64,000 nt of DNA from Luteimonas saliphila (lineage in GTDB: Bacteria; Pseudomonadota; Gammaproteobacteria; Xanthomonadales; Xanthomonadaceae), in NCBI RefSeq assembly GCF_016774335.1, contig NZ_JAETWA010000031.1, positions 1 through 64,000 on the forward strand. The letters run 5' to 3'. Made by a program: the position numbers and the translations under genes. The notes beneath the pieces were generated by a model. It was not told where the DNA came from and searched no databases. It saw nothing but the letters and a program-made list of their open reading frames with translations. This document shows, one piece after another, positions 1-64,000 of the stretch (the first letter of the stretch is position 1; each line of letters opens with the position of its first letter).

Positions 1-452
1 TGGTGATCGTGGACGATGCCACGCACGAACCGGTGGCGATCGAGGTCGAGCGGGCGATCTGTGGAAACGGCGTCAGCCGTGTACTGGATCGGCTTACGCT
101 CAGCCGGGGTCTTCCGAAGGTGATCCGGACCGATAACGGCAAGGAATTCTGCGGCAAGGCGATGGTCGCCTGGGCGCACGAGCGCGGGATCCAGCTCCGC
201 TTGATCGAGCCGGGCAAGCCGAACCAGAACGCCTATGTCGAATCGTTCAACGGCCGGCTGCGCGACGAATGCCTCAACGAGCACCTGTTCACCAGCCTGC
301 TCCACGCACGCACGGTGATCGAAACCTGGCGCCGCGAGTACTGCGAAGAACGACCCAAGAAAGCACTTGGTGGCCTGACGCCAGCCGCCTATGCCAAGCA
401 GCTAGCTGAATCCGCTACAGTGAACCCGGACTCCAGATCAGACCGCTACTGA
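1..452 (+). CDS. IS3-family transposase (OrfB, integrase core), 5' end outside window
   Basis: This is the C-terminal part of a DDE transposase of the IS3 type; its start lies left of the window. The readable 149 residues contain the integrase (rve) core. An early Asp lies in the VDDATHE stretch, the second Asp at residue 44 (RTDNG), and the Glu at residue 80 ([13 protein letters not shown]). The last two are 35 residues apart, which is the DD(35)E spacing of this family. The C-terminal [11 protein letters not shown] segment is also typical. The frame is intact to its TGA, so this part is not visibly decayed. It sits directly before a run of small cassette-like genes in the same orientation. 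Confidence 0.93.
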
Positions 453-469
453 AAGCGGGGGGACGTCGG
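1..469 (+). mobile_element. Right end of an IS3-family insertion sequence
   Basis: The transposase stop codon is followed by a G-rich stretch at about 451-468 (gaaagcggggggacgtcgg) that would fit the right terminal inverted repeat of an IS3-type element. The left end is outside the window, so neither the repeat pair nor a target duplication can be checked. The boundary near 469 is inferred from the next gene starting at 470. Confidence 0.6.
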
Positions 470-778
470 TTGAACGTGATGTGGTGGTCAATCCCGATCG
501 TCGCCGCTCTCGCGCTGAATGTCATTGTCAGTATCGTGGCCGCCAAAAGCCACTACCCCACGAAACGGCACCTGGCGTCCCAGCTCGTCATTGTCTGGCT
601 GTTGCCGGTCTTCGGAGTGGTGGGCCTGCTACTGTTTGTGCGCAGCCAAAGCCCCTATGATCCGACCAGGGGCTTTGACCTGCTGTACACGCCTGGCGAC
701 GGTGGCCAGCCACAGCAAGGCTGGGTTCCGACGCCGTCCGACTTCGCGGGATCGGGAGAGGGTGGCTCAAGTGACTAG
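470..778 (+). CDS. Small membrane protein of unknown function (cassette-like gene 1)
   Basis: A 102-residue protein from a TTG start; an in-frame ATG at 479 is an equally good start. It has two hydrophobic segments (about residues 7-24 and 38-57), the second preceded by a basic patch (PTKRH), and a hydrophilic C-terminal tail rich in Gly, Pro and Ser. The second segment (VIVWLLPVFGVVGLLLF) resembles the short two-helix PLDc_N type, but this is a weak resemblance. The stop codon is followed at once by an attC-like hairpin. The function is unknown. Confidence 0.7.
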   Translation: MNVMWWSIPIVAALALNVIVSIVAAKSHYPTKRHLASQLVIVWLLPVFGVVGLLLFVRSQSPYDPTRGFDLLYTPGDGGQPQQGWVPTPSDFAGSGEGGSSD

Positions 779-842
779 CGGCGCGCCCAACGATTCACTC
801 GAGCCGACGCCGCTTCGCGGCGTAACTCAGGATTCGAGCCCC
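776..842 (+). repeat. attC-like recombination site 1
   Basis: It starts at the stop codon of the preceding gene. It holds a GCCCAAC box (784-790, matching the RYYYAAC core of integron attC sites), a perfect hairpin cgccgc-ttc-gcggcg (808-822), and a taactcagg right arm (822-830) resembling the TTAACTCAGGCGTTA side of xanthomonad chromosomal attC sites. The final GTTRRRY box is degenerate. The outer arms GAG (801-803) and CTC (826-828) also pair. Confidence 0.55.
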
Positions 843-844
843 AC

Positions 845-1135
845 ATGACCAGCAAACTCGGCCTGACGAAAGAAGAGCGTGCGCTGGTCGCGCAGGTCGC
901 CTCGGCGAAAGAGCCTCGCCTTCACCGACTATGGTTCTATTCGGCAGCGCTTGTGCCTGCCGTCGGCTTCGGTGTCTACGGCATCATCCATACGGACCTG
1001 GTCGCTTTGGCGCTGGGCTTCGCGGGTCTTGTCCTGTTCTGCTACTGGCGCCTGGCCAGCGAGTTCAGGGCGGCGCCGGTGTTCGATTCGCTCTGTTCGA
1101 AGATCGACGCCTTCGAGCGCGGCGACGGTGCCTAG
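845..1135 (+). CDS. Small two-helix membrane protein of unknown function (cassette-like gene 2)
   Basis: A 96-residue protein with a hydrophilic N-terminus (TKEERALVAQVASAKEPR), two closely spaced transmembrane segments (about residues 31-48 and 52-68) and a short charged C-terminal tail. It has no recognised domain. It begins two bases after the first attC-like element and its TAG stop is followed by the second. One short gene per hairpin, all on one strand, is how integron cassettes are arranged. The start ATG at 845 is the first in frame after the hairpin. Confidence 0.7.
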   Translation: MTSKLGLTKEERALVAQVASAKEPRLHRLWFYSAALVPAVGFGVYGIIHTDLVALALGFAGLVLFCYWRLASEFRAAPVFDSLCSKIDAFERGDGA

Positions 1136-1195
1136 CGGGTCATTTCAGCCGAACCCGTTTCGCGGCGCGGCGCAGCCCTGCGTTGGCGCGGCCTC
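1133..1195 (+). repeat. attC-like recombination site 2 (degenerate)
   Basis: As at site 1, the TAG stop runs directly into CGG. The element then reads agccgaacccgtttcgcgg (1146-1164), parallel to the agccgacgccgcttcgcgg core of site 1 (802-820), and ends near a tgcgttggc box that could be the GTTRRRY side. The inner hairpin is weaker than in site 1. Confidence 0.45.
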
Positions 1196-1310
1196 ACCGG
1201 CCTCTCGTCGTTTCGTTCATACCGTCTGTCCGGCCCCTCACCTTCTGCTGAACCGAACCTCGCCTCGAACTGTTACATCCTGTCCGCGAACCCCCTTGTG
1301 GAGACAAGCG

Positions 1311-1652
1311 ATGAACGCATCGGCACTGGCAGCGGTGGCAGTCGTGGCCCTGATGGCATCTCCTCTTGCAATGACGCAGGCAAGGGCGGCGGATTCCGCC
1401 ACGTTGAGCTTCAACCCGGACGGCAACGTCCTGGCGGGCTCGCTCTACGGCATCGATGCGGTTGACGGATATCCGGGAACGCTCGACAAGCGAGCCAGCG
1501 TTGAGCTTCCCGCAGGTCGCAGGACAGTCTGGTACTCGTGCCCGGCTGGCCCCCGATCGAAGGTCACACATGACTTTTCCTCAGGCGCCAGGTACGAGCT
1601 GGTCTGCAAACCCGGACAACTGGCTGAGATCAGGCAAGTTGCCGAGTGCTGA
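1311..1652 (+). CDS. Secreted protein of unknown function (cassette-like gene 3)
   Basis: A 113-residue protein with a clear Sec signal peptide (hydrophobic core AALAAVAVVALMASPLAM, likely cleavage after ARA near residue 27). The mature part is about 86 residues with Cys at about 86, 103 and 113, suggesting a small disulphide-bonded periplasmic protein. The ATG at 1311 is chosen because a ggagacaagc ribosome site precedes it and the signal peptide begins there; reading further upstream gives implausible sequence. The stop is followed by attC-like site 3. No family is recognised. Confidence 0.68.
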   Translation: MNASALAAVAVVALMASPLAMTQARAADSATLSFNPDGNVLAGSLYGIDAVDGYPGTLDKRASVELPAGRRTVWYSCPAGPRSKVTHDFSSGARYELVCKPGQLAEIRQVAEC

Positions 1653-1708
1653 CGGATGGTCCAGGCCGGTGTCGCTTCGCGGGCCGGCTGGATTCCGACG
1701 TCAGGCGG
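1650..1708 (+). repeat. attC-like recombination site 3 (degenerate)
   Basis: The TGA stop is followed by CGG, then a gccgg...ccggc stem (1665-1669 with 1684-1688) around tgtcgcttcgcggg, and a gacgtcaggcgg right arm. The cgcttcgcgg loop region is shared with site 1. Confidence 0.45.
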
Positions 1709-1746
1709 TCGACTTCATGCGTCCGGTTCAGCCTTGAACCCGAGCG

Positions 1747-2109
1747 GTGAACTCCATGGCCGCCGACTACACGCCCAATCACATTTCCGGAAGCGAACGC
1801 TTCATCAGTGTGCTTTACGCCGTGGTGATCATTGCCATCGGCGTACTCGGATTGACCACTGGCGACCTTCTGATCCCGGGCAGGCGGACCAGCGGTCCCA
1901 CCGGCGTTGCGCTGCAGGGGCCGGCAGCCTGGGCAATGTATGCGGCCATGGTCTGCGCCTGCGCCGTGCTGCTTTCGGTGGTCGTCGACCACTACGATCG
2001 ACGGGACAACGAGATCGACTATCGGCGCTTCGCCCGGATCGGCAAGGTCCTCGGGTGGTGCCTGTTCTTTCTGTCGCTGGCGTTTTACGCCTTCGGAGTC
2101 GGGGCGTGA
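1747..2109 (+). CDS. Three-helix membrane protein of unknown function (cassette-like gene 4)
   Basis: A 120-residue protein from GTG 1747; an ATG at 1756 is an equally plausible start. It has three hydrophobic segments (about residues 21-40, 58-80 and 101-118), with a charged cytoplasmic-type loop (DHYDRRDNEIDYRR) between the second and third. No family is recognised. It is the last of four small, same-strand, unrelated genes at this end of the window, and its stop is followed by a fourth attC-like hairpin. Confidence 0.68.
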   Translation: MNSMAADYTPNHISGSERFISVLYAVVIIAIGVLGLTTGDLLIPGRRTSGPTGVALQGPAAWAMYAAMVCACAVLLSVVVDHYDRRDNEIDYRRFARIGKVLGWCLFFLSLAFYAFGVGA

Positions 2110-2158
2110 CGGTCCAGTGCATTTGGCAGCCGTGCCGGTTCCCGGTGCTCAGGCTGGG
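2107..2158 (+). repeat. attC-like recombination site 4 (very degenerate)
   Basis: The TGA stop runs into CGG as at site 3. A nested stem follows: agcc (2128-2131) with ggct (2152-2155), enclosing gccgg (2134-2138) with ccggt (2142-2146). A gctcaggctg right arm is similar to the ctcagg arm of site 1. From here to 2282 nothing else was seen. Confidence 0.35.
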
Positions 2159-2282
2159 GAAAAGGGGATCTCACGCTGGTTCCCGGTCGCCCTGCACGGG
2201 AGATCGGATAGCGACAAGGCGCTGACACAGGGGCGGCACCCGGAGCCTGCGTGGCGTCTGTGCTGGCCTGATTCGCTGGGGC

Positions 2283-3272
2283 TTACCCTCCCGCTCCACC
2301 GCCGCCCACGGACTCGGCAGCGATCCCGGCCCGCGCGAGGAACTCGCGCACCAGCCGTCTCAACGCCTCCCCATGCCCGACGAGCAGGTGGCCGCCCGTG
2401 TCGTAGGCGACCAGCTCGGCGCCGGGGATCATGTCGGCGGCGAACTCGGCGGCGGGTAGCGTGTTGAACAGGTCGTCGCGGGCCGTGACGATCAATGCCG
2501 GCACGGCGATGCGTTCCAGTGGCGGCCGGGCCGCGTCCGGCTTGCTGTCGAGGTTGATCCCGGCCACGCGCCGGGAAAGCGGCTGGACATTGCGGACAAC
2601 GTCGAGTACGGCGTCGCGTTCTTCGGGTGATGCCGTGTCCAGCAACGCGGGCTCCACCCCGAGGAAACGCACGAGCGTCGACGGTGCGATCTTCTCCACC
2701 GCCCACCAGGTGAAGTCGGCGCCGGCATTGACCAGCCGGAACGCCAGCGCGCTGCCGCGGCTGTCCTCGATCGCGACCGGGCTGTCGGGCGCATAGGTGC
2801 CGGGCACGATCAGGATCAGCGCCGAAACCCGGTCCGGATGTCGCAACGCCAGTTCGAGCGCCGAGCGGGCGCCGGCGGACACACCCACCACCACGGCCCT
2901 GTCCACGGCCAGCGCCGAGAGCAGCGCCGCATGGGCATCGGCCTGCGCGGACACGGAGGTATCGTCGGGCAGCGGCGTGCCCAGGTAGCCGAAGCGCGAC
3001 GGGGCGATGACCCGGAACCCTGCGTCGAACACGTCGACGACATTGGCCAGGCCCTGGTCCCAGCCGCCGCCGGCGCCGTGGATCGACAGCACCGGCATGC
3101 CCCGGCCTGCTTCGGAATACTCGATCGGCCCTGCGGAGGTGGCCGCGACCGGAGCGCCTTCGACGGCGGCCCGCGCCTGCCGAATGTCGCTCCGATAGCC
3201 AACGAGTGCCAAGGCCAGCACGAGCGCCAGCACGGCGATAACGATCAACGACACCTTTCCGCTCCTTCGCAT
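2283..3272 (-). CDS. Membrane-anchored alpha/beta hydrolase
   Basis: A 329-residue alpha/beta-hydrolase-fold enzyme. One N-terminal helix (about residues 7-25) anchors or exports it. The catalytic triad can be read: nucleophile Ser132 in GVSAG, acid Asp266 or Asp267 in TARDDLF, and His295 in DTGGHLL. An HGAGG oxyanion-hole motif is near residue 65. The substrate cannot be told from sequence. It lies 18 bp downstream of the nitroreductase-like gene on the same strand, so the two are probably co-transcribed. The C-terminus ends in a Gly-rich tail. Confidence 0.88.
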   Translation of the reverse strand: MRRSGKVSLIVIAVLALVLALALVGYRSDIRQARAAVEGAPVAATSAGPIEYSEAGRGMPVLSIHGAGGGWDQGLANVVDVFDAGFRVIAPSRFGYLGTPLPDDTSVSAQADAHAALLSALAVDRAVVVGVSAGARSALELALRHPDRVSALILIVPGTYAPDSPVAIEDSRGSALAFRLVNAGADFTWWAVEKIAPSTLVRFLGVEPALLDTASPEERDAVLDVVRNVQPLSRRVAGINLDSKPDAARPPLERIAVPALIVTARDDLFNTLPAAEFAADMIPGAELVAYDTGGHLLVGHGEALRRLVREFLARAGIAAESVGGGGAGG

Positions 3273-3290
3273 GCCCGTCTCCCGTTTTCG

Positions 3291-4379
3291 CTAGACCAGG
3301 ACGGCGGCCGCCGGACGGCGGGGAGAGTACGGTAGCGTCGGCCCGTAGCCGAAACGCAGCACGAGATCCAGCCGCATTCCGGGCGCGCCGACGAGCGTGG
3401 CCAGTTCGGGGCGCAGCCGTGCCACCTCGATCGGCTGGTTGATGTAGGCGTGCTTGAGGCCGAGCGTGGTCGCCGTCAGCGTGAACCTCTGGCAGGCGCG
3501 GCCAACGGCGACCCAATGCGCCCTGTCTTCGCGCTCGGCGAAGAAGACCGCGACGCCCGCCGAGGAATCGATGTGCCTGGCGTACCTGTCGTTCTCGGCC
3601 TCGGCGGTGACGAAGGCATCGAAGGCGGGGCCGCCGAGGACATCCGGCAGCGCCGGATTGCCGGTGGCGCCCGAGTAGAGGCCGTCGCCCGTCGCCATGG
3701 CGCTGCGCGGACTGAAGCGCAACCAGGCCTCGAGTTCGGCCATGAAGGCGGGATCGCGCATCTGCGCATCGTTGCCGGCGACCACCAGGTCGCGCACCCG
3801 ATCGATCTGCGCGCGATCGGTCAGGATGAGCATGCGCACGCCCGGCATCCGGGCGGCGAGTTGCAACGCCTCGAGGTCGGTGGCGGGAACGGAGCGGCCG
3901 TCGTAGAGCGCGCGCGTGGACTGCCGCCGCGCAATGGCAGCGAGCAGCGGTTCATGGTGCGATCGTGCCGGGGACCAGGCGTAGTGGATGCTGCCGTCTG
4001 CTTGCGGCGCCAGCGTGCCGGGCCGTCCGCTCGCGGCACCGGCAATGGCCAGGTTCTCGGCCGCGCAGCCGAGGCTGACGTACAGGTGGTGGTCGTCCGG
4101 ATCGACGACGGGCGTGGCCCGCGACGGATCGGGCAGGATGTCGAGCGAATGCTCCCCGACCCGAAACCGCCACGGCTGGGTGTTGTGGCTGTTGGCGGCG
4201 AGCGTGGCATAGCGGACCAGATCCGCGATCCCCGCCTGCGCCGGCAGCGGTGCCCGCAACTGTTCGGTGTAGGCCTCGTAGCCGCCCCTGGTGCCGACCT
4301 GCGAACGCCAGCCAAGGATGCCCGCGCCCGCCAACACGGCGACGCCGCCCACTCCAGCCACTACGTGTCGACGTTTCAT
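3291..4379 (-). CDS. Acg-type nitroreductase-family protein with N-terminal signal anchor
   Basis: A 362-residue protein of the Acg family, which are FMN-binding nitroreductase-fold proteins. The ANSHNTQPWRF motif (residues 62-72) is the diagnostic flavin-contacting segment. The N-terminus (MKRRHVVAGVGG then a hydrophobic stretch) resembles a twin-arginine or anchor signal, so it may act outside the cytoplasm. Related proteins often have a collapsed or missing second half of the flavin site, so redox activity is not assured. It is the first gene of a two-gene unit with the alpha/beta hydrolase. Confidence 0.85.
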   Translation of the reverse strand: MKRRHVVAGVGGVAVLAGAGILGWRSQVGTRGGYEAYTEQLRAPLPAQAGIADLVRYATLAANSHNTQPWRFRVGEHSLDILPDPSRATPVVDPDDHHLYVSLGCAAENLAIAGAASGRPGTLAPQADGSIHYAWSPARSHHEPLLAAIARRQSTRALYDGRSVPATDLEALQLAARMPGVRMLILTDRAQIDRVRDLVVAGNDAQMRDPAFMAELEAWLRFSPRSAMATGDGLYSGATGNPALPDVLGGPAFDAFVTAEAENDRYARHIDSSAGVAVFFAEREDRAHWVAVGRACQRFTLTATTLGLKHAYINQPIEVARLRPELATLVGAPGMRLDLVLRFGYGPTLPYSPRRPAAAVLV

Positions 4380-4446
4380 CGTGCCTCCTGCGGCCGACTC
4401 TACGCGCCTGAAGCGACATGTCGTTGACTTCGCTCAATGCCAGTGA

Positions 4447-4481
4447 CCCCCTGGTAACGGTGGTCGGCGAGAACCAGGGGG
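4447..4481. other. Inverted repeat in the divergent intergenic region
   Basis: ccccctggt (4447-4455) pairs perfectly with accaggggg (4473-4481) around a 17-base loop. It lies between the divergent nitroreductase-like gene and the sugar dehydrogenase. It could be an operator or an RNA hairpin in the leader of the minus-strand unit; nothing in the sequence decides. Confidence 0.35.
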
Positions 4482-4673
4482 CCACGAGGATGTTGCAGCG
4501 CAACGACATGGGACGTGTCGCACTGCGAAAGTCCTGCCGTTCAATGGTGCCGGCGTCGCATCAGCCGTGCGCTCCAGGGAATCACATCCCCATAACGTGA
4601 CCGACGCTACTGGAGTCAAGTGCCCGCATGCGTATCGTAGGGCCACCTCCCCCACACGCCACAGGAAGCCCGG

Positions 4674-5999
4674 ATGCGCCTGTCCTTTGCCGCCTTCGCC
4701 TGTTCCGCACTGCTGCTCACCGCCTGCGACGACGTCTTCGTCGAACCCCCCACCGAGAACGACAAGACGGAGAACGCCGAATCGGCGGCCTCCGCGCCCC
4801 GCCTGGCCGTGTCGCATCGCCCGCTCGCAAACCCCGCCGAGGCGACCGTCGCGCCAGCGACGACAACGCCCCCGCGCATCCCTGTCCGTGCACCGGCGAG
4901 TGCGGTCGCGGCCGAACGCGGTACCGGCGGCCGTGGGCCGCGCCGCCAGGTCATCGAACCCGATCCGCCGTTCCGAAGCACACCGGTCGTTACGCTCAAC
5001 GAGCCCTGGGCGATGGCCTTCCTGCCCGACGGCCGCCTGCTGGTCACCGAGAAAGGTGGCGCGCTGCGACTGGTAAACCTGGCCACCGGCCAGGTCGGCA
5101 CGATCAGCGGCGTGCCCACGGTGGCAGTCGGCGGCCAGGGCGGCCTCGGCGACGTGATCCTGCATCCGCAGTACGCCAGCAACCGCCGCATCTACCTGAG
5201 CTACATCGAGCAGAGCGGCGCGATCTACGGCGCGGTCGTGGTCCGCGCGCGGCTGAACCTGGATGCCGGCAACGGCGGCAACCTCACCGAGATCACCCGC
5301 ATCTGGGAGCAGGCGCCGAAAGTCAGCGGCCAGGGCCACTTCAGCCACCGTCTCGCGTTCGATTCGAGCCGCAAACTGTGGATCACCTCCGGCGACCGGC
5401 AGAAGTTCGAGCCCGCCCAGGACATGGGCGTCAACCTCGGCAAGATCATCCGCCTCAACGACGACGGCAGCGTGCCCAGCGACAATCCCTTCTTCGCCCA
5501 GGGCGGCATCGCCGCGCAGGTGTGGACGCTGGGGCATCGCAACCCGCTCGGCATCGCCTTCGACGCGGAGGGTCGGCTGTGGTCGCACGAGATGGGGCCG
5601 GCCGGCGGCGACGAGCTCAACCTGATCCTACGCGGGCGCAACTACGGCTGGCCGATCGTTTCCAACGGCAACCACTACGACGGCACGCCGATCCCGAACC
5701 ACAGCACCCGTCCCGAGTTCGAGGCGCCGAAGGAATGGTGGACGCCGGTGATCGCCCCGTCCGGGATGATCATCTACTCGGGCAACCTGTTCCGCACCTT
5801 CCGCGGCGATGCCTTCATCGGTGGCCTGGCCTCGCAGGCGCTGGTGCGGGTGCGCTTCAATGGCACGCAGGCGACCGAGTACCGGCGCTATTCCATGGGC
5901 AAGCGCATCCGCGAGGTGGAACAGGGGCCGGATGGCGCGATCTGGCTGCTGGAAGATGGTGCCGGCGGACGACTGCTCAGGCTGACGCCGCCGGGCTGA
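4674..5999 (+). CDS. PQQ-dependent sugar dehydrogenase, lipoprotein
   Basis: A 441-residue member of the glucose/sorbosone dehydrogenase (YliI/Asd-like) beta-propeller family, which oxidises aldose sugars with pyrroloquinoline quinone in the periplasm. A lipobox LLTAC puts the lipidated Cys at residue 18. A low-complexity Ala/Pro/Arg linker follows (to about residue 95), then the propeller. Family motifs are visible: EPWAMAFLPDGRLLVTEK, GQGHFSHRLAFDS, LGHRNPLGIAFD, EMGPAGGDELN and NYGWP. The start ATG begins the signal peptide. A second enzyme of this family lies at 27705-29201. Confidence 0.93.
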   Translation: MRLSFAAFACSALLLTACDDVFVEPPTENDKTENAESAASAPRLAVSHRPLANPAEATVAPATTTPPRIPVRAPASAVAAERGTGGRGPRRQVIEPDPPFRSTPVVTLNEPWAMAFLPDGRLLVTEKGGALRLVNLATGQVGTISGVPTVAVGGQGGLGDVILHPQYASNRRIYLSYIEQSGAIYGAVVVRARLNLDAGNGGNLTEITRIWEQAPKVSGQGHFSHRLAFDSSRKLWITSGDRQKFEPAQDMGVNLGKIIRLNDDGSVPSDNPFFAQGGIAAQVWTLGHRNPLGIAFDAEGRLWSHEMGPAGGDELNLILRGRNYGWPIVSNGNHYDGTPIPNHSTRPEFEAPKEWWTPVIAPSGMIIYSGNLFRTFRGDAFIGGLASQALVRVRFNGTQATEYRRYSMGKRIREVEQGPDGAIWLLEDGAGGRLLRLTPPG

Positions 6000-6014
6000 C
6001 CGCTCCACCCTGCC

Positions 6015-6049
6015 GGGGCCGCGCCGCTGTCCTTCCGTGGCGCGGCCCC
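6015..6049 (+). terminator. Strong hairpin after the sugar dehydrogenase
   Basis: An 11-bp perfect GC stem, ggggccgcgcc (6015-6025) with ggcgcggcccc (6039-6049), lies 15 bases after the stop codon. There is no T-run, so it may terminate poorly or only protect the transcript end. Confidence 0.45.
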
Positions 6050-6097
6050 ACGTTGACTGCAACGAGGGCGCCCCCGCGCCCACCTGCAGGCGGCGAG

Positions 6098-7186
6098 ATG
6101 AAGCGGATCGCGATCTTCTGCGACGGCACCTGGAACAGTGCCGACCAGGCCAACGAGGGCGCGCCCTGCCCCACCAACGTCATCAAGCTGGCGCTGCGTA
6201 CCGCGCAGCGCCACGGCGACGTGTCGCAGGTGGTGTATTACGGCCAGGGCGTGGGGACCGGAGGGTCGATCGACAAGCTCACCGGCGGCGCCTTCGGCAA
6301 GGGCCTGGACGACAACCTGTACGCGGCCTACCGCTTCCTGGTGCTCAACTACGAGCCGGGCGACGAGATCTTCCTGTTCGGCTTCAGCCGCGGCGCGTAC
6401 ACCGCGCGCAGCCTGGCTGGGATGGTGCGCAAGTGCGGGATCCTGCGGCTGCGCCACGCGCTGCGCTATCGCGATGCGATCGCGCTGTATTGCGACGACA
6501 GCCATCCCGACGAGGACCGCGCACGCAGCTTCCGCACGGAATGCTCGGTGACCCAGGGCGACCCCGTCCCGATCCGGTTCGTCGGGGTATGGGACACGGT
6601 CGGTTCGCTCGGCATTCCGGTGCGCGGCCTGCGTGCGCTGACCGCCGACAAGTACCGCTTCCACGACGTGGAACTGAGCGGAATCGTGCAGCACGCCTGC
6701 CAGGCGCTGGCGATCGATGAACGGCGGGCGCCGTTCGAGGCGGCCCGCTGGGCCTACAAGCCCAAGCCCGGGCAAACGGTCGAACAGGTCTGGTTCTGCG
6801 GCGTGCACAGCGACGTCGGCGGCGGCTATCCGATCGAGGAATCCGGCCTGTCGAACATCGCCCTGCAGTGGATGCGCGACAAGGCCACCTCCGCGGGCCT
6901 GGCCATCGATCCGGACGTCGATGCCACCTATCCACCGCGCCCCGACCCGATGGCCGCGCTGCACGTGTCGAAAAAGGGCCTATACCGGCTCACGCCCGGC
7001 AACGACCGGGTGATCGGCGTGGCTGCCGAGCCGACCGAACAGCCCGACGGCACCTCGTCCCGGCGTGATCCCACCCAGTCCCTGCATCCGAGCGTGCTCA
7101 CGCGCTGGGACCGCGATGCGGGATACCGGCCCAGCAACCTGCGCGACTACTTCCGCACCATCGGCGACCCGCGCGGCGAAGGCTGA
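6098..7186 (+). CDS. DUF2235 (Tle1-like) alpha/beta hydrolase
   Basis: A 362-residue cytosolic protein of the DUF2235 family, whose type VI effector members (Tle1) are phospholipases. The N-terminal KRIAIFCDGTWNS and the nucleophile elbow GFSRGAYTAR (Ser97) are diagnostic. FVGVWDTVGSLG and WFCGVHSDVGGGYP are further family signatures, the latter near the catalytic His. No VgrG, PAAR, immunity gene or type VI gene is adjacent, and there is no signal peptide, so a housekeeping hydrolase role is as likely as a toxin. ATG 6098 is chosen because the domain starts there, after a ggcgag site. Confidence 0.9.
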   Translation: MKRIAIFCDGTWNSADQANEGAPCPTNVIKLALRTAQRHGDVSQVVYYGQGVGTGGSIDKLTGGAFGKGLDDNLYAAYRFLVLNYEPGDEIFLFGFSRGAYTARSLAGMVRKCGILRLRHALRYRDAIALYCDDSHPDEDRARSFRTECSVTQGDPVPIRFVGVWDTVGSLGIPVRGLRALTADKYRFHDVELSGIVQHACQALAIDERRAPFEAARWAYKPKPGQTVEQVWFCGVHSDVGGGYPIEESGLSNIALQWMRDKATSAGLAIDPDVDATYPPRPDPMAALHVSKKGLYRLTPGNDRVIGVAAEPTEQPDGTSSRRDPTQSLHPSVLTRWDRDAGYRPSNLRDYFRTIGDPRGEG

Positions 7187-7261
7187 GCGCGGCGACGGGG
7201 CCGGATGTCGATCCGCAGGCGCCCGGATCGTCGTCCACGGATCCTGCCCCGGAGCCCCCGC

Positions 7262-7915
7262 ATGAAGCCGATCCTCTACGCCCATCCCTTCTCGTCCTAC
7301 TGCCAGAAAGTGCTGGTGGCGCTGTACGAACACGACACCGCGTTCGAGTACCGCCGCATCGACGAGGAAGCACACTTGCGCGAGCTGGCCGTGCGCTGGC
7401 CGATGCGGCGCTTCCCGATCCTGGTCGATGGCGGGCGGACCGTGATCGAGGCCAGCACGATCATCGAGTACCTGCAATGGCGCTACCCCGGCGAATTGCC
7501 GCTGATCCCGGACGATCCCGACGCCGCGATCGAGGTGCGGATGATGGATCGCGTGTTCGACAACTACGTCTCCACGCCGCAGCAGAAGTGCGTGTTCGAC
7601 GCAGTGCGCCCTGCCGGGGTGCGCGATGCGCACGGCGTGGCCGAGGCGAACGCGATGCTCGACACCGCCTACGCCTGGCTCGACCAGCGCCTGGCCGGCC
7701 GCACCTGGGCCGCAGGCGAACGGTTCAGCCTGGCCGACTGCGCGGCCGCGCCGTTCCTGTTCTACGCCTACTGGACGCATGCGATCCCCGAGCGACACAC
7801 GACGCTGCTGGGCTATCGGAAGCGACTGCTCGCACGGCCCTCGTTCGCGCGTGTGGTCGACGAGGCGCGCCCGTTCCGGGAGTTTTTTCCGCTGGGCGCG
7901 ATCGGCGACGAGTAG
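7262..7915 (+). CDS. Glutathione S-transferase family protein
   Basis: A 217-residue GST with the N-terminal thioredoxin fold (PFSSYCQKV, residues 9-17, holding the candidate catalytic Ser, Tyr or Cys), the cis-Pro region MRRFPILVDGG and the GSH-binding VIEASTIIEYL segment. The all-helical C-terminal domain carries the FSLADCAAAPFLFY signature. ATG 7262 starts the thioredoxin fold exactly. The substrate is unknown. It stands alone between the DUF2235 gene and a convergent extensin-like gene. Confidence 0.92.
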   Translation: MKPILYAHPFSSYCQKVLVALYEHDTAFEYRRIDEEAHLRELAVRWPMRRFPILVDGGRTVIEASTIIEYLQWRYPGELPLIPDDPDAAIEVRMMDRVFDNYVSTPQQKCVFDAVRPAGVRDAHGVAEANAMLDTAYAWLDQRLAGRTWAAGERFSLADCAAAPFLFYAYWTHAIPERHTTLLGYRKRLLARPSFARVVDEARPFREFFPLGAIGDE

Positions 7916-7954
7916 GCGTTCGCCGGTCGACGTGATCGCCGGAGCACCTCCTGT

Positions 7955-8713
7955 CTAGCGGCAGATGCGCGCGGGTCCGCGGTCGAAATGGAAGTGGTCC
8001 GCATGCGCGGCGTTGTAGTCCGGGCCCAAGACCGCATCGAACCAGTCGCAGGCGCCATCGCGGGCCGCGCGCAGGAACGACGCTTCGGCCGACACCTCGG
8101 GGGCTCCGGGCGGCGCTGTCGCGATCGAGCCGGCCTCGTTCGCCTGCCAGTCGCCGAGCACGCGAATCCGGCGTCCGTCCTCGAATACGAAGCCGGCGAT
8201 GTCGAAGGCGTCGGCGGTCGCGTGCTGGCTGCGGCGTCCGCCCTCCCGGCCGTAGAGGTTGCGGCAGGAATACGAGCCGAAGTGCTCGATCCTCGAGACC
8301 CTACCGCCCATGTGCGCCTGCGCCGCCTGCTGCAGCGCGTGCCGCTCCCACATCGCCAGCGAAAGCGCCGCCCGGCAGCTCAGCGTGAACGCTTCGCCCA
8401 CCGCCACGCTGGTGCGCGTGATGCGCACCGCGTTGTCGAAGCCGCAGCCGGGTCCCGTGCTGCGGTCCTCGACCGGCTGCAGGCGCAGCACGGCCTGCGC
8501 CAGCGCGTCCCGGCAGGCGACACGGTCGGCAGAGGTGCGGTCGAGCTTGAAGCGGGTCAGCAGGTTCGGGGCGTCGTCGATGCGCAGCGGCGCCCAGGGA
8601 TTCCACCGGTCGGGGATCCGGATCGCGTCGGACGACAACGTCCACGCCAGCAGTGCGATCAGCAGCAGGAACAGCAATCCGCCGTAGCGGCGGCGTGGCG
8701 GGGCCGTGGACAT
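7955..8713 (-). CDS. Extensin-like C-terminal domain protein, membrane-anchored
   Basis: A 252-residue protein with one N-terminal transmembrane helix (about residues 11-27) and an extensin-like C-terminal domain. It keeps a set of residues resembling the zinc site of M15/LAS-type peptidoglycan carboxypeptidases: SQHATADAFDIAGF and HADHFHFDRG. This suggests a periplasmic metallopeptidase-like fold acting on cell wall, although activity for this family is little studied. Several Cys could form disulphides. MSTAPPRRR at 8713 is chosen as the start because sequence further upstream looks non-coding. Confidence 0.87.
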   Translation of the reverse strand: MSTAPPRRRYGGLLFLLLIALLAWTLSSDAIRIPDRWNPWAPLRIDDAPNLLTRFKLDRTSADRVACRDALAQAVLRLQPVEDRSTGPGCGFDNAVRITRTSVAVGEAFTLSCRAALSLAMWERHALQQAAQAHMGGRVSRIEHFGSYSCRNLYGREGGRRSQHATADAFDIAGFVFEDGRRIRVLGDWQANEAGSIATAPPGAPEVSAEASFLRAARDGACDWFDAVLGPDYNAAHADHFHFDRGPARICR

Positions 8714-8922
8714 GCGCCAGATGATCGCGCGCGCCCACACAAGCGTGCGTGAGGGACGCCGGTCTGCGACCGATGCATCGCACGCCCCAGCAGCCGATGC
8801 GCAATGCGCGCGGGCATGTCCGGGAACTGAACCGCACGCGCCGATGATGCGGTATTTCACCGGCGATTCGCAGCGCCTTCCCCAGCATGGGCCGCACCCG
8901 AACACGACCCGGAGGCCGCGGC

Positions 8923-9291
8923 ATGAACATCAGACCGATCCACGCGATCGCCACTGCGACGCTGGCGCTCGCCACCATGGGTGCCGCCCAGGCACAGACT
9001 TACGGCGAGCAGGACGAAGGCCGTCGTTTCAGCGATGGAAGCCGCGTGGTCTGCGAGGACGTCGAAGTCGAGCGCGGCAGCAAGGACCCCAACCGCATCG
9101 CCGGTACCGCGGCAGGCGCGGTGATCGGCGGTGTCGTCGGCAGCCAGATCGGCAGCGGCAAGGGACGCGACCTGGCGACGGTGGGCGGCGCGATCGCCGG
9201 TGGTGCCGTTGGCCGCAAGGTGCAGGGCGATCGGCAGGAAGCGCGCGGCGATCGCGTCGTCGAACGACGCTGCGAGCGCGTCTGGCGCTGA
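8923..9291 (+). CDS. Glycine-zipper 2TM surface-antigen-like protein
   Basis: A 122-residue exported protein. The signal peptide ends near AQAQ (residue 25). The mature part carries a glycine-zipper 2TM domain (GTAAGAVIGGVVGSQIGSGKGR then GGAIAGGAVGRK), as in the Rickettsia 17 kDa antigen and SlyB, which associate with the outer membrane. There is no lipobox Cys, unlike SlyB. A Cys pair at about 44 and 118 may form a disulphide. ATG 8923 has a ggaggccgcgg ribosome site. Confidence 0.85.
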   Translation: MNIRPIHAIATATLALATMGAAQAQTYGEQDEGRRFSDGSRVVCEDVEVERGSKDPNRIAGTAAGAVIGGVVGSQIGSGKGRDLATVGGAIAGGAVGRKVQGDRQEARGDRVVERRCERVWR

Positions 9292-9308
9292 AGCCCGCTC
9301 GCAACCCG

Positions 9309-9339
9309 TGGCGGCGGCTTTGGGCATGTTCCGCCGCCA
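9309..9339 (+). terminator. Hairpin after the glycine-zipper gene
   Basis: A 9-bp stem, tggcggcgg (9309-9317) with ccgccgcca (9331-9339), lies 18 bases after the stop codon. No T-run follows. Confidence 0.4.
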
Positions 9340-9393
9340 GGTGAGCTGCAGAACACCAGATCCGTTCGTCAGCTAGACAGCGTCTGAAATAAA

Positions 9394-9505
9394 TGTCATT
9401 TCGAGCGCAGCGAGAAGCGCTTCACAACAGCGAAGCCGGTCAAGCCATGCGCTTGATTTCCCTGCGCTTGATTTCCCCTAGATTCTCACTGCGTTCGGAA
9501 TGACA
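9394..9505. repeat. MITE-like element with 20-bp terminal inverted repeats
   Basis: The left end tgtcatttcgagcgcagcga (9394-9413) is the near-perfect inverse of the right end tcactgcgttcggaatgaca (9486-9505), with 17 of 20 positions matching. The 112-bp unit codes for nothing and is less GC-rich than its surroundings. It contains a 15-bp tandem duplication (tgcgcttgatttccc at 9448-9462 and 9463-9477). The ends match the dispersed tgtcattccgagcg-type repeats found in many proteobacterial genomes. Confidence 0.65.
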
Positions 9506-9574
9506 ATCCCGCCTTGTTCAGGTCCTCCCTGCAGCCTGCAGGGCGGCACTGCAGGTCCTTGTTGGCGGGGTCGC

Positions 9575-10723
9575 CTACGCCGTCCGCGCCTTCCACGCCT
9601 TGAGCAGTTCCGCCTCGCGCTCGCGGCTGATGCCGGCTTCGAGTTTCGCCTGGCGCTCCGGGGGCAGGCTTCGGAACCACGCCAGCAGGTCTTCGACCGT
9701 GGTGGCGAGCGGGCGGAACGTAAGCCCCGCGGCGATCGCGCGTGTGTTGTCGACCGCACCGTAGCCGCCATAGGTCGCATGGGTGCGCGATACCCAGATC
9801 GGCAGGCCCACCTGCTGCTCTTCCAGGAAATCGGCCGGCACGTGCGTGAAGGCGACCGGGCCGCCCGTGACGGCATGGCAGCCATGCACCATCGCGTCGG
9901 TACTCAGCGCATAGTCGGGGCCGCAGGCATTGAAGGTGCCCGTCGTGCCCGCCTCGGCCAGGCGGATCATCCACTCGCCCAGGTCGCGGCCGTCGATGAT
10001 CTGTACCGGATCGCGACCGTCGCCCGGCACCAGCACCTCGCCGCCCTGGGCGATGCGGTGCGGCCAGTAGGTGAAGCGGTCGGTGTCGTCGCGCGGGCCG
10101 ACGATGTAGCCCGGACGCACGATGGTGGTGCGCGGGCCGAACTGGCGGCGCGCCTCGGCCTCGCTCAGTGCCTTGAGCGGACCGTAGAGGTTGGCGATGT
10201 CGGCCATCAGGCTTTCGCGCGTCTCGGCCATCGCGTCGGCGCCGCGGTACGGCGCGAGCGGTGCATCCTCGGCGATGCCGGCCTTCGAGCCATCGGCATA
10301 GACCGAGATGGTCGAGATGAAGAGGTAGTGCCCGACGTTGTCCTTCAGCACCTGGCCCGCGTCGCGCACCCAGAACGGCAGCGAGGTGGGGTTGTCGATG
10401 CAGACATCCCACTTGCGGCCCGCCAGCGCGGAAAGGTCGCCGGTGTTGCGGTCGCCGTGCAGCTGTTCCACCTCGCCCGGCCATTCGGGCGACGGGCGCT
10501 TGCCGCGGTTGAACAGCGTCACCTGGTGGCCGCGGGCCAGCGCGTACTGCACCTGGAACGGGCCGGTGAAGCCGGTGCCGCCGAGGATCAGGATCTTCAG
10601 CGGGCGCTGCGCGCGTTCGATCGCGGTCGAGGCGGTCGGCGACGCGTTGGCGATCGCGGGCAACACGGTGGACGCGGCGGCGAGCGCGCCGAGCTTGAAC
10701 AGGTCGCGGCGGGAGGTGCGCAT
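9575..10723 (-). CDS. Tat-exported NAD-dependent epimerase/reductase-like protein
   Basis: A 382-residue extended short-chain dehydrogenase-like protein. The N-terminus carries a twin-arginine signal (TSRRDLFKLG then AALAAAS). The Rossmann motif GGTGFTG is at residues 48-54, and an active-site-like region LYGPLKALSE (YxxxK) is visible. Tat export would fit folding with its cofactor in the cytoplasm before transport. The substrate is unknown. It is divergent from the BlaI/M56 pair and shares its intergenic region, including GTCTAGAC motifs. Confidence 0.88.
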   Translation of the reverse strand: MRTSRRDLFKLGALAAASTVLPAIANASPTASTAIERAQRPLKILILGGTGFTGPFQVQYALARGHQVTLFNRGKRPSPEWPGEVEQLHGDRNTGDLSALAGRKWDVCIDNPTSLPFWVRDAGQVLKDNVGHYLFISTISVYADGSKAGIAEDAPLAPYRGADAMAETRESLMADIANLYGPLKALSEAEARRQFGPRTTIVRPGYIVGPRDDTDRFTYWPHRIAQGGEVLVPGDGRDPVQIIDGRDLGEWMIRLAEAGTTGTFNACGPDYALSTDAMVHGCHAVTGGPVAFTHVPADFLEEQQVGLPIWVSRTHATYGGYGAVDNTRAIAAGLTFRPLATTVEDLLAWFRSLPPERQAKLEAGISREREAELLKAWKARTA

Positions 10724-10995
10724 GGTGGTGTTCCCCTTGATGTGCATGCGTTCTAGCACCCGCTGGAGGCGCCGGCCCATGCCGGAAGTCCGGGGGGCTG
10801 CGCTGCGGCCAGTCCCGGCATGGCCGTCGCGACCCAGGTCGCGGACGGCCAGCGCCCGCGCGGCCGGTGACATATCGCCCTTGGGTCCGTCTTCGGCGCG
10901 CTGCAACCGCTGGCGCGAAGGTCGCACCCGGGCGTCCCGTGCGTTGCAAGCCGCCAGAAACGGCAAGCCTGGAACGGCCAGATCCAGACCAAGTG

Positions 10996-11017
10996 GTCTA
11001 GACAAACCGTTCTAGAC
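10996..11017. promoter_or_regulatory. Candidate BlaI-type operator (paired TCTAGAC motifs)
   Basis: An 8-bp palindrome gtctagac (10996-11003) is followed by a one-mismatch copy ttctagac (11010-11017), 14 bp centre to centre. They lie 46 bp before the BlaI-like start codon, between it and the divergent epimerase gene. BlaI/MecI repressors bind such short dyads and usually control their own operon. That this site is theirs is inference. Confidence 0.45.
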
Positions 11018-11062
11018 GGGTTAGCGTGGCAATCGTCGCCCCCCACCGGACACAGGTCCCGC

Positions 11063-11449
11063 ATGGCCCGCAATCCACTCCCCAGACCCACCGCCGCGGA
11101 GCTAGACCTGCTGCGCCTGCTCTGGCGCCTGGGCCCGTCCACCGTCAAGCAGGTGCACGAGGCGCGCCTGCGCGAGCGCCCCGATGCGACCTACGCGACC
11201 GTACTGCGCTTGCTGCAGGTGATGCACGGCAAGGGCCTGCTCAGGCGCGACGAAAGCCAGCGCTCGCACGTCTATGCCGCGGCGCAGGCGCGTGGCCCGC
11301 TGCAGACGCGGTTGCTGGACGAACTGATCCACAAGGCCTTCGCCGGCTCCGGCAAGGACCTGGTGATGGCGGCCTTGCGCGGTGGCCGGGTCAGCGACGC
11401 CGAACGCGAGGAAATCCAGCGCTTCCTCGAGGAGACCCGGGATGAATGA
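11063..11449 (+). CDS. blaI: BlaI/MecI/CopY-family transcriptional repressor
   Basis: A 128-residue winged-helix repressor of the BlaI/MecI type. The N-terminal domain reads PRPTAAELDLLRLLWRLGPSTVKQVHEA then the recognition region TYATVLRLLQVMHGKGLLRRDE. The C-terminal half is the dimer domain, which in the family is cut by the partner protease to release DNA. The stop overlaps the start of the M56 protease gene by 8 bases, so the two are translationally coupled, the classic signal-transducing pair. No beta-lactamase gene is adjacent. Confidence 0.93.
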   Translation: MARNPLPRPTAAELDLLRLLWRLGPSTVKQVHEARLRERPDATYATVLRLLQVMHGKGLLRRDESQRSHVYAAAQARGPLQTRLLDELIHKAFAGSGKDLVMAALRGGRVSDAEREEIQRFLEETRDE

Positions 11450-13310
11450 GTTCGCCGCGCAGCTCGTGCCTGCGCTGGCCATGGCGTTGCTGCATTTCCT
11501 GTGGCAGGGCGCCCTGGTCGGCCTGCTGGCGTGGCTGGCGCTGGTCGCCCTGCGCGGCGCGCGCCCGCAGGTTCGCTATGGGGTGGCGTGTCTCGCCCTG
11601 CTGGCGTGCGCGGCTGTGCCGGCCTGGTACGTGTTCGACGCGATCGCCAACGCGCGCGCGCCGGCCCTGTCGCATGCGGCCATGACCGCGCAGGACGGCG
11701 GGACGTGGCGAATGGCGATGCCCCTGCCCGATGCGGGCCTGGCCGCGACCCCTGCCACGCTCTCCTGGATCGTGGCGCTCTGGGCGGCGGGATGCGCGCT
11801 GCTGTCGCTGCGCATGGCGATGGGACTGCTGTGGGTGCAGCGGCTGCGCGAAGGCGGTTCACCTGCCGCAACCGCCTGGCAGACGCGCATGGATGCCCTC
11901 GCCTCGCGCCTCGGCCTGCGACCGGTTCCGCTGCGCATCGTCGATGCGGGCGACAGCCCGGCGACCATGGGCTGGTGGCGCCCGGTCGTGCTGCTGCCCG
12001 CGGCGGTGCTCGCGCGCATGCCGGTCGATCTGCTCGAAGCGCTGCTCGCGCACGAACTCGCCCACGTACGCCGCCGCGACTACCTCGTCAACCTGCTGCA
12101 GGGCGTGGTCGAGGTCCTGTTGTTCTACCACCCGGTGGTGTGGTGGTTGTCGCACCGCATCCGCCAGGAGCGTGAGCTCGTCGCCGACGATCTCGCCGCG
12201 GCCGCCCTCGGCGATCCGCGCCGGATGGCGGTCGCGCTCGCCGAACTCGATCGCATCGCGATGCCGCGATCGTCTTTTCCCCTGGTCCAATTCGCGCAAG
12301 CCGCGCACGGAGGTCACCTCATGTCCCGCATCCGTCGACTGGTCCGTCCCGAACGCCGCAGCCCCGGCAGCCTGCTCGCGCTGCCGGTACTGGTCCTGCT
12401 GGCCACCGGTGCCGCGTTCTATGTCCACGCCGGCAAGGTGGATGCGCTGGCCACGACGCCCGCCTCGATCGCGCAGGCGGTCGCTGCCGCCGCGAGCCCA
12501 TCCCCCGCCCCGTTGCCCGCTCCCGCATCGGATCCGGCCGCGGCCACGGACGCGGCGCGCAGGACGAGCGCCCGCGCCGATCGCGAGGACGGATATGCGC
12601 TGGTCCGCGAGGGCGAGGACGGCTTCTCCATGTCCGGGCACGTCGCCGATGCCGACGCCATCGGCTTCGCGTCGCGCGCCATCGACGGCGATTTCCTGTG
12701 GTTCCGTCGCGACGGCAAGGCCTGGATCGTGAGTGACACCGACACCGTCGCCCGCGTCCGCGGCGCATGGCAGCCGATGGCACCGCTCCAGTCGCAGATG
12801 CGCATGCTCCAGGGCAGGATGCAGCCGCACAGCGACCGCATGCAGGCCCTGTCCGCCCGCATGCAGCCGTTGCAGGCGCAGGCCGGCACGGAGTCGGCCG
12901 AGATGCGGGCCGCGGGCGCGCAGATGCAGGTGCTTTCGAGCCGGATGCAGGACATCGCGCAGGAACAGGCCGCGCTCGCCCGGCGCATGCAGGCGGGCGA
13001 TCCGCAACGGCTCCAGTCGGAAATGGAAGCGCTCGATGCGCGCCAGCGGGCACTGCACCGGGAAATGGACCGGCACGCGTCGATCCTGGAGGCCGAGGGC
13101 CGCCGCATCGAGGCCAGCCACGCACCGATGCAGGCGCTGGCGCGCGAGATGGAGGCCGAAGCGGAGCCGATGGAGGCCATCGGCAAGGACATGGAAGCGT
13201 TGGGCGCGCGGATCGAACAGGCGGCGAAGGTGGCCGATGGAAAGATCCGCAGGATCATCGACGATGCCTGGGCACGCGGACTGGCGACGCCCGCGCCCAC
13301 CGCGCAGTAG
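11442..13310 (+). CDS. M56-family (BlaR1-like) membrane metallopeptidase with Met/Gln-rich C-terminus
   Basis: A 622-residue partner of the BlaI-like repressor. The N-terminal half has about four membrane helices. The zinc motif HELAH is at residues 204-208 within LLAHELAHVRRRDYL, and ERELVADDLA downstream should give the third ligand. After the last helix (near residue 315-330) there is no penicillin-binding sensor domain. Instead there is a long region from about residue 455 packed with Met, Gln, Arg and Glu in short repeats (QMRMLQGRMQP, MQALSARMQP and so on), probably a helical or coiled periplasmic region. The signal sensed is unknown. Confidence 0.88.
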   Translation: MNEFAAQLVPALAMALLHFLWQGALVGLLAWLALVALRGARPQVRYGVACLALLACAAVPAWYVFDAIANARAPALSHAAMTAQDGGTWRMAMPLPDAGLAATPATLSWIVALWAAGCALLSLRMAMGLLWVQRLREGGSPAATAWQTRMDALASRLGLRPVPLRIVDAGDSPATMGWWRPVVLLPAAVLARMPVDLLEALLAHELAHVRRRDYLVNLLQGVVEVLLFYHPVVWWLSHRIRQERELVADDLAAAALGDPRRMAVALAELDRIAMPRSSFPLVQFAQAAHGGHLMSRIRRLVRPERRSPGSLLALPVLVLLATGAAFYVHAGKVDALATTPASIAQAVAAAASPSPAPLPAPASDPAAATDAARRTSARADREDGYALVREGEDGFSMSGHVADADAIGFASRAIDGDFLWFRRDGKAWIVSDTDTVARVRGAWQPMAPLQSQMRMLQGRMQPHSDRMQALSARMQPLQAQAGTESAEMRAAGAQMQVLSSRMQDIAQEQAALARRMQAGDPQRLQSEMEALDARQRALHREMDRHASILEAEGRRIEASHAPMQALAREMEAEAEPMEAIGKDMEALGARIEQAAKVADGKIRRIIDDAWARGLATPAPTAQ

Positions 13311-13327
13311 ATCGCGCGAACGAAAAG

Positions 13328-13349
13328 CCGGCGGCCGGGTGGCCGCCGG
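13328..13349. terminator. Bidirectional hairpin between convergent genes
   Basis: A 9-bp perfect stem, ccggcggcc (13328-13336) with ggccgccgg (13341-13349) and loop gggt, lies between the converging M56 and RidA genes. Confidence 0.5.
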
Positions 13350-13361
13350 TCCGGCGGGGAC

Positions 13362-13706
13362 TCAGACGGCCGCGGTCACCACGATCTCGACCTTCCACTC
13401 CGGCCGCGCCAGCCTCGCCTCGACCGTCGCGCGCGACGGCGCATTGCCCGCGACCACCCAGGCGTCCCACGCGCGGTTCATGCCCGCGAAATCGGCGATG
13501 TCGGCCAGAAAGATCTGCGCGCGCAAGATCCGGGACTTGTCGCTGCCGGCCTGCGCCAGCAGCGCGTCGATCGCTTCGAGCACCTCCCGGGTCTGGGTCT
13601 CGATGTCGGCGCCATCGGTCTCGGGAACCTGGCCGGCGAGGTAGACCACGCCGTTGTGGATGCTGGCCTCGGACATGCGCGGGCCTGCGTCGATGCGCTG
13701 GATCAT
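13362..13706 (-). CDS. RidA-family protein (first of three)
   Basis: A 114-residue trimeric-type Rid protein. True RidA enzymes hydrolyse reactive enamines/imines made by PLP enzymes. The segment APSRATVEARLARPEWKVEIVV holds the Arg that corresponds to the catalytic Arg105 of RidA, so this copy may be active. ATG 13706 starts the fold at MIQRIDAGPR. It converges with the M56 gene across a hairpin. Two other Rid-family genes in this window lack the Arg at this site. Confidence 0.9.
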   Translation of the reverse strand: MIQRIDAGPRMSEASIHNGVVYLAGQVPETDGADIETQTREVLEAIDALLAQAGSDKSRILRAQIFLADIADFAGMNRAWDAWVVAGNAPSRATVEARLARPEWKVEIVVTAAV

Positions 13707-13973
13707 CGGAAGTTCCTGCGGAAAGGGAGCCGGCACGATAGGGCAATCGCGCGGACGCGTGAAGCAGGTCGAGGCCGGGCGGCGCAGACGCGCCGTGGTC
13801 GCCGTGTGGCTGTGAATGGCGCGCGGGCGCACGCTGCGACGGAATCGCCGGTGGCGATGCGGGCGGCGGTGCCTTTCCGGCGCCACGATATGCACCGCGT
13901 GGCAAGTGCATGACAGCCGCCAGCCGCCGCGCCATCCTGTGCGGCCCTCCCGGCGTCGACGGTCGACCGCTCC

Positions 13974-14294
13974 ATGCCCGAACTCGAACTGCGCGCCATG
14001 GTCCACCTGGTGCTGCACGCGGCGGTGCCGCTGGCGGTCGCCCGCCTGTTCTGGCCCGCGCAGTGGAAACGGGCAGCGCTGTGGATGCTGGCCGGCTGGG
14101 CGATCGACATCGACCACCTGCTGGCCGACCCGGTGTATGCGCCGGGTCGCTGCAGCATCGGCTTCCATCCGCTGCATACCTGGCCGGCGATCCTCGCCTA
14201 CGGTGCGCTGGCCATCCCGCGACGGACGCGCTGGTTCGGTACCGGGCTGCTGATCCACATCGCGCTGGACGCGATCGACTGCCTGCTGATGTGA
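13974..14294 (+). CDS. Small membrane protein, DUF6122-like
   Basis: A 106-residue membrane protein with three to four hydrophobic segments and conserved polar residues inside them: WAIDIDHLLADPVYAPGRC, FHPLHTW and GLLIHIALDAIDC. The His/Asp pattern resembles membrane-bound metal-dependent hydrolases and fits the DUF6122 group. The function is unknown. It ends 61 bp before the NAD-binding protein gene on the same strand. Confidence 0.78.
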   Translation: MPELELRAMVHLVLHAAVPLAVARLFWPAQWKRAALWMLAGWAIDIDHLLADPVYAPGRCSIGFHPLHTWPAILAYGALAIPRRTRWFGTGLLIHIALDAIDCLLM

Positions 14295-14355
14295 GATGTC
14301 GCGCAGGCCGGCCTTGCGCGATGATCGTGCCGGCGGCCACCCGGGAGACAAGCGC

Positions 14356-14985
14356 ATGCAACTGGTTCTCGTCGGCGCCACCGGCCTGGTCGGCCGCCAC
14401 GTGCTGGCGCTCGCACTCGCCGATGCCCGCGTGCGATCGGTGCTCGCACCCACGCGCACGCCCCTGCCGGCGCATCCGCGCCTGCGCGCGCCGACCGTCG
14501 ATTTCGACGACCTGCCGCAGACGCCGGGCTGGTGGCGCGCCGACGCCGTGGTCTGTGCCCTGGGCACCACGATGCGCGTCGCTGGCTCGCGCGAAGCCTT
14601 CCACCGGGTCGATCACGACTATCCGCTGGCCATCGCCCGCCTGGCCCATCGCGACGGCGTGCCCGGCTTCGTGCTCAATTCGGCGAAGGGCGCGCATCCG
14701 CGCGCGCCGTTCTTCTACTCGCGGACCAAGGGCGAGCTGGAGCAGTCGCTGTGCGCGATCGGCTTCGACTCGCTCACCTTCGTGCGCCCGGGCCTGATCG
14801 GTGGCGAACGTGCGCAGCCGCGCGCCGGCGAGCAATGGGCCGGACGGCTGCTCGCGGCCCTGCATCCGGTGTTGCCGCGAGGCTGGCGGATCAATCCGGC
14901 GGTCACGATCGCGGCGCAACTGCTGGAGGCGGCGATCGCGCGGCGTCCGGGCGTGCACGTGGTGGAATCCGGCGCGCTGACCTGA
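14356..14985 (+). CDS. NAD(P)-binding Rossmann-fold protein (NAD(P)H-binding/epimerase-like)
   Basis: A 209-residue atypical short-chain dehydrogenase-like protein. The N-terminus has the dinucleotide motif VGATGLVGRH. CALGTTMRVAGSREAFHRVDHDY and NSAKGAHPRAPFFYSRTKGELE match small nucleoside-diphosphate-sugar-epimerase-like oxidoreductases related to the HTATIP2 group. The FYSRTKGE motif supplies a YxxxK-type pair. The substrate is unknown. ATG 14356 follows a gggagacaagc ribosome site. Confidence 0.86.
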   Translation: MQLVLVGATGLVGRHVLALALADARVRSVLAPTRTPLPAHPRLRAPTVDFDDLPQTPGWWRADAVVCALGTTMRVAGSREAFHRVDHDYPLAIARLAHRDGVPGFVLNSAKGAHPRAPFFYSRTKGELEQSLCAIGFDSLTFVRPGLIGGERAQPRAGEQWAGRLLAALHPVLPRGWRINPAVTIAAQLLEAAIARRPGVHVVESGALT

Positions 14986-15189
14986 GTTCGAGGGCAGATA
15001 TCCGGCATCGCCGGGAACTCGCCAGGTGAGTTCCCTGGAGCAGTCGGCTTGTCGGCCCCTCGCCTCACGCCTGGCGAAATTTCCGGCCCCGTTCCGCTCC
15101 GCCGCACCCTCATCCGGCGCTTCGCGCCACCTTCTACCGGGGAAGAAGGGAAGGTGTCGCCGTCGCGATCTCGTGTCCACGACGCAATC

Positions 15190-15219
15190 CCGCCAGTCCG
15201 GCACCGACCGGACTGGCGG
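15190..15219. terminator. Strong hairpin terminator between convergent genes
   Basis: A perfect 12-bp stem, ccgccagtccgg (15190-15201) with ccggactggcgg (15208-15219) and a 6-base loop, lies 8 bases past the stop of the M13 peptidase gene on the minus strand. Confidence 0.6.
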
Positions 15220-15227
15220 CATGCGCG

Positions 15228-17336
15228 TCACCAGATGCGGACGCGATCCTCAGGCGCGATCCACAGCGCATCGCCTTCGCCCACGCCGAACGCCTCGTAC
15301 CAGGCATCGATGTTGCGCAGCGGCGCGAAGGCGCGGATGTGCCCCGGCGAATGGGTGCCGTTGACCAGTTGCTGGCGCAGCGCATCGTCGCGCCACAGCG
15401 TGCGCCACACCTGCGCCCAGCCCAGGAACAGGCGCTGTTCGCCGGTGAAGCCGTCGATCACCGGCGCCGGCTTGCCGTCGAGCGAGCGGCGGTAGGCCTC
15501 CAGCGCGATGCTCAGCCCGCCCAGGTCGCCGATGTTCTCGCCCATCGCCGTGCGGCCATTGATGTGCATGCCCGGCAGTTGCGGAAACTCGTAGGCCTCG
15601 TACTGGGCGCCGAGCTTCGCCGCCTGGGCCTCGAACTTGGCCGCGTCCCCGGCCGTCCACCAGTCGCGCAGCACGCCTTCGCCGTCGGACTTGCGGCCCT
15701 GGTCGTCGAAGCCGTGGATGATCTCGTGGCCGATCACACCGCCGATGGCGCCGTAGTTCACCGCCGGGTCGGCGTCGGGGTCGAAGAACGGCGGCTGCAG
15801 GATCGCGGCCGGGAACACGATCTCGTTCTTGACCGAGTTGTAGTAGGCGTTGACGGTCTGCGGGGTCATCCCCCACTCGGCCTTGTCCACCTGCTTGCCC
15901 AGGCGCGCGCGACGGTACTCCCACTCGAACAGGCGCGCGCGCATGGCGTTGCCGAACAGGTCGCCCTGGCGCACGTCCAGGCCGCTGTAGTCGCGCCACT
16001 CGTCCGGATGGCCGATCTTCAGGCCGAAGCCGGCGAGCTTGGCGCGCGCCTCCGCCTTGGTGTCCGCGCTCATCCAGTCCAGCGCGTCCAGGCGCGCGCC
16101 CATCGCCAGCTTCACGTTGGCGACCAGGTCGTCCATCTTGGCCTTGGCATCGGGCGGGAAATACAGCGCCACGTAGTCGCGGCCGATCGCCTCGCCCATC
16201 GCGCTTTCGACGAAGGACACGCCGCGCTTCCAGCGCTCGCGCGGTTCGGGCTGGCCGGACAGGAACTTCTCGCGGAACTCGTAGTGCGCGTTGGCGAAGG
16301 CGTTCGACAGCAGCGGCGCCATGCCGTCGGTGACGTGGAAGGCCTGCCAGGCCTGCAGGGTGGCGAGGTCGGCGTCGGCGAAGATCGCGGCCATCTTCGG
16401 GATCGCGCTGTCCTGGCGCACCACGGCCACCGGGGCCTGGTCGACGCCGGAGGCGGCAAAGTACGCGGCCCACGGGAAGCCCGGCGCGACCCGGTCGAAA
16501 TCGGCGAGCGCCGTGGGGTTGTAGGTCTTGTCGCGGTCGCGGCTCTCGGCCCGGGTCCAGTGCGCCTGCGCGATCCGGGTTTCCAGCGCCATCACCGCTT
16601 CGGCATTGCCCTGCGGGTCGTTCCAACCTGCGAGTTCAAGCAGTTGCGCGATATAGCTCAGGTAACGCTCGCGCTGCGGGGCGAAGTTCTCGCGCAGGTA
16701 CATCTCGCGGTCGCCCAGGCCCAGGCCCGACTGGCTCAGATACAGGGTGTAGCGGTCCGGATCGCGCTGGTCGTCCGACACGAACAGGCTGAACATGCCG
16801 CCGCCGAAGCCGCCGCGCGCGGCGATGACGCCTGCCAGCGCGGCCTCGTCCGGCGTCGCCTTCAGTTCCGACAGGAACGGCTGCAACGGCTGTCCGCCGA
16901 GCGCCTCGACCGACGCTTCGTCCATGAAGCCCTGGTAGAGCGAGGCGATCTTCGCGGCATCGCCGCCGCTCGCCGGGTCGCCCTTCGGGTAGCTCTCCAC
17001 CAACGCACGCACACGCGCTTCCGACAAGTCGCGCAGTACGCGGAAGTTGCCGTAGCTCGACTGGTCGGCCGGGATCCGGGTGGTCTTCGCCCACTGGCCG
17101 CTGGCATAGGCGAAGAAGTCGTGGCCCGGCGAAGCGCTGCGGTCCATGCCGGCGGTGTCGAAACCCCAGCTGCCATAGCGCCTGGCGGCGATTGTTTCCC
17201 CGCCGGCGCCGGACCCGCCGTCGCCCGCGATCGCGACCCGCCCCTGGAGGTGGCAGGCGTCATCGAGACACTGTGGCGGTTCGTGCGCGGTCAGCGGCGC
17301 CGCCGCTGCGCAGGCCAGCAACGAGGCCGCATACAT
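15228..17336 (-). CDS. M13-family (neprilysin-like/PepO) zinc metallopeptidase
   Basis: A 702-residue secreted or periplasmic oligopeptidase. A short signal peptide (MYAASLLACAAAAPLTA) begins at ATG 17336. The M13 N-terminal domain follows (FAYASGQWAKTTRIPADQSSYG) and then the catalytic domain, with HEIIH near residue 536 inside IGHEIIHGFDDQGRK and GENIGDLGG carrying the third zinc ligand. NAYYNSVKNEIVFPAAILQPPFF is the conserved substrate-site segment. The length is normal for the family. It is followed by a strong hairpin. About 340 bases upstream (17337-17673) hold no recognisable gene. Confidence 0.95.
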   Translation of the reverse strand: MYAASLLACAAAAPLTAHEPPQCLDDACHLQGRVAIAGDGGSGAGGETIAARRYGSWGFDTAGMDRSASPGHDFFAYASGQWAKTTRIPADQSSYGNFRVLRDLSEARVRALVESYPKGDPASGGDAAKIASLYQGFMDEASVEALGGQPLQPFLSELKATPDEAALAGVIAARGGFGGGMFSLFVSDDQRDPDRYTLYLSQSGLGLGDREMYLRENFAPQRERYLSYIAQLLELAGWNDPQGNAEAVMALETRIAQAHWTRAESRDRDKTYNPTALADFDRVAPGFPWAAYFAASGVDQAPVAVVRQDSAIPKMAAIFADADLATLQAWQAFHVTDGMAPLLSNAFANAHYEFREKFLSGQPEPRERWKRGVSFVESAMGEAIGRDYVALYFPPDAKAKMDDLVANVKLAMGARLDALDWMSADTKAEARAKLAGFGLKIGHPDEWRDYSGLDVRQGDLFGNAMRARLFEWEYRRARLGKQVDKAEWGMTPQTVNAYYNSVKNEIVFPAAILQPPFFDPDADPAVNYGAIGGVIGHEIIHGFDDQGRKSDGEGVLRDWWTAGDAAKFEAQAAKLGAQYEAYEFPQLPGMHINGRTAMGENIGDLGGLSIALEAYRRSLDGKPAPVIDGFTGEQRLFLGWAQVWRTLWRDDALRQQLVNGTHSPGHIRAFAPLRNIDAWYEAFGVGEGDALWIAPEDRVRIW

Positions 17337-17673
17337 GATGTTTTTCTTCAACTTTAAGCTCCAAGCCAATGATTTTGAAAAACCGCGGTAACGGGCGTCT
17401 CTTTCGCGGCAAGGATACCGAGGCATGTGCGTCGACACCCGGGCCAAATGGCATGGCGCACACGGCGTCCGAGTTGCCTGCGGACCTGCGATCGGCTCCT
17501 GCCGGCAGCGCGGGCGTCGTCTCAGGCTTACAACGCGCATCCGGCTCGCCGCGGCTGAATCGGAGGCGCTTGCCGGGGACGCGCCGGAGCGTATGCCCGG
17601 GGCATCGGCCGGCGCGGGCAGGAGGCCGCGGTGCACCGGGTCCCGGGCGGACGGGCCGCCTGGCCGTACGCAC

Positions 17674-18156
17674 CTATGGTTCGACCGGAGGTACCAGGCG
17701 TTCGTGCCACTGCGGGATCATCATCAACGCCGCGCTGCCGTACCACGCGTGGTACTCGGGCACCATTTCGCCCTCGACCACGACCGGGTCGGTCTCCGCC
17801 AGCGCCTTCGCCTCGTCGAGGCTGTCCACGGCGAATACGTACAGCCCGCGCCAACCCTCCGGATGCTCGACGAAGGGTCCGGCCAGCGCCAGCTGGCCTG
17901 CGTCCGAGAGACGCTTCATGTTGGCGAAGTGCCCGGCGAACATCGCGTCGCGCCGGGGGCCGTCCGGCATGCGCCGCGTGCCGGTCCTGAGGATCACCAG
18001 CACGTAGCGGCGCATGCCGCGTTCGTCCGCGCCGACGCGTGCCGCCAGCGCGGCGTCGTGGCCTGCAGGCTTCTCCATCGCAGCCGCGGGGGGCGCCGCG
18101 GCGAGCGGCAGCGAAGCCGGCAGCAACAGGGCCAGCAGGAGAGTCTGCAAGGGCAT
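17674..18156 (-). CDS. Exported YciI-like protein
   Basis: A 160-residue protein with a Sec signal peptide (LLLALLLPASLPLAAA) and a YciI-type dimeric alpha-beta-barrel domain: RRYVLVILRTG, HFANMKRLSDAGQLALAGPF, GLYVFAVDSLDEAKALAETDPVV. The conserved His and Asp of YciI proteins are present in these segments. Most family members are cytosolic, so a signal peptide is less usual. ATG 18156 is preferred because it begins the signal peptide. It is divergent from the glutathionyl-hydroquinone reductase gene. Confidence 0.86.
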   Translation of the reverse strand: MPLQTLLLALLLPASLPLAAAPPAAAMEKPAGHDAALAARVGADERGMRRYVLVILRTGTRRMPDGPRRDAMFAGHFANMKRLSDAGQLALAGPFVEHPEGWRGLYVFAVDSLDEAKALAETDPVVVEGEMVPEYHAWYGSAALMMIPQWHERLVPPVEP

Positions 18157-18317
18157 GGCGGGACTCCGGCGACGGGTTCCACGCACTTTAGATCCGCCGG
18201 GTGCGATGCGAGCGCGTCGTCGGACGGACGGCGTCGGTCTTCCCGGGCACGCGGGGTTGACGTCGGCGACGACATACTGGCGACCGAGACGCGACGCAGC
18301 CGAAGGAGGCGCACGCC

Positions 18318-19277
18318 ATGGGCATGCTGGTCGAGGGCTGCTGGAGTAACGACGAGGACGCGCTGACCGACGGCAGCGGACGCCTGAAGCGCCCGGACGC
18401 GGCGTTCCGCAACTGGATCACGGCCGATGGCGGTCCCGGACCGACCAGCGAAGGCGGTTTCCGTGCCGAACCCGGCCGCTACCACCTCTACATCGCCCGC
18501 GCCTGCCCCTGGGCGCATCGCGCCGCGATCTTCCGCGAGCTCAAGGGTCTGCAGGACATGATCGGCCTGTCGGTCACGCACTGGTTGATGGCCGACGACG
18601 GCTGGACCTTCCAGCCCGGGCCCGGCGTGGTGCCCGACCCGCTGTTCGGCGTGGACACGCTGTGGCAACTCTATGTGCGCTCGAACCCGTCGTACACCGG
18701 CCGGGTCACCGTGCCGGTACTGTGGGACAAGGCCCGGGGCTGCATCGTCAGCAACGAATCGGCCGACATCCTGCGCATGTTCAACAGCGCCTTCGACAGC
18801 GTCGGCGCGCACGAGGGCGACTACTCGCCGCCGGCGCTGCGCGACGAGATCGACGCGGTCAACGCGCGCGTCTACGACGGACTCAACAATGGCGTGTACA
18901 AGGCCGGCTTCGCGAAGAAGCAGGCGGCCTACGACGAGGCGGTGGGCGGCGTGTTCGAGACGCTCGACTGGCTGGAACGGCGGCTATCGGGCGCGGAGTG
19001 GCTCTGCGGCGAACGCATGACCGAGGCCGACTGGCGGCTGTTCACCACCCTGCTGCGTTTCGACGCGGTGTATCACGGCCATTTCAAGTGCAACCTGCGG
19101 CGGCTGGTCGACTATCCGGCGCTGTGGCGGTACACGCGCCGGCTGTACGCGCATCCGGCGGTGGCGCCGACGGTCGATTTCGACCACATCAAGCGCCACT
19201 ACTACCAGAGCCATCGTCACATCAATCCGACCGGAATCGTACCCCAGGGACCGATCTTCGCGTTCGACGCGGATTGA
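18318..19277 (+). CDS. Glutathionyl-hydroquinone reductase (Xi-class GST)
   Basis: A 319-residue Xi-class glutathione transferase of the YqjG/PcpF/ECM4 type, which removes glutathione from glutathionyl-hydroquinones. The catalytic Cys63 lies in RACPWAHRA. The long N-terminal extension (FRNWITADGG, GRYHLYIARAC), the LYVRSNPSYTGRVTVPVLWDK loop and the helical domain ending HYYQSHRHINPTGIVPQGP are all family signatures. It is full length. It converges with slyD with only 15 bp between stops. Confidence 0.95.
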   Translation: MGMLVEGCWSNDEDALTDGSGRLKRPDAAFRNWITADGGPGPTSEGGFRAEPGRYHLYIARACPWAHRAAIFRELKGLQDMIGLSVTHWLMADDGWTFQPGPGVVPDPLFGVDTLWQLYVRSNPSYTGRVTVPVLWDKARGCIVSNESADILRMFNSAFDSVGAHEGDYSPPALRDEIDAVNARVYDGLNNGVYKAGFAKKQAAYDEAVGGVFETLDWLERRLSGAEWLCGERMTEADWRLFTTLLRFDAVYHGHFKCNLRRLVDYPALWRYTRRLYAHPAVAPTVDFDHIKRHYYQSHRHINPTGIVPQGPIFAFDAD

Positions 19278-19292
19278 CGCCGCCCCTTCGGG

Positions 19293-19760
19293 TTACGGCG
19301 AGCCCGCGCGGCCGGTCTGCTTCTCGTCGTCCGTCGCCTCGCGCACATCGAGCACGCGCACGTCGAAGTGCAGCGTCTGCCCGGCCAGCGGATGGTTGCC
19401 GTCGATCCGCACCCTGTCGTCGTCGACCGCCACCACCGTCACCAGCAACGGCCCGCGTTCGGTACGCGCCTCGAACTGCATGCCCGGCTCGACCTTGTCC
19501 ACGCCCTTGAAGGATTCGCGCGGCAGGTCCTGCACCAGACCCTCGTTGCGCACGCCGTAACCTTCTTCCGGCTTGACGTCGACCTTGAGCGCATCGCCGG
19601 CCTGGCGGCCCGCCAGCGCCTTCTCCAGGCCGGGGATGATGTTGCCGGCGCCGTGGAAATAGCGCAGCGGCCGCGTCTCGGAGGACTGGTCGATGACCCG
19701 CCCGTCGTCGTCGGTCAGGGTGTAGTGGATGCTGGCAACGCGCGCAGGCGTAATCTCCAT
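19293..19760 (-). CDS. slyD: FKBP-type peptidyl-prolyl isomerase, SlyD-like
   Basis: A 155-residue cytosolic isomerase and chaperone of the SlyD type. The FKBP part (VASIHYTLTDDDGRVIDQS, PLRYFHGAGNIIPGLEKALAG) is interrupted by the insert-in-flap chaperone domain (about residues 70-125), then the FKBP fold resumes (GNHPLAGQTLHFDVRVLDVREA). Its C-terminal tail is short and lacks the His/Cys-rich metal-binding tail of E. coli SlyD. A ggagat site precedes ATG 19760. The 358 bases between this gene and the diguanylate cyclase hold no recognisable gene. Confidence 0.93.
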   Translation of the reverse strand: MEITPARVASIHYTLTDDDGRVIDQSSETRPLRYFHGAGNIIPGLEKALAGRQAGDALKVDVKPEEGYGVRNEGLVQDLPRESFKGVDKVEPGMQFEARTERGPLLVTVVAVDDDRVRIDGNHPLAGQTLHFDVRVLDVREATDDEKQTGRAGSP

Positions 19761-20118
19761 GGAAGATCTCCTTGGACGAGTGGATGTAGTGAGGGTGGTC
19801 CGGAATGGCACCGGTGGATACACGGTGCGAAGCGTGGACGCGCCACCACCTTAGCGACTGCGCGCGGATGACGCAAATGCGGCATTGGTGCAAGCGGGCG
19901 CGGAACGCCCGGTCTTGCTGCATATGCACAATCTTCCGGGCCGCGATGCTGCGGTCGATCGTTGTCTGGCGAACGCGCGGTATCGCCTTCGGGGCGACGA
20001 CGTTGACGCCGCTCGCGCGATACGGCCTCGACACGATCGCGGCGGCTGTCGGAAACCGTGACAGGTGCCGTCCTCCACCCGTGGCATCTTCAGGTTACGC
20101 AGACATCGCGGGGCTACC

Positions 20119-21201
20119 ATGCCGGGACCGACGCCACCGATCCGGGCGATGCCGAACGACTCGATTGCCGGGGAAACGCGAGCACGGAACCTGCAGTTCG
20201 TCCGGCGCATCCACGGCATGCGCATGCTGGGCACGCTGCTGAGCGCGCTGCCGATCGCATCGGTGCTGGACGAGCGCGGGGCGCCGCCCTGGGCCTGGGC
20301 GCTGCTCGCGCTCAATGCGCTGGCATGGCCGCAGATCGCCTCCCACGCGAGCCGGCGCGCGCGCGACCCGGTCGCCGCGCAGTTCCGCTGCCTGGCGCTG
20401 GATTCGGCATCCGCGGGTGCCTGGGTCGCGGCGATCGCGGTCAGCACCGCACCCGCCGCCCTGTTCGTCACCATGGCCACCGCCGACAAGATCGCGGCCG
20501 GCGGCTGGCCGTTCGTGCGGCGATCGACACTGGCGCTGCTGGGCGCCTTCCTACTGGTCTGGACCCTCATGGGGTTTCCCTTCCAGCCGATCACGTCGCA
20601 GCGCACGCTGCTGCTGTGCATACCCTTCATGTTCGTCTACGCGGTCGTCCTGAGCGTGGTGACCCATCGCCTGAGGAGCCGGATCCTCGCCCAGAACCGC
20701 GAGCTCGAGCGCCTCAACCGCACCGATCCGGCGATGCAGGTGCCCAACCGGCCGCACTTCGAGGCGGTGGCCTCGATGGAGCTGGCCCGCTTCCGCCGCT
20801 CCGGACGCCCGGCGACCCTGCTGCTGCTCGACGTCGACAACTTCAAGACGATCAACGACCGCTACGGGCACGGCATGGGCGACATCGTGCTCAAGCGCAT
20901 CGCCGACCTGCTGCGCGTGAGCGTGCGCGAGGCGGACCTGCCGGCGCGCTACGGCGGAGACGAATTCGCCGTGCTGCTGGTCGACACCGACACGGCCCGG
21001 GCGTTGCAGGTCGCCGAGCGGATCCGGCAGGAAGCCGCGCAGCAGACGTTCGATGCCGAACCGGGCCTGCGCTGCACGCTCAGCATCGGCGTGGCGCAGG
21101 CCACCGCCGACGACGCCACGCTCGATGCCTGGGTGCGCGCCGCGGACGGGGCCCTGTACCGGGCCAAGGCCGCCGGCAGGGATCGCGTGGTGGCCGCCTG
21201 A
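20119..21201 (+). CDS. Membrane diguanylate cyclase (GGDEF)
   Basis: A protein of about 360 residues that makes c-di-GMP. The N-terminal half has five or six membrane helices, and the C-terminal GGDEF domain carries the intact active-site loop RYGGDEFAVLL. The READ segment just upstream is an RxxD inhibitory site, so product inhibition is likely. The start is uncertain: ATG 20119 is preferred for its nearby gcgggg ribosome site, but GTG 20065 and ATG 20149 are in frame. It is one of three GGDEF genes in the window. Confidence 0.9.
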   Translation: MPGPTPPIRAMPNDSIAGETRARNLQFVRRIHGMRMLGTLLSALPIASVLDERGAPPWAWALLALNALAWPQIASHASRRARDPVAAQFRCLALDSASAGAWVAAIAVSTAPAALFVTMATADKIAAGGWPFVRRSTLALLGAFLLVWTLMGFPFQPITSQRTLLLCIPFMFVYAVVLSVVTHRLRSRILAQNRELERLNRTDPAMQVPNRPHFEAVASMELARFRRSGRPATLLLLDVDNFKTINDRYGHGMGDIVLKRIADLLRVSVREADLPARYGGDEFAVLLVDTDTARALQVAERIRQEAAQQTFDAEPGLRCTLSIGVAQATADDATLDAWVRAADGALYRAKAAGRDRVVAA

Positions 21202-21254
21202 GCGGGAGCATCCGGTGCGCCCACCGGCCCGGCGTCGGGTGCCGGTGCCGCCGC

Positions 21255-22199
21255 TCAGCGCGGCGGATCGTGGTCGCCTTCCGCGCGACCTGATGCGGGC
21301 GGCGCGAAATCGACCAGCACCGGGAAGTGGTCCGAAGGCAGGCGCCCGTCCACCGGCTGGTCCAGCGTCCGGGCGCGACGGACGCGCAGGCCGCGATGCA
21401 GCACCCAGTCGATGCGGTTGCCCGCATCGCCGGTGAAGCCGTGGAACGTGCCTTCTGGACCCTCGCGCAGCGGGGCCTGTGTCCAGGCGTCGCGCAGGGT
21501 GCCGGCGAGCGCGCGATGCACGGCGCCGCCCGGCACGTCGTTGAAGTCGCCGACCAGGATCACCGGCACGCCGGGCGGCAACTCCGCCAGCCGCCGCAGG
21601 ATCAGCTCCGCACCGCGGACCCGCGCCGCCTCGTCCTCCGCGCGATACGGCAGGTGGGTGTTGAACAGGTAGAACCGCAGCCGGTCCGCGCGGCGCTCGA
21701 ACAGCCCCCAGCTGACCATGCGCGGATACGGATGTCCCCAGCTGATGCTGCCGACCGCTTCGGGCGTGTCCGACAGCCAGAAATGGCCGGATTCGAGCAG
21801 GCGCAGCGCATCGCGCCGGTAGAACACGGCCATCTGTTCGTCGTCCCGTCCACCGCGCCGGTCGCGCCCGAACCAGTCGTACTGCGGCAGGCGCTCCGCC
21901 AGGAACTCGCCCTGCCCGCGAACCAGTTCCTGGGTGCCGATCAGGTCCGGGTCCGCTTCGCGGATCGTGCGCACCATCGCTTCGCGGCGCAGCTCCCAGC
22001 GGTCCGGGCCGTCCGCGTCGACCGGCACGCGCACGTTGAAGCTCATCACCCGCAACGGCGGCCCCACCTCCACCGACTGGCACCCGTTCAACACGAGCAG
22101 CATGAGCAGCAGACAGGCCGTCGGCCATCGCAACGGCCGCAACGGATTTCGCAGGGCGCGCGGGCGCATCATCCGCGCGAAGTCAAACCCGGTGTCCAT
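21255..22199 (-). CDS. Endonuclease/exonuclease/phosphatase-family lipoprotein
   Basis: A 314-residue member of the EEP (exonuclease III/DNase I/sphingomyelinase) fold. Motifs are readable: RVMSFNVRV (metal Asn), IGTQELV (metal Glu), FNTHLPY, VGDFNDVPGG (catalytic Asp/Asn) and PSDHFPVLVDF (Asp-His). A lipobox LNGC (Cys40 from this start, or near 30 from the Met codons at 10/11) makes it a likely membrane-bound periplasmic phosphodiesterase or phosphatase. The substrate is unknown. It is 16 bp downstream of the acyltransferase gene and probably co-transcribed with it. Confidence 0.9.
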   Translation of the reverse strand: MDTGFDFARMMRPRALRNPLRPLRWPTACLLLMLLVLNGCQSVEVGPPLRVMSFNVRVPVDADGPDRWELRREAMVRTIREADPDLIGTQELVRGQGEFLAERLPQYDWFGRDRRGGRDDEQMAVFYRRDALRLLESGHFWLSDTPEAVGSISWGHPYPRMVSWGLFERRADRLRFYLFNTHLPYRAEDEAARVRGAELILRRLAELPPGVPVILVGDFNDVPGGAVHRALAGTLRDAWTQAPLREGPEGTFHGFTGDAGNRIDWVLHRGLRVRRARTLDQPVDGRLPSDHFPVLVDFAPPASGRAEGDHDPPR

Positions 22200-22215
22200 G
22201 CGCCTCCTCGACGCT

Positions 22216-23505
22216 TCAGTCGCGTGCCGCGGCGGAGCGCCGCCGCAGTTGCCAGGATGCCAGCAACACCGCCGGCAGCGCGATCGCCGCGCCCGGCCAC
22301 ACGCCCCAGACCAGGGCGGCCGCGAGCGCGGCGTAGAGCGCGACGCCGCCGACGATCACACGCGTGGCATCGTCCACGGCCGGCACGTCGCGGTCGCGAC
22401 GCAACTCGAAGCGCAGCACGAGCGCGATCACCGGCGCGACCATCAGCAGGCACAGGGCGATCCAGCCGGCACGCCCGGCCCAGAAGCCCGGCTCGCCCGG
22501 CAGACCCGCATCGATCGGCAGACCGAGCCGCTCGCCCAGCCACGCCGCGGGAAGTTCCGCCAGCTTGTGCCACAGGTACAGCGGCATGCCGAGCGCGCCG
22601 AGCACCGCGATGGCGCGTGCCGGCGCGTGGCCGGCCAGCAGGCGACGCGCCAGCGGTTCGAACAGCAGCACGGCGCCCACCTGAAGCCACATCACCCCGA
22701 CCAGTGCCAACGTCGGCGGCAACATGTTGTTGCCGGCCAGCGCCACGCCCACCATGGCCACCGGATAGCCGCTGGCCAACGCCAGCGCCAGCCATGCAGC
22801 GCCCAGCGCGAGAAAGCCCGCTCCCACGCCCACGCCATGGAAGCGTCCACGCTTCCAGGCGATGCCGAGCTGTTGCGGCAGCAGCCACACCACCAGCATG
22901 TTGAGCCAGGCGACTCCGGCCGGGCGCGCGTCGACGAGCGCGCCCAGCCGGCGCAGGTCGTCCAGCGACGACGCGCCCGCGCGCGCCAGGTCGAGTCCTG
23001 CCGCCAGCGCCACCAGCGCCAGTACCGCGCCGAGGCCGAAACGCGCGTCGAGCCGCAGGCACCACGGCAACAGCGCCTGCACCGTCAGCAGCATCGCCAG
23101 GAACCACAGGTGGATGGTGAGCGACTGGTTGAACACGCCCAGCAGTCGCCCGCCCGACAGCAGCGATACCGCCGCCAGCGCCACCAGCACCGCGAGGTAG
23201 GTCACCGTGGGCCGTGCCAGCGACAGCGCGCGCGTCGCCCACCAGTTCCACTGACCGCCATCGGCCACACGCCGCGCCACGCCCTCGCTGCTGACCGCGG
23301 CCGAGACGAAGACGAACAGCGGCACCACCTGCACCAGCCAGGTGAGCGGGCCGGCCGCCTCCCAGCTCGCCAGCAGATGGCCGGTGTCGACCAGTTGTCC
23401 GTCCTGCAGCCGCGGCAGGGTCGCGATCCAGTGCCCCAAGACCACCACCAGCAGCGCGCAGGCGCGCAGGGCGTCGGGATACGGGTCGCGTTGCGGTTTG
23501 GACAT
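22216..23505 (-). CDS. Acyltransferase-3-family membrane protein
   Basis: A 429-residue integral membrane acyltransferase. The N-terminal segment (PYPDALRACALLVVVLGHWIATLP) carries the family's Arg and catalytic-type His (RxxxxxxxxxGH). Ten or so membrane helices follow, with HLWFLAMLL in the middle. Relatives transfer acetyl or other acyl groups to surface polysaccharide, lipid or periplasmic molecules. The target is unknown. ATG 23505 is chosen because the domain begins immediately. The 333 bases upstream (23506-23838) show nothing recognisable. Confidence 0.88.
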   Translation of the reverse strand: MSKPQRDPYPDALRACALLVVVLGHWIATLPRLQDGQLVDTGHLLASWEAAGPLTWLVQVVPLFVFVSAAVSSEGVARRVADGGQWNWWATRALSLARPTVTYLAVLVALAAVSLLSGGRLLGVFNQSLTIHLWFLAMLLTVQALLPWCLRLDARFGLGAVLALVALAAGLDLARAGASSLDDLRRLGALVDARPAGVAWLNMLVVWLLPQQLGIAWKRGRFHGVGVGAGFLALGAAWLALALASGYPVAMVGVALAGNNMLPPTLALVGVMWLQVGAVLLFEPLARRLLAGHAPARAIAVLGALGMPLYLWHKLAELPAAWLGERLGLPIDAGLPGEPGFWAGRAGWIALCLLMVAPVIALVLRFELRRDRDVPAVDDATRVIVGGVALYAALAAALVWGVWPGAAIALPAVLLASWQLRRRSAAARD

Positions 23506-23838
23506 CACGATCGCCTGGGCCGGACACCAGGCGCATGGTAGCGGTCGGGCCGCGCACAAAGACCGGCCGTGGGATGCATGTTCCGCCGCACGGCTGCGGC
23601 CGCCCGACGCGCCACCCGCCGGCGGCGGGCAGGTGGATCGCGACGCACTGGCGCGGCGCACCTGTGCTCTGTCGAAACCTCGATCCAGCGCGGCGTTCGC
23701 CTGTCCTGCGCGTGCGCGCGATCGCCGCAACGAGCCGCATGGGCGAAGACGTCGGGCGCGCGCCATCCACATGGTGCGATGCGACGTTGCAGTCCAGGAG
23801 GGGCGAACGCAGCGTGCCGGGCGGCGCGGACGGCGATC

Positions 23839-24369
23839 TCAGAGCGTCTGCGTCACCTCGGCGCCGCGACGGGTGAGGAACTCCGCGGCGCGCGCCTGTT
23901 GTTCCGCCGACAATGCATGGACCACGATCGTCGTCCCGCCCTCGTCCATCGCATCGCGCGTAGCCTGGATGTAGCGGTCGTGGTCGGGGCGCAACGACAC
24001 CAGTCCGCCGACCAGCAGCCCGGCGGTCGCGCCGAACCCCAGCGCCGCCAGGCCGGCCGCCCAGGGCGACTGCACGACGAAAGGCACGCCCACCCACATC
24101 AGGATCCCGAACAGGATCAGGCCGACCACCGCGCCCGCGATGCCAAGCCGCACATGCGCGACCACGATCGTGCGCCAGATGCCGCCGCCTTCCGGCTCCA
24201 GCTTGATGTCCACGTCCGCACTTTCGGGCGTGACCATCTTGACCTGGGCCGGCTGCACGTCGAGTTCCGCGATCATGGACGCGGCCGCGTCGCGCGCGGC
24301 GTCGCGGCTGGCGAAGACCGCGGCCAGCTTGCTGTTGGAGACCTCGCCGGTCACGGGATGGTCGGACAT
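23839..24369 (-). CDS. Two-helix membrane protein with duplicated alpha-beta halves
   Basis: A 176-residue protein. The N-terminal part (AAVFASRDAARDAAASMIAEL) and C-terminal part (TTIVVHALSAEQQARAAEFL) look like two halves of a small alpha-beta domain of the kind found in general-stress-protein-17M-like proteins. Between them are two Gly-rich membrane helices (VRLGIAGAVVGLILFGILMW and AAGLAALGFGATAGLLVGGL). The function is unknown. It stands alone, with ATG 24369 preceded by a gaggagc ribosome site. Confidence 0.78.
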   Translation of the reverse strand: MSDHPVTGEVSNSKLAAVFASRDAARDAAASMIAELDVQPAQVKMVTPESADVDIKLEPEGGGIWRTIVVAHVRLGIAGAVVGLILFGILMWVGVPFVVQSPWAAGLAALGFGATAGLLVGGLVSLRPDHDRYIQATRDAMDEGGTTIVVHALSAEQQARAAEFLTRRGAEVTQTL

Positions 24370-24483
24370 CGCAGCGGCTCCTCGTGGCAAGCCGGGATTC
24401 TCGCAGGGCGCGCGTCGATCCGATGTGAGAGGGCCGTGGCACCGGATCGGCGAACCCGGTAGCGACCATGGTCGCGCCGAGGG

Positions 24484-26349
24484 TCAGTCGGCCGCCGGAA
24501 CCGCCCCGGGCAACGTCTTCCCTGCGCGCCAGCCGAGCGCCTCGAGCGCCTCGGGCGTCACCGCCACCTCCTCCACCCCGGGCGGACGCCCCGCCAGTTC
24601 GAAGCGGCGCAACTCGACGCTGCGGAACAGCGCTCCCGCATACCCGTCCAGCAACACGTCGCGCGTGCCGAGTCCCGTGGCCTTGCGGAAGTCCTGCACC
24701 GTCGCGAAGCGCGCCTCGCAATCCCTGCCGCGCGCGGGGCTCCACAGCAGCAACGGCTCGCCGCCCGGCTCCGCGCGGACGTAGACATTGCCGTCCACGC
24801 GCGTGGTCATCGGCCGCTTCAGCGAGCCGCACATCGCGGCCGGCTGCTCGAAGCGCAGCAGCGGCGCGTCGAAACCGGCGCTCGCCGCCAGCAGGTTGCC
24901 CTCGAACACGTGTCCCTCGCGCTCGTCCACGTCCGGGCCGGTCTGCGGATGCCAGCCGAAGTGGTCGCCCTGGGCGCTGCGCTCGTTGCGGTCGAACAGC
25001 ACCGGCGAGTCGAGGAAGGTGTTGTGGTAGACGCGCGCATCGGCGCTGTTGAGCACGCGGATGCCCTGCTCGTTGTCCACGAACACGTTGCCCGCCACCA
25101 CCACGCCCCTGGAGATCTCGAAGAAGAATCCGATCTGCGTGCCTTCGACGTGGTTGTTGGCGAACACGCCGTCGATGTTGCCCACGTCGTACCAGACGCC
25201 GTTGGAATGCGGGTGCTCGATCACCAGGTTGTCGCGCACCGTGACCCGGTACGACTGGTTGAAGATCTTCACCGCCGCCGGGTAGTAGCCGGTCAGCCGC
25301 TCGATGTTGTTGCGGCGGATGATGTTGCGCTCCAGCAGCACGTCCGACGAGCCGATCACGTAGATGCCCTCGGTGCCGGTGTCGCTGATGAGCGAGTTGC
25401 GGATCACCAGCCCGTCGCCGCGGAAGTAGCCGGCCACGCGCGAGGTGAAGCTGATGGTCACGTTCTCGAGCGTGGTGCCGACCACTTCCTTGCCGTGGTC
25501 CGCGGGGTCGGACGGGCCTACCGGGTCGTCGGTCGGTTCCTCGTTCGGCCCCGTCGAAGGCTTCTTGCCCTCGATGTCGATGGCGCGGAACGCGTACTGG
25601 GTGAAGGTGAGCCCGCGGATCGTCGGGCCCTTGCCATCCGATTCCTTCCCGTGCACGGCACGCGATGGCCGATGCAGGGCGATGTCGTGCGCGGTGATCT
25701 CCACCAGCCGGTCAGCCGGATCGACGCCGATGTAGACGTAACCCTGTTCGTAGTCGATGTAGTAGCCCTCCTCGCCCAGTTCGCCGGCCCAGCCCTGCGA
25801 CAGCAGCGGCTTGCCGTCGACGAACACCATGTCGTTGTTGAAGCGGTGCAGCGGCGTGCGCATGCCCTCGCGCTCGCGCCGCCACCAGGCAAGCGGCTGC
25901 GCCGGGAACAGCGTGGTCCATTTCGTGCGCCAGACGCCGTCGCGCAGTTCCTCCCAGTCGCTCGCCACGCGGGTGCCCTTCAGGACCGGTCGCTCGTCCC
26001 GGTACGGCTGCAGGGTGATGCCCTGGTTGAGCTGCAGGCCGCCGGTACGGTAGGTGCCGCCGCGCAGGACGATGGTGTCGCCGGTGACCACGCGCGCGAT
26101 CGCGGACTCGAGCGTGGTCGGCTGCGCAGGCGCGGTGCCCGTCGCGTCCATAACGCCATTCGGGGCCACGTAGTAGACGTTCCCTTGTGCAGGTACCTCG
26201 TAGGACTGCGCGACCGGACCGTAGGGGCCGCCGGAGGGCTGCGCCGCACCCGGTGCGGCGAGCATCGCACCGAAGGCGCACAGGGCGATCCGGCAGAGTC
26301 GGGACATCCGGATACGGAACGCGAGGCGGACAGGGTGCGACATCGACAT
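24484..26349 (-). CDS. Secreted right-handed beta-helix protein, possible polysaccharide-active enzyme
   Basis: A 621-residue protein with a signal peptide (RIALCAFGAMLAAPGAAQ) and a parallel beta-helix. NVYYVAPNGVMDATGTAPAQP then TLESAIARVVTGDTIVLRGGTYR is the DUF1565-like start seen in secreted polysaccharide lyases and related carbohydrate-binding helices. Repeated turns follow (GLVIRNSLISDTGTEGIYV, DVLLERNIIRRNN, NVFVDNEQGIRVLNS). No catalytic set can be assigned with confidence. ATG 26349 has a GGGAGG ribosome site 5 bp away. A LacI-type operator lies 56 bp upstream, so it is probably carbohydrate-induced. Confidence 0.85.
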   Translation of the reverse strand: MSMSHPVRLAFRIRMSRLCRIALCAFGAMLAAPGAAQPSGGPYGPVAQSYEVPAQGNVYYVAPNGVMDATGTAPAQPTTLESAIARVVTGDTIVLRGGTYRTGGLQLNQGITLQPYRDERPVLKGTRVASDWEELRDGVWRTKWTTLFPAQPLAWWRREREGMRTPLHRFNNDMVFVDGKPLLSQGWAGELGEEGYYIDYEQGYVYIGVDPADRLVEITAHDIALHRPSRAVHGKESDGKGPTIRGLTFTQYAFRAIDIEGKKPSTGPNEEPTDDPVGPSDPADHGKEVVGTTLENVTISFTSRVAGYFRGDGLVIRNSLISDTGTEGIYVIGSSDVLLERNIIRRNNIERLTGYYPAAVKIFNQSYRVTVRDNLVIEHPHSNGVWYDVGNIDGVFANNHVEGTQIGFFFEISRGVVVAGNVFVDNEQGIRVLNSADARVYHNTFLDSPVLFDRNERSAQGDHFGWHPQTGPDVDEREGHVFEGNLLAASAGFDAPLLRFEQPAAMCGSLKRPMTTRVDGNVYVRAEPGGEPLLLWSPARGRDCEARFATVQDFRKATGLGTRDVLLDGYAGALFRSVELRRFELAGRPPGVEEVAVTPEALEALGWRAGKTLPGAVPAAD

Positions 26350-26404
26350 GCATTCCTCCCAGAAACTGTCGGATGCGGAGCATGCAACCAGGCGTAGCGA
26401 TGCA

Positions 26405-26418
26405 TGTTAGCGCTACCA
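26405..26418. promoter_or_regulatory. LacI-family-type operator upstream of the beta-helix gene
   Basis: tgttagcgctacca is an almost perfect 14-bp palindrome centred on agcgct. It matches the TGGTAGCGCTAACA-type sites I associate with LacI-family sugar regulators (xylose/xylan type) in Xanthomonas. It lies 56 bp upstream of the beta-helix gene start. No LacI gene is in the window. Confidence 0.6.
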
Positions 26419-26483
26419 ACTCTAGCACCAGGACGGGCCGCGACGCGACCCATGGGATGCGGCCACCACGGCGGCCCGCGATG

Positions 26484-26933
26484 TCACGCGTCGTCGAGCG
26501 ATGCCATTGGCCGGGACCTTGCCGTCTCCGCCCCCGGGGTCGTGGCGGCGCCGCCGAACACGCCGTCCGCCTCGACTTCGACCAGCCAGCGCGGGTCGAT
26601 GAAGCGGGACACTTCGACGAACGTGCACGCCGGCTTGCTCCTGCAGAACAACTCCCTGTGCGCCTTCGCGGCATCGCGCCAGGTGTCGATGTCGGTCAGC
26701 ATGATCCGGGTGCGGATCACGTCGCCCATGCCGAGGCCTGCAGCTCCCATCGCCGCGGCGATGATCTGCAGGCATCGCCGGGTCTGCCCGTAGACATCGC
26801 CCGGTGCGGCCACCGACCCATCAGCGGCGACCGGGGCGGTGCTGGCCACGGCCAGCAGGTTGCCTATGCGGACCGCGCGCGAGAAGCCGATGCTCGATTC
26901 GAGCTCGGACCCCGAGGAGATGTTGGAGCGCAT
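26484..26933 (-). CDS. Rid-superfamily protein lacking the catalytic Arg (second of three)
   Basis: A 149-residue Rid/YjgF-like protein. The fold is clear (GFSRAVRIGNLLAVASTAPVA, QTRRCLQIIAAAMGAAGLGMGDVIRTRIMLTDI, LVEVEADGVFGG). Where RidA has PxRxxVE, this protein reads KPACTFVEVSRF, so the Arg needed for imine hydrolysis is absent. It therefore probably belongs to one of the Rid subfamilies without that activity. ATG 26933 is the first start that gives the fold. It follows the GlcG-like gene on the same strand after 247 bp. Confidence 0.85.
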   Translation of the reverse strand: MRSNISSGSELESSIGFSRAVRIGNLLAVASTAPVAADGSVAAPGDVYGQTRRCLQIIAAAMGAAGLGMGDVIRTRIMLTDIDTWRDAAKAHRELFCRSKPACTFVEVSRFIDPRWLVEVEADGVFGGAATTPGAETARSRPMASLDDA

Positions 26934-27180
26934 GCGTCGTCGTCCTGCTGGATTCGATGCCGGACCCGATCGCGCTTTGCGATCCCGGCGGGTTGGTCCG
27001 GCGCGACCGCTGCCGGTTCGGTCGCATCCGTTCGGTGCAGGTCTTCCCCGAGGTTCCGATCCTCGGGGCGGGCGTGTGCGTCGGCAGCTGCGGCCACACC
27101 CTGGCCGGTCGCCAGCGGCAGCCGCAGGCGGCTGCGTTCCCGGTCGCCCGTCGTCTGCCCTGCCGTCCGCGTCGCGCGCA

Positions 27181-27657
27181 TCACCCGCCCGGCGGCGCCA
27201 CCGCCAATCCGGCCGCCTGCGCGGCAAGCGTTCCGCATTCGGCGTCGAACTCCGGCGGCGCGCCGGATACGCCGACGCCGCCGATGCCGATGCCGTCGCG
27301 CGTGAACAGCGGCATGCCGCCACCGATCGTGGCGATCATCGGCGCGGTCGGCATGTTCCAGGTCCCGGTGTCGGCCGTGGGATTGAGGTACACGGCGGCC
27401 GAACGGCCTTTCCAGTGCGCGACCGCCGTGGTGGCCGGCGTCGCGCCGTCGTGCCTGGCGAAGCTCACCAGGTCGCCGCCGTGGTCGAACACGGCGACGG
27501 CGACGGTGAAGCCCGCGGCTGCCGCGTGTGCGAGACAGTGGTTGCGGATGGCGTCCGCGGTGGCCGATTCGAGCACGGCGCGCGTGCCTTGCGCCGCAAC
27601 GCCCGGGCTGGAGCAGGCGAAGGCGATGGCGATCAGGCAGGTGAAGACGTGTTTCAT
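27181..27657 (-). CDS. Exported GlcG/HbpS-like heme-binding-domain protein
   Basis: A 158-residue protein with a Sec signal peptide (CLIAIAFACSSPGVA) and a GlcG/HbpS domain: VAVAVFDHGGDLVSFARHDGATPATTAVAHWKGRSAA, then TRDGIGIGGVGVSGAPPEFDAECG. Exported members of this family bind heme or cofactors and are often coded beside periplasmic dehydrogenases and cytochromes. That fits here: it lies 47 bp downstream of the cytochrome c/PQQ dehydrogenase gene on the same strand and is likely in its operon. Its exact role is unknown. Confidence 0.87.
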   Translation of the reverse strand: MKHVFTCLIAIAFACSSPGVAAQGTRAVLESATADAIRNHCLAHAAAAGFTVAVAVFDHGGDLVSFARHDGATPATTAVAHWKGRSAAVYLNPTADTGTWNMPTAPMIATIGGGMPLFTRDGIGIGGVGVSGAPPEFDAECGTLAAQAAGLAVAPPGG

Positions 27658-27704
27658 GGGATCTCCTCGGAAAGGTGGGCCGCGGGACGGATGTCGCGCG
27701 GCGC

Positions 27705-29201
27705 TTATTGCCGACGCTCCTCCTGCGCCGTGAGCCGGAGGATCTGGCCGGGGTTGTCGGTGACCAGGTAGATCGCCCCGTCCGGCCCGACCACGGGTTC
27801 GTAGGGACGCCCCTGGGTGGTCACCAGGATTTCCTCGTGCTGGACGCGATCGCCGTCGATGGTGAGCAGGCGCAACTGGCGCGGCGAGAGCGCGGTGACC
27901 AGGGCCTTGCCCTGCCACAGCGGGAACTGGTTGCCGGCGTAGAACGCCAGACCCGAGACGCCGATCGAGGGCCGCCAGTACCACGCCGGCTGCTCCACGC
28001 CATCGGCACGCTGGTGCGGCGTCAGCACGGTGCCGTCGTAGTTGATGCCATGCGTGACCACCGGCCAGCCGTAGTCTCCGCCCCGGCGGACGATGTTCAG
28101 CTCATCGCCGCCGCGCGGACCGTGTTCGGTCGCCCACAGGCGCCCCGTGGCCGGTTCGAACGCCATGCCCTGCGGATTGCGGTGGCCGAGGCTGTAGACG
28201 GAGGCCAGCGCATCTTCGCGGCCCTGGAACGGGTTGCCGGGTGCCGGCGTTCCGTCCGGCAGCATGCGATGGATCTTGCCGCTCGGCCGTCCCGGTTCGC
28301 GCGAGAGCTCCTGCACGCCGCGGTCGCCGACCGAGAAATGCAGTCGCCCCTCGCGGTCGAACGCCATGCGTCCGCCGAAGTGCCAGAACGGCTCGCCGTA
28401 GTGGTCGTGGTCGGCTTCGTACACCACCTGCTGGTCGACCCAGTCGTTGCCGCGCAGGCGCCCGCGCACCACCCGGGTCATCGCCAGCGGGCCGCCCTCG
28501 GGACCGGTGGTGTCGAGCGGATGGCTGTAGCTGAGGTAGATCCAGCCGTTGCTGCCGTACTCCGGATCCACCGCGATGTCGAACAGCCCCGCCTGGTTCC
28601 AGCGGTGGCTGTGGACATAGACGGGCGGGATGCCGGCCACCGGCTGCGGCTGCAGCACGCCGTCGCGGACGATCCGGAGCCGGCCCGGCCGCTCGCTGAC
28701 CAGCACGGTGTCGGCGTCGAGGAAGGCCATCGCCCAGACCGTCTCGAGCCCGTCGGCGAACACCTCCACCCGCACCGCGTAGTCCAGCGTGTCGACCACG
28801 CCGGGGACGGCATCGAACTCGCGGGGCGGTTCCTCGGCGGCGGCCTGTTCATCTTCGTCCGGTTCCGGCTCCGCCTGTCCTTCGCGCGCGGGCAGGTACG
28901 CCGCGATCGCGGTGATCTCCTCCGCGGCCAGGATCCCGCCGAAGGCCGGCATCCCCTGCGAGGGCACGCCGATGTGGATGGCCCGCTCGATGTCGCCACG
29001 CGTGCCGCCATAGCGATAGGTCCGCGCGGAGAGCGCCGGCCCCAGGCCCGTCCCCTGCCGGTCGGCGCCGTGGCAGGACGCGCAATTGCGCTGGTAGAGC
29101 GCCGAGCCGTCAGGCGAGGCCGCGATCGACGTGCCGGCGGCGAGCGCCAGCAGCGGCGCAACCGCGACAAGGGCCAGGGTTCGGGTACGGGCAACAGGCA
29201 T
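27705..29201 (-). CDS. Cytochrome c fused to PQQ-dependent sugar dehydrogenase
   Basis: A 498-residue periplasmic enzyme. After the signal peptide (to about residue 28) comes a class I cytochrome c domain with heme motif CASCH (residues 40-44) and the axial Met in SQGMPAFGG. A Glu/Ala-rich linker (about residues 108-130) joins it to a glucose/sorbosone-dehydrogenase propeller: DGLETVWAMAFLDADTVLVSERPGRL, EPFWHFGGRMAFD, LGHRNPQGMAFE, EHGPRGGDELN, DYGWPVV. The fusion lets electrons pass from PQQ to heme in one chain. The GlcG-like gene follows directly. Confidence 0.93.
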   Translation of the reverse strand: MPVARTRTLALVAVAPLLALAAGTSIAASPDGSALYQRNCASCHGADRQGTGLGPALSARTYRYGGTRGDIERAIHIGVPSQGMPAFGGILAAEEITAIAAYLPAREGQAEPEPDEDEQAAAEEPPREFDAVPGVVDTLDYAVRVEVFADGLETVWAMAFLDADTVLVSERPGRLRIVRDGVLQPQPVAGIPPVYVHSHRWNQAGLFDIAVDPEYGSNGWIYLSYSHPLDTTGPEGGPLAMTRVVRGRLRGNDWVDQQVVYEADHDHYGEPFWHFGGRMAFDREGRLHFSVGDRGVQELSREPGRPSGKIHRMLPDGTPAPGNPFQGREDALASVYSLGHRNPQGMAFEPATGRLWATEHGPRGGDELNIVRRGGDYGWPVVTHGINYDGTVLTPHQRADGVEQPAWYWRPSIGVSGLAFYAGNQFPLWQGKALVTALSPRQLRLLTIDGDRVQHEEILVTTQGRPYEPVVGPDGAIYLVTDNPGQILRLTAQEERRQ

Positions 29202-29292
29202 GGCAGGTCCTCCTGGGCAGCGGCGAGCCGCCGCGACCCGGGCAGGAGAACCTGGATGCCCGGTCCTTCTGGATGGAGGAACCCTAGGGTTT

Positions 29293-29301
29293 TGCTATAG
29301 A
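29293..29301 (+). promoter_or_regulatory. Extended -10 promoter of the CadC-like regulator
   Basis: TG-c-TATAGA (29293-29301) is a good extended -10 element. No clear -35 is present, which is usual for this class. Transcription would start near 29308, which rules out GTG 29306 as the start codon and favours the downstream GTG behind the ggaggag site at 29330. Confidence 0.45.
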
Positions 29302-29347
29302 TTCGGTGCAGGCGCCCGTCGGGCGTCGCGGAGGAGCCCGGCATCGG

Positions 29348-31609
29348 GTGGTGGAACGGGTGAGCGAACAGACGGCCATCGGAAAGATCGAGGTATCGCC
29401 GGCGGAGCGTCCGGGCCGCGCCGGGGCCTTGAACTTCAGTGCCGGCGAAGCGCTGGTCCAGCCCACGCTCAACCGCATCTCGATCCGCGGCCGCGTCGCC
29501 CAGGTCGAACCCAAGGTCATGCAGGTGCTGGTGCTGATGGCGGAGCGGCCGGGGACCGTGATCTCGCGGGACACGTTCCTCGACACCGTCTGGGCCGGCA
29601 CCATCGCCGACGACTACCTGCTCAACCGCGCGGTCTCGGAGCTGCGCAAGATCTTCGACGACGATCCGCAGGCGCCGCGTTACATCGAGACGATCCGCAA
29701 GGGCGGCTACCGCCTGATCGCACCGATCGCACCGGCCAGGGTGGCTGCCGCTCTCGCGGCGCCCGCACCGGGCGCGTCGCCCGACGCAACCGAACCCGCC
29801 GGCCCGACACCGGCCGCGGCCGACCCCGCCGAACCGGAGGCAGCGCCGGAGGTCCGCCGACGCACGACGCCGATCGTCCTGGCGCTGGCAGGCGTCGCGG
29901 CGCTGTCGCTGGCGGCGTGGCTGCTGCTCCCTCGCGCGCCGTCCGGGTCCGCCACCGCGCCCGCCTTGGCGCACGACGTCCGGCCGCTCACCAGCTTCGT
30001 CGGTCGTGAACTCGAACCCGCGCTGTCGCCCGATGGCAGCCGGGTCGCCTTCATCTGGGATGGCGGCGGCGCCTTCGACGTCTACGTCAAGACGATCGGC
30101 AGCGAGGAGGTGCTCAACCTCACCGACAGCCCGGTCGACGAGCGCCATCCGCTGTGGACCGCGGACGGGCGCGCCCTGCTGTTCGCGCGCACCGACGACA
30201 CCGGCATTTCGCTCATGCGCGTGTCCGCGCTCGGTGGCGGCGTCACCCGGGTGCTGCGCGACGGAACGATGCGCGAGATCCGTGGCATGAGCCTGTCTCC
30301 GGACGGCACTCGTGTCGCCTACGCCGGGCGCCAGGGTGCAAGCGAGCCGTACCGCATCGTCGTGGCCACGCTCGAGGGCGGCGAACGCCGGATCCTGTCG
30401 ACGCCCGACGCGGGAACGCTGGGCGACACCGACCCGCGCTTCTCCCATGACGGCCGTACGATCGTGTTCGTCCGCGGCGTCAACGAGGTCGCCAAGGACG
30501 TCTATCGGGTCCGCGCCGATGGCGGCGAGGCGACCCGCCTGACCTTCGACAACCGCAAGATCAACGGCCTGGCATGGTCGCCCGATGGCGGCCGGATCCT
30601 GTTCACCTCGACCCGCTCCGGGACGTACGCGCTGTGGTCTGCGGATCCGGACAGCGGCGCGCTGGAGGCGGTGGGGCTGGGCAACGAAGACGTCCACCAA
30701 CCGGCGACCGCGCCGGGCGTCGACGCAATCGCCTTCGAACAGTGGATGCACCGCTCGCAGCTGCGCCGGATCGACCTGTCCGGGCAGGCCGACGCCGACG
30801 CCGGGCGCCTGCTCCATTCGACCCGCTGGGATTCGAACCCGGCCTGGTCGCCCGACGGTGAACGCATCGCCTTCATTTCCAACCGCAGCGGACCGCACGG
30901 GGTATGGGTCAGCCAGCGCGACGGCAGCGGCGCGGTGCAGATCGCCGCGTTCGAGGGGATGTTCGTCGACAATCCCGCGTGGTCGCCCGACGGTGCGCTG
31001 ATCGCCTTCGACGCCAGCCCCGAGGGCAGGACCGCGATCTTCACCGTCTCCCCGGAAGGCGGCACCCCGCAGCGGATCGTCGACGGTCCCGGCGACAACC
31101 GCAATCCGGCGTGGTCGCGCGACGGCGCCTGGCTCTATTTCGAGTCCAACCGCAGTGGCGAATGGCGCGTCCATGCGTTGCCTGCCAATGGTGGCGATGC
31201 GATCGCGGTGACCGCCGGGCCCGGTGCCCATCCACGCGAGTCGGCCGACGGCCGCCACCTGCTCTACAGCAAGCCCGACGTGCCCGGCCTCTGGTCGCTG
31301 CCGCGGACGGACTGGCGGACCCGGGCCGGACGCGCTGAGGAGACCCTCCTGTTCGCCGGGCTCGACCCCCGCGATGGCGGCAGCTGGGCGCCCGCGGACG
31401 CCGGCGTGTACTTCCTGCGTCGTCCGCCGGGGGACGTGCCGGTCCTCTCGCTGTTCGCCCACGCGGACGCGACCGCGACCGACCTGGTTGCGCTGTCCTC
31501 GGACTTCGAGGGAGGGGGCTTCGACCTGTCCCCGGACCAGTCCCGGCTCCTGTTCTCCGAGATGATCGCCCGGGAAAGCGACCTGCGCCTGGCCGTCCCC
31601 CGTCGATGA
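29348..31609 (+). CDS. CadC-like winged-helix regulator with periplasmic TolB-type beta-propeller
   Basis: About 753 residues, a one-component transmembrane regulator. The N-terminal OmpR/PhoB-type winged helix includes ISIRGRVAQVEPKVMQVLVLMAERPGTVISRDTFLDTVW and SELRKIFDDDPQAPRYIETIRKGGYRLIA. An Ala/Pro/Glu linker and one membrane helix (VLALAGVAALSLAAWLLL) follow. The rest is a beta-propeller of PD40/WD40-like TolB repeats, with SPDG, SHDG or SRDG recurring about every 40-50 residues. The propeller should sense a periplasmic ligand or partner. It is divergent from the cytochrome/PQQ dehydrogenase operon, its likely target. GTG 29348 fits a ggaggag ribosome site. Confidence 0.9.
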   Translation: MVERVSEQTAIGKIEVSPAERPGRAGALNFSAGEALVQPTLNRISIRGRVAQVEPKVMQVLVLMAERPGTVISRDTFLDTVWAGTIADDYLLNRAVSELRKIFDDDPQAPRYIETIRKGGYRLIAPIAPARVAAALAAPAPGASPDATEPAGPTPAAADPAEPEAAPEVRRRTTPIVLALAGVAALSLAAWLLLPRAPSGSATAPALAHDVRPLTSFVGRELEPALSPDGSRVAFIWDGGGAFDVYVKTIGSEEVLNLTDSPVDERHPLWTADGRALLFARTDDTGISLMRVSALGGGVTRVLRDGTMREIRGMSLSPDGTRVAYAGRQGASEPYRIVVATLEGGERRILSTPDAGTLGDTDPRFSHDGRTIVFVRGVNEVAKDVYRVRADGGEATRLTFDNRKINGLAWSPDGGRILFTSTRSGTYALWSADPDSGALEAVGLGNEDVHQPATAPGVDAIAFEQWMHRSQLRRIDLSGQADADAGRLLHSTRWDSNPAWSPDGERIAFISNRSGPHGVWVSQRDGSGAVQIAAFEGMFVDNPAWSPDGALIAFDASPEGRTAIFTVSPEGGTPQRIVDGPGDNRNPAWSRDGAWLYFESNRSGEWRVHALPANGGDAIAVTAGPGAHPRESADGRHLLYSKPDVPGLWSLPRTDWRTRAGRAEETLLFAGLDPRDGGSWAPADAGVYFLRRPPGDVPVLSLFAHADATATDLVALSSDFEGGGFDLSPDQSRLLFSEMIARESDLRLAVPRR

Positions 31610-31846
31610 CCGGCGCCGGGGTCGACATCGATGTCCTTCGCCGGCGCGGTCGGTCGGGACTGCATCCGCGTGCCGCGGCAGTCCCCTGCCCCCATTCCTG
31701 CGGTCCGGGCGCGGGCGGCGGCGATCGGCCCAGACCCGGCCGCACTCCGGGGCCGACGAAGTGCGGCCCCTGCGACATCCGCATCCGTCCCGTGCATCCG
31801 GAGGAGCGTCACCGCTGACCGGAGGTCAAGGGCCCGGCGTCCGGGA

Positions 31847-32239
31847 TCAGCGCAGCGGCACGATGCCGTGCGACGCGCGTTCGCACACGACCAGTTCGTC
31901 CGGGCCGGTCGACGCTCCCGTTGCGCGCACCCGCATTCCGGCGGCGAGCGCCTCGACGGCCACCGGCGGCGCTTCGCACAGGTTCCAGCGCGCCGGCAGG
32001 TGGACCGAGACCGAGCCACGTCCGGGCACGTCGATCATCACGATCGCGTTGCCGTCGTAGGTCCACGGCCGGGTATCGATCGACACGATCATGCCCTCGA
32101 CCGGGACCGGGTCGCCGGACGCGGACCCGGCATCGGGCGCCGCATCGGGCGCCGCATCGGGCGCGGTGCCGCAGCCCGCGGCCGACAGGGCCAGGCAGAG
32201 GGCTGCCTGAAAGCGTGCATGACAGGGGTATCGCGGCAT
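31847..32239 (-). CDS. Small exported protein with Ala-Pro-Asp repeats, possible lipoprotein
   Basis: A 130-residue protein with a signal peptide ending in LSAAGC, an acceptable lipobox with Cys near residue 23. A short APDAAPDAAPDA tract follows, then a domain of about 85 residues (GMIVSIDTRPWTYDGNAIVMIDVPGRGSVSVHLPARWNLCEA) that looks like a small OB-like beta-barrel. The function is unknown. The repeat tract is coded by three 12-bp tandem units, so its length may vary between strains. The 237 bases between it and the converging regulator gene show nothing else. Confidence 0.78.
   Translation of the reverse strand: MPRYPCHARFQAALCLALSAAGCGTAPDAAPDAAPDAGSASGDPVPVEGMIVSIDTRPWTYDGNAIVMIDVPGRGSVSVHLPARWNLCEAPPVAVEALAAGMRVRATGASTGPDELVVCERASHGIVPLR
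32130..32165. repeat. 12-bp tandem repeat, three copies, inside a small exported protein gene
   Basis: gcatcgggcgcc occurs at 32130-32141 and 32142-32153, and with its last base changed at 32154-32165. It encodes the Ala-Pro-Asp-Ala repeats on the minus strand. The unit is a multiple of three, so copy changes keep the frame. Confidence 0.8.
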
Positions 32240-32420
32240 GGGGACTCCTCGGGCTGGAAGGCCGATCGCGTCACTGTCGCACACGCGGGCGAGGCGATCC
32301 GTGTCGCACGTTCGCTCGCGGTTCGCAGACGAGGGGCGCGGGTTCCGCAAGCCTGAGACGCACGCGCCGGCCGTCGTCGGAGGTCCGCTCGGGAAACCGC
32401 GCGAAGCGAACCCGCCCGCT

Positions 32421-34952
32421 TCAATCGTTCCCGGCCAGCGCATCCGCCAGCGACGGCTCCACGCCCGGTGCGCCGGGGTCGCCGCGCAGCTCGCCCAGCG
32501 GCGGGATGACCAGTGTGGTGTATTCCTCGTAGTGCGCGGTGGGCAGGTCACGCAGGGCGAGGCGCTCCGCGCGCGCGGTTTCGATCGGCAGCCGCGCGGC
32601 TTCGTAAAGGATCACCTCGTGCCCGGGCGGATACCAGCGCAGCAGCTTGTCGACCAGCGCCTGCAGGCCCTCGCGCTCGGCGTGGAAACGGGTGCAGGAC
32701 AGGTCGCCCGACAGCGCCACCTGCCACAGCAGCACCAGCCCGGCGGTGTCGGGCTGGCGATCGTAGTGGAGGAAGTGGGTCGCCTCCATCGACTGCACGC
32801 CGCGACGGCCCGGATCGATGCCGAGGTCGGCGTACAGGCAGGCTTCGGCGGAGATCCCCGGCTCCATGCGCGCCGGGATCCCTTCCGCGCGCGCCTTGCG
32901 CACCACAGCGTGGGGGACGTCGGCGAACACGCCCGGATGGCCGTAGAACACCGCGCACACGCGCTTGCCGTCGCGCACCTGGTCCATGATCGCCGCATCG
33001 ATCTCGCGATAGGTCTGGCGCCGGTCCTTGCCCTCGGCGTAGTGCGCGCCGAGGTTGATCGCGTCGGGGCGGAAGTTCTGGATCATCGCCAGCGCGAACG
33101 GATCGGTCAGGCAGAACACCACCTGCGCCTCGCGGATCTCCGACAGGCAGCGCTCGTTGACGTGGCGCCCGAATTCGATGCCGCTGCCGACCACCACCAG
33201 GCCCGCACCCGCCGCCGATTCGGCCGCCTCCTCGTTCGCGCACACCACCCGGTCCCGGCCTTCGTACTTGGCGCGGTACAGCGCCTGGTCGGCCTCATGG
33301 ATCAGCTGTTCGAGCGTGGCGGCATGGCCGTTGGCCTGGCAGACGCCCGAGCTGATGCTGAAATGCACGGTCTGCCCGAACACGCTGATCGGCTCGATCC
33401 GGTCGCGCAGGCGTTGCAGCAGGCCTCGCGCCTGCGCGGCCTCCGCCTCGAGCAGGATGGTGAATTCGTCGCCGCCGCTGCGCCCGGCGATGCCCTGCTC
33501 GCCGACGATCTCGCGGATCCAGGTCCCCAGCGAACGCAGCGCCTCGTCTCCCGCGGCGTGGCCGTGGCGATCGTTGACCTCCTTGAACCGGTCGATGTCG
33601 GCGACGATCGCGGTAAACGGCCGCCCGTTCCCGCGCGCGCGGGCGAACGCTACTTCGCCGAGCCTGCGCACGTGCTGGTAGTTGTGCAGGCGGGTCAGGC
33701 TGTCGTGCTCGGACTGCCAGCGATAGCGGCGCCGTTCCCGGAATGAGCGGCGCAGCAGCACGGTGAGCAGCAATGCCGTGGCCAGCAGGGCGACCACGCC
33801 CGCGGCGAGCAGCCACTGCCGCCGCTTGGTGGCAGTGACCTGCAGGGCAGCCAGCTCCCGCTCGGCTTCGAGCAATGCGATCTGTTGTTCCTTCATCCGC
33901 GTGTCGAATTCGACCTGCAGGTAGGTCAGGCGCCGCGCACGGGCATCGGCCTCGGCGGCCGCCGAGGCCGACATGGCCTGCTTGAGATGCGCCAGGGCCG
34001 TGACGAGGTCGCCGCGCCGTTCGGCCAGTCTGGCCAGCAGGTGCTCGGTCTCGGCGATGGCGAGGTTGGATTCGTGTTCGCGGTAGTAGCGCAGGGTGTC
34101 GAACAGCAAGGCGCTGGCGTGGTCGAGATCCCGGTTCGACACGATCAGGCTTTCGGCAATGACCAGGCGCGTGCTCCAGGCGCCGGCCGCGTAGCCCGCG
34201 GCCTCGAACTCCGAGAGCGCCTGCCGGGCCCAGCCCCAGGCCTCTTCATGCCGGCCCTGCCTCATCGCCATCTTGGCGACGCCGTACCTGCCGACCGCTG
34301 TGAAAACCGGGTCGCCGGCACGGGTGCAGGCTTCGATCTGCCGGCGCCGCCAGCCTTCCGCGGCACTGAAGTTGCCGGCGTGGTCCTCGGCCAGGGCCAT
34401 TTCCGACAGGGCCACGCACAGGCCCCGGGCATCGTCCCTCGCCTCGACCGCCTCGACGGCGCGCAGCGCCATGTCGCGCGCCTTCTCCGTTTCCCCGACG
34501 AGGGTATGCAGGTAGCTGGCGGTTCCGAGCAGGGTGTGCGATTGCTCGGGCGCCTCGGGCAGGTACGACAGGCCCTCGTTAAGCCAGGTGAAGGCCCGCG
34601 ACCAGTCCTCGATATTGGCGGCCACGTTGATGGCCGTACCGTAGATGCGTATGCGCAGCGCTGCGGGCATCTCCTCCGCCAGCAGCGCTGCCAGGCCCTC
34701 CAGCGCCTCCGTCAGCCGCCCGGCGAGCGCCAGGTTGCGCAGGCGGACATACTCGATGCGCTGGCGCTGCTCCGTGGTGAGCGCACCGGACCGCGATGCC
34801 AGCGCTTCGATTTTCGCGTTCGATTCCCGCCAGTGCGCGGTGACCGCAAGCGCCTCGATCTCGCTGACCTGCGCCTCCAGCGCGTCCGCGGCCAACGACG
34901 GCATGCCGACCAATGCCAGCAGCAGGACTGCGAGCGGAATCAGCCGATACAT
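32421..34952 (-). CDS. TPR sensor - GGDEF diguanylate cyclase - borosin-type peptide N-methyltransferase fusion
   Basis: An 843-residue protein. Parts in order: signal peptide (1-21); a helical TPR-like periplasmic region (about 24-340); a coiled-coil stretch (340-378); a membrane helix (380-401); a GGDEF domain (about 413-572) with intact SGGDEF at 492-497 but no RxxD inhibitory site; and a 261-residue tetrapyrrole-methylase-fold domain (583-843). The last matches split-borosin alpha-N-methyltransferases such as SonM from memory: LVVVGSGIEF, HYAEGKDRRQTY (Tyr638, Arg645, Tyr648), FYGHPGVFADV (Tyr670), EPGISAEACLYADLGIDPG and QSMEATHFL. It lies 31 bp downstream of a precursor-like gene. The fused cyclase suggests N-methylation tied to c-di-GMP signalling. 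Confidence 0.88.
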   Translation of the reverse strand: MYRLIPLAVLLLALVGMPSLAADALEAQVSEIEALAVTAHWRESNAKIEALASRSGALTTEQRQRIEYVRLRNLALAGRLTEALEGLAALLAEEMPAALRIRIYGTAINVAANIEDWSRAFTWLNEGLSYLPEAPEQSHTLLGTASYLHTLVGETEKARDMALRAVEAVEARDDARGLCVALSEMALAEDHAGNFSAAEGWRRRQIEACTRAGDPVFTAVGRYGVAKMAMRQGRHEEAWGWARQALSEFEAAGYAAGAWSTRLVIAESLIVSNRDLDHASALLFDTLRYYREHESNLAIAETEHLLARLAERRGDLVTALAHLKQAMSASAAAEADARARRLTYLQVEFDTRMKEQQIALLEAERELAALQVTATKRRQWLLAAGVVALLATALLLTVLLRRSFRERRRYRWQSEHDSLTRLHNYQHVRRLGEVAFARARGNGRPFTAIVADIDRFKEVNDRHGHAAGDEALRSLGTWIREIVGEQGIAGRSGGDEFTILLEAEAAQARGLLQRLRDRIEPISVFGQTVHFSISSGVCQANGHAATLEQLIHEADQALYRAKYEGRDRVVCANEEAAESAAGAGLVVVGSGIEFGRHVNERCLSEIREAQVVFCLTDPFALAMIQNFRPDAINLGAHYAEGKDRRQTYREIDAAIMDQVRDGKRVCAVFYGHPGVFADVPHAVVRKARAEGIPARMEPGISAEACLYADLGIDPGRRGVQSMEATHFLHYDRQPDTAGLVLLWQVALSGDLSCTRFHAEREGLQALVDKLLRWYPPGHEVILYEAARLPIETARAERLALRDLPTAHYEEYTTLVIPPLGELRGDPGAPGVEPSLADALAGND
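32424..33206 (-). other. Borosin-type alpha-N-methyltransferase domain of the fusion protein
   Basis: This is the segment coding residues 583-843. It has the length of a free-standing split-borosin methyltransferase. There are no cobalamin or siroheme genes nearby, so a role in tetrapyrrole methylation, which a domain search alone might suggest, is unlikely. Confidence 0.82.
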
Positions 34953-34983
34953 GCGCTTGCGACGGACGTTGCCGCGAAGGCGA

Positions 34984-35199
34984 TTACTCGTAGCACTTGA
35001 TGCTGTGGTTGGTGGCGAACTGTCCGTCCGTCAGCCCCGTGAGCTTCTTGATCGCAGCGTAGTCCTTCTCCGCCATCGCCCTGCGCTCGGCGTCGGCCAG
35101 GCCGGCGCGCTGCATCACCGCCTCCGGGTCCTTGTCGTACTCCGCGGCCAGCGCCGCATCGCTGCCAAGCTTGCGCATCAGATCAAGCAGTTTCGACAT
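34984..35199 (-). CDS. Split-borosin precursor peptide candidate
   Basis: A 71-residue protein directly upstream of the methyltransferase fusion. Residues 1-54 form a helical domain with the pattern of the borosin binding domain of SonA-type precursors: LLDLMRKLGSDAALAAEYDKDPEAVMQRAGLADAE, then KDYAAIKKLTG. The conserved marks are the DPEAVM turn and the later acidic-aromatic step before the tail. The remaining 15-17 residues (TDGQFATNHSIKCYE) would be the core whose backbone amides are methylated. The core has one Cys near the end. ATG 35199 follows a gggggaaag ribosome site. An unrelated small LigA-like helical protein is the alternative reading. Confidence 0.83.
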   Translation of the reverse strand: MSKLLDLMRKLGSDAALAAEYDKDPEAVMQRAGLADAERRAMAEKDYAAIKKLTGLTDGQFATNHSIKCYE

Positions 35200-35214
35200 G
35201 TTCTTTCCCCCTGA

Positions 35215-36268
35215 ATCGACCAGGCATCGTCACCTCGCGAACGCGACCCGGCGCGATGCAGTGACCCCATGACAACCACCCCGACGTACACGCCGCCTCC
35301 GGCGCCGCGGAACAGGCCGACATTAGCACAGGACCATGCCCGTACGGCGGTGGCAGCCCGACACGGGCGCATCATCGGCGCAGCGGGAAACAAGGTGCCT
35401 GTGCTGCGTGCTTCGGCGGTCCGGGATGGACCGGTACCGATCGAGCGCCCCCGCGCGGGCCCACTTCCGGACCGCGGGCGATGCCCGTTGATCCGGAATC
35501 CGCCGGACCAGGCACCTGTCGTCGAGAGCGCAGCGCGCGATCCCGCGTCGGGCATCGCGTACACCCTCGCGTCCACTCGACCGCGCGGACCGCGATGCCG
35601 CAGGAGCGCCGGCTGCGGTCGCGCTCGCCAGCGGGCCATCGGGCCATCGCGATCGGAGCGGCGACGATCTGCGCCCCGGTCCCCTGGGACCACGCCAGCA
35701 AGACATGGATGTTCTGCGCGCGACTCACGGCCCGGTGAGCGCGGATCGCGTGCGCGGCTTGCCGCGCGCATCCGGGCGGCCGCCCGGATGCGCTGCCGGG
35801 TGGCCGGACCGCGCAGCGGCCCTGGCCAAGCGACGGGCGATTCCCGGGCGCCGGGGCGCGGCGTCGATCCGGAGTCCTGACCGGGACGTCTGCGTACGGG
35901 CCAGGCCGCGAGCGCGTGCGCACGACCGGCGCCCGCCATATCGGAAACGGCAGTGGTGCATACCCGACCGCATATGTCGCCCTCGTGCGCGGCAACGATC
36001 GCCCGCCCGAAGCCGATGCCCACCTGCCGCCGCCAACGCCCTTGGGATCGGGCGTTTCGACGCACCGGGGTCCTGGTACCGGCGCTGCACGCGGACCGAC
36101 CGTTGCGTCCCGGCCCATCCGCGTACTACCCCGATGCCGCGCGGGATTCGACTCGGCAAGGGCTTTTCGACAGACTCCGATCCCACCCGCTGCCGGGCAC
36201 GCCTGCGCGCATCGCGCGCACGAAATGCCCGACGCGAACACAGCCAGCCCAAGGAACGCCAAACGCCC
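35215..36268. other. 1.05-kb region without a convincing gene
   Basis: Open frames exist on both strands here, but their translations are Arg/Ala/Pro/Gly-rich with no domain, signal peptide or hydrophobic pattern. I see no repeat, tRNA or clear terminator. It separates the divergent borosin-like unit and the GH51 gene and is long for this genome, so it may hold eroded sequence or regulatory RNA. Confidence 0.5.
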
Positions 36269-37804
36269 ATGACCGTCCTGAATTCCCTGCGCGCCGTCGC
36301 CTGCTGCGCCCTGCTCTCCGCCTCCCCGCACCTGTTCGCCGCCACCGTCACCGGCACCGTCCAGGCCGACAAACCCGGTCCGGTGATCGCGCCGGAACTC
36401 TACGGCCAGTTCATGGAGCAGCTCGGCACCGGCGTCGACGGCGGCGTCTGGGTCGGCCCGGATTCGGACATCCCCAATACCCGCGGCTTCCGCAACGACG
36501 TGCTGGCGGCGCTGAAGGAACTGCAGGTCCCGGTGCTGCGCTGGCCGGGCGGCTGCTACGCCGACATCTACGACTGGCGCACCGGCATCGGCCCGCGCGA
36601 CCGGCGCCCGGTCACCCTCAACCGCTGGTGGGGCAACAAGGAAGAACACAACGCCGTCGGCACCCACGAGTTCTTCGAATTCGCGGAACTGCTCGGCGCC
36701 AGGACCTTCCTCAACGTCAACGTCGGCACCGGCACCCCGCGCGAGGCCGCGCAGTGGGTGGAATACATCACCTCGCCCACCAATTCGGCGCTCGCGCAGG
36801 AGCGCCGCCGCAACGGCCGCGAGGAACCGTGGAAGATCGACTTCCTCGGCATCGGCAACGAACCCAACGGCTGCGGCGGCCGCATGCGCGCGGAGACCTT
36901 CGCCGACCTGTTCCGCCAGTACTCGGGCTTCATCGCCCCGCATGGCGGCACGACGATGATCGCCTCCGGCCCCGACGCGACCAGCGCGGAATGGACCCGC
37001 ACCACGATGGAACTCGCCGGCGAGCACCTCGACGCATTCTCGATGCACTACTACACCCTGCCCACCGGCGACTGGAGCGCGAAGGGCCCGGCGACCGGCT
37101 TCGACCAGGCGCAATGGCGGGCCACGTTCGAGCGCACCTACATGATCGAGCCGATGATCCGGGAACAGTCCGCGATCATGGACGAGTTCGATCCGGAGGC
37201 GGAGAAGGCGCTGGTGATAGGCGAATGGGGCACCTGGTACGACCCGACGCCCGGCTCGCCAGGCGGCTGGTTGCAGCAGCAGAACAGCATCCGCGACGGC
37301 CTGGTGGCGGCGGTCAACCTCAATATCTTCCATCGCAACGCCCGGCGTCTGCGCGCCGCGGGCATCGCGCAGATGGTCAACGTGCTGCAGGCGATGATCC
37401 TCACCGACGGCGCGAAGATGCTGCGTACGCCCACCTACCATGCGTTCCGGATGTACCGGCCGTTCCAGGGCGCCACCTCGCTGCCGCTGCAACTGGACTC
37501 GCCCGCCTACGGCAGCCTCGAGGCCGTGGACGGCACCGCCGCGCGCGGCCGCGACGGCAAGCTGCATGTCGCGCTGGTGAACATCGATCCGGACGCGGCG
37601 ATGAACGTCTCGCTCGCGCTCCACGGCACGCAGGCGACCCGCGCGACCGGGCAAGTGCTCACCGCGGACGCGATCGACGCGCACAACACCTTCGACGATC
37701 CGGACAACGTCCACCCGGTGGCGTTCGAAGGCGCGCGCGTCTCGGACGGGAGATTGACCGCCACCCTGCCCGCCAAGTCGCTGATCGTGTTGACCCTGGA
37801 GTAA
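36269..37804 (+). CDS. Secreted GH51 alpha-L-arabinofuranosidase
   Basis: A 511-residue glycoside hydrolase that removes arabinose side chains from arabinoxylan and related hemicelluloses. The signal peptide ends near FAA (residue 25). The (beta/alpha)8 catalytic domain has the acid/base Glu198 in GIGNEPNGCGG and the nucleophile Glu319 in VIGEWGTWYD. RWPGGCYADIYDWRTGIGP is the family's arabinose-site segment. A C-terminal beta-domain follows (from about residue 400). It is full length. The ATG at 36269 is chosen for the signal peptide. It belongs functionally with the GH3 enzyme at 48252. Confidence 0.95.
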   Translation: MTVLNSLRAVACCALLSASPHLFAATVTGTVQADKPGPVIAPELYGQFMEQLGTGVDGGVWVGPDSDIPNTRGFRNDVLAALKELQVPVLRWPGGCYADIYDWRTGIGPRDRRPVTLNRWWGNKEEHNAVGTHEFFEFAELLGARTFLNVNVGTGTPREAAQWVEYITSPTNSALAQERRRNGREEPWKIDFLGIGNEPNGCGGRMRAETFADLFRQYSGFIAPHGGTTMIASGPDATSAEWTRTTMELAGEHLDAFSMHYYTLPTGDWSAKGPATGFDQAQWRATFERTYMIEPMIREQSAIMDEFDPEAEKALVIGEWGTWYDPTPGSPGGWLQQQNSIRDGLVAAVNLNIFHRNARRLRAAGIAQMVNVLQAMILTDGAKMLRTPTYHAFRMYRPFQGATSLPLQLDSPAYGSLEAVDGTAARGRDGKLHVALVNIDPDAAMNVSLALHGTQATRATGQVLTADAIDAHNTFDDPDNVHPVAFEGARVSDGRLTATLPAKSLIVLTLE

Positions 37805-37980
37805 TTGCGAGGTCCGCATGGACCCGGCCCGCGGAGACCACAGGGCGGGCGTCGGCGGGCCAATGCGATGGCCCTCCGTGCCTCGCGGTCCCCGCGCATG
37901 GCATCCGCTTTTCTCCCCCTGCCGCGCCCCCATCCCCGACGGCACGCCGCTTGCGACGGGCGTACGCGTACCCGGCCCGA

Positions 37981-39024
37981 TTACGCGGGCTGGAACACCG
38001 GTTCGAGCAGCCGGAACGTGCCGGCATCGGCGTCCAGTTCCACCCGCCCCCCGACCGGCACGATGAACTGCTGGCGGATGTGGCCGATCATCGCGCCGCG
38101 ATAGGCCGGAACGCCCAGCGGCCTGATATGGTCGTCGAGGATCTGCGACAGGGTCAACGAGCCGTAGCCGTCGCCGGGGTCGCAGTCGGTGCACTCGCCG
38201 AAGATGAAGCCGGCGATCCGGTCGAGCGCGCCCATCAGCTTGAGCGTGGTCAGCATGCGGTCGACCCGATAGGGCGCCTCGGACACATCCTCCAGGAACA
38301 GGATCCTGCCGCCGAAGTCGGGCACGTACGGCGAGCCGGCGATGGCCGTGAGCACCGTCAGGTTGCCGCCCACCAGTTCACCGCGCGCCTTGCCGCCGGT
38401 GATGGTGACCGTACGGTTCTTGCGCGGCACCAGTTCGTCGCCGGCCTCGACCAGGTTTTCGTAGCGCATCAGTTCGCGCTCGAAGAACACGCGCCGGAAC
38501 TGGTCGACGTTGAACCGGTTCCAGCTGCCGGCGCCGATGGGGCCGTGGAAGGTCACCAGGCCGGTCCGTGCATGGATGGCGCTGTGCAGCGCGGTGACGT
38601 CGGAATAGCCGAGCAGCGCCTTGGGGTTGGCGCGGATCGCGTCGTAATCCAGCAGCGGCAGCAGGCGCGCCGCGCCGGAGCCGCCGCGCGCGCAGACGAT
38701 GGCCTTGACGTCCCGGTCGGCGAAGGCGGCGTTGATGTCGCCGGCACGCTGCGCATCGGTGCCGGCGAGGTGACCGCGGCGCGCCGCGTAGTGCGCGCCG
38801 GTCTTCACCCTGAAGCCCAGCGCCTCCATTGCCTCGCGCGCGAGCTGCAGATCGAAGCTGTCGTCGACTGCGGACGACGGGCTGACCAGGCATACGGTAT
38901 CGCCGGGCGCAAGCGGCACCGGCAGCAGGCGTGCGTGCGGCGCCGCGCTCGCGCTGCGCACGGCGGCAAGTGGAAGCAGGGCGGCCGCCAACGCAGCGTT
39001 GCCGAGGAAGTCCCGCCTGTGCAT
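37981..39024 (-). CDS. S66-family LD-carboxypeptidase, Tat-type signal
   Basis: A 347-residue muramoyltetrapeptide (LD-) carboxypeptidase-like protein that would trim D-Ala from peptidoglycan peptides or cleave related peptides. The N-terminus MHRRDFLGNAALAAALLP is a twin-arginine-like signal, whereas E. coli LdcA is cytosolic. Family motifs are present: VCLVSPSSAVDD, CARGGSGAARLLPLLDYD, LLGYSDVTALH (Ser nucleophile region), GPIGAG, GELVGGNLTVL and the terminal GAMIGHIRQQFIVPVGG with the active-site His. ATG 39024 starts the signal. Confidence 0.92.
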   Translation of the reverse strand: MHRRDFLGNAALAAALLPLAAVRSASAAPHARLLPVPLAPGDTVCLVSPSSAVDDSFDLQLAREAMEALGFRVKTGAHYAARRGHLAGTDAQRAGDINAAFADRDVKAIVCARGGSGAARLLPLLDYDAIRANPKALLGYSDVTALHSAIHARTGLVTFHGPIGAGSWNRFNVDQFRRVFFERELMRYENLVEAGDELVPRKNRTVTITGGKARGELVGGNLTVLTAIAGSPYVPDFGGRILFLEDVSEAPYRVDRMLTTLKLMGALDRIAGFIFGECTDCDPGDGYGSLTLSQILDDHIRPLGVPAYRGAMIGHIRQQFIVPVGGRVELDADAGTFRLLEPVFQPA

Positions 39025-39164
39025 GTGTGGCTGCCTGTCGGACCCGGTTCCGGACCAGATTAGCACCGGTCACGCGCAACAATCCGCCGGGCGCAACGCG
39101 AGGCGACGGATGCGTTCCGCACCGCAGCCGATCGCCGATCCGTCGCGGACGCGGGAACGGTTCC

Positions 39165-40223
39165 TCACCCCTCCGCCCGGCCGGGAACCAGAGGCCCCGG
39201 CACGGGCGCGCCGTCGTCCGGCCCGGATCGATCCTCGATCACGGTGCGGTTGCGTCCGCTGCGCTTGGCGCGGTACATGGCGGCGTCGGCGCGGGCCAGC
39301 CAGTCGCCGGCCGATTCGCCGGGACGGAAGGGCGCGGCGCCGAGCGAAACGGTGATACTGCGTCCGTGGCACCGCACCTCGCGCTCCACCGAAACCCGCA
39401 GCTTTTCCGCGATGTTCCACAACGCGTCCGGGCTGGCGCCGGGGCACAGCAGACCGAATTCCTCGCCGCCGAGCCGGAAGAAGCGATCGTCCTTGCGCGT
39501 GGAACTGCGCACCAGTTCGGACACCTGGACGAGCACGTCGTCTCCGGCTTCGTGGCCGAAGTCGTCGTTGACCAGCTTGAAACGGTCGAGGTCGAAGACT
39601 ACGAAGCCCAGCGGCGTGCCGCTGCGCATGCTCGATGCCATCGCGATCTCCAGTTCCGTCTCCAGGCCGCGACGATTGCCCGCGCCGGTGAGCGGGTCGT
39701 GCAGCGCGACCGCCTCGAGCTGCGACCGCTGCAGCTCCGCACGCGACGAGAATACGAACGAGAACAGGCTGACGACCGCGGCGGTCACCCCGAACATGAC
39801 CTTCTGCAGGGAGCTGACCAGGGCGGCATCACTCGCGATGATCGCCGCGATCGCGAGCGTGGAGACCACGAGAGCCGGCCAGCGGCCGACGAGGAGAAAG
39901 TTCGCGACCAGGACCGGATAGACCCAGAACAGACCGGACAGCCCGGCAAGGTGCGCCACCGCGACGCAGCCGATCGAGTACGTGACCGACGCGATGAGCG
40001 CCGCACCCGGCGTTCGCCCTGTGCGCCACGCATAGGCCGAACTGGCGACGATGCCGACTACGATCACCATGTCGACCAGCGCGACCAGCGGTTGCCCGCT
40101 CAAGAAGCGATAGACCGCGAATGGCGTGATGCCCAGGGCGGTGATCGCGCCGAACATCACGATGATCGCGAGATGGAAATCGCCTTTGAGCCTGGTCTTC
40201 CACATCTCGCGGTGTGTTCGCAT
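39165..40223 (-). CDS. Membrane diguanylate cyclase (GGEEF)
   Basis: About 352 residues. Five or six N-terminal membrane helices (a compact 165-residue membrane domain) are followed by a GGDEF-family domain with active-site loop RLGGEEFGLLC and an RKDD inhibitory site just before it. DPLTGAGNRRGLE and FVVFDLDRFKLVNDDFGHEAGD complete the cyclase signature. The start is uncertain: ATG 40223 or ATG 40205. Three 8-bp tandem repeats lie 6 bases upstream of the first and could affect expression. It ends in a Pro/Gly-rich tail. Confidence 0.9.
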   Translation of the reverse strand: MRTHREMWKTRLKGDFHLAIIVMFGAITALGITPFAVYRFLSGQPLVALVDMVIVVGIVASSAYAWRTGRTPGAALIASVTYSIGCVAVAHLAGLSGLFWVYPVLVANFLLVGRWPALVVSTLAIAAIIASDAALVSSLQKVMFGVTAAVVSLFSFVFSSRAELQRSQLEAVALHDPLTGAGNRRGLETELEIAMASSMRSGTPLGFVVFDLDRFKLVNDDFGHEAGDDVLVQVSELVRSSTRKDDRFFRLGGEEFGLLCPGASPDALWNIAEKLRVSVEREVRCHGRSITVSLGAAPFRPGESAGDWLARADAAMYRAKRSGRNRTVIEDRSGPDDGAPVPGPLVPGRAEG

Positions 40224-40228
40224 TCGGG

Positions 40229-40252
40229 GCGTGGCTGCGTGGCTGCGTGGGT
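40229..40252. repeat. 8-bp tandem repeat, three copies, at the 5' end of a GGDEF gene
   Basis: gcgtggct occurs at 40229-40236 and 40237-40244, and as gcgtgggt at 40245-40252, followed by a partial fourth copy. It sits immediately upstream (minus strand) of the probable start codon at 40223. The unit is not a multiple of three. Confidence 0.7.
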
Positions 40253-40576
40253 GCGTCGCATACCCGTATCGCAACGGGCACGACCACAGGCAAGGAAGCA
40301 TGCCCGGGACGCAATCGCCGCCACACTAGCGGACCGGCGGCCGCGCCGGCGTGAACGGAGCCCATCCGCGCCAGGCTCGACGCTTCCGCGGTGTGCGCCT
40401 GGCGCGTCGTTCTGCAGCGCACCAGAACGCCGGAGAATGAAAGCCTTGCAGCCGCGAAGTCCGGACCGGCTGCCGCGCCTCCCCGACACCACTGGCGTTG
40501 GCACGAGGCTCGGCCGGGACAGCGCGCGTCGAGACCGGTTGTCGCCGGCGTCGTCAGTTGGCCGCCGGCGTCGGGG

Positions 40577-41122
40577 TCAGGCGGGTTTCACGCGCACGCG
40601 TGGCGTCATCGCCACGTTGGCATGTTCGCTCATGAGCTGCAGCTCGCCGTCCTGGATCATCGCGGTCAGGCGCATGCCGCGCTCGAGCAGGCCCACCGTC
40701 GCCTCGACGGCATCCGGGTCGAGGTCGAGCACCGTCAGGTTCCTCAACCGCGTCAGCGCCGAAGCGATCCTGTTCCACCAGATCTCCGCGCCGTTGCCGC
40801 TGTAGTTCACCACCACCACCTGACGCGCACGGGCGCAGGCCTTGCGGATCCGGCTCTCGTCCGGCTGTCCCAGGTCGATCCAACGCTCGATGTCGCCGGT
40901 GTAGTCGCGTTGCCACAGGTCGGCATCCTCGTCGCTGCTCAGCCCGCGCCCGAATTCCAGGCGCTCGTCGGCGAACAGCGCGAAGGCGATCAGCCGCACC
41001 ATCAGCCGCGCCGGCGTCTCGGACGGATGCTGTGCGAGCGTGAGGTTGTGGCTGGCGTAGTAGTGCCGGTCCATGTCGCTGACCTGCAGCTCCACCTTGT
41101 AGATCGTCGAATTGGGCGCCAT
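40577..41122 (-). CDS. yaeQ: YaeQ family protein
   Basis: A 181-residue protein of the YaeQ family, which has a PD-(D/E)XK nuclease-like fold and an unclear cellular role. Family signatures are readable throughout: MAPNSTIYKVELQVSDMDRHYY, TLAQHPSETPARLMVRLIAFALFA, FGRGLSSDEDADLW, WIDLGQPDE and the nuclease-like core segments around VVVVNYSGNGAEIWW. The length is normal and it is a single gene. It is divergent from the N-formylglutamate amidohydrolase-like gene. Confidence 0.94.
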   Translation of the reverse strand: MAPNSTIYKVELQVSDMDRHYYASHNLTLAQHPSETPARLMVRLIAFALFADERLEFGRGLSSDEDADLWQRDYTGDIERWIDLGQPDESRIRKACARARQVVVVNYSGNGAEIWWNRIASALTRLRNLTVLDLDPDAVEATVGLLERGMRLTAMIQDGELQLMSEHANVAMTPRVRVKPA

Positions 41123-41361
41123 CGGTCTGCCGGAGGGAAAGAGGCGCGATTGTAGTCGGCCCGGCGGGAAGATCGGCGCGACGCAGGCGCGGCCCGGCTG
41201 CCGCCATTGCCGATCGCCGACGGGTTTCGACACGGGACGGCGACGGTCCGGTGCATGGCGCAAGGGTCCGCAGGCCTTCGGGACGCAGTGCAACGCGCGC
41301 CTGGCGTGGCGTCGCTGGTCCATCACGGCACGATCATTGTACCGATGACAGCATTCCCGCC

Positions 41362-42219
41362 ATGATCGGACGCGAGACGCACGACCGGCCACCCGCTTTC
41401 TTCACGCCGCAGGACATGTTCGTCCCCACGCCATCCGCGCGGGCGTGGGACATCTCCTTGGCCGATGGGCCCGTGGTGGCGACGGCGATCCACGACGGCC
41501 ATGCCATCCGCCCCTCGCTGCGGCAATGGCTGGCGCTTTCGCCGCAGCAACGGCTGCGCGAGGAGGATCCGCTCACCGGGTTGTTGACCACCGCCGGCGA
41601 CGTGCGCATCCGCGTGCCCACGTCGCGCTTCGAGGTCGACCTCAACCGCCCGCGCGACGGCGCGGTCTATGTGCGGCCCGAGCACTGCTGGGGCCTGGAA
41701 GCGTGGCACGCCCCCCTGCCCGATGCGGAAATCGAGCGTTCGCTGGTGCTGTGGGACCGCTTCTACGCCATGGTGGCCGAGTTGCTGGATCGCATGCTCG
41801 AACGCTGGGAAGCGGTGCTGCTGATCGATCTCCACAGCTACAACCATCGCAGGGACGGCGCCGACGCCGCGCCGCAACCGCAGGCGGACAATCCCGACAT
41901 CGAACTGGGCCTCACCACGGTCGATCCCGCACGCTGGGGCGCGGCGGCCGAACGCTTCGCCGACGCGCTGCGGGCGGCGCCGGTGCACGGGCGCGCGCCC
42001 GACGTGCGAGCGAACGTGCGCTTTCCCACCGGCGGCCACTTCCCCGAATGGGTCTACGCCCGGTGGGGCGAGCGGGTGTGCACGATCTCGCCCGAGTACA
42101 AGAAGATCTTCATGGACGAATGGTCGGGCCATGCGGACATCGGCGCGCTGCATGCGCTGCGCGACGGCCTGCACGGGGCCGTCGACGCGGTCCGGCCCCT
42201 GTTCGGGAGGCGGCGGTGA
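41362..42219 (+). CDS. N-formylglutamate amidohydrolase-family zinc hydrolase
   Basis: A 285-residue FGase-family enzyme. Members remove formyl from N-formylglutamate in histidine breakdown or hydrolyse other amides. The metal-site pattern is present: ATAIHDGHAIRP, the REEDPLTG loop, FEVDLNRPRDGAVY and LLIDLHSYNHRRDG. No hut genes are nearby. Its TGA overlaps the GTG of the next gene, and that gene overlaps the third, giving one translationally coupled unit. This points to a dedicated pathway on a gamma-glutamyl or peptide-like compound rather than histidine use. Confidence 0.9.
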   Translation: MIGRETHDRPPAFFTPQDMFVPTPSARAWDISLADGPVVATAIHDGHAIRPSLRQWLALSPQQRLREEDPLTGLLTTAGDVRIRVPTSRFEVDLNRPRDGAVYVRPEHCWGLEAWHAPLPDAEIERSLVLWDRFYAMVAELLDRMLERWEAVLLIDLHSYNHRRDGADAAPQPQADNPDIELGLTTVDPARWGAAAERFADALRAAPVHGRAPDVRANVRFPTGGHFPEWVYARWGERVCTISPEYKKIFMDEWSGHADIGALHALRDGLHGAVDAVRPLFGRRR

Positions 42220-43439
42220 GCCCCGATGCCGCCGCGCCCGCCGTCCGGGCGTTGCCGCCGGTCGCGGGCGAGGTCGATGCGGCGCTCGCCTCGATCGACG
42301 CGGATCTGGACTGGTTGCTCGCACTCAATCCGCTGGGCACCGATGGACTGTGGGAAGAGTTCGACGCCAGCGGCCGCACCCGCGTGTCCGCGTTGCGCTA
42401 CGCCGAGCCCCTGCTCGACCTCGATGCCATGCGGCGGCGGCTTCTGGCGCTGCCGATGGAGCGCGTGGAATCGCCATTGCTGGCCGGCGTACTGTCGGAG
42501 AAGCAGCGCTATCTGGACCGTACGATCGAACTGCTGCGCCTGCGCGGCACCGATGGCTTCGTCGCCGCGAGCATCGACCTGTTCGGCGGCGTGGAGGCCG
42601 GCCTGCTGGAACTGGCGAACCGGATCCTCGCCGAAGTCGCCGCCAGCGACCCGCTGCCGGCCGACAGCGGCGTGGACGAAGTGGTCGCCGCCGTCGAGGA
42701 CGAGGTGGCCTGGTACCGGACGCAGGCGCCGGACTTCGGACTGGAGATCCGGGTCGACGCCGACGTCGGCTCGCTGATGATGGTCTCCCACGGCCGGCTC
42801 TACCTCGATGCCGAGCTGCGCCTGCCGCGGGCGCGCGTGCAGCCACTGGTGCAGCATGAGGTCGGCACCCATGTGGTCACGCGCTACAACGGCGCGCGCC
42901 AGCCGTTGCGGCAACTGGCGGTGGGCCTGGCGCAGTACGACGCCCTGCAGGAGGGTCTGGGCGTGCTGGCCGAGTACCTCTCCGGCTACCTGCCCGGCGA
43001 ACGCTTGCGGATCCTGGCCGCGCGCGTGGTCGCGGCCGACATGGCGATCCACGGCGCGCAGATCCCCGCGATCTTCGCCAGCCTCCACGAGACCCACGGC
43101 TTCGCCACGGACGACGCCTTCGACGTCGCGGTCCGCGCCTGCCGTGGCGGCGGCCTGACCAAGGATGCGGTGTACCTGCGGGGGCTGCGCGACCTGCTCG
43201 ACGACCTGCGCGGCGGCGGCGCGTTCGAGCCGCTGTTCGCCGGCAAGTTCGCACTCTCGCACCGGGTGGTGCTGCAGCAACTGGCGGAGGCCGGCTGGGT
43301 CGCGCCGCCCGCGCTGCTGCCGCGCTACACCGCCGCGGACGATTTCGAGCGGGCGCTCGCACGCTGCCGGACGCTCGGCGTCGACGCGCTCTACCACGTC
43401 CATCCGCCCCAGACCCCAGCCCAGGAACTTCCCGCATGA
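42216..43439 (+). CDS. DUF1704 QEGLA-motif metallopeptidase-like protein
   Basis: A 407-residue protein of the group annotated as flavohemoglobin-expression-modulating QEGLA-motif proteins (DUF1704), related to the MATCAP/KIAA0895 tyrosine carboxypeptidases of eukaryotes. The zinc-peptidase signature is VQHEVGTHVVTRYNG (HExxxH-type) followed by ALQEGLGVLAEYLSGY, the naming motif. GTG 42216 overlaps the preceding stop as GTGA, and its own stop overlaps the next gene's ATG. It is probably a peptidase acting with its two neighbours on a small peptide. The substrate is unknown. Confidence 0.9.
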   Translation: MSPDAAAPAVRALPPVAGEVDAALASIDADLDWLLALNPLGTDGLWEEFDASGRTRVSALRYAEPLLDLDAMRRRLLALPMERVESPLLAGVLSEKQRYLDRTIELLRLRGTDGFVAASIDLFGGVEAGLLELANRILAEVAASDPLPADSGVDEVVAAVEDEVAWYRTQAPDFGLEIRVDADVGSLMMVSHGRLYLDAELRLPRARVQPLVQHEVGTHVVTRYNGARQPLRQLAVGLAQYDALQEGLGVLAEYLSGYLPGERLRILAARVVAADMAIHGAQIPAIFASLHETHGFATDDAFDVAVRACRGGGLTKDAVYLRGLRDLLDDLRGGGAFEPLFAGKFALSHRVVLQQLAEAGWVAPPALLPRYTAADDFERALARCRTLGVDALYHVHPPQTPAQELPA

Positions 43440-44497
43440 GTGGCGCACCGATGCGCCTCGGTTTCGTCGTCAACGACGTCGCGACCGAGAAGAACAACTA
43501 CACCACCATCCGCCTGGCGCGCGTGGCCCTCAACCAGGGACACCAAGTGGCGCTGATCGGGCTGGCAGACTTCATCTACGACGCCAACGGCACGGTCCGC
43601 GCGCGGGCGCACGTGCCGCGCGGCGACCGCTATGCCGACGACGACGCGCTGCTGGCCGAGATCCAGGGCGAAGGCGCGGACGTCGAGCGGATCGACGTCG
43701 AGGCGCTCGACGTGCTGATGCTGCGCAGCGATCCGGCCGAAGAGGTGGTCGACCGGCCCTGGGCGCCGAACAGCGCCCTGCTGTTCGCGCAACTGGTGAC
43801 CCGCCGAGGGGTGATCGTGCTCAACGACCCGACCCACCTGACCGACGCTTCGAACAAGACCTATTTCCAGCATTTTCCCGAGGACGTGCGCCCGGTCACC
43901 TGCATCACCCGCGATGCCGACGAGATCAAGTCCTTCATCAATGCACATGACGGTCGCGGCGTGATCAAGCCGCTGCAGGGTTCCGGCGGCCAGGGAGTAT
44001 TCGTGGTCAATGGCGACGGCGGCGCCAACCTCAACCAGATGATCGATGCGGTGATCCGCGACGGCTACGCGATCGTGCAGGAGTACCTGCCCAGGGCTGC
44101 CGAAGGCGACCTGCGCCTGCTCACGCTCAATGGCCGGCCGTTGCGGGTCGACGGGCGGTATGCGTGTTTCCGTCGCTACAACGACAGCGGCGACGCCCGC
44201 AGCAACATCAGCGCCGGCGGCAAGATCGAGATCGCCGAGCCCGACGCCGACGCCCTGCGCCTGGCGGAGATCGTCGCGCCCAAGCTCATCCGCGACGGGA
44301 TGTACTTCGCCGGCCTCGACATCGTCGGCGACAAGCTGATGGAAGTGAACGTCGACACCCCTGGCGGCGTCAACATGGCCGAGGAACTGACCGGCGTCGA
44401 CTTCAGCAGCCACGTGATCGCCGACCTGGAGCGGAAGGTGCGCCTGCGCAACCAGTACGGCGGCACCCTGCGCAACGTCGAGCTGGCGATGCTGTAG
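43436..44497 (+). CDS. Glutathione-synthetase-like ATP-grasp ligase
   Basis: A 353-residue ATP-grasp enzyme close to prokaryotic glutathione synthase. The N-terminal domain is MRLGFVVNDVATEKNNYTT. ATP-grasp parts follow: FPEDVRPVTCIT, GRGVIKPLQGSGGQGVFVV, YAIVQEYLPRAAEGDLRLLTLNG, YACFRRYNDSGDARSNISAGGK and DIVGDKLMEVNVDTPGG. Sequence similarity is good, but the gene is fused by ATGA overlap into a unit with an FGase-like and a QEGLA protein. It may therefore ligate a substrate other than gamma-glutamylcysteine and Gly, and be a second paralogue rather than the housekeeping gshB. Confidence 0.9.
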   Translation: MSGAPMRLGFVVNDVATEKNNYTTIRLARVALNQGHQVALIGLADFIYDANGTVRARAHVPRGDRYADDDALLAEIQGEGADVERIDVEALDVLMLRSDPAEEVVDRPWAPNSALLFAQLVTRRGVIVLNDPTHLTDASNKTYFQHFPEDVRPVTCITRDADEIKSFINAHDGRGVIKPLQGSGGQGVFVVNGDGGANLNQMIDAVIRDGYAIVQEYLPRAAEGDLRLLTLNGRPLRVDGRYACFRRYNDSGDARSNISAGGKIEIAEPDADALRLAEIVAPKLIRDGMYFAGLDIVGDKLMEVNVDTPGGVNMAEELTGVDFSSHVIADLERKVRLRNQYGGTLRNVELAML

Positions 44498-44574
44498 GGC
44501 CGCCGGCACCCGCGGCAGGCGCACGATCCGCGGCGGGTGCGCCGTGCGGTCGTGCGATGCGTCCTGGTGGCGCG

Positions 44575-44622
44575 ATCAGGCCTTGCGTTCATCAGGCTTT
44601 GCGTTCATCAGGCCTTGCGTTC
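44575..44622. repeat. 16-bp tandem repeat covering the end of the DUF1989 gene
   Basis: atcaggccttgcgttc is present at 44575-44590 and 44607-44622, with one mismatch in the copy between (44591-44606). On the minus strand the unit holds the last codons (Glu-Arg-Lys-Ala) and stop of the gene, so the C-terminus and stop are copied twice more downstream. Confidence 0.85.
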
Positions 44623-45213
44623 CACCCGGAAATCGATCGGCTTGTAGCTGAAGTTGTTCGACTGCCCGGCCGAGCACGCCGTCATCGCGACCACCAGCGG
44701 CATTTCCGCGCGCAGCCGGATGAAGTCCCCCGCACGGCTCAGCGGAGGGAGCACCGCGACCGCGCCGGTCGCACCGTCCACGGTGACGTGCATGAAGATG
44801 TTGAACGCGATCGGGATGCGGTCGCTGTCGATCCCGTAGGGCGCGAGCGCGGCGGCGAGGTTGCCCTCGCACCCGGGACGGCCCTCGGTTTCGCCGTAGA
44901 GGATCTCGAACATCCGCTTCGAGCACGGGGTCAACGTGAAGTCGTGGCGCCCGCAAGTGTCTTCGATGATGGTGAACATGGGGCGACTGCGATTCGAATA
45001 CAGCACATCGCCGGTGCTGAGCCACAGCTTCGACGCGTAGTCGATCGATCGGCCGGAGGACAGGTACTCGGCAAGATCCTCGCGCGAGAACGCGGTGAGA
45101 TCGCTGACCTGCTGGCCCATGGGATCGATCACGACCAGTTCGTCGCCGCGCTCCAGTTCCACCGCCCGCCCGGAGCACGGCGGTATCCGGTCGCAGGAAG
45201 GCTGCCCGCTCAC
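44608..45213 (-). CDS. DUF1989 (urea-carboxylase-associated family) protein
   Basis: A 201-residue protein of the DUF1989 family. Signatures include GDELVVIDPMGQQVSDLTAF, TGDVLYSNRSRPMFTIIEDTCGRHDFTLTPCSKRMFEILYG, GCEGNLAAAL and IPIAFNIFMHVTVDG, with conserved Cys and His that suggest a metal site. Relatives lie near urea, guanidine or amino-acid degradation genes. GTG 45213 is chosen because it overlaps the upstream stop as GTGA and has an aggaag ribosome site; ATG 45240 is the alternative. It is coupled to the YqcI/YcgG gene, so the two probably act in one pathway. Confidence 0.88.
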   Translation of the reverse strand: MSGQPSCDRIPPCSGRAVELERGDELVVIDPMGQQVSDLTAFSREDLAEYLSSGRSIDYASKLWLSTGDVLYSNRSRPMFTIIEDTCGRHDFTLTPCSKRMFEILYGETEGRPGCEGNLAAALAPYGIDSDRIPIAFNIFMHVTVDGATGAVAVLPPLSRAGDFIRLRAEMPLVVAMTACSAGQSNNFSYKPIDFRVERKA

Positions 45214-45959
45214 CCCGACTTCCTGACCCGGAACGGGCATGTCCAGTCCGGCTCCACTGCGCGGCCGCTGTACTGCCGGGTCTCGGGGGCGGTGCCGAAG
45301 TCGGCCAGGTTGGGGTTGATCGACCCCTGCAGCGCCGTGTCGCGTTCGCGGGTGGCCGCCTGCATCTTGGCGTAGCGTCCGTCTGCGCGCAGCCTCTGGA
45401 ACTGCCGGTGCGAGTTGAACACGAGCGCCGGCGAGGCGAAGCGCCGCGCCAGGCGCGATGCCCCCGGATGCAGTCCGATCACGAAGAAGGGATGTCCCGC
45501 CAGGCTCAGGCTGAACTTCGGATCGTCGGGGTCGCGGCCGACGTCCGGCGCCCAGCGCGTGCCGCGGCGCGCATCGAGGTCGTGGAGGCGCTGAATCTGC
45601 GACCACAGCATGGCCTCGAACCGCCGCTCGTCGGTGTCCCGGGGGCCATCGAAGATCGCAACGAGCGAATGCACCGTGCTGTCGTCGGGATCGGCCGCGT
45701 CCACCATTGTCGCGAACTCCCGCAGCGCGTCGAGCAGGGACGCGTCGTTGGCGCGGTCGCCGATGCGCGCGAACTCGTGCGCCTGGATCGCATCGCGCGC
45801 CAGCGCCGCCTTCGAGCCGACGCAGGGAAACTCGGCCGAGCCGACGAACTCGAGAAATTCGGCCGCCAGGACGCCCCCCCGGGCATCGGGCTTCGGGTCG
45901 GCGAACGCACCGGGAGTCGTGGTGGCGTCGCTGCGACGCCGGATGGGACAGGAATTCAT
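45210..45959 (-). CDS. YqcI/YcgG (GntA-like) heme-dependent N-hydroxylase-family protein
   Basis: A 249-residue protein of the YqcI/YcgG family, which includes GntA, a heme-dependent N-hydroxylase in guanitoxin synthesis. Family features: FVGSAEFPCVGSKAALARD near the N-terminus, TVHSLVAIFDGPRDTDERRFEAMLWSQIQRLHDLD in the middle, and the heme-site-like SLAGHPFFVIGLHPGASRLARRF followed by LVFNSHRQFQRLRADGRY. N-hydroxylation of a guanidine or amine is a reasonable but unproven guess. It is the first gene of a coupled pair with the DUF1989 gene. Confidence 0.87.
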   Translation of the reverse strand: MNSCPIRRRSDATTTPGAFADPKPDARGGVLAAEFLEFVGSAEFPCVGSKAALARDAIQAHEFARIGDRANDASLLDALREFATMVDAADPDDSTVHSLVAIFDGPRDTDERRFEAMLWSQIQRLHDLDARRGTRWAPDVGRDPDDPKFSLSLAGHPFFVIGLHPGASRLARRFASPALVFNSHRQFQRLRADGRYAKMQAATRERDTALQGSINPNLADFGTAPETRQYSGRAVEPDWTCPFRVRKSG

Positions 45960-46277
45960 CGGGTTCTCGGGGAGTGAGCGCGCATCGCGCGGCAACGGAT
46001 GCGTCCAAGGCTAGCGATGCCTGCGACATGGCGGCGTGTACGCCACGCACTTCGCCGCACTTCGCGCACGGCTCGTTCATGTTGCGGTTGGCGCGCCGAT
46101 CGCAATCGTGGCGCCGCCAGGGCGATCCGCCCGTCCACGCCCGGGGCGATCTGCGCCGAACGCGACTACGGGCCCGCGACCCACTCGCCTTCCCACAGAC
46201 CTCCGTCGGTATCGGCGAACGGCTTCCCTGCGTCGACGTGAACACGCTGTTGCAGCGGCGGGTGCTAGAACAGCGCC

Positions 46278-46976
46278 ATGACCCGCACGCGTCCCGCCGC
46301 GCCGACTCCCTCGTCCGGACTTCCGGGTGCGCTGCGCTGCCGACGCAAGTTCCTGCGGCGGTTTCCGGGCGGCTTCCGCGATCCTGCCTACCTGGAATGG
46401 GAGCGCGACTACAAGCTGGAAACGCACCGGCGCTGGCTGGACGCGCTGTCCCGGGATACCTTTCGCGATCTGCTGCGCGACCGGCAGGCGGCGGAAGCGG
46501 CCGCGCGCGCGGTGCGCGTCGAGCAGCGTTCGCGCCACAGCATGCTGTTCTCGTTCGAGAAGATGGCGCTGCGCGACGCCCTGCGCTCGCCGCAGGGCGC
46601 ACACGACTTCGCGCACGGCCTGTACGAATACCTGCACGGACGCGGCAGCATGGAACGCCGTTTCGAGCAATGGGTCGCCGCGATCGACGCCCTGCCACGC
46701 CGGCAGACGCGGGTACTGACCTGGCCCCTGGTCACCGTCTTCGGCTTCATCGCCCAGCCGACGAGGCACATGTTCATGAAACCCAACACCATGCGCGCCG
46801 CAGCCCGCGTCTATGGTTTCGAACTGCCCTATCGCTCGCGGCCATCGTGGGAGACCTACGCCAGCCTGCTTGCCTTCGCCGGGCTGGTGAGGCAGGACCT
46901 CGCGGACCTGCGCCCGCGCGACATGATCGACCTGCAGTCGTTCCTGTGGGTGCAGGGGTCGGACGAGTACGCCTGA
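46278..46976 (+). CDS. Conserved protein of unknown function
   Basis: A 232-residue protein that I do not recognise. It starts with a basic N-terminus and a CRRKFLRRFPGGFRDPAYLEWERDYKLETHRRWLDAL segment. It is mostly helical, without signal peptide or membrane helix except a weak hydrophobic stretch (VLTWPLVTVFGFIAQP). The codon use and the ordered helical pattern support a real gene. The 318 bases between it and the divergent YqcI/YcgG gene contain nothing I can name. Its low-complexity start may be two to twenty residues too long. Confidence 0.75.
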   Translation: MTRTRPAAPTPSSGLPGALRCRRKFLRRFPGGFRDPAYLEWERDYKLETHRRWLDALSRDTFRDLLRDRQAAEAAARAVRVEQRSRHSMLFSFEKMALRDALRSPQGAHDFAHGLYEYLHGRGSMERRFEQWVAAIDALPRRQTRVLTWPLVTVFGFIAQPTRHMFMKPNTMRAAARVYGFELPYRSRPSWETYASLLAFAGLVRQDLADLRPRDMIDLQSFLWVQGSDEYA

Positions 46977-47016
46977 CCCCGGTGCGCCGGTGGTCTGCGG
47001 TCGCATCGGCGCCCCT

Positions 47017-47994
47017 CTACGTCCCGTGCTGCGCCAGCCCACCCGGTCCGGTCGTGGTGCGGGGTGCGGCCTCGGTCGCATCCCCGGCGAAGCGCAGGAA
47101 CCAACTGCCGACCAGTCCACGCACGGCCGAGATGTCGTCGGCCGAGCGTATGGCGTGCGCCAGGTCCGGGACGACCTCCAGTTGCAGGCGCTCCACGTTG
47201 CGGCCGGTGTAGTGCGGCGCGAGGGCGCGATGCAGTTGCCGCACGCCGGCATCGTCCAGCATGGTATCCGCCGCGCCATGCACGATCAGCAGTGCCGGTG
47301 GCGGTTCGCCCTGCGCGATCTCCGCGGCACGCCGGGTGGCGTCCGATACGCGGGCGAGCGCGCGGGCCTCGGGCGTCCAGGCGAACCGCGTCCTCGTGGC
47401 GCGCTCGTATGCGCCGACCGACGCACCGAGCCCGGTCGAGGTGTTCAGCACGACCGCCGCCGACACCGGCACCTCGCGCTGCGCGAGCGCATACAGCGCC
47501 GCCGCACCACCTGCGGAAAAGCCGAACACGGCGATGCCTTGGCCCGGCGCGAGGCAACCGAGCTCGCGCATTGCACCGGCGATCCCGGGCAGCTCGCGCC
47601 CCGCGCCCAGCACCACCGGTTCGAACACGCCCGTCGCCAGGTCTTCCGCCTGACGTCGCGCCAGCTCGGCGGGATCCGCGGGTGCGCGCTTGCCGAACAG
47701 CGGCAGCCCCAGGTAGACCTTCACCGCGGGCACCTCGTCCAGCGGCAGCAGGTCCATCAGCGCTTCTTCGCTGGCGGGCGGACCGAAGCCGTGCCAGAGC
47801 ACGACGGGCGGCGACGCGATGCGGGCGGGCACACGGATGATCGCCGGGACGCCGGCGAGCTCGACCTCGCGCACGCGCGGCGGGCCTGCGGGCGCGGGCG
47901 CGCATGCCGGCTCCGCCCCGGGAGTAGCCGTTGCAATGGCCGGCGAACAGAACAGGCAAGCGAGGATCGACCAGACGAGGCGGCGCATGGGCAT
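47017..47994 (-). CDS. Exported dienelactone-hydrolase-like alpha/beta hydrolase
   Basis: A 325-residue alpha/beta hydrolase with a Sec signal peptide (LVWSILACLFCSPAIATA). The nucleophile elbow GFSAGG lies in GIAVFGFSAGGAAALYA. The acid is probably in HGAADTMLDDAGV, and the His in VPDLAHAIRSA. SPPVVLWHGFGPP is the oxyanion-side segment. The substrate is unknown. It is divergent from the GH3 xylosidase gene and may deacylate hemicellulose products, but this is context only. ATG 47994 or ATG 47988 could be the start. Confidence 0.85.
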   Translation of the reverse strand: MPMRRLVWSILACLFCSPAIATATPGAEPACAPAPAGPPRVREVELAGVPAIIRVPARIASPPVVLWHGFGPPASEEALMDLLPLDEVPAVKVYLGLPLFGKRAPADPAELARRQAEDLATGVFEPVVLGAGRELPGIAGAMRELGCLAPGQGIAVFGFSAGGAAALYALAQREVPVSAAVVLNTSTGLGASVGAYERATRTRFAWTPEARALARVSDATRRAAEIAQGEPPPALLIVHGAADTMLDDAGVRQLHRALAPHYTGRNVERLQLEVVPDLAHAIRSADDISAVRGLVGSWFLRFAGDATEAAPRTTTGPGGLAQHGT

Positions 47995-48251
47995 CCAGGC
48001 GATGGGGACGAATGGATTCTGCCGCGCCGGCACGGCAGCCGGGAGGTCCGATGGTCATGCCTTGCCGCATCGGGTCGAGCAGCATTCCGCGCGCGGATGC
48101 AGGTATGCCGAAAAACGAATCGACCCATACCGTTCTTGAACCCGCCGTTTTGGCAGCATGCGCTCTCGCATGGCCGTCCGGGCCTTGCCCGACATCCACG
48201 AGTGCGCGACGCCCGGTCGCGCGCCCGCAGGGCGGACGACAGGAGAACACG

Positions 48252-50939
48252 ATGCACGCATCGGTGAACCGCACGCGCGTGTTCGCGCTGGCACTTGGAT
48301 TGCTCGCCACCCTGCCCCTGTCCGCGCAGCAGCCATCGCCGCAGCCGAACCATGACTCTGGCAAGGCCGAGGCACTGGCCGCGGCCCTGGTCGCGCGCAT
48401 GCGTGTGGACGAGAAGCTGCCGCAGTTGCTCAACACCGCGCCCGCCATCCCGAGGCTGGGCGTGCCGCGCTACAACTGGTGGACCGAGTCGCTGCACGGG
48501 GCGCTCGGAACGATTCCCACCACCAACTTCGCCGAGCCGATCGGCCTGGCGGCCACGTTCGACGAGGATCTCGTGCGGCGCGTCGCCGGCGCGATCAGCA
48601 CCGAGGTTCGCGGACTGCACGCGCTCGCGCGCGAAACCGGGCGCACCGGCCGGATCGGGACCGGACTCAATACCTGGTCGCCGAACATCAACATCTTCCG
48701 CGATCCGCGCTGGGGTCGGGGCCAGGAAACCTATGGCGAGGATCCCTTCCTCGCCGCGCGCATGGGCGTGGCGTATGTGCAGGGCATGCAGGGCATGCAT
48801 CCGGAGTGGATCGACGTGGTCGCCACGCCCAAGCACTATGCCGTGCACAGCGGCCCGGAATCGACCCGGCACCACGCCAACGTCTACGTGTCGCGCCGCG
48901 ATCTCGAGGACACCTACCTGCCGGCGTTCCGCGCCGCGGTCGTCGAGGGCGGCGCGGATTCGATCATGTGCGCCTACAACCGCGTCGACGGGCAGCCGGC
49001 CTGCGCCAGCGACCTGCTGCTCGGCGACGTGCTGCGCGGCGCATGGTCGTTCAAGGGCTACGTGGTGTCGGACTGCGATGCGGTCAACGACATCCGCGCC
49101 CAGCATCATTTCGCGCCCGATGCGGCGAGCGCCGTCGCCGCGGCGATGCGCGCGGGCGTCGACAACGAATGCAGCGGCGCCACGCTCACCGATACCGATG
49201 GCCTGGCCGAGCCCTATCGCGAGGCGTTGCGGCGCGGCCTGCTGACCATGGCCGACATCGATCGCGCCCTGGTCCGGCTGTTCGCCGCGCGCTACCGCAC
49301 CGGCGACCTGCCGGGCCTGCGGCCGCTGTCCACCGAAAGCGTGTCGCCGGAGGACGTCGGCGCGCCTGCGCACGCGGCCCTGGCGCTGGAGGCCGCCGAG
49401 AAGAGCCTGGTGCTGCTCAAGAACGACGGCCTCCTGCCGCTGCGCGCGGATGCGCGGGTGGCGGTGATCGGCCCGCTCGGCGACGCGACCCGCGTGCTGC
49501 GCGGCAACTACTCCTCGCCGCAGTCCGCACCGCCGATCTCGGTGTTCGAAGGGCTCAGGCGCGCGCTGCCCGATGCGCGGGTGCGCCACGTGCCGTACGG
49601 CGAATCGCATACCGACGGCGACCCGGTGCCCACCAGCGCCCTGCTCACGCCGGACGGGGAGCCCGGCCTGCTCGCCCGCTACTACAACGCCGCAAAGGTA
49701 CCGCCGGTGCGCTTCGCGCCCGGTGAGCTCGATGCCTGGATCCGCGACACCGGCTTCGATGAAGACCCCGTCGTCACCCGGATCGAGCGCGACGTGAACT
49801 CGCGCAGCCTCGACCTTGCACAGGTGCGCGACGTGCACCGGGTCGAGTGGACCGGTTACCTGGTGCCGCCGGAATCGGGCACCTACCGCCTCGGCCTCGG
49901 CGGCTTCAACGGCGAGTTGCAGTTCGACGGCCAGCCCTTCGTCGACCTGAGCAAGGCGTCCTGGAACAGCCTGCCGACGATGAGGACCGTGCGGCTGGAA
50001 GGCGGCCGGCGCTATCCGATCAGGGTCACCACACAGGCGCGGATCCTCACCGGCATCGGCATGGTGTGGAAGCGCGTCTCCGACACGCCCGGGGACGACC
50101 TGCGCGTCGCGGCCGCTGAGAGCGACGTGCTGGTCGCGGTGGTGGGCCTCACCTCCGACCTCGAGGCGGAGGAAGCGCCGATCGAAGTGCCCGGGTTCAA
50201 GGGCGGCGACAAGACCTCGCTCGACCTGCTGCCCGACCAGCAGGCCTTCCTCGAGGCCGCAAAGGCCACCGGCAAGCCGCTGGTGGTGGTGCTGATGAAC
50301 GGCAGCCCGGTCAACCTGGCGTGGGCGAAGCAGCATGCCGACGCGATCATCGAGGCCTGGTACCCCGGACAGTCGGGCGGGCTGGCGGTCGGCAACGTCC
50401 TGGCCGGCCACGTCAATCCGGGCGGGCGCCTGCCGCTGACCTTCTACCGGTCGGTCGACGACCTGCCGCCGTTCGGCGACTACGACATGCGTGGTCGCAC
50501 CTACCGCTACTTCGAAGGCACGCCGGTCTATCCGTTCGGCCATGGCCTGAGCTACACCCGCTTCGACTACGCGACGCTGCAACTCGAGCCGAATCCCGAG
50601 GGCGCTGCCGAAGGGCTGGTCGTGACCATCGAAGTGCGCAACAGCGGGGAGCGCGCCGGAGACGAGGTCGCCCAGCTCTACCTCGATTTCCCCGACATCG
50701 AAGGCGTGCCGCGCATCGCGCTGCGCGGGTACCGGCGCGTGCATCTGGCCGCCGGCGAGCGCCGCACGCTGCGCTTCGAACTCGATCCGCGCGACCTCAG
50801 CGCCGTGGACGCCGAGGGCAGGCGCCAGGTGATGCCCGGGCGCTATCGCGTGTTCGTCGGATCCGGCCAGCCAGGCACCGGCGTGGCGGGCCGGGAAGCC
50901 GCCTTCGCGATCGACCGCCTGCGTCCGGTGGCACGCTGA
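48252..50939 (+). CDS. Secreted GH3 beta-xylosidase/beta-glucosidase with PA14 insert
   Basis: An 895-residue family 3 glycoside hydrolase. The signal peptide ends at LSAQQ (residue 26). The first domain carries WWTESLHGALG, NINIFRDPRWGRGQETYGEDPFL, PKHYAVHSGPE and the nucleophile Asp274 in GYVVSDCDAV. The WTESLHG pattern fits xylosidases. The second domain holds the AAEKSLVLLKNDGLLPL segment and then a PA14-type insert (GEPGLLARYYN through ARILTGIGMVWKR). It ends with a fibronectin-III-like domain (VTIEVRNSGERAGDEVAQLY). ATG 48252 has an aggagaaca ribosome site. Confidence 0.95.
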   Translation: MHASVNRTRVFALALGLLATLPLSAQQPSPQPNHDSGKAEALAAALVARMRVDEKLPQLLNTAPAIPRLGVPRYNWWTESLHGALGTIPTTNFAEPIGLAATFDEDLVRRVAGAISTEVRGLHALARETGRTGRIGTGLNTWSPNINIFRDPRWGRGQETYGEDPFLAARMGVAYVQGMQGMHPEWIDVVATPKHYAVHSGPESTRHHANVYVSRRDLEDTYLPAFRAAVVEGGADSIMCAYNRVDGQPACASDLLLGDVLRGAWSFKGYVVSDCDAVNDIRAQHHFAPDAASAVAAAMRAGVDNECSGATLTDTDGLAEPYREALRRGLLTMADIDRALVRLFAARYRTGDLPGLRPLSTESVSPEDVGAPAHAALALEAAEKSLVLLKNDGLLPLRADARVAVIGPLGDATRVLRGNYSSPQSAPPISVFEGLRRALPDARVRHVPYGESHTDGDPVPTSALLTPDGEPGLLARYYNAAKVPPVRFAPGELDAWIRDTGFDEDPVVTRIERDVNSRSLDLAQVRDVHRVEWTGYLVPPESGTYRLGLGGFNGELQFDGQPFVDLSKASWNSLPTMRTVRLEGGRRYPIRVTTQARILTGIGMVWKRVSDTPGDDLRVAAAESDVLVAVVGLTSDLEAEEAPIEVPGFKGGDKTSLDLLPDQQAFLEAAKATGKPLVVVLMNGSPVNLAWAKQHADAIIEAWYPGQSGGLAVGNVLAGHVNPGGRLPLTFYRSVDDLPPFGDYDMRGRTYRYFEGTPVYPFGHGLSYTRFDYATLQLEPNPEGAAEGLVVTIEVRNSGERAGDEVAQLYLDFPDIEGVPRIALRGYRRVHLAAGERRTLRFELDPRDLSAVDAEGRRQVMPGRYRVFVGSGQPGTGVAGREAAFAIDRLRPVAR

Positions 50940-51087
50940 TGCTCGCGTCGCGACTCGCTGCCCTGCGCAAGTGGTGGTCGCTCCGATGCGTTTCCGGATC
51001 GACCGCCGACGCGTCCGTCCACGTGCCCTCTCCTCGGCCGCTGCAGCGACACCGCACGCCTTCACCCTGCCCTGCCGGAGCTCTCCG

Positions 51088-52053
51088 ATGACACCCAAGA
51101 CACGTTTGCTGCATGCCGTCGTCCGCGCCACGCGCAGGGGCGCGCCCATCGCGCTCGTCGCGCTGCTGGGCATGCTGTCGCTGCCTGCGTTCGCGCTGGA
51201 CGAGACGATGACGCCCATCGACGTTCCGGCCCAGCCCGACGCCATCGCACTCGGCACCGGGCCGCTGCCCGATGCGGGGAATGCGGAATCCTGGCATCGC
51301 CAGTACGGCAGCGTGTTCGCGCGCAACGTCACGCAGGCCACGCTCACGGCGTTCCTGCCGGACCCTGACAAGGCGACCGGCACCGCCGTGATCGTCGCGC
51401 CGGGCGGCGGCTTCCGTTCGCTGTCGATGGAGAACGAAGGCTGGGACGTGGCGCGCGCGCTGGCCGATCGCGGCGTGGCGGCGTTCGTGCTCAAGTACCG
51501 CCTGAACCAGACGCCCGCCGACCTCGACGGTTTCGCGCGGTCGATCCGCGAGATGCTGGCGGGCCCGCGTCCGCCGCGCGATCCCGGTTCGCCGGAGTCG
51601 GCGGCCATGCTCGCCCCGCAGTTGCAGGACTCGCGCGCGGCGTTCGCGCTGGTCCGCAGCCGCGCCGACGAATGGCGCGTGGATCCCGACCGCATCGGCA
51701 TGGTCGGCTTTTCCGCCGGCGCGATGCTGACCATGGTCAGCGCGCTGTCCGGCGAGGACGCCAGGCCGGCCTTCATCGGCAACATCTACGGCCCGATCGC
51801 CCCGCTGCAGGTGCCGGGCGATGCGCCGCCGCTGTTCGTGGCGCTCGCCGCGGACGACGGGCTGTTCTCCAACAGCGGCTTCGGCCTGATCGAGAGCTGG
51901 CAGAAGGCCGGGCGACCGGTCGAGTTCCACTACTACGAACGCGGCGGCCACGGCTTCGGCATGTACCCGAAGGACACCACCAGCACCGGTTGGTTCGAGG
52001 CCTGGGTGTCGTGGATGAAGATGCACGGCATGCTGGAACGCAAGGGCTCGTGA
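51088..52053 (+). CDS. Exported alpha/beta hydrolase, xylan-esterase-like
   Basis: A 321-residue BD-FAE/acetyl-xylan-esterase-type hydrolase with a signal peptide (PIALVALLGMLSLPAFA). Motifs: TAVIVAPGGGFRSLSMENEG (HGGG-type oxyanion segment with Ala-Pro-Gly-Gly-Gly), GMVGFSAGAMLT (Ser nucleophile), LAADDGLF (Asp) and GGHGFGMYP (His). It lies 148 bp downstream of the GH3 gene on the same strand, which supports removal of acetyl or similar esters from xylan fragments. ATG 51088 follows a ccggagc site; an upstream start would add non-coding-like sequence. Confidence 0.87.
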   Translation: MTPKTRLLHAVVRATRRGAPIALVALLGMLSLPAFALDETMTPIDVPAQPDAIALGTGPLPDAGNAESWHRQYGSVFARNVTQATLTAFLPDPDKATGTAVIVAPGGGFRSLSMENEGWDVARALADRGVAAFVLKYRLNQTPADLDGFARSIREMLAGPRPPRDPGSPESAAMLAPQLQDSRAAFALVRSRADEWRVDPDRIGMVGFSAGAMLTMVSALSGEDARPAFIGNIYGPIAPLQVPGDAPPLFVALAADDGLFSNSGFGLIESWQKAGRPVEFHYYERGGHGFGMYPKDTTSTGWFEAWVSWMKMHGMLERKGS

Positions 52054-52215
52054 TCGTCCACCTGTCGGGCGGAAGCTCGCCGGCACTGCCCGGCGCGGTT
52101 GCTTTCGCCGTACCGGGCCTGACACCCTTGCCGACGTAACTGGCCGCAGCCCGACAGGCGACCTTCGCGGCATCTCCGCGCTACCGGCCCAAGGCAAGAC
52201 CGCGCAGCCTCCGGT

Positions 52216-52258
52216 GTCCCGCAAAGGGCCGACAGCCTTTCTGCCGGCTCCGCGGGAC
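52216..52258. terminator. Weak hairpin between convergent genes
   Basis: gtcccgc (52216-52222) pairs with gcgggac (52252-52258), and aaagg with ccttt inside it, in the gap between the esterase gene and the converging RIO-kinase-like gene. No T-run. Confidence 0.35.
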
Positions 52259-52259
52259 G

Positions 52260-53120
52260 TCAGCCCGGATCTTCCTCGGCAGCTTCGCGTCCCTGCTGGC
52301 GGATCAACGCTTCCTCGCGCGCATCGTTGATCGCATGGCGCACGCCATCGACGTCGATCTCCGATTCGTCGTGGGCGAACACGCCGTTCAGCTCGGTGTC
52401 CGGCCGCAGTTCGCCGGCCTCGAACAGCGCCCACATCTCTTCGCCGTACCAGGTCTCCAGCAATTCCGGCGCGAACGCGCCCAGGCACGCGGTGAGGTTG
52501 TTGACGTCGCGCAGCAGCATGCTGCGCGCGGCGTTGTTGCCGGCGGCGCTCACCACCTGCGGGAAGTCGATCAGTACCGGGCCATCGGGCGCGACCAGCA
52601 CGTTGTAGGCCGACAGGTCGCCATGGATCAGGCCGACGCACAGCATCTTCACCACCTGCCGCACCAGGAAACGATGGAAGCCGCAGGCCTGGTCGTGCGA
52701 CAGCTCCACCTCGCCCAGCCGCGGCGCGGAGTGGCCGTCGGCGTCGACCACCAGTTCCATCACCAGTACGCCGTGGAAATACCCGTGAGGTTCGGGCACG
52801 CGCACGCCGGCGTCGCGCAACCGGTACAGCGCGTCGACCTCGGTGTTCTTCCACTCGGCTTCCTGCTGCCGACGCCCGTACTTGCTGGCCTTGCCGATCG
52901 CGCGCGCCTCGCGGCTGCCGCGCACCTTGCGCCCCTCCTGGTATTGCACGCGCTGCTGGAAACTGCGCTGCGCCATGTCCTTGTAGACCTTGGCGCAGCG
53001 GATCTCCTCGCCCGCGCGCACCACGTACACCGCGGCTTCCTTGCCGCTCTTGAGCGGGCGCATCACCTCGTCGATCACGCCGTCGTCGATCAGCGCTTGC
53101 AGACCTGCAGGGGTTTTCAT
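52260..53120 (-). CDS. RIO1-type serine protein kinase
   Basis: A 286-residue atypical protein kinase of the RIO1 type. The ATP site is IDEVMRPLKSGKEAAVYVVRAGEEIRCAKVYKD (flexible loop and Lys). The catalytic loop is GLIHGDLSAYNVLV and the metal loop VLIDFPQVV, as in RIO1 kinases (Asp in each). The length fits bacterial PA4780-like members. The target is unknown; eukaryotic RIO1 acts in ribosome maturation. It is interesting that the divergent neighbour is an rRNA pseudouridine synthase, 120 bp away. Confidence 0.93.
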   Translation of the reverse strand: MKTPAGLQALIDDGVIDEVMRPLKSGKEAAVYVVRAGEEIRCAKVYKDMAQRSFQQRVQYQEGRKVRGSREARAIGKASKYGRRQQEAEWKNTEVDALYRLRDAGVRVPEPHGYFHGVLVMELVVDADGHSAPRLGEVELSHDQACGFHRFLVRQVVKMLCVGLIHGDLSAYNVLVAPDGPVLIDFPQVVSAAGNNAARSMLLRDVNNLTACLGAFAPELLETWYGEEMWALFEAGELRPDTELNGVFAHDESEIDVDGVRHAINDAREEALIRQQGREAAEEDPG

Positions 53121-53240
53121 GGCATCTCGAGGGGGAAAACGGTGCGACGCGCGGGCCGAAGCCGCGCCGCCGGCTGGAATCCGGGGCGACAGAGTGCCTG
53201 ATCGCTACACTGCCTGTCCCGATTCCCGTGGCCCCGATTC

Positions 53241-53963
53241 ATGTCCGATCCGGTTCGACTGTCCAGGCGCGTGGCCGACCTGGCGCGCTGCTCCCGCGGC
53301 GAGGCCGAGCAGTACGTGAAGGGCGGCTGGGTCCGGGTGGACGGACGCGTGGTGGAAGATCCGCAGCATCCGGTGAGGGGCGAAGCCGTCGAACTCGATC
53401 CGGCGGCGCGGCTCGAAGCCGTCGAGCCGGCGACGATCCTGCTGCACAAGCCGGCCGGCTACGACACGATCAGCGGGCCCCGGCCCGCCTCTGCATTGGT
53501 GGAGCCCGCGACGCGATGGGAGGCGGATGCGTCCGGCGTGCGCCTGCTCCAGCGCCACTTCCATCGGCTCACGCCGCTGGTGCCGCTCGACCATGATGCC
53601 AGCGGGTTGATGGTGCTGACCCAGGATGGCCGTGTGTGGCGCCGGCTCACCGAGGACGGCGATGAAATCGAGCAGGAATTCGTGGTCGAGGTCAGCGGCG
53701 AGATCGCGCCCTACGGCCTGCACAGGCTCAAGCATGGCCTGTCCTATGGCGGCCGTGAGCTGCCGCCGTGCAAGGTCAGCTGGCAGAACGAGATCCGCCT
53801 GCGGTTCGCGATCAAGGGGGTGCAGGGCGGACAGCTGCGCGACATGTGCGCGCAGGTCGGGCTGGGCGTGGTGTCGATCCGGCGCCTGCGCATCGGCAAG
53901 GTGTCGCTGGCGAAGATGCCGGCGGGTGCGTGGCGCTACCTGCCGGTGGGGGAGCGGTTCTGA
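53241..53963 (+). CDS. RluB/RluE/RluF-type rRNA pseudouridine synthase with S4 domain
   Basis: A 240-residue RNA pseudouridine synthase. The N-terminal S4 domain (VRLSRRVADLARCSRGEAEQYVKGGWVRVDGRVV) is followed by the catalytic domain. LLHKPAGYDTI and VPLDHDASGLMVLTQDG carry the catalytic Asp117, with the usual Arg before it replaced by Pro. EQEFVVEVSG, QNEIRLRFAIKGVQGGQLRDMCAQVGLGVVSIRRLRIG and the tail are normal. It resembles RluF most (23S U2604 region), but the target base cannot be fixed from sequence. Confidence 0.9.
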   Translation: MSDPVRLSRRVADLARCSRGEAEQYVKGGWVRVDGRVVEDPQHPVRGEAVELDPAARLEAVEPATILLHKPAGYDTISGPRPASALVEPATRWEADASGVRLLQRHFHRLTPLVPLDHDASGLMVLTQDGRVWRRLTEDGDEIEQEFVVEVSGEIAPYGLHRLKHGLSYGGRELPPCKVSWQNEIRLRFAIKGVQGGQLRDMCAQVGLGVVSIRRLRIGKVSLAKMPAGAWRYLPVGERF

Positions 53964-54078
53964 AATTGCGGAAAGCGGGATGAAGCGCGCGCCCGGCTCG
54001 CGCGGATCCTCTCCCCTCCACCGTGACCTCACCGGTGTCCGGCTAGCGTGGAGTCCTCTTCCCGCGGGGCTTCCGCCG

Positions 54079-55143
54079 ATGGCACGCAAGGCCAACCAGC
54101 AACTCGACTCCGCGCGGGACGACCGCGGCCGGCACGGGGCGACCTCCCTGCCCGGCCTCGACATCGGTCACTACAACCTGCGCCTGCGCGATCCCGAAGG
54201 CGATGGCTTTCTGGGCGACCGCGCCAGCCAGACCGCGTTCCGCGCACTGCTGGACGTCGCACGCGCGCACCACCTGACCGGCAAGGACCCGTTCGGCAAG
54301 ACGCCCGCGGCCGAAGTGGCCAAGGACGCGATCGACCTGGCCCTGGTCGGCGGCGATCCCGATGCCGCCCACGCGATCCACCTGGCCGTGGAGGAGTACG
54401 CGCGCCGCCTCGCCTACGTCGTGCAGGTGTTCCTGGCGCAGCCGCAGTGGCGCGCAGTGGAACGGATCGTGCTGGGCGGCGGCTTTCCCGAGCACGAAAC
54501 CGGCGACCTGGCCATCCGCCGCGCCATGCGCCTGCTCGAACTGGCGGACACCGGCGCGACCCTGCACCCGTTGCGCCACGATCCGGACGAAGGCGGCCTG
54601 CTCGGCTGGGTGCCCCTGCTCCCGGACGATGCGCGCGCCCACGACGCGTTCCTGGCCGTGGACGTGGGCGGCACCAACATCCGCTGCGGCATCGTCCAGC
54701 ACCGGTTGCACAAGGATCGGCACGGCGGCAAGGCGCGCGTGCTCGAAAGCCTGAAGTGGCGACACGCCGGGGATGGACCCGGGCGCGACGAAGCGGTCGC
54801 ACGCCTGGCGGCGATGCTCAACGGCCTGTCCGCGTTCGCCCGGACCCTGGACATCCGGCTCGCACCGTTCGTGGGCATCGCCTGCCCGGGGCAGGTGGAG
54901 GCCGACGGCAGCCTGTCGGCCGGCGCGCAGAACCTCCCCGGCGACTGGGAACAGCCCTTCCACCTGCCACGGGCGCTGGGCGCCCGACTCGACCCGGTCG
55001 CGGGTACGCCGCCCTCCGTGGTGATGCACAACGATGCCGTGGTGCAGGGCCTGAGCGAACTGCGCCGCATGCGCAAGGCGCGGCGCTGGGCGGTGCTGAC
55101 CATCGGCACCGGCCTGGGCAACGCGAGCTACACCATGCGCTGA
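54079..55143 (+). CDS. ROK-like sugar-kinase-fold protein with permuted domain order
   Basis: A 354-residue protein. Residues 192-354 hold the N-terminal lobe of a ROK kinase: AVDVGGTNIRCGIV (193-206, normally near residue 10), GIACPGQVEADG, the catalytic-type HNDAVVQGLSE (Asp319) and the phosphate loop TIGTGLGNA (341-349), after which the protein stops. The part that normally follows is at the front: DAAHAIHLAVEEYARRLAYVVQVFLAQ and RIVLGGGFPEHETGDLAIRRA (about 95-149). The CxCG zinc site of ROK proteins is missing. I infer a circular permutation; kinase activity is uncertain. Confidence 0.8.
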   Translation: MARKANQQLDSARDDRGRHGATSLPGLDIGHYNLRLRDPEGDGFLGDRASQTAFRALLDVARAHHLTGKDPFGKTPAAEVAKDAIDLALVGGDPDAAHAIHLAVEEYARRLAYVVQVFLAQPQWRAVERIVLGGGFPEHETGDLAIRRAMRLLELADTGATLHPLRHDPDEGGLLGWVPLLPDDARAHDAFLAVDVGGTNIRCGIVQHRLHKDRHGGKARVLESLKWRHAGDGPGRDEAVARLAAMLNGLSAFARTLDIRLAPFVGIACPGQVEADGSLSAGAQNLPGDWEQPFHLPRALGARLDPVAGTPPSVVMHNDAVVQGLSELRRMRKARRWAVLTIGTGLGNASYTMR

Positions 55144-55247
55144 ACGGTGAACCCTGCGACGCCGCGGCGTCCGCAGGGTTGTCGAATTCCGCGTCCCCGC
55201 CTCGTCAAGGGACAGGCGCGCGAATCGCCCGCCATCCACCACGGAGC

Positions 55248-55733
55248 ATGAAGATGACGCACAAGAACACGATCTGCCTCTGGTACGACGGCACTGCACT
55301 CGAAGCCGCGACCTTCTATGCCGAGACCTTTCCCGACAGCAGGGTCGTCGCCGTCCACTACGCCCCGGGCGACTTTCCCTCCGGCAAGCAGGGCGACGAG
55401 CTGACGGTCGAGTTCACCGTGCTGGGCATCCCCTGCATCGGGCTGAATGGCGGCCCGACCTTCAAGCACAGCGAGGCGTTCTCGTTCCAGGTTGCCACCG
55501 AGGACCAGGCCGAGACCGACCGCCTGTGGGACGCTATCGTCGGCAACGGCGGCGAGGAAAGCGCCTGCGGCTGGTGCAAGGACAAGTGGGGCCTGTCGTG
55601 GCAGATCACCCCGCGCGTCCTGGTCGAGGCGATCACCGATCCCGACCGCGATGCGGCCAAGCGTGCGTTCGACGCGATGATGACCATGCGCAAGATCGAC
55701 ATCGCCGCGATCGAGGCGGCGCGACGGGGCTGA
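55248..55733 (+). CDS. VOC-superfamily (PhnB-like) protein
   Basis: A 161-residue glyoxalase/VOC-fold protein of the 3-demethylubiquinone-9-methyltransferase-like (PhnB) group. NTICLWYDGTALEAATFYAETFPDSRVVAVH, LTVEFTVLGIPCIGLNGGPTFKHSEAFSFQVATEDQAETDRLWDAIV and CGWCKDKWGLSWQITPRVL are the family's conserved segments. The function of this group is unclear. ATG 55248 follows an acggagc ribosome site. It is a single gene. Confidence 0.92.
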   Translation: MKMTHKNTICLWYDGTALEAATFYAETFPDSRVVAVHYAPGDFPSGKQGDELTVEFTVLGIPCIGLNGGPTFKHSEAFSFQVATEDQAETDRLWDAIVGNGGEESACGWCKDKWGLSWQITPRVLVEAITDPDRDAAKRAFDAMMTMRKIDIAAIEAARRG

Positions 55734-55847
55734 CGTCCGCAGGTCGGGGTGGCGGGTACGGGCGCGGCTTCGGACACGGGCGAGCAACATCGGCTGGCGA
55801 TGTCGGTCCGCCGACCGGAACGCGCTTCCCGCATCGGCTGCGCGACT

Positions 55848-56324
55848 TCAGTAGCGCGTCAGCACCACCGATGTCGTCACCTCGACCACGCCAGGCAGAG
55901 CGGCGATGCGGTCACGGGTCTCGTTGAGCGCCGCCGCATCCGCGGCAGCCACCTCGACCAGCAGGTCGATCTCGCCCGACAGCGCATCGCAACGCACCAC
56001 TTCGGGCATTGCGGTCACCGATTCCACCACCCGCATGTCCGGCGTGCGCAACAGGCGCAGCATGCAGATCGCGGACAACGCGCCGTCCTGCGCCGGCGTT
56101 TCGATGGTGTAGCGGCGGATCACGCCCTGCGCCTGCATGCGCACGATGCGGTCGCGGACGCTGCTGCGCGAGAGGCCGACTTCCGCCGCCAGCGTCTTCA
56201 GCGGGCGGCTCGCGTCCTCGCGCAGGAGTTCCAGCAGGCGTCGGTCGATGGCATCCACGGGGCCGTCCATTTGACGGGCGTCGCCGGACGAATGCCCGGG
56301 CGCCGTCGAAACGTCAGGCGGCAT
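55848..56324 (-). CDS. Lrp/AsnC-family transcriptional regulator
   Basis: A 158-residue regulator. The N-terminal helix-turn-helix reads VDAIDRRLLELLREDASRPLKTLAAEVGLSRSSVRDRIVRMQAQGVIRRYTIE; the C-terminal RAM domain (ICMLRLLRTPDMRVVESVTAMPEVVRCDALSGEIDLLVEVAAAD) binds small ligands, usually amino acids. The start is uncertain between ATG 56327, 56324 and 56270; the last starts the domain. It is divergent from a Rid-family gene, a frequent regulator-target arrangement for amino-acid and imine metabolism. Confidence 0.93.
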   Translation of the reverse strand: MPPDVSTAPGHSSGDARQMDGPVDAIDRRLLELLREDASRPLKTLAAEVGLSRSSVRDRIVRMQAQGVIRRYTIETPAQDGALSAICMLRLLRTPDMRVVESVTAMPEVVRCDALSGEIDLLVEVAAADAAALNETRDRIAALPGVVEVTTSVVLTRY

Positions 56325-56355
56325 CATAGGGCACCCGCGGCCATCCTTTTTTCCC

Positions 56356-56808
56356 ATGCGACGACGTGACGTGCTGCCCTGCATCGCCGCCCCGATGGCC
56401 TTCGCGATGCCGCTTCCCTCCCGTTCGAATCCGACCGAGATGACCATCGAACCGATCGCGCCCACCGGTCTGGCCTATGCGCAGGCCAGCCTCGTTTCCG
56501 CTGCCTCCCGCTGGCTCTTCGTCAGCGGCCAGGTGCCCGAGGACGCCGACGGCCGCATTCCCGACGACTACCCCTCGCAGTACCGTCTTGCCTGGCGCAA
56601 TGTGGAAGCACAGCTGCATGCCGCCGCGATGACGTTCGACAACCTCGTCAAGATCACCATCTTCCTGTCGGACCGGGCGCTGATCGCGCAGAGCGGCGGC
56701 CTGCGGCAATCCATCCTCGGCGACCGCTCGCCGGCGCTGACGATCGTCATCGCCGGGATCTACGACAGCCGCTGGCTGCTGGAGATCGAGGCGGTCGCCG
56801 CCGCATAG
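56356..56808 (+). CDS. Rid-superfamily protein lacking the catalytic Arg (third of three)
   Basis: A 150-residue Rid/YjgF-like protein. The fold is clear from about residue 29 (MTIEPIAPTGLAYAQASLVSAASRWLFVSGQVPEDADG, QYRLAWRNVEAQLHAAAMTFDNLVKITIFLSD). The C-terminal segment reads RSPALTIVIAGIYDSRWLLEIEAVAAA, with Ala/Leu at the site of the RidA catalytic Arg. The first 28 residues may be untranslated, as ATG 56440 starts the fold; from 56356 they look like a poor twin-arginine signal (MRRRDVLPC). It is divergent from the Lrp/AsnC gene by about 30 bp. Confidence 0.85.
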   Translation: MRRRDVLPCIAAPMAFAMPLPSRSNPTEMTIEPIAPTGLAYAQASLVSAASRWLFVSGQVPEDADGRIPDDYPSQYRLAWRNVEAQLHAAAMTFDNLVKITIFLSDRALIAQSGGLRQSILGDRSPALTIVIAGIYDSRWLLEIEAVAAA

Positions 56809-56908
56809 GCGCCGGCTGCGCTGCAGCGCGCAGTCTTTCCGGCTGGCGTGGATTCGCGAACGGGCCCTGCCTTCCTGCTGATCGGGCGTCTCCGGCGATG
56901 GTGCTTCA

Positions 56909-56935
56909 GGAACGGGGATTTCCGGGCCCTATAAC
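56909..56935 (+). promoter_or_regulatory. Candidate promoter of the glycosyltransferase gene
   Basis: TATAAC (56930-56935) would be the -10. Sixteen bases upstream is GGAAC (56909-56913), which resembles the -35 of RpoE-type sigma factors, so envelope-stress control is possible. The -10 is followed by gtgatacgcgtcac, a partial palindrome that could bind a regulator. Confidence 0.35.
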
Positions 56936-57067
56936 GTGATACGCGTCACTAGTTGACGCATCCAGTCACCGACACGCCGGGCGTTAATGCGGGAGCCGCG
57001 CCGGCGTGCGGCAGTAGTTGGCACGGGTCTTGCTCCGTTTGCGCTCAAGTTTCCTCCGGATCGCCAA

Positions 57068-58501
57068 GTGGATCACGCCAGCCCCCCGCACCACGTCGCC
57101 GACGACGACGACATCGCCGCCCCGATCAGCGTCGCCGCTGCGGTGGGCAGCCTCGCGCCTGCACCGGCCCCGCCGCCTCGGCGCCGCTTCTACGTCCCCC
57201 TGCGCGTCAAGTACGCGCTGATCCTCCTGTTCGCGGTGGCGTGGATGGGGCTGTCGGTGAAGCTGTCCCAGCCCTGGCTGGACGAGTTGTCGAAGCCGCT
57301 GGGCTTCGGGCTGGCGGTCTTCGTCATCGCCTTCATCGCCTATGTGCCCGGTTTCATGAACGCGTTCCTGGTGGGTTCGATCCTGTCCGATCGCCGGCCC
57401 GTGCGACGCGCGTTCGAAACCCTGCCGGATGTCTGCGTGCTGGTGGCCAGCTACAACGAATCCGGGAACATCGTCGATACCTTGGACAGCCTCGCCCGCC
57501 AGGAATATCCCGGCCTGGTCGAGGTCGTGGTGATCGACGATGGTTCCACCGACGACAGCCTCGCCCTCGCCCGCGACGCCGCCGCCCGCCTGGCCAGGGA
57601 AGGCCTGTCGATCCGGGTGCTGGCGCAACCGCGCAACGGCGGCAAGTCGAAGGCGCTCAACCGCGGGCTGGCCGAAACCACGCAGGCGCTGGTGATCACC
57701 GTGGATGGCGACTCCTACCTGCGTTCCGACGCCCTGCGCAAGATCGTCGAGCGGTTCCTCTCCGATCCGCCCGGCACGGTCGCCGTCGCCGGTGCGGTGC
57801 TGGTACGCAACTCGCGCGAGAACTGGCTCGCCCGCAGCCAGGAGTGGGACTACTTCCACGGCATCGCCGCGGTCAAGCGCATGCAGAGCATGTACCACGG
57901 CACGCTGGTCGCGCAGGGCGCGTTCTCGCTGTACACGCGCGAGGCGCTGCAGCAGGTCGGCGGCTGGCCCGAATGCGTGGGCGAGGACATCGTGGTGTCG
58001 TGGGCGCTGCTCGAAACCGGCGCGCGCATCGGCTATTGCGAGGACGCCTGCCTGTTCACCAAGGTCCCCACCCGCCTCGGGCAGTTCTCGCGCCAGCGCC
58101 AGCGCTGGTCGCGCGGGCTGATGGAAGCCTTCGCCCGGCACTGGCCGCTGCTGTTCAAGCCGCGCATGACCACGCTGTTCATCTGGTGGAACCTGCTGTT
58201 CCTGCCGCTGGACCTGGTCTACACGCTGGCGTTCCTGCCCGGCATCGTGCTGGCGCTGTTCGGCTACTACTGGATCGCCGGCATCATGACGTTGCTGGTG
58301 CTGCCGTTGGCCGCGATCTGGAACCTCGTGATCTTCCACGTGCAACGGCGCATGTTCAAATCCCAGGATCTGCGCGTGCGCCGCAACCTGGGCGGCTTCC
58401 TCTTCTATTCGCTGGGCTACACCATGATCCTGCAGCCGGTCTGCGTGATGGGCTATGCCGCCGAGCTGTTCCGGCTGCGCAAGACCTGGGGTACGAAATG
58501 A
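57068..58501 (+). CDS. PgaC-like family 2 glycosyltransferase (processive, membrane)
   Basis: About 477 residues. An N-terminal cytosolic tail leads to two membrane helices. The GT-A domain has VLVASYNESGNI, VVVIDDGSTDDSLALA (first Asp pair), TVDGDSYLRSDAL (DxD) and QFSRQRQRWSRGL (QxxRW), then three or four C-terminal helices. This is the layout of PgaC/IcaA-type poly-N-acetylglucosamine synthases and other processive synthases. The product is unknown. Its stop overlaps the next gene as ATGA. GTG 57068 is preferred because upstream sequence looks non-coding; ATG 56987 is in frame. Confidence 0.88.
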   Translation: MDHASPPHHVADDDDIAAPISVAAAVGSLAPAPAPPPRRRFYVPLRVKYALILLFAVAWMGLSVKLSQPWLDELSKPLGFGLAVFVIAFIAYVPGFMNAFLVGSILSDRRPVRRAFETLPDVCVLVASYNESGNIVDTLDSLARQEYPGLVEVVVIDDGSTDDSLALARDAAARLAREGLSIRVLAQPRNGGKSKALNRGLAETTQALVITVDGDSYLRSDALRKIVERFLSDPPGTVAVAGAVLVRNSRENWLARSQEWDYFHGIAAVKRMQSMYHGTLVAQGAFSLYTREALQQVGGWPECVGEDIVVSWALLETGARIGYCEDACLFTKVPTRLGQFSRQRQRWSRGLMEAFARHWPLLFKPRMTTLFIWWNLLFLPLDLVYTLAFLPGIVLALFGYYWIAGIMTLLVLPLAAIWNLVIFHVQRRMFKSQDLRVRRNLGGFLFYSLGYTMILQPVCVMGYAAELFRLRKTWGTK

Positions 58502-59415
58502 GCCCGCGCGCCCTGGTCGTCGCGCTGGGACTGGTCCTGGCGATGCCGGCGCTCGCGCAGGAGGACGACGCGGCCGGCAAGGCCGTGCGCGCGGACGCAT
58601 GGGTCAGTTCGGATGCCGAGGGCAACGAAACGCGGAAACTCGCACTCGGCTGGGACGTGTCGCATCGCGATCCGGATCACTGGTGGGGGCTGAAGGTGGA
58701 ACGCGCCCGCTTCTCCGGCGACGATTGGTCGGACAGCGAGGATCGTGCGTACCTGTCCGGCGCGGGCGACCTGCGCGGGTGGTCGTGGCAGGGCGATATC
58801 GGCAGCAACGGGCACGACCTCGTCGGCCGCGGCTCGATCCACAGCAAGGATGCGCGGCGCAAGGAGTTCTTCATCGAGCGCGACGTGCTCGAGACCCGCG
58901 GCGGCGTCGCCAATGGCTGGGTCCAGACCTTCGCCGGCGCCGCGATCGACCTGCCGATGGGCGATCGCTGGAGCACCACCGTGCTCGGCGGCGCGCAGGA
59001 CTTCGGTACCGGCAGCAACCTGCGTACCCACCTGCGCGCCAACCTCGTCCACGCGCTGGTCCCGGACCAGGGGCTCAGCCTGCAGTTGCGCACGCGTTAT
59101 TTCCACGACAGCGATCCGCGCGAAGCCGACTATTTCTCGCCATCCTGGTATGGCGAGGCGATGGGCGTGCTGGGCTGGCGCCGTTTCGTCGGCGGCTACC
59201 AGTGGCGCGCAGTGGCGGGCATGGGCCGGCAGCGCAGCGCGGGCGAGGACTGGAAGCGTGCCCGCATGCTGCAGTTCGGCCTGGAAACGCCGCGCCGCAA
59301 CAATGCCTGGTTGCGCCTCGACGCCGGCTACTCCGACACGCCGGTCGTCGCCGACGGCGGCGCGGACAGCTATTCGTACCGGTACGTGCAGGTGCAGGGC
59401 GTCGTGGCGTTCTGA
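58498..59415 (+). CDS. Exported beta-rich, probably outer-membrane barrel protein
   Basis: A 305-residue protein with a signal peptide (ALVVALGLVLAMPALA, cut near residue 20). The mature part is a series of short amphipathic beta strands rich in Trp, Gly, Arg and aromatic residues (KLALGWDVSHRD, LRGWSWQGDIG, LSLQLRTRYFHD, MGVLGWRRFVGGYQWRAVAGMGRQR), ending in a C-terminal aromatic (VQGVVAF), the mark of outer-membrane barrels. No family is recognised. The ATGA overlap with the synthase gene suggests it serves secretion of that polymer, as the barrel of PgaA does. Confidence 0.75.
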   Translation: MSPRALVVALGLVLAMPALAQEDDAAGKAVRADAWVSSDAEGNETRKLALGWDVSHRDPDHWWGLKVERARFSGDDWSDSEDRAYLSGAGDLRGWSWQGDIGSNGHDLVGRGSIHSKDARRKEFFIERDVLETRGGVANGWVQTFAGAAIDLPMGDRWSTTVLGGAQDFGTGSNLRTHLRANLVHALVPDQGLSLQLRTRYFHDSDPREADYFSPSWYGEAMGVLGWRRFVGGYQWRAVAGMGRQRSAGEDWKRARMLQFGLETPRRNNAWLRLDAGYSDTPVVADGGADSYSYRYVQVQGVVAF

Positions 59416-59475
59416 GTCACGGAATCATGGCTCAGCCCGAGCCCGCCCTGTTCGCAGGCCGCTCGCTCGCATCCG

Positions 59476-59787
59476 CTACGGCAGGGTGAACTTGCGGCTT
59501 GCGCGCAGCGGCCAGAGGGAGGTGAAACGCGCGCCCCCCACCAGGCGATACGCCGCCGAAACGCTGTGCAACACGCCCAGTCGCTCCAGCACCGCCTTGA
59601 CGCGCCGGAAGGCGTGCCGGGGGTCGGCCGTCAGCATGAACAGGTTGATTTCCTTGGCGCTCACGTCGAACCCGTCGAGCGCCGCGGCATCACCCAGGGC
59701 CGCCTTCAGTTCGTCTTCGATGGTGGCGAGGAAATCTTCGCCTTCCAGCGATTTCCTCCAGAACTTGATCACGAGCTGATGGTCCAT
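59476..59787 (-). CDS. Small protein of unknown function
   Basis: A 103-residue protein that I do not recognise. It looks like a compact alpha-beta fold: MDHQLVIKFWRKSLEGEDFLATIEDELKAALGD, SAKEINLFMLTADPRHAFRRVKAVLERLG and a C-terminal strand region (AAYRLVGGARFTSLWPL). The strand-helix-strand pattern with INLFMLTADPRHAFRRVK suggests a ferredoxin-like sandwich. It has no signal peptide. The single gene faces the outer-membrane-like gene. About 530 bases on its upstream side (59788-60317) hold only the hairpin at 60291-60316. Confidence 0.7.
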   Translation of the reverse strand: MDHQLVIKFWRKSLEGEDFLATIEDELKAALGDAAALDGFDVSAKEINLFMLTADPRHAFRRVKAVLERLGVLHSVSAAYRLVGGARFTSLWPLRASRKFTLP

Positions 59788-60290
59788 CGATCCGGCAAAT
59801 CCCTGGAGCAGGCCGGGCCGCGGAGCGGTCTCGGCGTGGAAGAATCGGCAGTCCGGGCGGCGCGGGGCAGGCAGCACGACGACGCGGCCGGGGCGAGCAG
59901 CGCTTTGCAGGCGACGCTCCGAGGTGGATCGGCACCATGGCGCCCCCACCGTTCGATCTGCGCCGCTGTGCGGGGTCGATCGAATGTCCTGCCAGGTAGC
60001 GACCCGTCTGCCGACGGTCGCGTCACCGGAGTATGCCTCCAAGGGGAACTGGATGCTCGCTGCGAGCAACGGGCGAACGCAGGAACGACCGGAATCCGGG
60101 GCAGACCGGACACCATGTTCTTCGAGGTGCGGAAGTCGCGCGTTGGAACGAGCTTGACAGGCGCACGCGGCCTCTGGTGTGCTGCGCACGTTATCTCCGT
60201 CGCGCTGCCGCCGGCAGCGCAGACCCTGCGTCGAGGGGCGCTGCAGCGGATTCCATCCCGTCACGCTCGACGCTGGTTCGGATGGCAAGG

Positions 60291-60316
60291 GCGCCTCTTT
60301 GCGAAAGAGGATGCGC
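60291..60316 (+). promoter_or_regulatory. Hairpin enclosing the ribosome binding site of the MOSC gene
   Basis: cctcttt (60294-60300) pairs perfectly with aaagagg (60304-60310) around loop gcg. An outer gcg (60291-60293) pairs with cgc (60314-60316) past a 3-base bulge. The right arm is the ribosome site (agagg, 7 bases before ATG 60318), so translation should depend on opening this stem, as in RNA thermometers or protein-controlled leaders. Confidence 0.55.
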
Positions 60317-60317
60317 T

Positions 60318-61049
60318 ATGCATGGTTCCCGCAATGGCAGGCCGGTCGGTCGCGTCGTCGGGTTGTGGCGTTACCCGGTGAAGTCGATGGCGGCCGAAGC
60401 GCTGGCCGAAGTCGATGTGTCCTGGCACGGGTTCACCGGCGATCGGCGATGGGCGTTCATGCGCAACGGCGTCCCCCACAGTGGATTTCCCTGGCTCACG
60501 CTGCGCGAGCGCGCAGACATGAACCACTATCGCCCGTCGTTCGTCGAGCCGGACCGGCCGGACAGGTCACGGACCGTCGTGCGGACGCCCTCGGGAACGA
60601 CGTTCGACGTCGCGGACCCGGCCCTAGCGTCCGAGCTGTCTCCGGAAGGCGCACGGGTGATCCGGCAGGACCGCGGCGTTTTCGACACGTTTCCCTTGTC
60701 CCTCATCACCACCCGGACGATCGGCCGGCTCGGCGAGGCGGTGGGCGAGGCGCTCGACGTCGGGCGCTTCCGCCCGAACATCCTGGTGGAGGCCGCAGAT
60801 GGCACACCCTTCGCAGAGGACGACTGGGTGGGCAGCGTGCTGCACGTGGGCGGCATGCGCATGCGCGTCGACAAGCGCGATGGCCGCTGCGTCGTCATCA
60901 CCATCGACCCCGTGACGACCCGGCGCAATCCAGAAATCCTCCGCACCGTGGCGCGCGAGCGCCAGGGATGCCTCGGCGTCTACGGCTCGACCGTTGCGCC
61001 AGGCCGCGTCGCGATCGATGATCCGGTGCTGCTCGAGTCGCCCGCGTGA
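60318..61049 (+). CDS. MOSC-domain protein
   Basis: A 243-residue protein with an N-terminal MOSC beta-barrel region (GRVVGLWRYPVKSMAAEALAEVDVSWHGFTGDRRWAFM) and a C-terminal MOSC domain (DVGRFRPNILVEAADGTPFAEDDWVGSVLHVGGMRMRVDKRDGRCVVITIDPVT, then NPEILRTVARERQGCLGVYG). The Cys in DGRCVVITID is the conserved cofactor-ligand candidate. MOSC proteins bind molybdenum cofactor or move sulphur, and mARC/YcbX-type members reduce N-hydroxylated compounds. ATG 60318 lies behind an agagg ribosome site held in a hairpin. Confidence 0.9.
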   Translation: MHGSRNGRPVGRVVGLWRYPVKSMAAEALAEVDVSWHGFTGDRRWAFMRNGVPHSGFPWLTLRERADMNHYRPSFVEPDRPDRSRTVVRTPSGTTFDVADPALASELSPEGARVIRQDRGVFDTFPLSLITTRTIGRLGEAVGEALDVGRFRPNILVEAADGTPFAEDDWVGSVLHVGGMRMRVDKRDGRCVVITIDPVTTRRNPEILRTVARERQGCLGVYGSTVAPGRVAIDDPVLLESPA

Positions 61050-61208
61050 ACGCGCCTGGATTTCCGGCCGCCTGCTCCTGGCATCTTCGACGCCCCGGAA
61101 CACCGGGCGCCTGGTGCCGGATGCGCGCGCCCGCTGGCCCGCAGCACTCGCCTGCGCGCCAGCACAAGGCGCGTGGCCACGAGAGCTTCCGTGCCCGCAT
61201 CGCCGCAC

Positions 61209-63749
61209 TCACGGCGACGCAGCGTCGCCGTCCTGGTGCGCGGCCGGCCCCGGTCTGCGCCGGGAAACCGTCCGTGGGCGACCCTCCTCACCGTCCAGCG
61301 TCCAGCGAAGCGGCAACGTCGCCAGCCACACCAGGCCAGCGAGCGTGGCGGCCAGGCCCAGTCCCGAGGGCGACAGCGGCTGCACCTCGAGCAGCCCGGA
61401 AAACGCCGGCACCTGGATCAGCGCGACGCTCGCAAGGCCCGCCACGGCAATGAGCCGCGGCATCCTGTCGCGCAGGCCGGTGAGCACCGCCAGGAACACC
61501 ACGCTGCACAGGATCAGCACCGCCAGCGCCAGCGAACGCGCCACCGCGGCCGGATCCACTGGCGCCCCGGCGAGGCTGCCGACCCGGTATCCGGCCAGGA
61601 CCGCGCAGGTGGCGACCGTGGCCGCCAGCCACAGCGCCCACCAGGCGCGCCGGGAAAAGAAGCGCACCGGTCCGGACGCGGGGGCACGTCGTCGCAGCCG
61701 CGTGCCGCTGCGCTGCTGGAACCCCAGCATCGCGGTGGGGTGGATGATGAGCTCCAGCCAGACGATGTGGATCGGCAGGTACAGCAACGGGAAACCCGCC
61801 AGCGGCACCAGCGCCGCCGACAGCACCAGCGGCAGGTGCACCAGCAGCAGGTAGGCGAAGCCACGCTGCAGGTTTGCGAACAGCTGGCGGCCCTCGGCGA
61901 TGGCGTTGACCAGAGTGCGAAAGTTGTCGTCCAGCAGCACGATGGCGGCCGCCTCGCGGGCGCTGCGGGTACCGCGTTCCCCCATCGCGATGCCGATGTC
62001 GGCGGTCTGCAGCGCGGGCACGTCGTTGACGCCGTCGCCGGTCACCGCCACGGTGTGGCCGCGTGCCTGCAGCGCCTGCACCAACTGCAGCTTCTGCCCC
62101 GGTGCGGCGCGCGCGATCACGTCGGCTTGCGCCAGCTCGTTGGCATCGAGCGGTTCGTCCTGGCGTTCCTCGAGGTTCAACACCTGCGGCGAACGGCCGC
62201 CGAGGCCGATGTCGCGGGCGATGGCACCTGCGGTCAGCGGGTGGTCGCCGGTCACCATGACCACCCGGATGCCGGCGGCCAGGCAGGCCTGCACCGACTC
62301 GCGCACGCCTTCGCGCAACGGATCGCCGAAGGCCAGCAGCCCGGCCAGCGCGTAGCCCGACTGCGGTTCGAGCGCCGGGTCATGGTCGTCCGCAAGCGCC
62401 TGGCGCGCGCAGGCGATCACCTTGTAGCCGCGACCGGCCAGTGCATCGAGCCGTTCGCGCCAGGCCGCGACGCCGTCGGGGCCGGCGGCGCACATCGCCA
62501 TCACCGTCTCAGGTGCGCCCTTGACCACGGCGAGCACGCCATCGCCGTCGCGAAGCAGGGCGGTTTCGCGGCGGCGCTCCTCGGTGAAGGGGAACGTGGC
62601 CAGACGCGCTTCGTTCCCCACCACCGGCGAAGCGGCATCGCGGATCGCCCGGTCCATCGGGTCGTGTCCGGCGGCCCCAGAGGCGCGCGCCGCCAGCGCC
62701 AGCAGCGCGGCTGCCTCCATCGCGTCGGCGGGGACCGTTTCCACCAGCCGCAGTTCGCCCTCGGTGAGCGTGCCGGTCTTGTCGGAGCAGATCGCGCTGA
62801 CCCGGCCGATGTTCTCCACCGCCACCGCGCGCCGCACCAGCGCCTGGCGTTGCGCCAGTCGATAGACGCCCACCCCGAGGAACAGGGTGAACACGACCGG
62901 GAATTCCTCCGGGAGCGCGGCGACCGCGAGGGTCAGGGCGCTGATCAGCGTGTCGACCGGGCCATGCCCCTGGGCCAACCGCACCGCCGCGAGTACCAGG
63001 CAGAACGCGAGCGCGGCCACCAGCATCCAGCGCACCAGCCGCGCCACCGAGCGTTGCAGCGGGGTGCGCGCCTGGCCGCCGGCGCGGGCCAGGCGCACGA
63101 TCTCGCCGTAGCGGGTATGCGCGCCGGTATGCACGATCCACAGCCGTGCCTCGCCGGTCAGCAACCGGGTGCCGGCATGGGCCCAGTGCCCTGCATCGAC
63201 GCTGGCGGGCAGCACGCCGGAGACGTCGAGCACGCGCTTGCGGACCGGAAGCGACTCGCCGGTGAGCGAGGATTCGTCGAACTGCGGATCGCTGCCGGCC
63301 AGCAACAGGCCGTCTGCCGGAACCCAGTCGCCGGCGGCGATTTCCACCACGTCGCCCGATACCAGCTCGCGCGCCGGGAGCACCCGCCAGCTGCCGTCGC
63401 GCAGCACCCGCGCCTCGGCGGCCAGTCGGCTGGCCAGGCCTTCGGTGGATGCCTGGGTCCGCCGGTGCAACCAGGCGTCCATGCCCAGCAGGGGCACGAT
63501 CGCGACCAGCAGCACGATCGCCTCGGTGCGATCGCCGAGCGCCAGGAACAGCAGGCTCACGACCAGCAGGAACCACAGCATCGGGTCGCGCGCGGACGCG
63601 GCAGCCACCGTCCACCAGCGACGCGGCGCCGTCTCGGCCACGTCGTTCTCGCCGAAACGCCGGCGGCGCTCGGCGACCTCGTCGCTGCGCAGGCCGGTGT
63701 CCGGATCGCTGCATTCGAGGGGCTCGCGGGGAAGTTGCCTGGTCGGCAT
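61209..63749 (-). CDS. P-type cation-transporting ATPase (P2/P3-like)
   Basis: An 846-residue ion pump. Elements in order: N-terminal cation-ATPase domain (GLRSDEVAERRRRFGENDV); first two helices; actuator domain with SLTGESLPV; helix 4 motif AALPEEFPVVFT in the PEGLP position of calcium pumps; phosphorylation site CSDKTGTLTEG (Asp323); KGAPETVMAMC; MVTGDHPLTAGAIA; TGDGVNDVPALQTADIGIAMG; and four to six C-terminal helices. The lack of a CPx motif excludes heavy-metal pumps; calcium, magnesium or another hard cation is likely. It is full length and transcribed alone. Confidence 0.93.
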   Translation of the reverse strand: MPTRQLPREPLECSDPDTGLRSDEVAERRRRFGENDVAETAPRRWWTVAAASARDPMLWFLLVVSLLFLALGDRTEAIVLLVAIVPLLGMDAWLHRRTQASTEGLASRLAAEARVLRDGSWRVLPARELVSGDVVEIAAGDWVPADGLLLAGSDPQFDESSLTGESLPVRKRVLDVSGVLPASVDAGHWAHAGTRLLTGEARLWIVHTGAHTRYGEIVRLARAGGQARTPLQRSVARLVRWMLVAALAFCLVLAAVRLAQGHGPVDTLISALTLAVAALPEEFPVVFTLFLGVGVYRLAQRQALVRRAVAVENIGRVSAICSDKTGTLTEGELRLVETVPADAMEAAALLALAARASGAAGHDPMDRAIRDAASPVVGNEARLATFPFTEERRRETALLRDGDGVLAVVKGAPETVMAMCAAGPDGVAAWRERLDALAGRGYKVIACARQALADDHDPALEPQSGYALAGLLAFGDPLREGVRESVQACLAAGIRVVMVTGDHPLTAGAIARDIGLGGRSPQVLNLEERQDEPLDANELAQADVIARAAPGQKLQLVQALQARGHTVAVTGDGVNDVPALQTADIGIAMGERGTRSAREAAAIVLLDDNFRTLVNAIAEGRQLFANLQRGFAYLLLVHLPLVLSAALVPLAGFPLLYLPIHIVWLELIIHPTAMLGFQQRSGTRLRRRAPASGPVRFFSRRAWWALWLAATVATCAVLAGYRVGSLAGAPVDPAAVARSLALAVLILCSVVFLAVLTGLRDRMPRLIAVAGLASVALIQVPAFSGLLEVQPLSPSGLGLAATLAGLVWLATLPLRWTLDGEEGRPRTVSRRRPGPAAHQDGDAASP

Positions 63750-63854
63750 CGGCGCGTCCGTCCCGGGATGGCGACTACTCTAAGCGCTTCGCGGGAACCT
63801 TCCGTGCCGCCCGGGCCGCATCGGCGAACGGGGTCGGCGCATCCTGGCAGACCT

Positions 63855-64000
63855 TCAGCGTCCGGCGCGCCTGCAACCGTCGAAGAACCGCAGCATCTGC
63901 GCCGACGCATCGGGACCCTGCGGATCGGTATAGCTTCCCGACGCGTCTCCGCCCGACCAGGCGTGCCCGGAGCCGTGGACGATCCAGTGTTCGGCCGCGA
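63855..64000 (-). CDS. C-terminal end of a PHB-depolymerase-like secreted esterase (partial)
   Basis: The minus strand from the right window edge to a TGA at 63855-63857 codes for about 47 residues, including [37 protein letters not shown]. This is the C-terminal signature of family-1 esterases of the extracellular polyhydroxybutyrate-depolymerase group, with the catalytic His in GSGHAWSGG. The start and the rest lie beyond the window. It is on the same strand as the P-type ATPase gene, about 106 bp upstream of it. Confidence 0.8.

What the first reader, a model, noticed from the sequence alone, without database searches (positions are those of the whole stretch)
32421..35199. Split-borosin locus whose N-methyltransferase is fused to a membrane GGDEF cyclase
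Seen: a 71-residue protein (34984-35199) lies 31 bp upstream of one uninterrupted 843-residue frame. That frame reads signal peptide, helical sensor, membrane helix, intact GGDEF domain (SGGDEF 492-497), then 261 residues of tetrapyrrole-methylase fold. Known: split borosins, such as the SonM/SonA pair of Shewanella oneidensis, use such a methyltransferase to N-methylate backbone amides in the tail of a separate precursor with a helical borosin binding domain. Motifs recalled from SonM recur here (YGHPGVFA, EPGISAEAC, ADLGIDPG), as do the Tyr/Arg/Tyr/Tyr active-site candidates (638, 645, 648, 670). Inferred: a ribosomal peptide modifier is controlled by, or controls, c-di-GMP and a periplasmic signal through the sensor. 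I know of no described borosin of this architecture.
Basis: partly seen in the sequence, partly recalled or inferred. Interest (0 to 1): 0.96.

Follow-up and report, generated by a model that had tools for sequence, protein, structure and literature searches.

The report
Peptide methyltransferase fused to signalling cyclase
One bacterial membrane protein joins a predicted outward-facing sensor, a domain that likely makes the messenger c-di-GMP, and a domain predicted to methylate the backbone of the small protein encoded beside it; in many relatives the same three parts sit together as separate genes, so these peptides of unknown purpose likely belong to a signalling system.

Summary
A 71-residue precursor lies 31 bp upstream of one 843-residue frame: signal peptide, TPR-like sensor, membrane helix, intact GGDEF domain, SonM-type borosin N-methyltransferase. 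The methyltransferase matches SonM (phmmer 2e-69; model 1.2 Å over 244 columns) with all four tested catalytic residues; the precursor model matches SonA at about 1 Å over five helices. The fusion is no artefact: the 120 listed of 333 long relatives carry both domains, and the fused proteins form one clade.

The main result is that a cyclase accompanies most members of this borosin clade, fused or not. In sister lineages the same parts are adjacent genes (precursor–cyclase–methyltransferase); elsewhere the order is methyltransferase–precursor–cyclase, including a locus whose methyltransferase equals the SonM stretch compared. In an order-wide sample 74 of 83 usable loci have a fused or co-directional cyclase within 1.2 kb; chance predicts about 0.6. 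Distant borosin methyltransferases mostly lack it.

I read it as a peptide/c-di-GMP signalling module; the direction of signalling is inferred. The fusion may be in print: a 2024 figure legend lists a GGDEF domain among borosin architectures. Methylation, c-di-GMP synthesis and sensing are untested.

The parts
34984..35199 (-). Precursor gene, 71 aa, SonA-like
   Evidence: frame; SonA by phmmer 7.5e-7; five-helix model on SonA
35038..35193 (-). Precursor residues 3-54: predicted borosin-binding five-helix domain
34987..35025 (-). Precursor residues 59-71: disordered tail, predicted core to be N-methylated
   Evidence: pLDDT under 50; near-invariant TNHx(I/V)(K/R)(A/C)Y(D/E); core role inferred from SonA
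32421..34952 (-). Fused sensor/cyclase/methyltransferase gene, 843 aa
34887..34952 (-). Residues 1-22: predicted signal peptide
   Evidence: hydropathy
34017..34883 (-). Residues 24-312: TPR-like helical sensor, predicted periplasmic
   Evidence: model; weak Pfam TPR
33708..34007 (-). Residues 316-415: long helix with the membrane segment (about 380-401, 33750-33815)
33240..33710 (-). Residues 415-571: GGDEF domain; motif GGDEF at 493-497 (33462-33476)
33204..33239 (-). Residues 572-583: variable linker
   Evidence: 24% mean pairwise identity among fused proteins; low pLDDT at 574-581
32463..33203 (-). Residues 584-830: SonM-type N-methyltransferase; Y638, R644, Y648, Y670 = SonM Y58, R67, Y71, Y93

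Best explanation
The locus is likely a two-gene peptide-signalling module: a small precursor with a SonA-like predicted docking domain, and one membrane protein that joins a predicted periplasmic TPR-like sensor, a GGDEF domain with its catalytic residues intact, and a SonM-type methyltransferase predicted to N-methylate the precursor's tail. Inferred working: the precursor docks on the methyltransferase at the inner membrane and its last 10-13 residues are N-methylated; the resulting peptide reaches the periplasmic sensor; the sensor switches the GGDEF dimer through the long membrane helix, so that peptide status sets local c-di-GMP. Shown: sequence, domains, catalytic residues, homology to SonM and SonA, one-clade fusion, and the conserved neighbourhood of the three parts. 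Predicted or inferred: membrane topology, N-methylation of this precursor, c-di-GMP synthesis, export of the peptide, and sensing of it.
For: Methyltransferase: SonM E 2.1e-69, OphMA about 1e-36, precorrin enzymes 9.5e-4 or weaker; SonM Y58/R67/Y71/Y93 present, and invariant in 102 tree rows. Precursor: SonA-like in sequence and predicted fold. Cyclase: GG[DE]EF in 39 of 39 fused, 33 of 33 upstream and 88 of 88 downstream partners in which the motif was found, 3 further frames without it; eleven catalytic-region positions conserved in 80 of 80 aligned. Coupling: order sample 74 of 83 usable loci fused or within 1.2 kb, 7 more at 1.8-2.1 kb, 2 none, against 0.75% expected. Separate genes in the same order in 14 sister-lineage loci and methyltransferase-precursor-cyclase in the genus of SonM. 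Fusion is one clade, and gene order changes several times while the linkage stays. The membrane helix lies a median 108 residues before the motif in all three groups. The sensor has no paralogue in its genome at E 1e-3. The precursor tail is near-invariant in close homologues. A separate borosin clade lies near a cyclase with another sensor, 7TMR-DISM.
Against: No experiment. No protease or exporter family recurs beside the fused loci, so release and export are unexplained; the tail carries His, Lys and Glu, which does not favour passive passage. In the close homologues sampled the tail is no better conserved than the leader (mean entropy 0.80 against 0.72 bits). Sensors of the downstream type are only distantly like the window's (median 29 bits), and with a sensor profile they score little above the mixed set of other cyclases (median 197 against 142; that set holds some linked ones), so one common ligand is unproven. 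Distant borosin methyltransferases mostly lack a linked cyclase: none in 7 of 9 class-sample and 3 of 12 phylum-sample loci, so the cyclase is not needed for borosin chemistry. The linked loci are related, not independent events. pTM 0.53: domain placement is unsure.
Confidence: 0.5

Rival explanations
1. Inside-out coupling: binding of the precursor, its methylation state or SAM at the cytoplasmic methyltransferase dimer sets the GGDEF dimer directly, and the tail never leaves the cell; the sensor answers to something else.
For: In the fused protein both enzymes lie on the predicted cytoplasmic side, joined by a short linker. PMC8429565 reports that SonM changes conformation strongly with cofactor and core peptide (passages). 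No exporter or protease recurs at fused loci.
Against: The linker is variable and of low confidence (24% identity), a poor lever. The unfused systems need a separate contact. The membrane-helix-to-GGDEF spacing is near-constant, as expected if the sensor drives the cyclase.
Confidence: 0.2
2. Production control: the sensor and c-di-GMP time or tune the making of a borosin that acts elsewhere (on competitors, metals or the cell surface); the peptide is not the signal.
For: The sensor could read an outside cue. Tailoring-type genes recur in some cyclase-linked loci: GNAT acetyltransferases, an aspartyl protease, an amine oxidase, as for a natural product.
Against: A near-invariant tail in the fused clade is unusual for a weapon, though the sample is of close homologues. 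No c-di-GMP riboswitch was found in window 28000-40000 or in 11 related loci.
Confidence: 0.2
3. Passenger: gene neighbourhood and fusion carry no functional link between cyclase and borosin.
For: Cyclases are common, 487 GGDEF matches in 21 genomes; some borosin loci lack one.
Against: 74 of 83 against about 0.75% by chance; linkage kept through several changes of gene order; catalytic residues kept.
Confidence: 0.05

Closest known systems
SonM/SonA, type IV split borosin of Shewanella oneidensis (PMC8429565; PDB 7LTC and others)
   Same: Methyltransferase domain (48% identity in the structural alignment), four tested catalytic residues, SonA-like precursor. A locus whose methyltransferase is 100% identical over the 243 residues of SonM compared has a TPR/GGDEF open frame directly after the stop of its SonA-like gene.
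   Different: Here the cyclase is fused to the N-terminus of the methyltransferase, the gene order differs and the tail sequence differs. The main text of PMC8429565 holds no word beginning with 'cyclase', 'operon' or 'regulat' (passages seen, not the whole text).
GGDEF-bearing borosin architecture named in the legend of Figure 1, PMC11395268 (borosin types 0-XI)
   Same: A borosin scheme that contains a GGDEF domain.
   Different: Only the legend was seen; which type bears it, whether it is fused, and whether a sensor or membrane helix is present are unknown to me. 'ggdef' occurs only in that legend, and the Discussion, read whole, gives it no role.
OphMA, dbOphMA and MroMA fused fungal borosins
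   Same: Methyltransferase fold and sequence (E 1e-38 to 1e-33).
   Different: Precursor fused to the methyltransferase; no sensor or cyclase.
TPR-GGDEF membrane diguanylate cyclases (class named from recall)
   Same: Signal peptide, TPR-like sensor, one membrane helix, GGDEF domain.
   Different: Carries a peptide methyltransferase at its C-terminus with a precursor gene beside it; no RxxD site (0 of 39 fused scored).

Membership tests
Split borosin (type IV-like) | TP-methylase-fold methyltransferase closest to SonM/OphMA | tested here: met
Split borosin (type IV-like) | SonM residues Y58, R67, Y71 and cofactor Y93 | tested here: met
   Y638, R644, Y648, Y670
Split borosin (type IV-like) | Separate adjacent precursor with a five-helix borosin-binding domain and a short C-terminal tail | tested here: met
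   (sequence and predicted fold)
Split borosin (type IV-like) | Backbone N-methylation of the core | not testable with these tools
   needs mass spectrometry
Split borosin (type IV-like) | Methyltransferase-precursor complex | not tested
   no complex was predicted
Active diguanylate cyclase | GG(D/E)EF motif and conserved catalytic positions | tested here: met
   (roles of the positions recalled)
Active diguanylate cyclase | RxxD product-inhibition site (common, not required) | tested here: not met
   absent in 39 of 39 fused proteins scored, window included
Active diguanylate cyclase | c-di-GMP synthesis | not testable with these tools
   needs an enzyme assay
Cobalamin/siroheme methylase | Best match to that family | tested here: not met
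   best precorrin enzyme E 9.5e-4 against 2.1e-69 for SonM
LigA subunit of LigAB dioxygenase (PF07746) | Score at or above Pfam's cut-off | tested here: not met
   21.9 bits against 25.3; the SonA-like frame of L198 also falls short, 25.1
TPR repeat protein | Score at or above Pfam's cut-off | tested here: inconclusive
   TPR_MalT 26.9 of 45 and TPR_12 21.9 of 30.1 bits; helical hairpins in the model

The most novel reading that the evidence does not exclude
SonM-clade borosins are c-di-GMP signalling peptides: a widespread family of systems in which a ribosomal, backbone-N-methylated peptide is made and read by its own dedicated membrane cyclase, with the fused Luteimonas-type protein as the one-chain version and the SonM/SonA locus as its best-studied member.
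Probability: 0.35. Interest if true: 0.93.

Novelty: new variant of a known kind. Interest (0 to 1): 0.8.

Why it matters
I know of no reported biological role for bacterial split borosins (recalled), and PMC11395268 says that few mature borosins have been identified (passage). A cyclase kept beside, or fused to, the methyltransferase across several families suggests a testable role: peptide-linked control of c-di-GMP, the messenger of biofilm and motility. It also gives a laboratory handle, since the SonM locus appears to carry the cyclase gene directly after the precursor.

Tried and rejected
Rejected: cobalamin/siroheme methylase; sequencing artefact; chance neighbourhood. Sought and not found: RNA families in window 28000-40000 at E 0.1, and in 11 related loci only tmRNA, twice, at gathering scores; sigma-70-like promoters 0 and terminator-like sites 1 in window 32150-35800, no more than in shuffles. 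Conserved neighbours of fused loci: the recurring clusters were precursor-bearing frames, shadow frames and what looks like local synteny, such as an LD-carboxypeptidase-like frame in 8 loci. A second precursor in the window's genome: only a 13.8-bit match.

Full report
WHAT IS THERE. The frames are as described. The 843-residue protein carries GGDEF at 415-568 and a TP_methylase domain at 585-786; TPR matches are weak and below cut-off. AlphaFold2 on a 100-row alignment gives mean pLDDT 89.5: helical hairpins to residue 312, a long helix at 316-415, GGDEF, a low-confidence linker at 574-581 and the methyltransferase; pTM is 0.53, so the relative placement of domains is not to be trusted. Hydropathy marks a signal peptide and one membrane segment at about 380-401. 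That would put the sensor in the periplasm and both enzymes in the cytoplasm (prediction).

THE METHYLTRANSFERASE IS OF THE BOROSIN KIND. By phmmer the domain matches SonM at 2.1e-69 and OphMA at about 1e-36, precorrin enzymes at 9.5e-4 or weaker. Foldseek puts SonM chains first (best E 2.1e-23; 1.2-1.3 A over 244 columns for the top ranks). SonM Y58, R67, Y71 and Y93, whose mutation lowers the turnover in PMC8429565 (passages), map to Y638, R644, Y648 and Y670 and do not vary in 102 tree rows.

THE FUSION IS REAL, COMMON AND OF ONE ORIGIN. A search in which candidates had to be of similar total length found 333 proteins; the 120 listed all carry both Pfam domains; the names given include Luteimonas, Pseudoxanthomonas and Rubrivivax. 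In the tree the 29 fused rows form one clade (SH-aLRT 95) beside loci where cyclase and methyltransferase are neighbouring genes.

THE SPLIT FORM. In 14 loci examined, from Wenzhouxiangella, Sedimenticola, Thiolapillus and other relatives, a precursor is followed by a separate TPR/membrane/GGEEF frame and then by a separate methyltransferase frame, often overlapping. The fused protein looks like this operon with its last two genes joined.

THE CYCLASE ACCOMPANIES MOST OF THE CLADE. In more distant loci (Lysobacter, Dyella, Rheinheimera, Colwellia, Shewanella and others) the order is methyltransferase, small precursor-like frame, GGEEF cyclase (eight cyclases, from both split orders, scanned, seven with at least a weak TPR match and one, L053, with none). 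Counts, cyclase fused or co-directional within 1.2 kb: genome-contig loci 78 of 81 (36 fused, 16 upstream, 26 downstream); order sample 74 of 87 (3, 18, 53), with 7 more at 1.8-2.1 kb, 2 with none and 4 cut by contig ends; phylum sample 8 of 12, with 1 farther away and 3 none; class sample 2 of 9, with 7 none. The misses of the class and phylum samples are 29-42% identical to the window domain, and the farther one 45%. Linked methyltransferases of similar distance exist too. GGDEF density in 21 genomes (487 in about 77.6 Mb) predicts 0.75% of loci by chance. On the tree the arrangement changes several times while the linkage stays.

THE FOUNDING MEMBER. The SonM stretch was searched in 97 genomes of one genus; 83 have a match, and one is 100% identical over 243 residues, in a 5.1-Mb genome of two contigs. 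In that locus the open frame that follows the stop of the SonA-like gene is 596 residues long, with GGDEF (1.3e-38) and weak TPR matches; its start codon was not determined. Of 20 loci fetched from this genus, 19 have a same-strand cyclase frame within 1.2 kb downstream and in one the cyclase reads in two overlapping frames; the precursor profile hits in 19 of 20. The held paper on SonM/SonA shows no word beginning with 'cyclase', 'operon' or 'regulat' in its main text.

THE CYCLASE LOOKS ACTIVE. GG[DE]EF is present in 39 of 39 fused, 33 of 33 upstream and 88 of 88 downstream partners in which the motif was found; three more frames lack it, two of them cut by contig ends and one (L139) of full length. 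The RxxD inhibitory site is absent in all 39 fused, and present in 3 of 33 and 49 of 88 of the others. Eleven catalytic-region positions are the same, apart from D/E in the motif, in 80 of 80 aligned cyclases. The membrane helix lies a median 108 residues before the motif in all three groups. The sensor has no paralogue in its own genome at E 1e-3. Among the 56 fused rows mean pairwise identity is 79% for the methyltransferase, 67% for GGDEF, 54% for the sensor and 24% for the linker. Against one sensor family: the downstream-type sensors score a median of 29 bits against the window's sensor, and with a sensor profile 197 bits against 142 for the mixed set of other cyclases in these loci, which itself holds linked ones.

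A SECOND BOROSIN CLADE. Six loci of one family carry a cyclase about 1.8 kb upstream of the methyltransferase. In the four whose intervening frames were read, an amine-oxidase-like frame lies between (the L192 frame confirmed by Pfam), and a weak precursor-profile hit lies upstream of the methyltransferase. The three of these cyclases scanned have a 7TMR-DISM sensor instead of TPR. This looks like a separate pairing of a borosin with an outward-facing cyclase, though it is one lineage.

HOW IT LIKELY WORKS. Shown: the parts, their integrity and their linkage. Inferred: the precursor docks on the methyltransferase at the membrane; its tail is N-methylated; the peptide is read by the sensor, which sets c-di-GMP. 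N-methylation would explain stability without a dedicated partner, but the charged tail argues against free membrane passage and no exporter was found. The inside-out and production-control rivals are not excluded.

WHAT IS KNOWN. Searches of the held library: 'borosin' with 'GGDEF' 1 paper, with 'diguanylate cyclase' 0, with 'c-di-GMP' 0; the locus tags SO1478/SO1479/SO1480 only the SonM paper. The one paper, PMC11395268, holds 'GGDEF' only in its Figure 1 legend. So a GGDEF-bearing borosin was drawn before; the conserved cyclase neighbourhood, the split form and the cyclase at the SonM locus I did not find in these searches. Most subscription papers, among them the two that define types V-X, are not held, so priority is open.

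Noticed in passing
L054, L055, L057, L063-L067, L069-L071, L073, L074, L077, L078: A GNAT-like family recurs in 15 loci with cyclase-linked borosin methyltransferases; three members were confirmed by Pfam (L055, L063, L074). Its place in each locus was not checked.
   Followed up: partly
L057, L066, L070, L074, L078: A further family recurs in these 5 loci; its L078 member (3988-5379) matches eukaryotic-type aspartyl protease PF00026. It could be a maturation protease.
   Followed up: partly
L184, L189, L192-L195: Distant borosin clade with an amine-oxidase-like frame (4 of 6 loci read, 1 confirmed by Pfam) and a 7TMR-DISM/GGDEF cyclase (3 of 6 scanned).
   Followed up: partly
L186:3829-5463: One frame with two TP-methylase stretches and no linked cyclase.
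   Followed up: no
L150:1903-5433: A borosin-like methyltransferase near the start of a 1177-residue open frame with no other Pfam match at 1e-4.
   Followed up: no
L012: Two tandem copies of precursor plus fused cyclase-methyltransferase.
   Followed up: no
L014, L052: Rubrivivax gelatinosus IM 151 holds two fused copies that group inside the Lysobacteraceae-rich fused clade, which suggests horizontal transfer.
   Followed up: no
window 39165-40301 (-): Another GGDEF protein, 378 residues, about 4 kb upstream of the precursor.
   Followed up: no
L199: The cyclase beside a SonM-like pair reads in two overlapping frames, so it may be decayed or misassembled.
   Followed up: no
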